DNA from: Bacteriovoracaceae bacterium
GTDB taxonomy: Bacteria > Bdellovibrionota > Bacteriovoracia > Bacteriovoracales > Bacteriovoracaceae
Length of the DNA stretch: 37,278 nucleotides
NCBI GenBank assembly: GCA_021732585.1
Contig: JAKFUR010000071.1
Span: 1 to 37,278 of the forward strand
Direction: 5' to 3'
Shown here: positions 1 through 37,278 of the stretch, one piece after another
How the letters are laid out: each line of letters opens with the position of its first letter
Position numbering within the stretch: position 1 is the first letter of the stretch
The notes under the pieces: model-generated
What the model was told of the DNA's origin: nothing
Seen by the model: only the letters and a program-made list of their open reading frames with translations
Database searches by the model: none
Position numbers and translations under genes: made by a program

Positions 1-144
1 GGGTTGGTGTGTGCGGTGATCCACCGGCATGGTGCCCTCAATAAAATCCTCCGTGATGCGGGTGATTTGGATGCCCAGCGAGTCGAGCAAACTGGGAGGG
101 GTCTGGCGTTTCATGGCTTCGATATCAACAACACGTAGTTTCAT
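1..144 (-). CDS. PaaI/YdiI-like hotdog-fold thioesterase, N-terminal part (truncated by window edge)
   Basis: Reverse strand from ATG at 144 translates MKLRVVDIEAMKRQTPPSLLDSLGIQITRITEDFIEGTMPVDHRTHQP; 'GTMPVDHRTHQP' resembles the hotdog thioesterase signature (MPVDxRTxQP). Open at the window edge. Confidence 0.7.
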   Translation of the reverse strand, partial: MKLRVVDIEAMKRQTPPSLLDSLGIQITRITEDFIEGTMPVDHRTHQP

Positions 145-197
145 GGGAAAAGCTTAACAAGCGAGACCTGAGGTGACAAAATATTGTGGGGGATATC

Positions 198-1403
198 ATG
201 GAAAAACCGCGCATTTTACTCGTCGAGAACATCCACACAGTCGCAAAGGATTCGCTGGAAGCAGAAGGCTTCGAAGTCGATCTCATCTCCCATGCTCCTT
301 CCGAAACAGAGTTGATTCCTTTGTTGAAGAACTACTCCGTCATAGGCATCCGCTCCAAAACAGAAATTACTCCTGCCGTGTTGAAGCAAAATCCCCAACT
401 CGCTTTGATTGGTTGCTTCTGCATCGGTACGAATCAAGTGTCCCTCTCAAATGCTCGCCTAGCAGGTGTACCGGTTTTTAATGCTCCCCACTCCAACACC
501 CGCAGTGTCGCCGAACTTGTCATTGCTGAAATGATCGCGCTGTCGCGTCAGCTCGGTGATCGCAACACCCAGGCGCACCAAGGCCGCTGGGTGAAATCTG
601 CTGATGGCTCGCGCGAAGTGCGCGGCAAAACCTTAGGCATCGTCGGTTACGGCCACATCGGCAGTCAGGTGAGCGTGCTTGCTGAGGCCATGGGTCTCCA
701 TGTGATTTTTTACGACGTAGTCAAAAAGCTTCCGCTGGGCAATGCGCGCGTGAAGCCCACGTTAGAAGCATTGTTGGAAGATTCCGACTTTGTGACCTTG
801 CACGTTCCGGAAAACAGCGAGACGCGTGGACTTATCGGTAAGGCGCAGTTCGCTCGCATGCGTATGGGAAGCTTTCTCATCAACGCTTCTCGCGGCACGG
901 TCGTCGTGATTGATGATTTAGTCCAAGCCATTCAAGAGAAGAGAATCGCTGGCTGCGCACTAGATGTGTTCCCGGATGAGCCCGCTTCAAACAAAGACAA
1001 ATTCGTATCTCCTTTGCAGAATCTCCCGAACGTTATTCTCACTCCGCACATCGCGGGCTCGACCGAAGAAGCGCAAGAAGCCATTGGCCGCGAGGTGGCG
1101 GAAAGTTTCCGTCGCTATTTAAAAATCGGTTCGAGTGCTGGTGCCGTCAATTTCCCGAATGTAGATTTGTCTATTCGCAAAGGGACTTCTCGGATTTTGA
1201 ACGTTCACCGTAACGAGCCGGGTGTCTTGGGTGAAATCAACGGAATCATTTCTCAGGCCGGTGCCAACATCGAAGGCCAGTTCCTCGCGACCGACGAGCA
1301 CATCGGTTACATCGTCATGGACGTCGCGGCCACGCAGGCGCAGGCCTTGGCAGAAAAAATTAATCAATTGAGCCGCTCGATTCGCACGCGCGTGGTGACC
1401 TAA
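198..1403 (+). CDS. serA: D-3-phosphoglycerate dehydrogenase (ACT-domain, E. coli-type SerA)
   Basis: 2-hydroxyacid dehydrogenase motifs (GKTLGIVGYGHIGSQV, NASRGTVV, LTPHIAGST) plus C-terminal ACT domain (RILNVHRNEPGVLGEINGIISQAGANIEGQ). ATG at 198 with GGGGGAT upstream is preferred over the GTG at 186. Confidence 0.95.
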   Translation: MEKPRILLVENIHTVAKDSLEAEGFEVDLISHAPSETELIPLLKNYSVIGIRSKTEITPAVLKQNPQLALIGCFCIGTNQVSLSNARLAGVPVFNAPHSNTRSVAELVIAEMIALSRQLGDRNTQAHQGRWVKSADGSREVRGKTLGIVGYGHIGSQVSVLAEAMGLHVIFYDVVKKLPLGNARVKPTLEALLEDSDFVTLHVPENSETRGLIGKAQFARMRMGSFLINASRGTVVVIDDLVQAIQEKRIAGCALDVFPDEPASNKDKFVSPLQNLPNVILTPHIAGSTEEAQEAIGREVAESFRRYLKIGSSAGAVNFPNVDLSIRKGTSRILNVHRNEPGVLGEINGIISQAGANIEGQFLATDEHIGYIVMDVAATQAQALAEKINQLSRSIRTRVVT

Positions 1404-1405
1404 CG

Positions 1406-2341
1406 TTGTCGAACTTAGTTCTCATCTTTGTTTGTCTGCTGTTGGGAGTTCTGCTCAAAAGAACAGGGCGCTTTCCGCACAACACGCATACCGCCCTCAA
1501 CGCGTTTGTTATTTTCGTCTCTTTTCCTGCCACGGTGCTGCTGCAGATTACGAATCTCTTTTCTAAAACCTCGGTGACTTGGTCGATTTTGCTGCCGGCC
1601 TCCATGGGATGGCTGTTGTTCCTAGGCGCCTGGGCGCTGATTGGTTGGATCGGCAAACGTCGCAAATGGAGTGATGCTCGCACGGGAGCACTGATCCTGA
1701 CGGCAGGATTGGGAAATACATCCTTCGTAGGTTTTCCATTGTTAGAAGCATTACTAGGAAGTGAGGCCGTGCCATGGGGCGTGCTGGTGGATCAGCTCGG
1801 ATCGTTTTTCGTTCTTTCAACTTTAGGTATTGTGGTGGCTTCACGCTACGGCCGTTCTCGTGACGGAAAGCCACACTCAATTCCGCGCCAGGTGTTCACC
1901 TTCCCGCCATTCTTAGCTCTCCTCACGGCAATCGCATTGTCGGCTTTTGGATTTGTGTTCACAGGTGTCGCTGAAACCATCATCGCACGCTTGGCGAGTT
2001 CGTTAGTTCCTTTGGCGCTTTTTGCAGTGGGTTTTCAATTGAACCTCAGTCGCAGCACTTTGCAACGCTATGGTCGACCACTTTCGCTGGGTCTATTCTA
2101 CAAACTTCTGTTGGCCCCTGCTTTGTTGATGGTGCTGTACGTGTTTGTGCTGGGACAAACCGACTTCGTGACTCGTGTCACTTTGCTTGAAGCGGCCATG
2201 GCCACCATGATCACCTCCGCTGTCGTCGCAGCAGAATTTAGTCTGGATGAAGAGTTGGCGAATCTCATGGTCGGTGTGAGCGTGCCTCTCTCTTTATTGA
2301 CCGTATCGTTGTGGAATATTTTCCTCGGGCAGTGGTTGTAA
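1406..2341 (+). CDS. AEC-family (auxin efflux carrier-like) transporter
   Basis: 311 aa, about 10 hydrophobic segments, AEC-like N-terminus (LVLIFVCLLLGVLLKRTGRFP..LNAFVIFVSFPATVL). TTG start. Confidence 0.8.
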   Translation: MSNLVLIFVCLLLGVLLKRTGRFPHNTHTALNAFVIFVSFPATVLLQITNLFSKTSVTWSILLPASMGWLLFLGAWALIGWIGKRRKWSDARTGALILTAGLGNTSFVGFPLLEALLGSEAVPWGVLVDQLGSFFVLSTLGIVVASRYGRSRDGKPHSIPRQVFTFPPFLALLTAIALSAFGFVFTGVAETIIARLASSLVPLALFAVGFQLNLSRSTLQRYGRPLSLGLFYKLLLAPALLMVLYVFVLGQTDFVTRVTLLEAAMATMITSAVVAAEFSLDEELANLMVGVSVPLSLLTVSLWNIFLGQWL

Positions 2342-3256
2342 ATGAAGAAGCTTCACTACGATCCCACCGAAGCTCTGCAGGTCAAAAGTGGTGAAACTCC
2401 TCTGAATGTCTTATTGTCAGCAGGCTTCAAGGCCTTGCTCATCGACGAAGAAGAACTTTCAATTTTTCTTGATGTGCATAACCTCGCTTTCACAGACCTG
2501 AAGCGACCGGTAAGTGCAGATAGTTTTTTGTTACTGAAGCATCCTCAGGCGTATCAACTAAAACAACACCCGCTAGCTCGTCCATATAACACTCGCTCGA
2601 TCTCCTTGCTGAATTATCGTACCACTCGACTCAAGACTTCATCAGCAACGAAGCTTCATGAAATGACTGCACGTCTAGGCGTTAAGAACATTCTGGAGCT
2701 AGGAATGGGACAGGGGAGAATGGCGCTAGAGTTCTCGGCCATGAGTAGAGAGTTTCATGTGTGGGGTGTTCATAAAGGCGATGAGCCAGTTGATCTCGCA
2801 GCAACGGCTTCTTTTTTTGGAATCACTCCACAGGGACAACTACAAACTGAGGTGTATGATCTCAATGATGGGGAGCTCAATTGTGCAGGTGAAGAAAGTT
2901 TCGAGCTCATTCTATCCCAGGGCACCACTCGCTACATAAAACACAAGGCCACATTGCTTGAAAGCATCTATCGCCGTTTGCAAGAGGGGGGCTGTGCTTA
3001 TGTCGACATCAATCTTTGGCGTGTACGAGACGAAAAAAACAAAGAAGTGAAGTTGGCGGATTTCTTTTCTGACGACAAATGGCGAGGTGTATTTGACTTC
3101 GATGCGGTTAGTTCCATGTTGCTGATCCATAAAAAAAACGAGGGGGAATTAAAGCTAGGGCTCACATTTCTTCCTGAAGAATCTCATGAGACAGTGTGGT
3201 CAAATTCTCAGAATAACGTAGAGACGGTGGGTTGGTTGAGTACCTATCGTCTGTAA
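2342..3256 (+). CDS. Class I SAM-dependent methyltransferase-like protein
   Basis: 304 aa ORF starting right after the previous stop; NILELGMGQGRMALEF resembles Rossmann motif I and FELILSQGTTRY a post-I strand. Substrate unknown. Confidence 0.6.
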   Translation: MKKLHYDPTEALQVKSGETPLNVLLSAGFKALLIDEEELSIFLDVHNLAFTDLKRPVSADSFLLLKHPQAYQLKQHPLARPYNTRSISLLNYRTTRLKTSSATKLHEMTARLGVKNILELGMGQGRMALEFSAMSREFHVWGVHKGDEPVDLAATASFFGITPQGQLQTEVYDLNDGELNCAGEESFELILSQGTTRYIKHKATLLESIYRRLQEGGCAYVDINLWRVRDEKNKEVKLADFFSDDKWRGVFDFDAVSSMLLIHKKNEGELKLGLTFLPEESHETVWSNSQNNVETVGWLSTYRL

Positions 3257-3305
3257 AATATACAGCCTTTTAAGTGCTGTTTGCGAATCATGCTAGAGGA
3301 TGCCC

Positions 3306-4073
3306 ATGAATACCCTACGCCTTCTTTTAGTCTTAAGTGCACTCATGTCTCAAGCTGCATGGGCGCAGCTCACAACAGAAGACACCGAAGAGTTTCTTGC
3401 AGATCAATTTGATCCGTACTTAACACCGGACAAAGCCGTCAATCCGACTTATGCCCACGTTTTCAAGCTTCTCCGCCCCAACGGCACGACGAAAGTCCTC
3501 GCATTAAAAAATAGTAAAGTCCTGTTGAAGCCTGCTTCGACGATGAAGATCTTCACCGGCTGGTGGGCTTACCAAGAAAAAGCACGCACTGATGCTTATC
3601 TTGGGCAAATGCTCAGAGATAGTGTGAATTCTATGGCGCAAGATACGCTGGTTAAACTCGGTGGAACTGAGGCGATGAAGGATTATTACATCAACCTTGG
3701 TCTCACGGTTAATAATACAACGTTCATTCCGGCGGATGGTTCTGGACTCAGCTACGCTAACCAATCCAACTGTGCCGTCCAAATTGAACTACTCGAGAAG
3801 ATCCGCCGAGACGGGGACTACAACACCTTCAAACGTTTGCTGGCACGTCCAGGTTTGAACGGTACTCTGAAGAAGCGCTTGCTCAGTCTTAAAGGCGTAG
3901 TCTTCGCTAAAACAGGTACGCTCAAAAAAACGGCCGCACTTTCAGGTTTCATTGAGGCTCCGCAAGGAACCATCGTCTTTTGCGTGCTCTCCGATTACCT
4001 CAACACGACTCTCGCTGTTGAACGCGCTCGTATCGATAACATGGTTATTAAGAACTATAACCTCGCTCGATGA
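3306..4073 (+). CDS. Compact PBP4/DacB-like D-Ala-D-Ala carboxypeptidase/endopeptidase (peptidase S13-like)
   Basis: Signal peptide, SxxK (KPASTMKIFTGWWAYQ), PADGSGLSYANQSN and KTG (VFAKTGTLKKTAALSGF) in S13-like contexts; only ~255 aa. Confidence 0.8.
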   Translation: MNTLRLLLVLSALMSQAAWAQLTTEDTEEFLADQFDPYLTPDKAVNPTYAHVFKLLRPNGTTKVLALKNSKVLLKPASTMKIFTGWWAYQEKARTDAYLGQMLRDSVNSMAQDTLVKLGGTEAMKDYYINLGLTVNNTTFIPADGSGLSYANQSNCAVQIELLEKIRRDGDYNTFKRLLARPGLNGTLKKRLLSLKGVVFAKTGTLKKTAALSGFIEAPQGTIVFCVLSDYLNTTLAVERARIDNMVIKNYNLAR

Positions 4074-4882
4074 AGGCCCGTTTCCAGGTCATCGCAAACG
4101 ACTTCCTTGATGGGCTCATCAAGCACGATGTGATGACCCTCGCCGCTGCGCTGGCGTTCTACACCACACTTTCGCTCGCTCCAATTCTTTTACTCACACT
4201 GGCGATTGTCGGTGTCTTCGGCATCGACATGAGCCTTGAAGTCGCGCTCGAGATCGAGAAACTCATGGGTGAAGAAGCCGCTCGTGCCATCACGGCGATC
4301 GTCCAGAATGCCCAGGCCGAAACCCGCTTCAGTACACTGGCCGGTGCTTTAGGCTTAGCGACCTTGCTGGTCTCGGCCAGCGGTGTCTTTCTGCAACTTC
4401 ATTCATCTCTGAATATTATTTGGCGTGTGGGCCCTCGTCTGCGCAACAGCCTCAAGGTTTGGGCGCGCCATCGGCTGCTCTCCATGGTGGCGATGTTCAC
4501 TTTCGCCTTGCTCGGGATTTTCTCCGTGCTCGGCAGTACGATGATCGCGTACTACTTCAAAGAGCATCAATTCGCCTGGAAAGTGGTGAATTCGTTTATG
4601 TCGTTGATGATTTTTGCAGCGTTGTTTGCTTCGCTGTTTAAGTATCTACCAGAAGATCGACTCAGCTGGAAAAACGCCTTGATTGGAGGTCTGGTGACCT
4701 CTTCAATGTTTGCGGTCGGAAAATATTTGATCGGTGTTTATCTCTTCAAGAGTGCGCTGGCTTCGGCCTATGGAGCTGCGGGCTCTCTCGTGATGCTGCT
4801 TCTATGGGTTTATTACTCGGCGATCATTTTTTATGTCGGAGCTGAAGTCACCCGCGTGCTAACGAATGTCAGAGCGCGATAG
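4070..4882 (+). CDS. YihY/virulence factor BrkB family membrane protein
   Basis: DVMTLAAALAFYTTLSLAPILLL and AYGAAGSLVMLLLWVYYSAIIFYVGAEVTRV are typical of YihY/BrkB; ATGA overlap with the upstream gene. Confidence 0.9.
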   Translation: MKARFQVIANDFLDGLIKHDVMTLAAALAFYTTLSLAPILLLTLAIVGVFGIDMSLEVALEIEKLMGEEAARAITAIVQNAQAETRFSTLAGALGLATLLVSASGVFLQLHSSLNIIWRVGPRLRNSLKVWARHRLLSMVAMFTFALLGIFSVLGSTMIAYYFKEHQFAWKVVNSFMSLMIFAALFASLFKYLPEDRLSWKNALIGGLVTSSMFAVGKYLIGVYLFKSALASAYGAAGSLVMLLLWVYYSAIIFYVGAEVTRVLTNVRAR

Positions 4883-5738
4883 GTGCATCTCTCACCGGAA
4901 TTTCAAAACGAATCTCGGGATGATGTTTTTTCGCGGCTTCAGTTAGTTCTTTGAGTTCCATTCCGGGCATTATCCATTGCTCCATGAACTCAGATTGCAG
5001 AAAGAAAAAATCAAAATGAATGGGGAAGACGTTGGTCGGACGTAAGATGCCCAGATTCTCTTTCATGACAGCATCGATACTTTTTTTATTAGCCACACCC
5101 ATGAAATAGTTTTTGACCTTACCTGCGATGGGACGAAACTCTTCGACGAAACGGCTTCCTTGATCGATCAAAGTGTTGCCCTGCGGATGCTCTACGAAGT
5201 AGCTCCAGGTTTCTCCACCCCAGAATTGCCAAAATTTCCCTTTGAAATCTTTCGGAACAGCGCCCTCATAAAAATACAAATCGGCCCATTGAATGATCGG
5301 TGCATGACGACGCTTGAAAAAGGTTACACGAAAATCTCCCACAGGAACTGTGTCTTGGTTGGCCACAAGGGCGAAGGGAACCTTAGGCGCTTGGTAAGTC
5401 ACAACTGTTTGTAACGAAGGCCCACCGTAAACGGTCGCACCCGTCAGCTCGGCGACGACGCCCGCATCCGAAGCGTGATCAAAGTGTGTATGACTGATGA
5501 ATACGGCCTGCGCTTGAGTGACGTTCCAAAGCTTGAGACGCTCGGTGACCCGTTTGCGATCCGGAATCAATTCATCATTGTTGAGCCAATGTGAGAGGGT
5601 GGGTTTTGTGATGACCGGATCAAACAGTAGTGTTGTTTTTCCATCCGTGATTTTTACGCCACCGACACCGAGCCAGCGGCCTTCGAGTTGCGCCCATGCG
5701 GTGTTGGTGAAGAGAAGAATGAAGAGGAGATGTTTCAT
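4869..5738 (-). CDS. Secreted metallo-beta-lactamase-fold hydrolase
   Basis: Signal peptide MKHLLFILLFTNTAWA and HTHFDHASD metal-binding motif. Start trimmed from 5798 (inside the tRNA) to the ATG at 5738. Stop region overlaps the convergent yihY-like gene. Confidence 0.85.
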   Translation of the reverse strand: MKHLLFILLFTNTAWAQLEGRWLGVGGVKITDGKTTLLFDPVITKPTLSHWLNNDELIPDRKRVTERLKLWNVTQAQAVFISHTHFDHASDAGVVAELTGATVYGGPSLQTVVTYQAPKVPFALVANQDTVPVGDFRVTFFKRRHAPIIQWADLYFYEGAVPKDFKGKFWQFWGGETWSYFVEHPQGNTLIDQGSRFVEEFRPIAGKVKNYFMGVANKKSIDAVMKENLGILRPTNVFPIHFDFFFLQSEFMEQWIMPGMELKELTEAAKKHHPEIRFEIPVRDAPIAL

Positions 5739-5753
5739 AGGCCTTTTTTTAAA

Positions 5754-5828
5754 TGGTCGGGGCGACAGGACTTGAACCTGCGACCTCTTGCACCCCAAGC
5801 AAGTGCGCTACCGCTGCGCTACGCCCCG
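5754..5828 (-). tRNA. tRNA-Pro (anticodon GGG), CCA encoded
   Basis: Reverse complement CGGGGCGTAGCGCAGCGGTAGCGCACTTGCTTGGGGTGCAAGAGGTCGCAGGTTCAAGTCCTGTCGCCCCGACCA; 7-bp acceptor stem, anticodon loop TTGGGGT, GGTTCAAGTCC T-arm. Confidence 0.97.
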
Positions 5829-5912
5829 ACATTTTTGCGAGCTATTTTTATAACGCCCGACCTGGCTTTTGTCTAAAAAGACTATAGAAGAGTCATGTCT
5901 AAGTGACTGTTT

Positions 5913-5941
5913 TTGCGTTCCGGGCTTAAGCGTATTATAAT
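5913..5941 (+). promoter_or_regulatory. Sigma-70-type promoter for the small basic protein
   Basis: TTGCGT (5913-5918), 17-nt spacer, TATAAT (5936-5941). Confidence 0.75.
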
Positions 5942-6027
5942 ATCCGAGTGTTCAACTCAAGAAAGTAGGGGGACTACCGAAAAGGAGTCATACCCCAAAA
6001 TGCGGGACGTTTCCGAAGGAGGAAATT

Positions 6028-6189
6028 ATGGGTGATAAGAACAAGAAGAAGCTGACGAAGAAAGAAGAGAAAGCGGCGAACCACGCTAAGCTCATGGCCA
6101 GTAAGAAGGGCAGCAGTATCGCAGGTCAGTCTTCTAACGTAATTGATATTTCGGCGTATCAGAACAAAGACAATAAAAAAGCAGCTTAA
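6028..6189 (+). CDS. Small lysine-rich basic protein (53 aa), function unknown
   Basis: ATG at 6028 with AGGAGG 5 nt upstream; MGDKNKKKLTKKEEKAANHAKLMASKKGSSIAGQSSNVIDISAYQNKDNKKAA; flanked by a consensus promoter and a strong terminator. Absent from the ORF track, probably because of its length. Confidence 0.75.
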   Translation: MGDKNKKKLTKKEEKAANHAKLMASKKGSSIAGQSSNVIDISAYQNKDNKKAA

Positions 6190-6210
6190 TGATCTAGGCC
6201 TGCTTTTAAT

Positions 6211-6242
6211 GAAAGGGACCCGAATGGGTCCCTTTCTTTTTT
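6211..6242 (+). terminator. Rho-independent terminator after the small basic protein
   Basis: 11-bp stem GAAAGGGACCC-GAAT-GGGTCCCTTTC followed by a T-run. Confidence 0.93.
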
Positions 6243-6251
6243 ATAAACGCT

Positions 6252-6767
6252 CTACTCATCCCCAACTTTCACCACGACTGTTCCCGCTGCGATGTCATGC
6301 AGGCCACGCTTCTTTTTATTGAACGCCACCATGTAGGCGCCAATGCCCAAGGTGAGCGGCCACAGGAACCCTTTGCCCACAACTTCTCGCAAGAAGGCAC
6401 GCCAAGCTGGTGGGTTCTTGTCAGTGTCCGCCATACGGATGCGTAGACCCAAAGCGAGCTTACCGGGTGTGCCACCTTTAACAGAAATAAAGTAGAGGGT
6501 GGCAGCCATCGTTAACAAGAGAAAGAACCCTGTGGCCAAGAAGGTTCCTGTTTCGTGAAAGATTCTCATGGAGGCGCCAAAGAGTTCGGCGGGCCCGCCG
6601 CCTTCTTGGGCGATTTTCTGCAGCATCTGTTGTTCAGCGTCTGTCGGCTCACGCATGATGCCGGCCACATTCAGCACGAAGCCAATCGCCATGCGGAAAA
6701 TTCCAAACAGAATAGCATCAATGATGAGCGCGAGAACGCGGATCCAAAACCCAGCGGGCTGATTCAT
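6252..6767 (-). CDS. RDD family membrane protein
   Basis: PAGFWIRVLALIIDAILF and GGTPGKLALGLRI...PPAWRAFLREVVGK are RDD-family hallmarks. Confidence 0.9.
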   Translation of the reverse strand: MNQPAGFWIRVLALIIDAILFGIFRMAIGFVLNVAGIMREPTDAEQQMLQKIAQEGGGPAELFGASMRIFHETGTFLATGFFLLLTMAATLYFISVKGGTPGKLALGLRIRMADTDKNPPAWRAFLREVVGKGFLWPLTLGIGAYMVAFNKKKRGLHDIAAGTVVVKVGDE

Positions 6768-6802
6768 GAGGGACTCCTTAGTCCCTCAATTATAGTGCGG
6801 AA

Positions 6803-8104
6803 TTATCTCGGAAGGAATTGATTGTCTTCGTCACCGTTGACGCCCATCAGGTAAGTGTCTTCTTCGCCATTTGAGGCTTCAATACGGTTCATGATGTTTT
6901 GCCAGCTGGTCAAATGACCACTGAGGAAAGGAGTCAAGAAAGCCAGCATGTTGCTTTCAGAAGTTGAGGTGAGCGTAGGAAGGCCCGCAGTGATGATTTC
7001 TAGATTGCGACTGCCGCCGGGTTTGCTATTGAAGTAGTTCTGATTAAAGTACGGATACGAGCTGCAACCATTGAAGAAAAATATTTGGTAATTTCGATTA
7101 AATGAGAAGACCGGCAGATTATTAAGGTCGAGATTACCCCCAAGACCTGAGTGACCATCATAAGCGACGAGGTCCGCGTACTGATAGGCACTCACCAAGT
7201 GCTGATGAAAAGTCGCATCAATATTATCCGGCTCTGTTTCACTCAAGAGCAAAGTGAGTTCAAGTTTAACCGTTTGCCCGAGCTGTGTTTGCACTTCACC
7301 CTCGAAGCGCGCACGGTTGTTCACGCCGCCGGTTGATTCACGGCCATTGCTGGCCGTTTTAAATTGCTTCTTCTCTTCTTTGAGTTTGAGGCCGAGCTGC
7401 GGCAAACTTTCACGCAGACTGCGATAGGTGCCAGCGCCGATATCACGATTACTGGTGTTATTGATATAGCCAATGAAGATGGAAGCCTTCAAAGTCTCTT
7501 TGCCATAAAGGCGATCGTACTCAGGGTAAGTGGTCGTGGTGTTCGCCAGTTTTTCTAATGTGCCTTTAATGCGTAATACGTCTGTCTTGTTGCCCTTAAG
7601 CGGGCAGCCCTCTTTATCGGGATCCCAGAAATAGAAAAAGTCGCCAGCAGCATTATAGTGGTCATCCGTACAACGGTTTTTGCCACGAACAACACCGAGA
7701 TCATAGATGGCTTCTGGGTCGAGCGGTAGATTAAGAGGGACAGTAGTTTTATCACTGCTTCTAAAAACGTTGCGGTGATAGTTCACCTTACCTTCGAAGC
7801 GATAACGAACTTCCACGGCGCCTGCCAAGGCAGCTTCGCGCGTAAGAATGACTTTGTAGTTTTGTCCCAAGACGCCGGGGTACTTGTAGCTCGCGAGAAA
7901 CGTCGGGGCCTGGAAATGACCAATGAGATGTTGAACTTGCCCATCGATGGCTTCGCGTTTTTGTGTCGTCGTGAGACCGGGAGCTAACAGAATTTTGCCT
8001 TCAAAGCGCAAGATCGCTTCGGTGGATTTACCACCGTAGTACTTGTCCTGAGCGTGGACAGGAGAGAGTGCCCCTAGGATCAGCGCGAGGATGAAGATTT
8101 TCAT
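6803..8104 (-). CDS. Secreted protein with caspase-like (clan CD) His/Cys motifs, putative cysteine peptidase
   Basis: Signal peptide MKIFILALILGALSPVHA (start trimmed from 8185); YADLVAYDGHSG and IFFFNGCSSYPYF followed by LEIITAG resemble the clan CD His-Gly / Cys layout. Confidence 0.6.
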   Translation of the reverse strand: MKIFILALILGALSPVHAQDKYYGGKSTEAILRFEGKILLAPGLTTTQKREAIDGQVQHLIGHFQAPTFLASYKYPGVLGQNYKVILTREAALAGAVEVRYRFEGKVNYHRNVFRSSDKTTVPLNLPLDPEAIYDLGVVRGKNRCTDDHYNAAGDFFYFWDPDKEGCPLKGNKTDVLRIKGTLEKLANTTTTYPEYDRLYGKETLKASIFIGYINNTSNRDIGAGTYRSLRESLPQLGLKLKEEKKQFKTASNGRESTGGVNNRARFEGEVQTQLGQTVKLELTLLLSETEPDNIDATFHQHLVSAYQYADLVAYDGHSGLGGNLDLNNLPVFSFNRNYQIFFFNGCSSYPYFNQNYFNSKPGGSRNLEIITAGLPTLTSTSESNMLAFLTPFLSGHLTSWQNIMNRIEASNGEEDTYLMGVNGDEDNQFLPR

Positions 8105-8200
8105 GCTCAAGAAATGCCACTGGGGTGGGGGCTTTGTCCGAGTAAAAGTAAAATATTCATAGTTGTCGTGAGTCGGACATGACACTTATAATGCCCTTAC

Positions 8201-8836
8201 ATGTTTTCCCACCGCCAACTCAAAGAAAATGCTCTTCAGTACCTGTGGACTGCCGGTTGGTGTATTCCGTTCTTTGCGCTGGTCTACGGCTACACGAATT
8301 GGCGTGCCAAGTATGCCCGTGTGACTTATTCGTTCGCGTTTGATTGGGAGGCGGGCATTCCATTCATCCCTTCGATGATCCTGCCTTACATGTCCCTGAA
8401 CCTGATGATTTTCACACCCGCATTTTTTATGCAGCCAGGTGATATTCGTCGCTTGGGTCGCGCGGTGGCTGCTGCTATGGTCATGAGTGGTGGAGTGTTC
8501 TATCTCATGCCGGCACCGATTGGTTTTGTGCGTCCCTCAGATGTTCCAGGTTGGAATTTCCTGTATGACATCGTTTGGGGATTGGATGGTGTGAACAACA
8601 CGCTTCCGTCGATGCATGTGGCCTTAGCTGCGATCACAATTCTACTTTTATGGCGTGCGCTGCCTAAGATATGGAAGGGAGTTTATGTCGTTTGGTTTAG
8701 CTTGGTGATCGCTTCGGTGCTTTTCACTTGGCAACATCACCTAGCAGATATTTTCGGGGGGCTGATCGTAGGAATCATTGCCTACATGGCCACGAAAGTT
8801 CCTGGCGATCCTGCAGTCTTCTCTCGCGAACCTTAG
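8201..8836 (+). CDS. PAP2-superfamily membrane phosphatase
   Basis: PAP2-like motifs LPSMHVALA and QHHLADIFGG in a multi-TM protein. Confidence 0.88.
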   Translation: MFSHRQLKENALQYLWTAGWCIPFFALVYGYTNWRAKYARVTYSFAFDWEAGIPFIPSMILPYMSLNLMIFTPAFFMQPGDIRRLGRAVAAAMVMSGGVFYLMPAPIGFVRPSDVPGWNFLYDIVWGLDGVNNTLPSMHVALAAITILLLWRALPKIWKGVYVVWFSLVIASVLFTWQHHLADIFGGLIVGIIAYMATKVPGDPAVFSREP

Positions 8837-9552
8837 GTTCGTAAACAGATCCGTACAAAATCATTGCTGTTTTCTTGCGATACGAGGCTGAAGCCTTTTT
8901 CTTTAAATGTTTTAATCACATCTTCCGCTGTCAGTCTTATCTTACGATAAGAACTGGTTCGTAACGTCCAGCCCTGCGACGTCTTTTCATGAACGGCATC
9001 GATGACTTCAATGTGGGTGCTGCCGAAAAACATGAAACAATCAAAAATACGATTTTCTTCTTCGCGCACCATGACGCCGCGGCCGGTATTCTTAGCATCT
9101 TTTGTGAAATCACGGAATGAAACGACAAACTGCCCGCCCGGTCGCATGATGGTGTGAATATGACCGGCAAATGCAGCGAGCTCTTCCTGTGATCCGAGAT
9201 GCGCTAAGCTGTCGCCCATACAAACGCAAGTTTCAACTGGAGCAAGCGGGCGATAGGTACGCATGTCTTTGTTGGTAGTACGAATCGTCGCGTGCCCTTT
9301 GCGGATTTTTAGGGCTTCTAGAATAGCCGCGCTGGTGTCGACAGCTTCCACTTGATAACCAAGTTTCAATAAAGCGGCACTATGAACACCGTGGCCTGCG
9401 CCGAGATCGAGCGCCTTTGCGCCTGGTTTACTGGCACGAAGCACTTTTGCCAAATAGGCTTTCTCTGTTTCGACGAGGACATCAAACTCGCCAGCAATCC
9501 ATGTATAGAGGGGGGCAAGAAACTGATCGTAGTGGCTTATTACGTTACTCAT
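8833..9552 (-). CDS. Class I SAM-dependent methyltransferase
   Basis: ALDLGAGHGVHSAALLKLGYQVEAVDTS motif I/II; VCMGDSLAHL; RPGGQFVVSFRDF. Confidence 0.88.
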   Translation of the reverse strand: MSNVISHYDQFLAPLYTWIAGEFDVLVETEKAYLAKVLRASKPGAKALDLGAGHGVHSAALLKLGYQVEAVDTSAAILEALKIRKGHATIRTTNKDMRTYRPLAPVETCVCMGDSLAHLGSQEELAAFAGHIHTIMRPGGQFVVSFRDFTKDAKNTGRGVMVREEENRIFDCFMFFGSTHIEVIDAVHEKTSQGWTLRTSSYRKIRLTAEDVIKTFKEKGFSLVSQENSNDFVRICLRT

Positions 9553-9566
9553 ATTCTAATTATAGA

Positions 9567-10139
9567 CTAGGAATAGCGCTGGTCCAGCTTGAATTTTTCA
9601 GGACAACAAGGGTGCACGCTGCGATAGAAGTCCATAATGGTTCGCATATCTTTCTCAAAGTCAGTCGGATGTATGACAAGACCAATGCCTGCATGCTTGG
9701 TTTTATAGTCGGCAAAGGCCAAGGCCAGCGGGACGTTTGCCTTATGGGCAATATGCCAAAAGCCTGATTTCCATTCACTTGCAGCACTGCGCGTTCCTTC
9801 AGGTGCAATCATGATGGAGATGTCCTCATTGTCCTCGAAAAGATGGGCCATGAGATCGGTGCTGCTGCTCACCACACCCGCCTTGATCTTGTTGCGATCA
9901 ATGCCGATGGCGCCGATCGGACGAAGGACGAGGCCCAGCGGAAATCTGAGCCACTCTTTTTTTATGACGAATTTTGCGTTCAGACCTGAACGGTACACGA
10001 GGGTCATGGCGGGAACAAAATCCCAGTTCGAAGTGTGTGGTGCACCCACGATTACAAATGAGCGAACACCCTGTGGGAGATTCTGCGAGTAACGCCAACC
10101 CATCAGATTAAATATTTGGCTGCAGACGAATTTAATCAT
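9567..10139 (-). CDS. PlsC-like 1-acyl-glycerol-3-phosphate acyltransferase family protein
   Basis: GAPHTSNWDFVPAMTLVY (Hx4D-type motif) and IMIAPEGTRSAASEWKSGFWHIAHKANVPLALA (EGTR motif). Confidence 0.88.
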   Translation of the reverse strand: MIKFVCSQIFNLMGWRYSQNLPQGVRSFVIVGAPHTSNWDFVPAMTLVYRSGLNAKFVIKKEWLRFPLGLVLRPIGAIGIDRNKIKAGVVSSSTDLMAHLFEDNEDISIMIAPEGTRSAASEWKSGFWHIAHKANVPLALAFADYKTKHAGIGLVIHPTDFEKDMRTIMDFYRSVHPCCPEKFKLDQRYS

Positions 10140-11587
10140 GCGATGAAGCGCTCATTTAAAAACTGCAAAAAGTTATCAGGGGAGAGTGGGCGTCCTGTGG
10201 CCTGAGAAATTATTTGGGGCGCCGGCATCCCGCGGCCATAGCGATGAACGTTTTCCTTGAGCCAAGTACACACCTCAGCCAGTTTGCCGGTTTCAACACG
10301 CGATGAAAGATCGGGGAATTTTTCTTTTAGACTCGCATGCAGTTGGCAAGAAATCATGGTCCCCAAGAGATAACTCGGAAAATAACCGAAGGCTCCACTC
10401 GACCAGTGCGAGTCTTGCAGAATACCGACGGAGTCATCCGGAGGAGTGACACCCAAGTAGTTTTGATAGGCCTTGTTCCAAGCGTCGGGCAGTTGCTGAA
10501 CTGAGAGTGTGCCATTAAAAATGGCGAGTTCGAGTTCAAAACGAATCATCACATGCATCCCGTAGGTGACAGGATCAGATTCAGTGCGAATGAGAGACGG
10601 TTTCACCACACTGGCGAGTGTAAAGAGATCCTGTGCGCTCCAGCCTTTGATGTATTCAGGAGCGTTTTTGTCATACCAGCCATGAACCCAACGGAAGAAT
10701 TCCGGTGACGTCGCCAGACACACTTCCCAGAGACGAGACTGAGATTCGTGCATGTCCATGCCATTGGCCTGATTGAGTGGTGTGCCTACATGTTCGGCAG
10801 GAATTTGATTTTCATAGAGCCCATGCCCGAGTTCATGCACCGTCGACATCAACGACATGAGAGGATCGTCTACGTTATAGCGTGTTGTGATCCGCACGTC
10901 GCTCGGATGAAGATTGGTACAAAACGGATGCACCGAGCGGGCTTGTACGAGTTGATCGGCAGGAAAACCCATCCACGCCACGACGTCATGACAAATCTTT
11001 TCTTGGATCTCGATTGGCACAGACCACTTCTTGTCCATGGGCTTTTTGCGACGACTGATGAGTTCTTGCAGCTTTGGCCGAAGCTCATCGAAAAGTTTTT
11101 TGATCATCGCCGAGGTCATACCCGGTGAATAATCATCCAACAAAGCATCGTAAGGGTCTTTCCCTTGAGCGTAAAAGCTCGCTTGTTCACGGGAGAGACG
11201 AATCATTTTTTCAAGGTGAGGAGCAAAGATCGAAAAGTTTTTTTCTTTTTTCGCCGTGACCCAACCTTCATGAGCGAGAGCTGAAGCCTCGCTCATTTCC
11301 TCTACAAGTTTTTGCGGCAGGAGAGTTTTCTTTTCGATGTCTTTGATGGCACAGCGCAAAGCTTCTTTCTCTAACTCGTTCGCAGCATTCTTGAGTGCAG
11401 TTTGAGCTGAAGTGAAATAATCGGGATGCACCATTTTCTCATGAAGCAGACCTGCAAAGAACCCCATGGTCTCAGCACGCCAAGCGGCTGCACCTTTGGG
11501 CATTTGAGTTTCAAAGTCCCAGTGAACAAGGGCGTAGGCAGAGCCGAGATGGGCCAATTCGCGAGAGAGCTCGTAGTAGTTTTTCAT
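10136..11587 (-). CDS. Carboxypeptidase M32 (Taq-type metallocarboxypeptidase)
   Basis: HELGHGLYENQ zinc motif, DVRITTRYNVDDPLMSLMSTVHE and GYFPSYLLGTMISCQL are M32 signatures; ATGA overlap with the downstream acyltransferase. Confidence 0.95.
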   Translation of the reverse strand: MKNYYELSRELAHLGSAYALVHWDFETQMPKGAAAWRAETMGFFAGLLHEKMVHPDYFTSAQTALKNAANELEKEALRCAIKDIEKKTLLPQKLVEEMSEASALAHEGWVTAKKEKNFSIFAPHLEKMIRLSREQASFYAQGKDPYDALLDDYSPGMTSAMIKKLFDELRPKLQELISRRKKPMDKKWSVPIEIQEKICHDVVAWMGFPADQLVQARSVHPFCTNLHPSDVRITTRYNVDDPLMSLMSTVHELGHGLYENQIPAEHVGTPLNQANGMDMHESQSRLWEVCLATSPEFFRWVHGWYDKNAPEYIKGWSAQDLFTLASVVKPSLIRTESDPVTYGMHVMIRFELELAIFNGTLSVQQLPDAWNKAYQNYLGVTPPDDSVGILQDSHWSSGAFGYFPSYLLGTMISCQLHASLKEKFPDLSSRVETGKLAEVCTWLKENVHRYGRGMPAPQIISQATGRPLSPDNFLQFLNERFIA

Positions 11588-11628
11588 GCTAGAATTCTAC
11601 AACTTTTAGGAAAAATCAGGAGAAAGAT

Positions 11629-11946
11629 ATGTGGGCCTGGGGCATGTTGTTATTGGCAGGATTGTTCGAAGTGGCATGGGCTTACTATCTCAAGGCGTCG
11701 CAGGGCCTCTCCTTGCTTATCCCTACACTTCTCTTTGTTGTGACGCTCTCAATCAGTATGGGACTACTCGGATTTTCGGTTCGTACCATCCCGCTGGGCG
11801 TCGCCTATCCGGTTTGGACGGGAGTGGGGGCGGTTGGTTCTGTGGTGGTAGGCAGTTTGCTTTTCGCAGAACCCCTAAGTGCAATGAAAGTGCTCTTCCT
11901 AGGATTCATCGTGGTGGGGATCGTCGGTCTTAAGGCCGTGAGTTAG
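11629..11946 (+). CDS. SMR-family transporter, SugE/Gdx-like
   Basis: 105 aa, four TM segments; LAGLFEVAWAYYLKAS and GVAYPVWTGVGAVGSVVVG typical of SMR. Whether it exports guanidinium cannot be read from sequence alone. Confidence 0.88.
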   Translation: MWAWGMLLLAGLFEVAWAYYLKASQGLSLLIPTLLFVVTLSISMGLLGFSVRTIPLGVAYPVWTGVGAVGSVVVGSLLFAEPLSAMKVLFLGFIVVGIVGLKAVS

Positions 11947-12218
11947 TCCACCAACGCGACAAGATCCGTGACGTCTGAGAGCTCGTCTTCAGTCATGTCC
12001 CAATCCATCGCCTCCATCATGGCAACGGCTTCTTGATCAAGGGCCGCATTGCGATTCTGCACGTTGATGGTCACGATCACCGCCACAGCAACAGCTGCAC
12101 TGGCCGTGAGTGGCAACCACCATGAGCGGGCAGTTGGCGCCTTGAGTGGGCGAGGGGAGGCGAGCACCGGTTTGTGTTCACGCATGAAGTGATCGAGTTT
12201 TTCAAATTCATTTTTCAT
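11943..12218 (-). CDS. Small single-TM protein, putative anti-sigma factor
   Basis: 91 aa, one TM segment (LTASAAVAVAVIVTI), ATGA overlap with the upstream ECF sigma gene. Confidence 0.6.
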   Translation of the reverse strand: MKNEFEKLDHFMREHKPVLASPRPLKAPTARSWWLPLTASAAVAVAVIVTINVQNRNAALDQEAVAMMEAMDWDMTEDELSDVTDLVALVD

Positions 12219-12715
12219 ACAGTAAATCCTTTCGCAACGAGCTTGGGACGAAGTTTTCCTTTGGCAGTAAACAAACGGGATTTCACGGTGCCCTGGGGAA
12301 TGCCGAGAATCTTCGCGATCTCGTTCAAATCCAAATCCTCATAATAGTGCAGTATCAACAAGGCCCGTGGCTCTTCTTCTAATTCGAGTAACGCTTCTTT
12401 TACCGCGCGGGTTTCAGGAGTCTCACCTTCCGCCGCATTAAGCGAATCAGGATCAAGCGCGACAAAAGTCTTTCCGCCATGACCGCGTAACCAATCTCTC
12501 GCGGTATTGAGGGCCACAGTATAAACCCAGGTCTTCAAGGTGCTTTTGAACGCAAACGTGGGCAGCGCTTTCCATGCTTTGATAAAAGCATCTTGCGTGA
12601 GTTCTTCGGCGACATGATGATTTCCGCCGACCATCCCCTGCAAGAAACGTCGTACGCCCCCTGCTTGGGAGGCGTAGAGCGCTTGAAAGGCTTCTTCGCT
12701 CTTAGAAATGATCAT
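12215..12715 (-). CDS. ECF-type RNA polymerase sigma factor (sigma-70 family)
   Basis: Region 2 (AEELTQDAFIKAWKALPTF...TWVYTVALNTARDWLR) and region 4 (LHYYEDLDLNEIAKILGIPQGTVKSRLFTAKGKLR). Confidence 0.95.
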   Translation of the reverse strand: MIISKSEEAFQALYASQAGGVRRFLQGMVGGNHHVAEELTQDAFIKAWKALPTFAFKSTLKTWVYTVALNTARDWLRGHGGKTFVALDPDSLNAAEGETPETRAVKEALLELEEEPRALLILHYYEDLDLNEIAKILGIPQGTVKSRLFTAKGKLRPKLVAKGFTV

Positions 12716-12718
12716 GGA

Positions 12719-13174
12719 CTATTCCATATCTCCGTCGACTTCCTTGTCATGTTTCTTACGACGTTTTTCAAATTTCTCGCGGAACATCTTTCGTTTTTCG
12801 TGAAACTTCGCTCGTTGAGATTCATTCAATAAAGAGCGGATCTCGAGCATGGTTTCAAATCCACCACGGTGATGAGCCGCTTGCGCTGTTTGTAATTCTT
12901 CAAACTTCGTCTTCAATTCATCGTTGCTCGCTTTCGGATTTCTTACCGTAGAATGGAAGGCTTCACGGGCTGCCTTCACTTTAGCTCGCGCTTCTCTTTG
13001 GTTCTCTTTTTTCTTCTTACGAATCTCTTTCATTTTTGCGAGTTGCTCATCTGAAAGACCGAGCTCCTTGCGCATCTGTTCTCCGCGCTTTTCGCCTTCT
13101 TTCTTCTTGCTCGCGCCTGCGAAGGCTACTGAGGTCACCAGTATGAGGGCCATAAATAACGATAGATTCTTCAT
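12719..13174 (-). CDS. Spy/CpxP/CnrX-like periplasmic protein (LTxxQ-like repeats)
   Basis: Signal peptide MKNLSLFMALILVTSVAFA; helical charged body with LSDEQLAKM and LLNESQRAKF motifs. Confidence 0.75.
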   Translation of the reverse strand: MKNLSLFMALILVTSVAFAGASKKKEGEKRGEQMRKELGLSDEQLAKMKEIRKKKKENQREARAKVKAAREAFHSTVRNPKASNDELKTKFEELQTAQAAHHRGGFETMLEIRSLLNESQRAKFHEKRKMFREKFEKRRKKHDKEVDGDME

Positions 13175-13218
13175 TCGGTTCTCCTTGGTGGTGCCTCATC
13201 AAAAGACACTCATACCCC

Positions 13219-13247
13219 TTAGACGTAGGATAAGGCCGAAAGGTTCA
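13219..13247 (-). promoter_or_regulatory. ECF-sigma-type promoter upstream of the spy-like/ECF/anti-sigma operon
   Basis: Reverse strand TGAACCT (13247-13241) - 15 nt - CGTCTAA (13225-13219), an AAC-type -35 and CGTC-type -10. Confidence 0.75.
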
Positions 13248-13358
13248 CGGGCCTAGAAACTAAATAAAAACGGGTAGTTAACCACCATGGCCGAGAGAAC
13301 TGTTTTTGACGCATAAAGGCATAAATCTCCATGTCTTCCAGGAAATGTGAATGCACTG

Positions 13359-13378
13359 CGATAATAATATGATTATCG
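13359..13378. promoter_or_regulatory. Inverted repeat, Fur-box-like operator candidate
   Basis: CGATAAT-AATATG-ATTATCG, perfect 7-bp arms, ~50 bp upstream of the lipoprotein start. Confidence 0.45.
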
Positions 13379-13429
13379 GGATGTTCTGGGAGGGGCATCC
13401 TTCAACGATGGAACCAAGGAAGGTGCCAC

Positions 13430-14158
13430 TTGAAGACTACTCTCTCTTTACTCGTTCTCTGCCTTTTTCTCACGGCCTGTAACCCCAAAGATGTCACAGA
13501 TACCTGCGCACAAACGGCGCAAGCCGAAGACACGGAAGGTAACACTGTCACTGAATGTCCGGTTCCTACTCCAGGCGGCAACGACACCACACCAGATGAA
13601 GACGATGATGTTGTGGTCACTCCACCCGATGATACAGTCGGACCGAACGTTCCTGCGAAAGCCGCTCTTTTCAATTCCAGCGTAAGTTTCACGAATTTTC
13701 AATCGGCCGACATCGACAAGGTCGAACAGGCGTTGAACTTCATTCAGAAGATTGTGCGGACGACAGAGTTTCGTGACCGCGTTCTCAACCACACTTACCA
13801 AGGTGTGAAACAGTTCGTGGACAACAACGGACTCACCAATGAACAGATTTATGAAAAGTTTTTGGATGGCAAAGAGACGCTCTTACCGGTGATTGATAAT
13901 CAGATGGATCTGCAGCTCGAGCTCTATGCAAACTACTCGACCAGCACGGTGGGTTACACCTACGCGAATACGACAAAGATTTGGATGAACCGAAAATACT
14001 TCGATGTTTACGATCCGGAAGAAGTGGCGCGAAATGTATTCCATGAGTGGACGCATAAGCTCGGCTTCGGTCATGACTCTTCGTCCACATCGCGCCGTCC
14101 GTACTCAGTTCCCTATGCAGTAGGTAACATCATTCAAGATCTAGCTTACAAGTTATAG
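13430..14158 (+). CDS. Lipoprotein with metzincin-type zinc motif, putative metalloprotease
   Basis: Lipobox LCLFLTAC; HEWTHKLGFGH (HExxHxxGxxH) at 14042-14074; TTG start with AAGGAAGG upstream. Confidence 0.7.
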   Translation: MKTTLSLLVLCLFLTACNPKDVTDTCAQTAQAEDTEGNTVTECPVPTPGGNDTTPDEDDDVVVTPPDDTVGPNVPAKAALFNSSVSFTNFQSADIDKVEQALNFIQKIVRTTEFRDRVLNHTYQGVKQFVDNNGLTNEQIYEKFLDGKETLLPVIDNQMDLQLELYANYSTSTVGYTYANTTKIWMNRKYFDVYDPEEVARNVFHEWTHKLGFGHDSSSTSRRPYSVPYAVGNIIQDLAYKL

Positions 14159-15013
14159 TTGAACGAGTAGCAGACTCATTCCAGAAACAACAATCCATAA
14201 CGACAATCCGAAAGCGAGTGGGGACCAACCCACTCGCTTAAGGTTGTCTTTATTCATTTGCAGGCCAATCAAAAAAAGCGTCATACCAAAGCCGATCTTC
14301 GCTAGCATCTGTGTGTGCGGTCTTAAGATAGCGAGCGCAGGGACGAACGTGAAGAGAGTCGAGACAGCAAGAAACACGACAATCACCCACGGCACCTGGA
14401 TTTTTTTCTTCTGCGCCGATTTGTAGAAGAGTGCGATGACGAAGCAGATGGGTACAATCCACAACGAACGCGTGAGTTTCGTGACCGTCGCAAGCTCCAG
14501 CGCTTTCTCTCCATATAGCGATGCAGCTGCGAGCACTGAGCTGGTGTCATGAATGGCCAGTGCTGCCCAAAGTCCAAATTGCTCTTGCGTGAGTTGCAAC
14601 CATTGACCGAGCGGTGGGAACACGTAGATCGCCACGGCATTAAGAATAAAAACCACACTCATACTTACGGCCATGGAAAGCGCAGAGGCATTGATAACTG
14701 GAGCCACCGCTGCCATGGCACTACCGCCACAGATCGCAGTTCCCGTCGTCATTAAGAGACTTTGTTCACGATCCACTTTAAAAACACGCGCAAGCAGATG
14801 ACCAAAAATAAATGTCCCAGCGATGCTGATCGCTGTCAGATGAGTGTGCTCAAGGGAGTTTTTTCCCAAGGTTTGCAAAGTGAGCCCGGCACCAAGTAAC
14901 GCCACACTCAGAAACAGACAACGTGAGCCCCAGATTTTTGCCAGCGCACGGTGACGGTCAGTGAGCGGAAGAGTGAGTCCTAAAATGAGACCGATCAAAA
15001 GAGCGTAATGCAT
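14153..15013 (-). CDS. YeiH/UPF0324 family putative sulfate exporter
   Basis: LGAGLTLQTLG, TGTAICGGSAMAAVAPVI and KIGFGMTLFLIGLQMN are typical of the YeiH family. Confidence 0.88.
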   Translation of the reverse strand: MHYALLIGLILGLTLPLTDRHRALAKIWGSRCLFLSVALLGAGLTLQTLGKNSLEHTHLTAISIAGTFIFGHLLARVFKVDREQSLLMTTGTAICGGSAMAAVAPVINASALSMAVSMSVVFILNAVAIYVFPPLGQWLQLTQEQFGLWAALAIHDTSSVLAAASLYGEKALELATVTKLTRSLWIVPICFVIALFYKSAQKKKIQVPWVIVVFLAVSTLFTFVPALAILRPHTQMLAKIGFGMTLFLIGLQMNKDNLKRVGWSPLAFGLSLWIVVSGMSLLLVQL

Positions 15014-15835
15014 TTACAGCATCCACGCATGGATAAGAACTGCAATGGAGGCCATCGTCAAAACAATACCCAGCATGGTTTCAACTGTTGTCGCTTTGAT
15101 TTTTCCTGCCACCTTATTCCCAATGAGTGAGCCGCAGAAAAACGCACCACCCAGTGGCAAGGCAAGATTCCAATCCATCCGCCCCAGCTTCCAGTGTGAA
15201 AATGCAGCGGTGGCGCTGGTGAACACGATCATGAAAAGTGCTGTGGCGGTGGCCCGCCTTGCAGGCATGCGAAAAATTTTGAGCATCACGGGCGTCTTGA
15301 TAATGCCGCCACCAATCCCAAACATGCCCGCGAGTACGCCCGAGACGAGGCCAAAAAATCCAATCGCAGGAATTCCTGCACGGTAAGTGACCTCACCATT
15401 TGATCGCTCAATCACCGGTGGAATTTTATTAATGCGATCAAAAGGCCCTTCGGTCGTCAGATTGGGCTTTCCTTTAAGAATCCGCCAGCCCATGAACGCC
15501 ACCAACATGGCAAACAATGTCTCCATCGGTTGCACGGGTAAAAGCGTGCTGAGGTAAGCACCTAGGACAGCTCCCACGAGCGTAGGGATCTCCAGAGTGA
15601 TACCAGCGAAGTAATCGATGTGTTTGGCACGGGCGTTCAACATAGAAGAGAGGAGTGAGGAGGGAAGTAAGCAAAACGTAACCACGGCAATCGCTGTCGT
15701 GAGAGGCACATCAAAAATCAGCACAAGAATGGGCACCATGAATACGCCACCACCCAGACCCACGAGCGTGCCGATCATGCTGAGAAAAATACCCAAGGGA
15801 AATGCGAAGGCCCACTGAAGGAGCGTTAATGTCAT
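15014..15835 (-). CDS. TauE/SafE family sulfite/sulfur-anion exporter
   Basis: GTLVGLGGGVFMVPILVLIF and GVLAGMFGIGGGIIKTPVMLKIFRMPARRATATALF duplicated TauE/SafE motifs. Confidence 0.93.
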   Translation of the reverse strand: MTLTLLQWAFAFPLGIFLSMIGTLVGLGGGVFMVPILVLIFDVPLTTAIAVVTFCLLPSSLLSSMLNARAKHIDYFAGITLEIPTLVGAVLGAYLSTLLPVQPMETLFAMLVAFMGWRILKGKPNLTTEGPFDRINKIPPVIERSNGEVTYRAGIPAIGFFGLVSGVLAGMFGIGGGIIKTPVMLKIFRMPARRATATALFMIVFTSATAAFSHWKLGRMDWNLALPLGGAFFCGSLIGNKVAGKIKATTVETMLGIVLTMASIAVLIHAWML

Positions 15836-15856
15836 ACAGTGATTATGGGAGAGAGA

Positions 15857-15891
15857 AGGAGAAAAAGAAAGGGCACCCGTGTCGGGTGCCC
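15857..15891 (-). terminator. Rho-independent terminator of the S8 peptidase gene
   Basis: Stem GGGCACCC-GTGTC-GGGTGCCC (15871-15891) followed on the minus strand by TTTCTTTTTCTCC. Confidence 0.88.
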
Positions 15892-15901
15892 AAGATAATT
15901 C

Positions 15902-17200
15902 TTAGTAGCGAGAGATTTGTTCAGCGGCTTTTTGTAGATTCAGACGACCGCCAGACACGGTCTTTCCTTTGAGATCAGCAAGCGGTTCCACCGTTGAGAG
16001 CATAATTTTCTTTAATTCCGCAGCAGCTTTCGCTGGCTGAGACTTCGATAAAGCCGTGAAGGCCGGTGATGCCACGCTGTGAAGGAACGCGACCGCGCCT
16101 GCGACGTGAGGAGTGGCCATGGATGTACCGGTCAGGTTGCGAGCTTGGTTCCCTGGAACAGTTGAGAATACATCTGTGCCTGGAGCGCCTAAGTCGACAT
16201 GAGTTTTACCCCAACCTGCTTGGCGATAGATTTTGTCTTCTTTCGTCGTGTTCGTTACAGAGATGATGTAGTTCGATTCACAGCTCGTTGGTAGGTCACC
16301 CGTGGCATCGATATCCCAGGCTTGGTTGGCCGTCGCTGCTGCGGAGAGAATTCCTACTTGGCCCATGGCCTCGTAGACATCATTCCATACTTTGTACTGT
16401 GCTTCTGAACATTTGGCTCCGTCGACACCGAAACTTGAGTTTGTCGATACAACATTCGCACCTTTCTTACCACCTGATGCGAGCCAGGCTTTCTTCTGTT
16501 CAAGCACGTAGTTGTAACCGCGAAGAACAACCGCTGTGTCGCCCGAAGAAGCGGCCACTGGCATGATTTTTACGTCCCAGTTTACACCAGCGACGTGTTT
16601 GCCGTTGTTACCTTCAGCTCCGACGATGCCTGACACGTGAGTGCCGTGCATGCCGGCGGGAATTGTGCCGTTTGAGTTGTAGCCGTTCCAGCCGTTCACA
16701 TCATCGATGTAACCGTTGCCATCATTGTCTTTGCCGTCACCAGCAATCTCGCCAGCGTTGACCCAGATGTTCGCTTTCAAGTCTTCGTGATTGATGTCAG
16801 TGCCGTTATCAACAACCGCCACCACGATATCGTCACCGTCTGTGTTGTTACCGCCGGTACCAATGTCCCAAGCAGCCGCTGCACCGATTTTTTGTGGGCC
16901 CCACTGCTGTGACCAAGAAGCATCATTAGGAGTGGCGCGTGAGCGCAGTTGCATTTTGCTATTTTCCATCACGCCTTCAGCGCCGAGTTTTTCAGCGGCC
17001 GCGAGGCTTGCTGTCACACTCTTGTTGCTGTCAGAGATGAGGTAGATGCCAAGGGACGGTACCAAAGCTTCCTTCACAGTGAAGCCCGCGAGGCTGAGAG
17101 ATTTTTGATTGAGGTTTGGCATCTTAACGATCACATCAGCAGCGTGAGCAACTGAAGAGAGAAGAAGTCCTGTGGCAAGGGCGTTGCGAATGATAGACAA
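15902..17200 (-). CDS. Secreted S8 family (subtilisin-like) serine peptidase
   Basis: Catalytic triad contexts VAVVDNGTDINHEDL (Asp), GMHGTHVSGIVGAEGNNG (His), LTGTSMATPHVAGAVAFL (Ser); signal peptide. Confidence 0.96.
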   Translation of the reverse strand: MSIIRNALATGLLLSSVAHAADVIVKMPNLNQKSLSLAGFTVKEALVPSLGIYLISDSNKSVTASLAAAEKLGAEGVMENSKMQLRSRATPNDASWSQQWGPQKIGAAAAWDIGTGGNNTDGDDIVVAVVDNGTDINHEDLKANIWVNAGEIAGDGKDNDGNGYIDDVNGWNGYNSNGTIPAGMHGTHVSGIVGAEGNNGKHVAGVNWDVKIMPVAASSGDTAVVLRGYNYVLEQKKAWLASGGKKGANVVSTNSSFGVDGAKCSEAQYKVWNDVYEAMGQVGILSAAATANQAWDIDATGDLPTSCESNYIISVTNTTKEDKIYRQAGWGKTHVDLGAPGTDVFSTVPGNQARNLTGTSMATPHVAGAVAFLHSVASPAFTALSKSQPAKAAAELKKIMLSTVEPLADLKGKTVSGGRLNLQKAAEQISRY

Positions 17201-17366
17201 GCGATCCTCCTTGATCGTCTCGAGACTGCATCCTGCAGAAGCGATATCCTTTAATTATCCCCAGCTCTGAGATGTGAGAAACGGGGCAGTATGTGCCTCA
17301 GATTTCAGTCTATTCAGAAGGTTATGAGATAGAATGTGAGGAGAATTTGGTGACAGGTTTTTGACT

Positions 17367-18140
17367 CTAGCGGAAAAATTTGCCGGAAAGGATTTCAATC
17401 GGAGTACGAGGAGCGAATTGAACTAGTTTTGAGGTTAGCCAGTTGAGAAATCCTGGAATCACTTCGCGCTGTTTTTTCTCAAGGCCTCTGAGTCCAATGC
17501 GTGCAACAGTTTCTGCGCTCATGGAAAAAATCTCGGCCCGCTTATCTAGATGATTGATTTCGGCTTTGCTCATGAACCCGGTTTTGGTCGGTCCAGGGCA
17601 AAGTGCCGTCACAGAAATACCGTGCGCCTTCCATTCATGATGAAGCGCCCGCGAGAATGAAAGGGCATAGGACTTAGTAGCGGCATAAACGGCGAAAGTA
17701 GGTATCGCTTGAAACGCAGCTGTGCTCGCCACATGCATAACGGCGGAGGGACGCTGCTTCAGTAAAGGAAAAAATTCAGCGGTGAGTTCAGTCAATCCAC
17801 GCACATTCAAATCGATGGTGGCGAGATTACCCGCGAGATTTTTCTCATTCAATTCGCCCCAATGACCAACACCTGCATTGTTGATGAGTGCGTCGACTGG
17901 GAATTTATTGTGCTCACACCACTCACGCACACGACGGGCCTCGCCTGCCCTAGAGAGATCGGCGGCGAGGACATGGCATTCAATTTTATATTGGGATTTA
18001 AGGCGTTGAGCGAGTTCCTCAAGACGGTTTTGATTGCGCGCGACTAACAAAAGATGAGTGTTCTTTTGTGCAAGTTGTTCTGCGAGGGCTTCGCCGATTC
18101 CGGCACTGGCCCCCGTGACAATGGCCGCTTGAAATTTCAT
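17367..18140 (-). CDS. Short-chain dehydrogenase/reductase (SDR)
   Basis: TGASAGIGEALA cofactor motif, NNAG, YAATKSYALSFSRAL (YxxxK). Confidence 0.95.
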   Translation of the reverse strand: MKFQAAIVTGASAGIGEALAEQLAQKNTHLLLVARNQNRLEELAQRLKSQYKIECHVLAADLSRAGEARRVREWCEHNKFPVDALINNAGVGHWGELNEKNLAGNLATIDLNVRGLTELTAEFFPLLKQRPSAVMHVASTAAFQAIPTFAVYAATKSYALSFSRALHHEWKAHGISVTALCPGPTKTGFMSKAEINHLDKRAEIFSMSAETVARIGLRGLEKKQREVIPGFLNWLTSKLVQFAPRTPIEILSGKFFR

Positions 18141-19381
18141 AGACCCAAAGATTTCTTGGCGGCTTTACGCTCTCTCATCGCGGTGATGAAAGAAGCATGT
18201 GACCACGTCAGCTCATCAGCAGAAATATGGTAGCCCGTGTGGCGATCCCACTGTTCCGCCATGGCACCATCATTACGCGAATGAAAACGGATGCGATCCA
18301 GATACTCATCGCCGATTTTGATGTGACGAGATTTCCCAGTCGTGCGTGCTAAGCGGTAGTGGTACTCCGCCACAGCTGCTGTCGTGAGAATCCATGGGTT
18401 GCCACCATAGTAAGTGTCTTCAGGGTAACGTCCTAAAGCTGTCGCGACTGAGCCGCGTTGATTAAGCGGGTAGATGCGATTGAATGATTCTTCTAAAAGT
18501 TTCACCGAGCGTGCAAGACGAGAGTCCGTGATACGGAAATATCCGTTATCACCCACGTGCAAGAACGCCAAGATGATACAGGTATCAAGATTAGAGTGCT
18601 TGTAGTCGATGCCTTCGACGCGATCACGAGTGGTGACGAAGTGATGGTTTGTTACGAATTGATCAAGTCGATTTTCAACGAGTACCGCTTGCCATGCATA
18701 ATGTTCAGCCGCACCTTGATCATTGAACTTACGAGCGAGGGCCGCGCCTTCCAGCAACGCCTGACGAGTCACCATCAAGGTGTAAAAGTGCATGCCTTTG
18801 ATTTCTTCCCAGAGATCAAAACCAGGCTCGGTCCAGTGATGAGCGACGTATTCAAGGTCACGCTTAATGAGTGAACGCGCCGGAAGTTCTGCGAAGTAAA
18901 GTGAGCGTAAAGAAGCTGGTGTCGCGCCTTGTTTCGTCAAATGTTCAGCATGACGAACAAGGTAGAGCGCACGCAAAGCAGGCGAGTCGTTTTGTGGACG
19001 GCCCCATGGACCATTAAAGCTTGAACCATCGACGTGGTATTTCGGCTCTCCCAAATCCGTAAGAGTTGTTTGCTCTTGAATGAAGAGAGAGAAGTCTACG
19101 TACTGCTGAATGTGCTTGGCATTGATGGCCGATGGCGATTGACGCTGATCCATCATGACGACATCCATAACGAGAGCAGCATCACGCACCCAGTGGAAAA
19201 AATAATCCGGATCGCGACGTTGCGGAGATGCAATAACGGCACCCGCACGGGTTCCTTCTGGGGAGAGGTTCGCCAAAAGTTTTTGCCATGAGGCTTTCTC
19301 TTGCACAGTGAGCCAGTTTTCTAGCGTGCGAGCGTGAAGAGATGAGGAAACGAAAAGCAGACAAAGAAGGAGGGTTTTCAT
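18137..19381 (-). CDS. Secreted glycoside hydrolase family 15 (glucoamylase-like)
   Basis: RDPDYFFHWVRDAALVMDV, EEIKGMHFYTLMVTRQAL, GRYPEDTYYGGNPWILTTAAVAEYHYRLA are GH15 hallmarks; signal peptide; ATGA overlap with SDR. Confidence 0.9.
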   Translation of the reverse strand: MKTLLLCLLFVSSSLHARTLENWLTVQEKASWQKLLANLSPEGTRAGAVIASPQRRDPDYFFHWVRDAALVMDVVMMDQRQSPSAINAKHIQQYVDFSLFIQEQTTLTDLGEPKYHVDGSSFNGPWGRPQNDSPALRALYLVRHAEHLTKQGATPASLRSLYFAELPARSLIKRDLEYVAHHWTEPGFDLWEEIKGMHFYTLMVTRQALLEGAALARKFNDQGAAEHYAWQAVLVENRLDQFVTNHHFVTTRDRVEGIDYKHSNLDTCIILAFLHVGDNGYFRITDSRLARSVKLLEESFNRIYPLNQRGSVATALGRYPEDTYYGGNPWILTTAAVAEYHYRLARTTGKSRHIKIGDEYLDRIRFHSRNDGAMAEQWDRHTGYHISADELTWSHASFITAMRERKAAKKSLGL

Positions 19382-19472
19382 GGCGGCATGCTATGAGGGC
19401 CATAGGTAAAAGGCAATATCGCCGCACAGCGAAAAGCTAGTTTTAAAGACCGCGATACCGTAAACTTCCGGC

Positions 19473-20693
19473 ATGACTAAAATCACCGTATCCCCTGAAG
19501 ATCAGTTGCGCGAAATCCGCCGTGGCGTCCATGAAATCCTCCCTGAAGAGGAATTTCTCAAGAAACTTAAGAAGAGCTACGAGACTCAAAAGCCTCTTAA
19601 GATAAAATTTGGTGCGGATCCTTCACGTCCCGACATTCATCTAGGCCATACCGTTGTTTTGCAGAAGCTTCGTCTCTTGCAGGATTTCGGTCATGATATC
19701 TATTTCTTGATTGGTGATTACACAGCACAGATCGGTGATCCGTCTGGCAAAAATAAAACTCGTCCGATTCTTACTGAAGAAGATGTCCGTCAGAACGCAC
19801 AAACCTACAGCGAACAAGTCGGTAAGGTTCTCGATATGACCAAAACCAAAGTGGTGTTCAACCGCGATTGGCTTGGCAAATTCTCGGGCCTTGATCTGAT
19901 CCAACTCATGGCGAAGACCACCGCTGGTGCGATTCTTCAGCGCGAAGATTTCTCAAAACGTTACGGCAGTGCTGAACCGATTTATTTGCACGAGATGGTT
20001 TACCCTGTCCTGCAGGGATTCGACTCAGTCCATTTGAAAGCTGACCTTGAACTCGGTGGAACGGATCAAACCTTCAACTTGATGATGGGCCGTACGTTGC
20101 AAAACGCCTACGAGCAGCCGTCTCAATGCATTCTTACGATGCCTTTGATTGAAGGCACCGACGGTGTGAATAAAATGTCCAAGTCCATGGACAACTACAT
20201 CTCACTCACTGAGTCTGCCACCGACATGTTCGGTAAGCTCATGTCGATCTCTGATGAACTCATGAAGAAATACTGGACGCTCCTATCGCGTCGTCCGGCC
20301 GCTGAAGTGGATGCTATTATTGTTGGCTTGAAAGATGGCACACGCCATCCCATGGCGACGAAGAAAGATCTCGCTGAAGAAATCACGGGCTACTATCACG
20401 GCGCTGCTGTCGGAAAAGAAGAACGTGATAAATTCGAAGCGCGCTTCTCTAAGAAGCAAGTGCTCGATGATGTCGAAGTGGTGGAGCGCGCCGCCGGAAC
20501 CTTGGCGCTGCTCGATCTTATGCGTGAATTGAAGTTTGTTGAATCAAACGGTGAAGGTCGCCGTCTATTAAAGCAGAACGCTGTGAAGATCGATGGCAAG
20601 GCCCACGCCGCTGAGACCTATGTTCTTTCACCGGGCAGCGAGGTCATTCTTAAAGTTGGTAAACTTCGTCTCGTCAAACTTAAGGCCATCTAA
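19473..20693 (+). CDS. tyrS: Tyrosyl-tRNA synthetase
   Basis: PDIHLGHT (HIGH variant), KMSKS, GGTDQTFN, C-terminal S4-like domain. Confidence 0.97.
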   Translation: MTKITVSPEDQLREIRRGVHEILPEEEFLKKLKKSYETQKPLKIKFGADPSRPDIHLGHTVVLQKLRLLQDFGHDIYFLIGDYTAQIGDPSGKNKTRPILTEEDVRQNAQTYSEQVGKVLDMTKTKVVFNRDWLGKFSGLDLIQLMAKTTAGAILQREDFSKRYGSAEPIYLHEMVYPVLQGFDSVHLKADLELGGTDQTFNLMMGRTLQNAYEQPSQCILTMPLIEGTDGVNKMSKSMDNYISLTESATDMFGKLMSISDELMKKYWTLLSRRPAAEVDAIIVGLKDGTRHPMATKKDLAEEITGYYHGAAVGKEERDKFEARFSKKQVLDDVEVVERAAGTLALLDLMRELKFVESNGEGRRLLKQNAVKIDGKAHAAETYVLSPGSEVILKVGKLRLVKLKAI

Positions 20694-21769
20694 TGTCACG
20701 CCCGCTTCCACCGGCCGAGATTTGTACCGAGCGTATGATCTTGCGCAAGCACAAGATGGAAGACGCGGCAATGATGTTCCGTGAGATTGATGCCGACCGC
20801 GAACGTCTGCGCCAGTGGTTACCTTGGGTCGATCATACCAAAGTTACGGAAGATTCCAAACGTAATCTAGAAACATGCATCTCATCTTGGGATTCTGGTG
20901 ATCAATTTGATTACGGTTTCTACACCCACGCAGGAGAATTCCTTGGGCGTGGTGGATTACACGCTCTTAATTGGGCGATCCCAAAAGGTGAGTTCGGTTA
21001 TTTCATGGTCACGCGCGGTGAAGGGAAGGGCTATGTCTCTGAGGCGCTGGCCGCACTTGAGAAAGAATTTTTTGCTTTGGGTTTTGAGCGACTGGAAGTT
21101 CGTTGTGATCCGTTGAATGTGCGTTCGGCGAATGTGCCACGGCGTTTGGGTTATCGTCTGGAAGCTGTACTCGCTCGTGAGGCCCGGCAAAACGGAAAAC
21201 TCCGCGATACCATGATCTGGGCGAAGCTCAAGCACGATGCTCGTAAAAACACTCCGATGCGCCCGAGTTTTATTGGTCATTGGACTGAGCATATCGAAGA
21301 AGACAACGCAAAATACCCGAACAGTGAAGAACTCTTAGGGCATGGCGTGCGTTTAGGAAGTAAGCTTGGACTCAAAGCGATCGGCATACATTATGAAATG
21401 CTCGCTCCTGGTCGTCGTACCTCATGGCCGCATGCGGAGAGTACAGAAGAAGAGTTTGCCTTTGTACTCGAAGGTACGCCGGACGTATGGGTGGATGGAG
21501 TGCTTCATCGCTTAGTGCCGGGAGACTTTGTGGCCTTCCCCGCAGGCACGGGCATCGCTCATACGTTTATGAACAACACGCTTCATATGTGCCGACTGCT
21601 TGTGGGTGGTGAGAGCAATAAAAAAGAAAATAAGATTCACTATCCGCTGCATCCAGCTCGCATGGAAGAATGTCGTCGTGATGGCTGGGCGTGGGATGAT
21701 GTTCCCGCCCGCGAGCTAGGCACGCACGACGGGATGACAGATGAGCAACGTAAGAAACCTCAGCCGTAG
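20693..21769 (+). CDS. Fusion protein: N-terminal GNAT acetyltransferase (RimJ/RimL-like) + C-terminal cupin
   Basis: GNAT: TERMILRKHKMEDA...GEFGYFMVTRGEGKGYVSEALAAL...VRSANVPRRLGYRLEA. Cupin: MLAPGRRTSWPHAESTEEEFAFVLEGTPDVWVDGVLHRLVPGDFVAFPAGTGIAHTFMN. One uninterrupted frame. Confidence 0.9.
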   Translation: MSRPLPPAEICTERMILRKHKMEDAAMMFREIDADRERLRQWLPWVDHTKVTEDSKRNLETCISSWDSGDQFDYGFYTHAGEFLGRGGLHALNWAIPKGEFGYFMVTRGEGKGYVSEALAALEKEFFALGFERLEVRCDPLNVRSANVPRRLGYRLEAVLAREARQNGKLRDTMIWAKLKHDARKNTPMRPSFIGHWTEHIEEDNAKYPNSEELLGHGVRLGSKLGLKAIGIHYEMLAPGRRTSWPHAESTEEEFAFVLEGTPDVWVDGVLHRLVPGDFVAFPAGTGIAHTFMNNTLHMCRLLVGGESNKKENKIHYPLHPARMEECRRDGWAWDDVPARELGTHDGMTDEQRKKPQP

Positions 21770-22590
21770 TCCGCTTCTCTCACCGCTTGAATCAGTTTGA
21801 GGCCGGCCTGGGTTTCCCGCAGGCTTGGGCGATAAACTAAGCAGTGCTTATCTACCACAGAGTAATCACCGACTGGTGTAAGCCGAGTGCCGGCGAGGGC
21901 TCGTGCCACTCGTTCCGGCAGCAAAGCAATCCCTTCACCGGCCATCGCCAAATGTGCCGCCACTTCTAGCGAATCCGTTTCTACAAGTTCATCGGGAAAA
22001 TCTTTGAGCTTCATCTGCAACTCTTGGCTTTGGAAGATGCCGGGATGAAGAATCAGCCGGTCTTTATATTTCCCTTTTATGCAGTAGGGACGGACTTGGT
22101 CTTTGTAGAGCTCTTTAATCACCAGATCATTATGAGGTACAGGATTCACCACCAATCCAACGTCGACGCGCTTTGAAATAATGTCTTCGGCGATGTGACG
22201 GGAAGGACCGTGCTGAAGCGTCAGCCGAACAAGTGGCGCGAGTGTCTGAAGTTTGCGGTAAATCGGCGGCAAAGCAAACAGCGCAACAGAGGCATGAATG
22301 CCAAAACGAAAGCGTGCACGCAGTTCCTTATCATCCGACTCCACGGCCTGCATGAAATCCTGCCAAGACTGGCGCAAAGGAAGAGCATGAGATTTGAGCT
22401 TTTCCCCAAAAGTGGTCAATTCCATCCCTTGGCGCCCACGGCGAAAGAGGGGCTGGCCGAGGTCGCGCTCCATCTTCTTGAGCCAATGGCTTAAGGCCGG
22501 CTGACTAATACCGAGGCGTTCGGCGGCTCGGGTCATGTGATTTCGCTCAGCAAGCTCGAGAAACCATTTCAAATCTTCAGAACCAATCAT
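21760..22590 (-). CDS. LysR-family transcriptional regulator
   Basis: N-terminal wHTH: LKWFLELAERNHMTRAAERLGISQPALSHWLKKMERDLGQPLFRRGRQGMELT. Confidence 0.95.
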   Translation of the reverse strand: MIGSEDLKWFLELAERNHMTRAAERLGISQPALSHWLKKMERDLGQPLFRRGRQGMELTTFGEKLKSHALPLRQSWQDFMQAVESDDKELRARFRFGIHASVALFALPPIYRKLQTLAPLVRLTLQHGPSRHIAEDIISKRVDVGLVVNPVPHNDLVIKELYKDQVRPYCIKGKYKDRLILHPGIFQSQELQMKLKDFPDELVETDSLEVAAHLAMAGEGIALLPERVARALAGTRLTPVGDYSVVDKHCLVYRPSLRETQAGLKLIQAVREADYG

Positions 22591-22693
22591 GAAATATCCT
22601 TATTAGATCAATGTGCATCATTCATTTTATCTATTTTCTCAGAAAGGCCAGTATGCCGTCAACAGGTCGTCGACCTCAACACAGGAGAAAAAA

Positions 22694-23176
22694 ATGAAAA
22701 TGTTCACTTTAATTGTCTTAGCTCTTGGGTCTGTTGCTGCGATGGCACAAACAGAACTCTCGCGCGAAGTTTCGCGCCACACTCAAACCATCAACGTTAA
22801 AGTGGATGCCACCACTGTTCGTTGCTCAGCTTTAGGCTACTCACGTCCTGAGCTTAAAGTAGATGTTCCGGCGCTTGACTGGGCAGCGACCTTCAATCAT
22901 CGCACCTTCGGTGAAGGCCAGCCGTGCATGACATCAATTGAATGCAAAACCTACGAGGAACCTAAAGAGCTTCTCGCTGCTGGCACAGGTGATATCAATG
23001 CTCCGCTCACAGTGGTGCACACGGAAAAGGCCTGGATCAATGAGGCCGAGGGCACTTGCTCTCGCTGGTTACAAGAAGATCTAGAAATGACCCTAAATGG
23101 AGTTGTGTTCAATCACCAACGCACAGGCAACTTGGGCGAAACAAGTGCCGAAGCCTGCAAGAAATTATTTCAGTAA
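22694..23176 (+). CDS. Secreted hypothetical protein
   Basis: Signal peptide MKMFTLIVLALGSVAAMAQ; AGGAG at ~22683; divergent from the LysR gene. Start trimmed from 22613. Confidence 0.7.
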   Translation: MKMFTLIVLALGSVAAMAQTELSREVSRHTQTINVKVDATTVRCSALGYSRPELKVDVPALDWAATFNHRTFGEGQPCMTSIECKTYEEPKELLAAGTGDINAPLTVVHTEKAWINEAEGTCSRWLQEDLEMTLNGVVFNHQRTGNLGETSAEACKKLFQ

Positions 23177-23180
23177 AATT

Positions 23181-23690
23181 CTACGGGCCACGCTCAACTT
23201 TCACAACTTTTGAGCCTGGCCCTAACTTCATCCCAAAGCTCTTGATTCCTTTCGACGGAATATCGAAGAGCAGGTGAGTCTTGGTAGGAGAATCCGAATC
23301 CAGCTGAAACTCCTCATCCATCATAAATCGATCAACGAGGGTTAATTCGTAAAGCTTTTGTTTCTGTTCATCACCGGCCAAGGTTTCAATCAGCGCGATG
23401 CTCTCTTTCACGATCTTCTGTTTCTCGCGCGGGAAAAACTCTAGACCACCCCAAAGTAGAGAAAAGTCTTTGGCCTGGATTTCCATAGCTTTTTTTGTGG
23501 TGTTCTGAAGCACAAGATGGAGCTTCAACATATTATCCAGTTCTTCAAAGCGATAGTAATAAACTAATTTGTCGCGCTTCTCGACGTGCATGAAGCCACC
23601 GCCTGTGCCGACCCAATCATGTTTGGTGCGATAACGGACTTCATTGCTGGAGCACGAGACAAGGAACATCAGCAAAAAGAGAAGACGCAT
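23181..23690 (-). CDS. Hypothetical lipoprotein
   Basis: [18 protein letters not shown] lipobox; TAATG-type overlap with deoC. Confidence 0.75.
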   Translation of the reverse strand: MRLLFLLMFLVSCSSNEVRYRTKHDWVGTGGGFMHVEKRDKLVYYYRFEELDNMLKLHLVLQNTTKKAMEIQAKDFSLLWGGLEFFPREKQKIVKESIALIETLAGDEQKQKLYELTLVDRFMMDEEFQLDSDSPTKTHLLFDIPSKGIKSFGMKLGPGSKVVKVERGP

Positions 23691-24358
23691 TAGTAACCTG
23701 CTCCGGCCTTACCTGTCGTGACGAGTTGTACTCCGGAACTTGTGCCAAGGCGTGTGGCGCCGGCCTTGATCATGGCTTCGGCGGTGGCGGCATCACGAAC
23801 TCCGCCGCTCGCTTTCACACCTAAGTTCTCACCCACGGTTTTGCGCATAAGAAGAACATCCTCAATGGTGGCACCGCTAGTGGAGAATCCGGTGGAGGTT
23901 TTTACGAAGTCCGCACCGGCCGACCATGAAGCCTGACAGGCCTTCACTTTCTCCTCCTCATTTAAGAGGCAGGTCTCAAGGATCACTTTCAACAGCGCCC
24001 CTGATTTGTGGCAAACCTCGGCGAGTGTTTGAATATCTTTTTCCACAATGTCCCACTCACCATTTTTAGCGGCGGCGATATTCATCACCATGTCGATCTC
24101 TTGCGCTCCATGCTCAAGCGCCCATTTGGTTTCCGCCACTTTGGCAGCGGTCGGTGTGCAACCAAGTGGAAATCCCACAACGGTACAGACTTTCACACGT
24201 GAGCCTTTCAATTCCTTCGCGGCCTGCGGCACATAAAATGGATTAATGCAGACACTGGCAAAGTTATGCGTGCGGGCTTCATCGCAAAGTTTGCGAATTT
24301 GCATGCGAGTGGCGTCGGGCTTGAGAAGGGTGTGATCGATGTATGATGCAAAATCCAT
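23690..24358 (-). CDS. deoC: Deoxyribose-phosphate aldolase
   Basis: [56 protein letters not shown]. Confidence 0.97.
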
Positions 24359-24360
24359 AA

Positions 24361-24936
24361 CTAACCTTTGCGTGGATCGGTGGATTGGACAATAGCACGG
24401 TGAGCATGGCGTGCAAGAAACGCGTCTACGGCCGCGCTTTGAGCGAGCGGATGAATGTCACGAAACTTCATCCAGTCTAAGCCCGCGTAAAGTGTAAGTG
24501 TGACTTGGTTCCATTCACCGGCTTCAGGTGTCGCCATCCATGAAGACAGCCAATTCATCACAGAGACGATGCGATCATTAAGTCGTTGAGGATACATAGC
24601 GGTTTGTTCAAAGTTGGATTTCTTCATTAAGAAGAGACCGACACCCGCATCCATCATGCGTTCAATGGCGGTCATGCGGTTCTCTTGCTCAAGGCTCAAC
24701 GGCTCCCAATTATGCTTGCGGCCTAAGTGCTGAAGAATAATGCGCGAGTCCCACACCGGCTTCCCATCATCAATAAGACAAGGAATCTGATTAGTGGGAT
24801 TGAGCTTGAGAAGTTCAGCGGCGCCGGGTGCCTCATATATATTGATGACCTTGAACTCAAAGGGAATGTACTCCATCGCCATGCGGAGTCGGCGGACAAA
24901 AGGCGAGGGCATGGAGCCGACAAGTATATAAGACAT
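24361..24936 (-). CDS. Glutathione S-transferase family protein
   Basis: Thioredoxin-like N-domain ([24 protein letters not shown]...[30 protein letters not shown]). Confidence 0.9.
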
Positions 24937-25037
24937 AGAACCTCCCAAATGTGCCTTAAGTGTACGGCCCCAAACTACAGTGTCTATTCTTTTGACAGTT
25001 TTCCCTTACCTAAACCCTCGAAACCCCTCAACAAAAC

Positions 25038-25055
25038 TTGGCACGATTATTGGAT
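25038..25055 (+). promoter_or_regulatory. Sigma-54-like (-24/-12) promoter candidate
   Basis: TTGGCACG-ATTA-TTGGAT versus consensus YTGGCACGrNNNTTGCW; only the -12 C is replaced (G). Confidence 0.6.
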
Positions 25056-25094
25056 ATAAGACTGCAAACATGGTCACTGTCCGGGGAGGACAAT

Positions 25095-25766
25095 ATGAAG
25101 AACACTTTCAAATTTGTACTATTAGCTTCACTCGTAGTTTTCGCCGCAGCTTGCGGAAAGAAAGATGAATCGAGTAGTAGTTCTGGTTTTCGTAGTAGCC
25201 TAAGCACAGGGTCAAATATTTCTACCTCATCTCGCCAAGCGGTTGAACAGTTTAATCGTTGGTACGCTTCTCGTTTTGAACCTTCTGTTACTCCAGGTGT
25301 ATACCGAGTCGCTTATACCTCAGCCAGTGCTCAAAATAGCAATAGTAATTGTGAAGAAAGAGACTTGGGTTTTCTTGGTTTGAAGTATTGGTACTGTGCA
25401 CCTTCTACCTCTGGAAGCCTCACTTCAGGTCTTGATGAATGTCGAACAACGATTATAGCGAGTGATCGTTCTGTTAAAGGTGAAAATGCTTCTTTGGCTA
25501 GAATTGCGGCCGGTCAAGCAGGAACACTAGTGAACGCAACATTTCAGGGGTCTTCCGAGAACTACCAGAACTCGGTTTTCACCCTTCAGTTCCAAAAGAG
25601 TAACGCCCATATCGTGACTTATATCATCGATACTCGTTACCACTCAGCGATGCAGCCGGTACAAGTTACAGATACAGAATCAGATAGCCTGATGTACTAC
25701 TACGGATCTGCGATCTCTACACCTTTCAACACTGTGAGTGTTGCCGGTCTCGAGATTTGTGACTAA
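25095..25766 (+). CDS. Hypothetical lipoprotein
   Basis: MKNTFKFVLLASLVVFAAACGKKDESSSS lipobox; GGGGAGGA RBS; start trimmed from 25038. Confidence 0.8.
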   Translation: MKNTFKFVLLASLVVFAAACGKKDESSSSSGFRSSLSTGSNISTSSRQAVEQFNRWYASRFEPSVTPGVYRVAYTSASAQNSNSNCEERDLGFLGLKYWYCAPSTSGSLTSGLDECRTTIIASDRSVKGENASLARIAAGQAGTLVNATFQGSSENYQNSVFTLQFQKSNAHIVTYIIDTRYHSAMQPVQVTDTESDSLMYYYGSAISTPFNTVSVAGLEICD

Positions 25767-25777
25767 AAACTCAATCT

Positions 25778-25801
25778 AAGGGCCCCTTTCGGGGCCCTTT
25801 T
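25778..25801 (+). terminator. Rho-independent terminator after the lipoprotein
   Basis: AAGGGCCCC-TTTC-GGGGCCCTTTT. Confidence 0.9.
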
Positions 25802-25908
25802 ACATTTCTAGCCGATCAACTTACTCAAGCAATCATTGTCTCATCCGTTTTACTTGGTCCCCACGCCGCTTCCGGTTATCCTGAAATTACTTTTTTCAGG
25901 AGAAACTC

Positions 25909-27642
25909 ATGGGCAAATATCACGCCGACCTTCGCGACATTCAGTTCAACCTTTTTGATGTTTTGAACATCACGCGCCTTCCGCAGTTTGGTTTAGAGGA
26001 AGGGGACTACAAAGGCATCTTGGATGAGTACAGCAAGTTCGTGGAAAACGAAATTTTTCCTTCGCGCGAACCCTCGGATGTACATGGCGTGAAAATGGTC
26101 GACGGAAATGTCAAAGTCGCCCCTGAGCTTCACTCAGTTCAAAAAGGTTTCCATGACAATGGTTGGTTTGCCTTGGGCTTTCCGGCCGACATCGGTGGTA
26201 CACCTGTTCCCGAAGCGCTCTACACAGCTTGTATGTCTCTGGCGACCGGTGCAAACTGTGCCTGGATGATGTATCCAGGTTTGAGTCGTGCTGCCATGAA
26301 CGTCATTCGCCTCAAGGGTACTGAGTTCATGAAAACCCACATCATGAGCAAGATGGTGACCGGCGAGTGGGGCGGCACTATGTGTCTCACCGAAGCAGGC
26401 GCAGGCTCAGATGTAGGCGCACTGAAAACGACGGCGAAACCTTTGAGCGGTGGTAAGTACGCTATCAAAGGTGCGAAGATTTTCATCTCATCGGGCGAGA
26501 GCGATCTTTACAGTAACAACATTCACCTCGTGCTCGCGCGCACTCCAGGCGGCGGCGAAGGCACCAAAGGGATTTCCCTTTTCGTGGTTCCACGTTTCAA
26601 AATCAACGATGACGGTTCAATGGGTGCCACCAACCATGTGCAATGCTCGAAAGTCGAACACAAGATGGGCATTCACGCCTCGGCGACATGTGAGTTGCAA
26701 TTCGGCCAAACCGGCGAAACCGAAGGCTGGATGATTGGCGAAGAGTTCGAAGGCATGTCGACCATGTTCATCATGATGAACGAGGCACGTTTGTACTGCG
26801 GGATCCAAGGCGAAAGCCAAGGGAACTTGGCGTATCACATGGCGGACAAGTATGTGCGTGAGCGCGTGCAGTTCGGCAAAGAACTCATTTTGCATCCTGA
26901 TATTCGTCGCAATCTTTTGCGCATGCGGGCCATGGGCCGCGGCATGCGTGCTCTGTGCATGTACACCGCAGATCTCTTCGACAAAGTTCACGAGACCGGT
27001 GACCACAAGTACGAAGGTCTGATTGGTTTGCTCACGCCGATTTGCAAAGCCTACTGTTCAGAACAAGGCTTTCAAGTGGCGGTTGAATCTTTGCAAGCTC
27101 ACGGTGGTTACGGCTACTGCACTGAATACGGCGTTGAGCAGTTCGTGCGTGATACGAAGATCGCGACCATCTACGAAGGCACCAACGGCATTCAGGCCAT
27201 CGACTTCGTGATGAGAAAAATTTTGAAAGATGGTGGCAAATCTATCACTGCACTTTCAGCTGAGATCATCGCGACAGTAGGTAAATTGGATGACGCTACC
27301 TTCAAAAAAGAAAAAGAGCTTTTCGGTAAAGTTCTCATGAGCGCGCAATCGACCATGCAGCACTTGTCAGGCCTCGCACAAAAGAACCAATTCAGTCTGG
27401 TGCTTCAGCACTGCACGGACTTTTTGCAGTTTGCTTCGCAAATGGTGGTGGCGTGGCGCTTGATGGAGTCGGCTGAAATTGCTCAACAGAAACTTGCAAG
27501 TACGACGGGAGACGAGAAGAAGTATCTCGAATCAAAAATGGTCGACTTTAAAATCTATTGTTCGCACTATCTCGTACATAATTTGTCGATCGCTAAAACC
27601 ATCACTGATTTGAGTGATGACGTGTCAGCGTTAGAGCTGTAA
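25909..27642 (+). CDS. Acyl-CoA dehydrogenase
   Basis: MCLTEAGAGSDVGALKTTA, GYGYCTEYGVEQFVRDTKIATIYEGTNGIQAIDFV motifs; RBS CAGGAGAA. Confidence 0.95.
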   Translation: MGKYHADLRDIQFNLFDVLNITRLPQFGLEEGDYKGILDEYSKFVENEIFPSREPSDVHGVKMVDGNVKVAPELHSVQKGFHDNGWFALGFPADIGGTPVPEALYTACMSLATGANCAWMMYPGLSRAAMNVIRLKGTEFMKTHIMSKMVTGEWGGTMCLTEAGAGSDVGALKTTAKPLSGGKYAIKGAKIFISSGESDLYSNNIHLVLARTPGGGEGTKGISLFVVPRFKINDDGSMGATNHVQCSKVEHKMGIHASATCELQFGQTGETEGWMIGEEFEGMSTMFIMMNEARLYCGIQGESQGNLAYHMADKYVRERVQFGKELILHPDIRRNLLRMRAMGRGMRALCMYTADLFDKVHETGDHKYEGLIGLLTPICKAYCSEQGFQVAVESLQAHGGYGYCTEYGVEQFVRDTKIATIYEGTNGIQAIDFVMRKILKDGGKSITALSAEIIATVGKLDDATFKKEKELFGKVLMSAQSTMQHLSGLAQKNQFSLVLQHCTDFLQFASQMVVAWRLMESAEIAQQKLASTTGDEKKYLESKMVDFKIYCSHYLVHNLSIAKTITDLSDDVSALEL

Positions 27643-27670
27643 ACTGAAAGTAATTTTTTAAAGGTTTCAA

Positions 27671-28492
27671 GTGTTTAAAGAAAAAGTCTTTGGGCTGGCC
27701 CGAGAATTCTCGGCGCAAACCCATGGCTCCAGCGACTATGACAAAGATGCGCTCTTTGTTATGGGCGAGAACGACCATGAGTTTGTTCCCTGGAGTTACA
27801 TTCAGAAGCATGCAACGGAGATCAACTCTTACAATCATTTGAAGAGTGAAGGTTTCGTTTATAGTGCATACGAGTTTTTGGAGCTGCACAGCTTTGATGA
27901 CTGGTATCAAAAGCAATTCTCAAAGCGCCTCACCAGCAAATCTATGAAGACCATCGGGATTCTTCACCGCCCAGATCAAAAAGCGATTTTTGATACGGTC
28001 GAAGTCGTGCATAAGACCCACCAGATCTTAAAAGAACACAAAGTCCTGATCAACGGCAAGAACCTTCCTGTGCAATTAGGGGAGTGGTACGCCAAGATTA
28101 TTTTTGGACTTCATCAGGTAAAGAGTTCAAGTCAGCGTGGTTTTGATTTTAAGACGGAGCTCGGCAAACTTGTCGAAGTGAAAGTTGATTTTCACGATGC
28201 CACCAGCCCTAAGGGCGTGAAGATCAAAAAGAGCTTAGCGGAACTTTCGGACTACGCGATCATCATGTATGTGGCGAAGAACTTCACCATCCGCGATGTG
28301 CTTTTCCTTGATAGCGAATTCGTCTTGCGCAAGTTTGATACCAAGGGCCATACCATCTTCTTGAAAGACCAAGACGTGCAGAACTATTTTTTCAGCCGCT
28401 CGGACAAGCACTACGATAAGGTCGTGAACAAGTCGGCGTTATTGCGTTTTGCGAGCCCTCAGCTTGCCATGAAACTCGAAGACAAACTCTAG
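27671..28492 (+). CDS. Putative PD-(D/E)XK restriction-endonuclease-like protein
   Basis: LGEWYAKIIFGLHQVKSSSQRGFDFKTELGKLVEVKVDF fits helix-E / D / ExK core; 28 nt downstream of the acyl-CoA dehydrogenase; GTG start. Confidence 0.6.
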   Translation: MFKEKVFGLAREFSAQTHGSSDYDKDALFVMGENDHEFVPWSYIQKHATEINSYNHLKSEGFVYSAYEFLELHSFDDWYQKQFSKRLTSKSMKTIGILHRPDQKAIFDTVEVVHKTHQILKEHKVLINGKNLPVQLGEWYAKIIFGLHQVKSSSQRGFDFKTELGKLVEVKVDFHDATSPKGVKIKKSLAELSDYAIIMYVAKNFTIRDVLFLDSEFVLRKFDTKGHTIFLKDQDVQNYFFSRSDKHYDKVVNKSALLRFASPQLAMKLEDKL

Positions 28493-28499
28493 GCTTTTG

Positions 28500-28646
28500 T
28501 TACTGAATCGTGATCGGCGCTTCAGTTTTTTTAGTCTCTTGGCTTCTCTGAATAAATCTATTTATAGCCGAGACGACGATAATCAGCACGATGATACCAC
28601 CTAAGATGATCGCCACCCACTTAAGAACTTTAAGAAAAACTTTCAT
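28500..28646 (-). CDS. Small single-TM membrane protein (48 aa)
   Basis: MKVFLKVLKWVAIILGGIIVLIIVVSAINRFIQRSQETKKTEAPITIQ; GGAGG upstream of ATG at 28646. Start trimmed from 28844. Confidence 0.6.
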   Translation of the reverse strand: MKVFLKVLKWVAIILGGIIVLIIVVSAINRFIQRSQETKKTEAPITIQ

Positions 28647-28721
28647 AAGCCTCCGCTGATTAAATAAGAATACTCCCAGTTTAAATTTCAACCTAGTTAG
28701 AAGTTTATTAGCGGCTAATGA

Positions 28722-28749
28722 TTGACAGGCGCACTGCGTGAGCCAGAAT
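28722..28749 (+). promoter_or_regulatory. Sigma-70-type promoter of the ompA-like gene
   Basis: TTGACA (28722-28727), 16 nt, CAGAAT (28744-28749). Confidence 0.5.
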
Positions 28750-28778
28750 ATGCACTCCTTATTATTCAAGGAGTTCTC

Positions 28779-29813
28779 ATGCGCATGTTCGTTCTCATGT
28801 TGTTGCTCGTTTCTTCGGCTTTTGCTGCTGATCGTACCGGTCAATTTGGTGTCGGTGGTAGCCTCGGTTGGAACTCACCAGTTTTTGGCCACCCGTTCAA
28901 TGATGTTGCTGATGGCAACTCGAACTGGGGCATTCATGGCCGTTACCACTTCAACTCAAATTGGGGTGTAGAACTCGGTCACTCACGTCACGAGTTTGAT
29001 GATGTTCCGGCCGCTCTCGAAACGACGGGCCTCACAGCTTTGTACCGTTTCAACGGCGCTGGTCGTTTCAGCACTCTCGCTGGTTTGGGTCTCGCTCACG
29101 CTGATTTCAATGACACACAAGACTGGCGATCAGTGTACAAGGCCCTCGCTGGTGCTGAGTACGACATCATTCCAAGTCTTGTTGCAAGTTTGATTGCAGA
29201 CTACCAATACGTTGATGGTCGCTTCGGCGGCGGCGGCGAATACGCAGTTGGTAGCAATCCTTCCCATGTCGCTTCTGCTCGCGTTGCTTTGACTTGGTAC
29301 TTCGGTGGCAACAAAGCTGCTGCAAAACCAGCTCCAGCGAAGACCACGCCAGTGGCTCCAGTCGCTCAAGAAAAAGATAGCGATGGTGATGGCGTTCTCG
29401 ATAGCAAAGACAAGTGCCCTGGCACAGCGGCCGGTGTAAGCGTCAATGCGTACGGATGTGCTAAAGAAGAGAAAGCTGAGATCAAGGTGAACGTTGAATT
29501 CGCTTCAGGTAAGTCTGATGTTCAAGGCCAGTACCGCTCACAGCTCTCTGAGCTTGCTGACTTCCTTAAGGCACACCCGAACACAACTGCAGTGATCGAA
29601 GGCCACACAGATAACTCTGGTGCAGTAGCACTCAACAAGAAGCTTTCTCAGTCTCGCGCTGAAGCTGTGAAGAATTACCTCATCAAGGAATTTGGAATTG
29701 AGTCTCGCCGCTTGAGTGCGACAGGCTTCGGTCCAGATAAGCCGATCGCTGGTAACGACACGCTCGAAGGTCGTCAGACCAACCGCCGTGTTGTGGCAGT
29801 AGTTACAGAGTAG
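28779..29813 (+). CDS. OmpA-family outer membrane protein (beta-barrel, TSP3-like Ca-binding repeat, OmpA C-terminal domain)
   Basis: Signal peptide MRMFVLMLLLVSSAFAA; DSDGDGVLDSKDKCPGT; IEGHTDNSGAVALNKKLSQSRAEAVKNYL...GPDKPIAGNDTLEGRQTNRRV. Confidence 0.95.
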   Translation: MRMFVLMLLLVSSAFAADRTGQFGVGGSLGWNSPVFGHPFNDVADGNSNWGIHGRYHFNSNWGVELGHSRHEFDDVPAALETTGLTALYRFNGAGRFSTLAGLGLAHADFNDTQDWRSVYKALAGAEYDIIPSLVASLIADYQYVDGRFGGGGEYAVGSNPSHVASARVALTWYFGGNKAAAKPAPAKTTPVAPVAQEKDSDGDGVLDSKDKCPGTAAGVSVNAYGCAKEEKAEIKVNVEFASGKSDVQGQYRSQLSELADFLKAHPNTTAVIEGHTDNSGAVALNKKLSQSRAEAVKNYLIKEFGIESRRLSATGFGPDKPIAGNDTLEGRQTNRRVVAVVTE

Positions 29814-29826
29814 TTTGTAAAAAAAC

Positions 29827-29846
29827 AGGGCCCCAGACGGGGCCCT
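29827..29846. terminator. Shared hairpin terminator between convergent ompA-like and THUMP methyltransferase genes
   Basis: AGGGCCCC-AGAC-GGGGCCCT; on the minus strand followed by GTTTTTTT. The plus-strand side lacks a T-run. Confidence 0.8.
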
Positions 29847-29857
29847 AAATTAAAGCG

Positions 29858-31093
29858 CTAGAAGAGAAGATACTCCGCCACTCGACACTCGATATCACCA
29901 TTATACAAAATGATCTTACGAGACGAGCGAAGAGAAATAGATTTCAACAACGGCAAGTTGCCAGTCAGCACACCAGCGCGGTGACCCTTCCAGTTCTTTT
30001 TCCAGTTCTCACCCACATCATGATAGAGCGCGCGTAATTCTTCATCTTGCCCGGCCTGCAAACGTTCGCCGTAGGGCGGATTACAGATGAACAACGTTTT
30101 TTTTGATGGCGCTGGGAGCGTTTCCGCCCGCATTTGGATCAAGGGGATAAGTTTGCTCATACCAGCGACCCGAATATTTTCTTTGGCAGCTTGGAGAACT
30201 TTTTCATCCATGTCACCGCCCGTGAGCGTCGGCAATTCTGCTTCCAGGCGACGCAGACCTGCGGTGTCTTGATCCATGATTTCATTAGTGAGGGCATGAA
30301 AATCTTCTACGAGTTGCTTGTCTTTATTGAACCATTGCAAAGACAAGAACGCCCATGGGCGCATGTTTTTTTTGTAATCTTTGAGCTTGATCCACTGCGG
30401 AGAAATCCCGCCAGCGATGAGTCCGCCTTCAATCAGGAAGGTGCCCGAGCCGCACATGCCATCGACCAGGCCTTCAGTCTTTGGATCCCAATTTAAGAGC
30501 ATCAAAATACCGGCCGCGAGATTCTCGCGCACCGGAGCTTCGGTTGGCACACGACGGTAGCCGCGGTTGCTGAGTGGGTTGCCGCAAAGATCCAACATAA
30601 GCTGAACCTTATAGAGACCTTCCTGGGCATCATCGATGCGCAGTAGATAAGAGAGGTCTGGATGTTCTTTCTCAACGCTGGGACGGCGGTTTTGGTTGTT
30701 ATTAAACCAATCTACGATGGCGTCTTTGGCCTTGAGGTTGGTGAACTGTGAGTTCGTGAAGAACTCGCGCTCTGGTGGGAGCTTGCCGTAGATGGTGGTC
30801 AAACGGAAGGTCTGATGCACATCCATCAGGGTCTTCCAGTTGATGTCAGCCAGCTCCTGGTACATGGACTTTTCGTTATGGCACTCAAAGCTATAGAGGC
30901 ACTTAAAAACGCGGCTCACGACCCTAGACGTGAGGATGGCCTTTAAGGCCATGAGGGGGTTTTGTGCCGAGAATGCCGCTCCGCCTCTCACATGAGTGAC
31001 GCTGTCGGCACCCGCTTCGCGGAGCTCTTTCTCGAGAACGTCCTCGAGACCAGTGGGGCAGGAGGCGAAGTAGTCAAAACTATGCTTTTCCAA
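29858..31093 (-). CDS. THUMP-domain class I SAM-dependent RNA methyltransferase (RlmL N-terminal-half/YpsC-like)
   Basis: YFASCPTGLEDVLEKELREAGA, LSNRGYRRVPTEAPVRENLAAGIL, GSGTFLIEGGLIA, LFICNPPYGERL. Confidence 0.93.
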   Translation of the reverse strand: MEKHSFDYFASCPTGLEDVLEKELREAGADSVTHVRGGAAFSAQNPLMALKAILTSRVVSRVFKCLYSFECHNEKSMYQELADINWKTLMDVHQTFRLTTIYGKLPPEREFFTNSQFTNLKAKDAIVDWFNNNQNRRPSVEKEHPDLSYLLRIDDAQEGLYKVQLMLDLCGNPLSNRGYRRVPTEAPVRENLAAGILMLLNWDPKTEGLVDGMCGSGTFLIEGGLIAGGISPQWIKLKDYKKNMRPWAFLSLQWFNKDKQLVEDFHALTNEIMDQDTAGLRRLEAELPTLTGGDMDEKVLQAAKENIRVAGMSKLIPLIQMRAETLPAPSKKTLFICNPPYGERLQAGQDEELRALYHDVGENWKKNWKGHRAGVLTGNLPLLKSISLRSSRKIILYNGDIECRVAEYLLF

Positions 31094-31210
31094 GGGACAG
31101 GACCTTTGTTTACCTTCTATGAGACTTAGACATCCTTGAAGGCAGGGTGATTTGATGTTAATTTGTGCGGCATATCTATCAGACCTCGTCTTCGAGGGAA
31201 AGGACTGTTT

Positions 31211-32548
31211 ATGAAAGCTACATTTTCAGAGGCTACTTACGGCAGCTCAACTCGTATTAAGTACAAAGTAAAAGACATCGGCCTTGCAGATTGGGGCCGC
31301 AAAGAAATGAAGCTCGCTGAAGCCGAAATGCCAGGTCTTATGGCGCTTCGTGAAGAGTACGGCAAAACTAAGCCCTTGAAAGGCGCTCGCATCGCGGGTT
31401 GCCTTCACATGACCATTCAAACGGCCGTGTTGATCGAAACTCTCACTGACCTTGGTGCAGAGGTGACTTGGTCATCATGTAACATCTTCTCAACTCAAGA
31501 CCACGCAGCTGCGGCCATCGCGGCTTCAGGCGTTCCGGTCTACGCTTGGAAAGGCATGAACGAAGAAGAGTTCAACTGGTGTATCGACCAGACGATTTTC
31601 TTCGGCGCTGACAAGAAGCCATTGAACATGATTCTCGATGACGGCGGCGACTTGACTGAGATGGTGATGAGCAAATACCCAGAGCTCTACAAGGGCATCA
31701 AAGGTATCTCTGAAGAGACAACGACTGGTGTTCACCGTTTGTATGAACTCGCGAAAGCCGGCAAATTGCCAGTTCCGTGCATCAACGTAAACGACTCTGT
31801 AACTAAATCAAAATTCGACAACAAGTACGGCTGCCGTGAATCTTGCGTAGATGCTATCCGTCGCGCCACTGACGTCATGATCGCCGGTAAAGTTGCCGTT
31901 GTGGCTGGCTTCGGTGACGTAGGCAAAGGTTCTGCGGATTCACTTCGCGGTGCTGGCGCTCGCGTGATCGTGACTGAAATCGATCCTATCTGCGCTCTTC
32001 AAGCGGCGATGGAAGGTTTCGAAGTTAAGCGTATGGACGACGCGATTAAGGAAGCTGATATCGTTGTGACCACCACTGGCTGCAAAGACATCATCGTTGA
32101 GCGCCACTTCCGTAACCTGAAAGACAAAGCGATCGTTTGCAACATCGGCCACTTCGACATCGAAATCGACATGGCATGGTTGAACAAAAACTACGGTCAC
32201 ACCAAAGACGTCATCAAGCCTCAGGTTGATAAGTATACCATCGACGGGAAAGACTTGATCATTCTCGCTGAAGGCCGCCTTGTAAACTTGGGCTGTGCCA
32301 CGGGCCACCCGAGCTTCGTGATGTCAGCCTCATTTACGAACCAAGTTTTGGCCCAGCTCGAACTCTGGAACAACGCTGATAAGTACGAGAAGCAAGTTTA
32401 TATGCTTCCAAAAACCCTCGATGAGAAAGTGGCTCGTTTGCACTTGAAGAAGATCGGCGTAGAGCTCGATACTCTCAGCAAGTCGCAAGCTGACTACCTC
32501 AGCATCTCTGTTGAAGGTCCATTTAAGCCTGAGTACTACCGCTACTAA
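31211..32548 (+). CDS. ahcY: Adenosylhomocysteinase
   Basis: [81 protein letters not shown]-terminal KPEYYRY. Confidence 0.97.
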
Positions 32549-32550
32549 GA

Positions 32551-32979
32551 ATGAAAATTTTTATCGCTTGTGATCATGCCGCGTTTGAAGCCAAGGAAGC
32601 CCTTAAGGGTTCCTTGGCCAGCGCCCATGATCTCAGTGATCTAGGCACTCATTCGGCCGACTCCGTTCATTATCCAGAATACGCCGCTAAGCTCGCTCAA
32701 GAGGTCCTTAGGCATCCGGGTAGCCGGGGCATCCTTTTGTGCGGCTCAGGCATAGGCGTGTCTATCGCCGCCAATCGCTTCAAGGGCATCCGCGCAGCTC
32801 TTTGCCATGATCTCGACGATGCAGAGATGTGCCGACGCCACAACGATGCGAATGTCATCTGTCTTGCTGGTCGCAAAACCCCAGCGCCTTTGATGACGGA
32901 AATGTGTCAGAAATTTCTCTCTACGGCATTTGAAGGCGGTCGCCATCAAACACGCGTAGAGATGATGGAAAAACTCTAA
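32551..32979 (+). CDS. rpiB: Ribose-5-phosphate isomerase B
   Basis: IACDHAAFEAKEAL, GILLCGSGIGVSIAANRFKGIRAALC, RHNDANVICLAGR. Confidence 0.93.
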   Translation: MKIFIACDHAAFEAKEALKGSLASAHDLSDLGTHSADSVHYPEYAAKLAQEVLRHPGSRGILLCGSGIGVSIAANRFKGIRAALCHDLDDAEMCRRHNDANVICLAGRKTPAPLMTEMCQKFLSTAFEGGRHQTRVEMMEKL

Positions 32980-34652
32980 GGTGTTACTGGTGCAGGTTCT
33001 ACTGCTGCCGGTGCAGGCACTTCCTGCATCGCTTTATCCATATCAAAGCGTGACCAAGCAGAACTTCTGTAGCGATTCGAAATAATATCAAAGATCCCTT
33101 TCGAGGTGTCCTTGGTGATGTCTGCCGACGCCATGGCCTGCTCGGTGAAAGTCTCAACTTGCACGGCTTCGCGCTTTTCACCTTTGTTCAGTGGATTCTT
33201 AAACGTGGCGTCTGCGTCTCTGTTTCGACGTGCACTCCCGCTGCTTCCGCCATAGTTGTAGCCCGTGTTACGGCGAGCGGCCGGTGTGGCCGCCACCTCA
33301 GTTGCAGAAAGGCCTCCACCTGTCACACTTGATGGTAGGGCCCCATCAGCTTGTGCCGCCGTGAGGGCCGCGAGGCGGGCAGGCACGCCGAGTTTGTTTA
33401 TTTCGCGAGCGAGCTCAGTTTTCTTCTTATCTAAAGAGACACCAGGAACGTCGCCGATGTCAGCGGTTTCAAGCAGTCTACGCGACTTAGCGTTCAATTG
33501 AGCGCCTAGTGCACTGACGTTGGCTTCGTTGAAAGAACCATTTGTTTCATTCAACATGCGCAATGGATCCGCAATATCAAGTCCACCGAAACCAATGGTG
33601 CCCATGGATGATGAGAACGTACCGTTCAAACAGGTGTTGTTTCTTTTGCAGGTACAGCTTGGGTCCAAGCTCGCTTGATTGTTTTGGATGCGAGCACAAG
33701 GAGCAGGAGTGCTAGTAGGACTGCCGTTATTGGCCAATTCTTTAACCACGCAAACTTTCTGCCAGTTACCGAAGTCTACTGATTGTGAGGTCGGCTCCGA
33801 ACAGAAGCAGTTGGTCTGTGTGTGCGGGTTACAATCGCCGGCGCCTGGCAATTTATTGGCGATCTCGCGAATGCCTTTCGCGTAGTTTTTGTGATTTCCC
33901 GCCTTCTTAAAGAAAATCGTGCTCATCAAGCCGGCAGCTCCGATCTTAAGGCCCATTTTGAAATCAATCACAGCACCTTTCGCGACGTAGGCCACGTAGC
34001 ACGCGGCCGTTGCGGCGTAGATCCCGCCTTGAATCGTGGCGGTCTTCGCGCGCGTGTCGTGGGTACGGGCGACGGCGTACATAGATTCTTTTTGCGCGTC
34101 CGCTGGGTTTTGCGCGACAGCTTGTTGAGCAGCTCTTTGTCCAAACAACTGCATTCCCGATGCAATCGCCTCACCGCCCAAGGGGATGTAGATGCAGTAA
34201 TCCGGTTTTTTGTTCGCATCCGCATCTGGTCGTGCATCAGTAGTTGCCGTTGTCGCTCCTGCCGGTTGTGCAGTTGTCGCGGCCGGCGCTTGAGGGGCCC
34301 GCATCTCGATTTTCGCGCCACCGTTGGCCGCAGCGACTGTTCCCATGACGGCATAGAGCTTAGGTAGGATTTCTTCTATCAAGCCCCCCATACCACCCTT
34401 GATCACCTGGCCTGGCTTACCGCTGTCATCAGCGCATCCTAAAGTCGTGTCATACTTTTTGCCGAGCTTGGCACACTCTTCCTCGAGAAGTTTTTGCGCT
34501 CGGCCCGCATGGTAATAATTGTTCGCTTCTAACTGCTCAGCGTCCGTCAGTGGTTTTCCCGATGTCACATCAAAAGCTTCATTGAGCGTTTGTGCAAAAG
34601 CGGTGGTTCCGCTGAGCTGTAGTGCGAGAGCTAAAACCCATAGATGCTTCAT
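32976..34652 (-). CDS. Large secreted/envelope protein of unknown function with Cys-rich segment
   Basis: 558 aa, signal peptide MKHLWVLALALQLSGTTAFAQ; Ala/Thr/Pro-rich linker; hydrophobic segments; CNPHTQTNCFCSEP...DPSCTCKRNNTCLNG. Confidence 0.8.
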   Translation of the reverse strand: MKHLWVLALALQLSGTTAFAQTLNEAFDVTSGKPLTDAEQLEANNYYHAGRAQKLLEEECAKLGKKYDTTLGCADDSGKPGQVIKGGMGGLIEEILPKLYAVMGTVAAANGGAKIEMRAPQAPAATTAQPAGATTATTDARPDADANKKPDYCIYIPLGGEAIASGMQLFGQRAAQQAVAQNPADAQKESMYAVARTHDTRAKTATIQGGIYAATAACYVAYVAKGAVIDFKMGLKIGAAGLMSTIFFKKAGNHKNYAKGIREIANKLPGAGDCNPHTQTNCFCSEPTSQSVDFGNWQKVCVVKELANNGSPTSTPAPCARIQNNQASLDPSCTCKRNNTCLNGTFSSSMGTIGFGGLDIADPLRMLNETNGSFNEANVSALGAQLNAKSRRLLETADIGDVPGVSLDKKKTELAREINKLGVPARLAALTAAQADGALPSSVTGGGLSATEVAATPAARRNTGYNYGGSSGSARRNRDADATFKNPLNKGEKREAVQVETFTEQAMASADITKDTSKGIFDIISNRYRSSAWSRFDMDKAMQEVPAPAAVEPAPVTP

Positions 34653-34787
34653 AAGGCAAATCCTTGATATTCTTGTCGTAAGTTTATCATGAGGATGCCT
34701 TTAGGCCGGCCAGGCAAAGAGCTTCATGCTGCGCAAAGTCAATAAAAACCATGGATTGCCCTACTCAAGACCGCTCTAGCATGCTCA

Positions 34788-34829
34788 CCTAAGTGCAAAG
34801 AATAATTATCATTTGACGCTAAACTTAGG
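34788..34829. promoter_or_regulatory. Operator candidate upstream of the DtxR-family regulator
   Basis: Inverted repeat CCTAAGT (34788-34794) ... ACTTAGG (34823-34829) flanking AATAATTATCATT, which partly matches the Fur box. Confidence 0.4.
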
Positions 34830-34848
34830 GCGGCGATAGGGTAGGGGC

Positions 34849-35364
34849 ATGATAGAAAAGAAATCTCCCGTTCAGCATACGCATGACAATGACCTCACTC
34901 ATTCTATGGTTCACTACCTGTTGGCGATCCACAAATTGAAAGAGACCAAGGGTTATGCGCGCGTGACTGATATCGCAAATGAAATGGGCCTCACGAAGGG
35001 TTCAGTTTCAACGGCGCTCAGCAATCTTCGCAAACGAGAACTCGTGCTCGAAGACGAATCAAAATTTTTGAGTCTTTCTCAAGCTGGCCACCACGCTGTT
35101 CACGATATTCTCTCATCACGCACTTTGATGTTTTATTTCTTCAAAGACATTGTCGGCGTGAGTGAAGAAACTGCTCACAAGGATTCATGTTTGATGGAGC
35201 ATTTGATGAGTGAAGAAACTCGCAACATGTTCTTTGAATTCATGAAAGGACTTGTAGCCGGCGAAGCTAAAAAACGTGAGTACTCAACGTCGTTTGATTT
35301 TGCTCAATTCAATCACGCGGAAGATTTTGTCGACATCCAGAAGGGCGATAGCTACCTCAAGTGA
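34849..35364 (+). CDS. DtxR/MntR-family metal-dependent transcriptional regulator
   Basis: wHTH VTDIANEMGLTKGSVSTALSNLRKRELV; dimerisation/metal helix EETAHKDSCLMEHLMSEET. Confidence 0.88.
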   Translation: MIEKKSPVQHTHDNDLTHSMVHYLLAIHKLKETKGYARVTDIANEMGLTKGSVSTALSNLRKRELVLEDESKFLSLSQAGHHAVHDILSSRTLMFYFFKDIVGVSEETAHKDSCLMEHLMSEETRNMFFEFMKGLVAGEAKKREYSTSFDFAQFNHAEDFVDIQKGDSYLK

Positions 35365-36542
35365 ACCGCCGCAACTTTTTAGTTCTCTCTATCGGTTACT
35401 TCTTCATCCTCTTCAACTACCCACTCGTTCGTGCTGCCAGTACGACTTTTTTCGTCGAAGCCTACGGCGCCAAAGCGTCGCCGCAGGGTTGGTTAGTAGC
35501 CGTGCTCATGTTGATCGTAGCCGTGGCGTCTTCGAATCGCCTGCAGGCACGTCTAGGGTTTCATCGAACTTTTATCATCGTCAGTTGTTTCAGCGCGATG
35601 ATTTTCACGCTGAGCTATTGGGCCTATCAGCAGGGCTTTAAACCTGGCGCATTCGTGCTTTTCTCTTGGAAAGAAGTCTACATCGTTCTGCAGATCCACC
35701 TCTTTCTGGCTTATGCTAATTCCTGGCTCAAGCGTGAGGAATTTTTGCGTTGGATCGGCCCCCTCGGTGCGATGGGAAGCTTCGGTGGTGTTCTAGGAGG
35801 ATTACTTACCGCTTGGTTCGCACGAAAGTGGGGAACAGGAGCGACGTTGCTTCTTGGACAGGTGTTTGTTTTCCTTCCCGCTGTTTTGGCGTTGGGACTG
35901 GAGAAAATTGCGGGAACTCAGGCAACGCAAAAAACCGGCGAATCACCTCTGAAGTCCATTAACACTCCCGCGTTGCGACGTTATGTGGCTTCCGTGGCGG
36001 CCATGGTCGCGCTCACTCAAATCGTCATCAACATTGCAGACTTTCAATTTAGCCTCGTATTCGAAGCCGCTATCCGTGATGCTAGTGAAAGAACGGCGTA
36101 TTTGGGTAATCTCTATACCGCCACCAATGCTTTGACTCTGGTTTTACAATTGGCCGTTTTGCCGCTGCTTTTGAAATACGTTGGCGAGCGCATGCTGCAT
36201 TTTTTCATTCCGCTGTCCTACCTTCTTTGTCTGGCATTGGGTCTCAATGGTGGAGTGTTGCTGGCCAGTGCCATTTTTTACACCTATCTCAAGGCCAGTG
36301 ATTACTCGCTCTTCAGTGCGGGTAAAGAGCTGCTGTACCATCCGCTTGCCCCATTGCAAAAATATGGGGCGAAATACCTCACTGACATGTTCGTCTATCG
36401 TGCATCTAAGGCCGGCATCGCTGCCGTCTTGATTTATTTTCAGTCTCCCGGGATGCTTATAGGGATGATGGTTACGGCCCTCGTTCTTTGGCTGGTCCTC
36501 GTCGTGTTCACGTTTTCCCAATACCGCCGTTTATTCACCTAA
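35361..36542 (+). CDS. MFS-type transporter resembling the ATP/ADP translocase (NTT/Npt) family
   Basis: Multi-TM; FGGVLGGLLTAWF; YSLFSAGKELLYHPLAPLQKYGAKYLTDMFVYRASKAG resembles the NTT C-terminal signature. GTGA overlap with the DtxR-family gene. Confidence 0.7.
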   Translation: MNRRNFLVLSIGYFFILFNYPLVRAASTTFFVEAYGAKASPQGWLVAVLMLIVAVASSNRLQARLGFHRTFIIVSCFSAMIFTLSYWAYQQGFKPGAFVLFSWKEVYIVLQIHLFLAYANSWLKREEFLRWIGPLGAMGSFGGVLGGLLTAWFARKWGTGATLLLGQVFVFLPAVLALGLEKIAGTQATQKTGESPLKSINTPALRRYVASVAAMVALTQIVINIADFQFSLVFEAAIRDASERTAYLGNLYTATNALTLVLQLAVLPLLLKYVGERMLHFFIPLSYLLCLALGLNGGVLLASAIFYTYLKASDYSLFSAGKELLYHPLAPLQKYGAKYLTDMFVYRASKAGIAAVLIYFQSPGMLIGMMVTALVLWLVLVVFTFSQYRRLFT

Positions 36543-36552
36543 GAGGTTTCTC

Positions 36553-37278
36553 ATGCAAGCACTTTTAAAGCCCTCGTCGTTGCGCCACGGGGCGATTCCT
36601 TTTGATCAAATTCAGATCGCCGATTTTTTGCCGGCGCTCGATAAAGCGCTCGAGCAGGCCCGCGCAGATTTGGAAGTATGGAAAAAACAAACAGGCACAA
36701 GTTTTACTGATGTCATCGTAAAGCTGGATGATCTCCGTGAAGCTGTAGGCCAAGTCTCGGGCATTTTTTATAATCTTCACTCGGCTCATTGCTCTGAAGA
36801 GTTGGAGAAGATTGCACCCGAAATGTCTTCGCGTCTTACGACTTTTAGCAATGATGTCACACTTGATTCTGTGGTCTTTGCACGTGTGAAAGAATGCTGG
36901 GAGAAGCGCGATTCACAAACACTCACGACTGAAGAGCGCACGATCTTAGAAAAAACTTACCGTGGTTTTGTTCGTAACGGTGCGAACCTCGATGCGAAAG
37001 CGAAAACCCGTTTACGTGAAATCGACGAGACACTTTCTAAAACAGGTCTCGCTTTTTCACAGAACGTCTTGAAAGCAACCAATAGTTTTGAAAAATACAT
37101 CACCAACGAAGCAGATTTGGTAGGTCTGCCGGATTCATTTAAAGAAGCTTCTGCTGAGGCCGCCGAGAAAAAATGCAAGAAGGGCAGCTGGCTTATCACG
37201 CTTGATTACCCCATGCTCATTCCGGTTCTGACTTATTCTAAGAACCGTGAGTTGCGCAAAGAAATCTTCATGGCCAAC
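36553..37278 (+). CDS. M3-family oligopeptidase (PrlC/oligopeptidase A-like), N-terminal part, truncated by window edge
   Basis: Open frame from ATG at 36553: MQALLKPSSLRHGAIPFDQIQIADFLPALDKALEQARADLEVWK...FEKYITNEADLVGLPDSF...GSWLITLDYPMLIPVLTYSKNRELRKEIFMAN. Confidence 0.85.
   Translation, partial: MQALLKPSSLRHGAIPFDQIQIADFLPALDKALEQARADLEVWKKQTGTSFTDVIVKLDDLREAVGQVSGIFYNLHSAHCSEELEKIAPEMSSRLTTFSNDVTLDSVVFARVKECWEKRDSQTLTTEERTILEKTYRGFVRNGANLDAKAKTRLREIDETLSKTGLAFSQNVLKATNSFEKYITNEADLVGLPDSFKEASAEAAEKKCKKGSWLITLDYPMLIPVLTYSKNRELRKEIFMAN

Follow-up and report, generated by a model that had tools for sequence, protein, structure and literature searches.

A conserved operon of an LTXXQ protein, an ECF sigma factor and a putative anti-sigma factor in two classes of Bdellovibrionota

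Gene layout and products of the operon

The window, that is, the whole stretch of 37,278 nucleotides that was analysed, carries on its minus strand three tightly packed genes preceded by an ECF-type promoter. The original prediction had described them as an autoregulated sigma factor module, and every feature was found where it had been placed:

13241..13247, minus strand: -35 element TGAACCT of the ECF-type promoter (exact match)
13226-13240, minus strand: promoter spacer of 15 nt between TGAACCT and CGTCTAA
13219..13225, minus strand: -10 element CGTCTAA (exact match)
13181..13186, minus strand: ribosome-binding site AAGGAG of the LTXXQ gene (sequence reading)
12719-13174, minus strand: LTXXQ protein (Spy/CpxP-like, periplasmic), 151 aa (Pfam, profile and fold match)
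12215-12715, minus strand: ECF sigma factor, 166 aa (Sigma70_r2 and Sigma70_r4_2 in Pfam)
11943-12218, minus strand: putative anti-sigma factor, 91 aa (position, topology, below-cut-off NCBIfam match)

The LTXXQ gene is separated from the sigma gene by 3 nt, and the stop codon of the latter overlaps the ATG of the 91-aa gene by 4 nt (ATGA). A gene for a small multidrug resistance (SMR) transporter on the plus strand (11629-11946) converges on the anti-sigma gene, with a 4-nt overlap at its end; the sister genome G002 lacks it at the corresponding position (L015).

The sigma factor matches the NCBIfam sigma70-ECF superfamily above cut-off, as well as SigW and RpoE in the PDB. It is short and consists of regions 2 and 4 only, as is characteristic of ECF (group IV) factors, and a published ECF group number for it may already exist.

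The proposal that the first gene encodes a Spy/CnrX-like periplasmic protein was upheld by Pfam (LTXXQ at 2.6e-9 and Metal_resist at 4.1e-8, both above gathering), by a profile match to Spy (3oeo, 2e-7) and by the predicted fold: an AlphaFold model built from two sequences (pLDDT 77) was nearest to NccX, CpxP, Spy and CnrX, with probabilities of about 1, although the E-values range from 0.01 to 0.3. The protein is basic, its signal peptide ends in AFA, and its LTXXQ-type motifs read LSDEQ and LNESQ. Inspection of the signal peptides by eye revealed Ala conserved at positions 17 (66%) and 19 (80%), a pattern typical of cleavage, and the protein may be soluble rather than membrane-anchored. A pair of histidines (AAHHRGG) had been taken as a hint of metal binding, a suggestion that did not survive the comparison: the pair is present in the window protein but common only to the closest sister species, the best His column reaches 42% of the 50 homologues, with a Phe in the window protein at that position, and no conserved set of His, Met or Cys ligands was found in the alignment of the 50 homologues. 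On this alignment, the idea of a metal site at the His pair was rejected, and a CnrX-type site is unsupported because no set of columns with conserved metal ligands is present.

The 91-aa protein consists of a short cytoplasmic N-terminus, one transmembrane helix and an acidic C-terminal tail lying outside, with a net charge of -10. The same topology is shared by all 49 complete homologues (mean charge -8.3), and the zinc motif HxxxCxxC is present in none of the 49, so that the family falls outside the class I zinc anti-sigma (ZAS) proteins; for the 91-aa protein itself, both the absence of this motif and the acidic tail had been noted in the original prediction. NCBIfam gives the protein a weak anti-sigma match, below cut-off, and searches of Pfam, NCBIfam and solved structures yielded no significant match of the family to a solved or curated anti-sigma factor, nor was any sequence match to CnrY found for the 91-aa protein, whose structural model is a two-helix one of low confidence. 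The gene always lies directly downstream of the sigma gene, usually overlapping it, and the pairwise distances within the family track those of the sigma factor (r=0.73, permuted maximum 0.17), a correlation that partly reflects shared descent. Given its position and topology, and by analogy with CnrY and AabA (see below), the protein is inferred to be an anti-sigma factor, of class II and CnrY/AabA-like.

Distribution of the triple and its promoter

The triple was found at 50 loci in 49 genomes, representing 25 genera and two classes of the phylum (24 genomes in the class of the window and 25 in the second one), and the order LTXXQ gene, sigma gene, 91-aa-type gene is constant in the 50 loci. 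Among 80 sigma matches in genome contigs, 79 belong to different ECF factors, in whose vicinity no homologue of the LTXXQ or the 91-aa protein was found; the remaining one (L015) lies on a contig identical to L003, from G002.

The predicted promoter sequence was confirmed both in the window and by its recurrence. The exact pattern TGAACCT-N15-CGTCTAA (13247-13219) occurs once in the window, never in 100 shuffles, and only at this site in the 2.58-Mb draft genome, where a search for 16S gave no match; transcription of the LTXXQ gene would be expected to start about 5-10 nt downstream of CGTCTAA. When a stretch of 150 nt preceding the LTXXQ gene was scanned at the 50 loci with spacers from 10 to 25, GAAC-N17-[CA]GTCnAA (n being T or C) was present in 40, compared with an average of 0.015 in shuffled upstream regions. 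The distance from GAAC to CGTC is fixed at 17 nt, apart from one locus with 16, and no other spacer between 10 and 25 was found in the 50 loci; CGTCTAA with identical spacing is present in 36 of them. Around GAAC, which is itself fixed by the search pattern, the 40 loci have a T before it in 39 cases and, at the two positions after it, a C in 32 and a T in 31. Several of the ten other loci carry near matches, and one (L115) is truncated by the contig end. The element is absent from all 11 LTXXQ homologues without an adjoining sigma gene that served as a control. Within the class of the window, the exact site is found in 19 of the 24 genomes with the triple and in 5 of the 105 without it (p 6e-14, a value that, like that of the RND comparison below, overstates independence because genomes of the same genus are related). 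The recurrence of the triple together with its promoter is far beyond chance.

Two genomes depart from this arrangement in that an LTXXQ gene carries the promoter element and the sigma gene is not adjacent. In G003 (L005/L154, G003:C1), the LTXXQ gene and the promoter, with CGTCTCA as its -10 element, are retained and the sigma and anti-sigma genes are gone; the orthologous sigma gene was not found anywhere in this draft genome. In G031, the orthologous sigma gene is present, but on a different contig from the LTXXQ gene. In a third genome (L200, G083:C43, around 4612), the triple is lost and an intact promoter and ribosome-binding site precede a short remnant. These three states have the appearance of stages of loss. 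Immediately upstream of the relic in G083 are CusBA-like genes. The genus to which the relic belongs (g58; L182, L184, L189, L200) also encodes, directly upstream of the triple's promoter, a secreted protein that is conserved and some 162 aa long. G003 contains, in addition, a further ECF sigma gene (L203, G003:C78), divergent from a pair encoding a lipoprotein and a short LTXXQ protein; the region between them has ECF-like sites of the GAAACT type on either strand.

Candidate efflux targets and the Bdellovibrio bacteriovorus counterpart

A genome-wide scan for the promoter pattern, proposed along with the original prediction, yielded, in the window's own genome, the exact site once and, with a looser pattern, a site at a contig end that is followed after 19 nt by a TolC-type gene (G000:C13:33021-33048). 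In the sister genome G002, the same site precedes a TolC-MFP-MacB set of genes; its boxes are identical to those in the window's own genome and its spacer has diverged. In G094, a second sensor-sigma-anti-sigma set and the TolC-MFP-MacB genes point away from each other, and each side has its promoter. At this locus (L198, G094:C5), a small secreted Cys-containing protein is encoded between the ECF promoter and TolC-MFP-MacB (6740-6976, minus strand); it is similar to an N-terminal extension, likewise containing Cys, that the LTXXQ proteins of this genus carry (L007, L106, L107). The triple of genus g5 is directly followed by TolC and an RND permease; close to this cluster (L178, L191) are genes for an apparent Cu-type P-type ATPase and an apparent MerR/CueR-like regulator, a hint of a possible copper link in this genus. 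Among the Bdellovibrio genomes, an RND multidrug permease is preceded by the exact promoter in 8 of 10 that have the triple and in none of 14 that lack it (p 6e-5, with the overstated independence mentioned above), the count being one of promoter-permease pairs; in B. bacteriovorus, this promoter lies near position 1,086,940. The promoter is associated with pumps of the MacB or the multidrug (HAE) RND type, not of the CusA/CzcA type, and for most genomes in the class of the window the search gave no such promoter in front of a pump. Judging from these promoters, the conserved targets outside the operon appear to be tripartite efflux pumps.

The regulon would be small, because exact sites genome-wide exceed a reversed-pattern control only modestly (29 vs 16 and 26 vs 19). 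A search for GAAC-N17-CGTCTAA in 28 genomes placed the sites outside the operon mostly inside genes, and a large regulon was rejected. Sites with two mismatches were also discarded: in the window's own genome they are no more numerous than in the reversed control, and one shared with G004 was taken as chance, as neither an LTXXQ gene nor an orthologous sigma gene was detected in that genome.

A link that had been missed by the original prediction is that to B. bacteriovorus. Locus L206 contains exact matches to all four published bd0881 primers, and the module is therefore the counterpart of bd0880-bd0881-bd0882: the three genes, their order, the promoter (TGAACCT-N15-CGTCTAA in L206) and the spacing are all as in the window. 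All three proteins of L206 are recovered by the profiles of their families, at 1.4e-24, 1.6e-46 and 1.4e-11, the last being a 102-aa single-TM protein, and the L206 sigma factor has the published length of 162 aa. Bd0882 and the 91-aa protein are members of one protein family. Lambert et al. (2012, PMC3464611) showed by RT-PCR that bd0880, bd0881 and bd0882 are co-transcribed and that a bd0881 mutant preys more slowly; the effects that they described concern predation efficiency and fliC5, not efflux. In the same work, bd0882 was considered unique to Bdellovibrio, without homologues and not an anti-sigma gene, a typical anti-sigma gene was said to be missing, and classical RpoE promoters were reported to be lacking, whereas bd0882 emerges here as a member of a widespread family, and the promoter of the operon can be read. 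Bd0880 has been named a CpxP homologue (PMC5941755), and bd0881 expression is specific to the attack phase (PMC3627812).

Candidate mechanism, alternatives and related systems

These observations can be integrated in a model in which the triple is probably a sensor-sigma-anti-sigma switch of the CnrYXH/SigAb kind, controlling both itself and an efflux pump. Autoregulation and the anti-sigma activity of the 91-aa protein are suggested by conservation: the three genes would form one transcription unit, activated by its own sigma factor from TGAACCT-N15-CGTCTAA. In unstressed cells, the cytoplasmic N-terminus of the 91-aa protein would hold the sigma factor at the inner membrane, and the basic, apparently soluble Spy/CpxP-like protein would report the state of the envelope, most likely through the acidic tail of 30-45 residues. 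Envelope damage or a toxic compound would release the sigma factor, raising the expression of its own operon and of a small regulon whose conserved member may be the TolC-MFP-MacB pump in the window's genus and the RND pump in Bdellovibrio, and the additional Spy-like protein and anti-sigma factor would then close the loop. A more specific version, which is rather doubtful as it stands, is that the Spy-like protein maintains inhibition by sitting as a chaperone on the acidic, client-like tail, until misfolded proteins or membrane-active compounds pull it off, with the induction of multidrug efflux and of the chaperone itself; if so, these predatory bacteria would sense envelope damage, and not metal, through a sigma module. 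The complementarity of charge between the LTXXQ protein and the tail was rejected as evidence of binding: the two charges are uncorrelated over the loci (r=-0.04), and although the basic charge of the LTXXQ protein is conserved, orphan LTXXQ proteins are equally basic.

The original prediction held a metal or an envelope-stress system to be plausible, and of the two the envelope reading is favoured. That the periplasmic protein is a CnrX/NccX-like sensor, freeing the sigma factor when it binds Ni, Co, Cu or Zn, is unlikely: the predicted fold is as near to NccX/CnrX as to CpxP/Spy, Metal_resist is matched in Pfam, SigAb responds to copper (PMC12153292) and the triple-TolC-RND cluster of genus g5 has the copper-type neighbours mentioned above, but a set of conserved ligands is lacking (the top His column, at 42% of 50, being absent from the window protein), AAHHRGG is limited to two sister species, the protein may be soluble, unlike the membrane-anchored CnrX, and the pumps are not of the type of CusA or CzcA. 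Another notion, conceivable though doubtful, makes the Spy-like protein a mere output of an anti-sigma factor that senses by itself, for instance when its acidic tail is cleaved by regulated proteolysis. In enterobacteria, Spy, CpxP and ZraP are indeed stress-induced outputs; the LTXXQ gene is promoter-proximal, and those of G003 and G031 have the promoter without an adjacent sigma gene; however, the LTXXQ gene is strictly retained beside the sigma gene in two classes, and AabB, the periplasmic protein of the SigAb system, itself has anti-sigma activity (PMC12153292). It seems very improbable that the 91-aa protein is a small membrane effector and that the sigma factor is controlled by transcription alone, for instance within an attack-phase programme. 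Such a role would agree with the absence of a profile match to known anti-sigma domains and with the attack-phase expression of bd0881 (PMC3627812), but not with a gene always placed directly after the sigma gene and usually overlapping it, a topology that is the same in 49 of 49 homologues, a short cytoplasmic part that suits class II anti-sigma factors, and the co-divergence with the sigma factor (r=0.73).

As a switch, the module would belong to a kind of system already known from CnrYXH and SigAb, and part of the family has been studied as bd0880-bd0882. As far as could be searched, what appears to be new is that members of the bd0882 family are put forward as candidate anti-sigma factors, together with the promoter, its conservation in two classes and the link to MacB-/RND-type efflux. 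For Bd0881, which affects predation efficiency, this supplies what had been described as missing: Bd0882 as a candidate anti-sigma factor, Bd0880 as a candidate sensor, a precisely defined promoter and, in the RND pump, a first candidate for a direct target. The findings also suggest that control of efflux by a sensor, a sigma factor and an anti-sigma factor, for which metal resistance has been the main example, is ancient and widespread in the phylum.

The likeness to CnrYXH stood, together with the autoregulated module as such, and extends to efflux pumps with the same promoter. The CnrYXH/NccYXH systems of Cupriavidus metallidurans likewise combine a periplasmic LTXXQ-fold sensor, an ECF sigma factor and a short single-TM non-zinc anti-sigma factor, and in both cases ECF promoters lie in front of the operon as well as of a transenvelope efflux pump, those of the present family being recognised by their sequence. 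The gene order of CnrYXH/NccYXH is, in contrast, anti-sigma, sensor, sigma, whereas that of the 50 loci is sensor, sigma, anti-sigma; the sensor of the present family apparently has a cleavable signal peptide and no conserved metal ligands, and the pumps, MacB- or HAE-type RND, lie mostly outside the operon. The LTXXQ gene also belongs, by Pfam, profile and fold, to the family of the enterobacterial Spy, CpxP and ZraP, which serve the two-component systems CpxAR, BaeSR and ZraSR and not an ECF sigma factor. In Acinetobacter baumannii, SigAb-AabA-AabB is similarly an autoregulated ECF sigma factor with a periplasmic helical partner and a tiny direct regulon, and both the TM protein and the periplasmic partner repress their sigma factor (PMC12153292). 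AabA, a 107-aa single-TM CnrY-like anti-sigma factor, is comparable to the 91-aa protein in its described architecture. SigAb differs in its gene order (sigma, TM protein, periplasmic protein), in that efflux pumps are only indirect targets, and in having been called Acinetobacter-specific (PMC12153292). Finally, an uncharacterised operon of Azospirillum brasilense (PMC12826043) encodes RpoE8, a hypothetical protein and a periplasmic heavy metal sensor, the same kinds of product by name in a different order.
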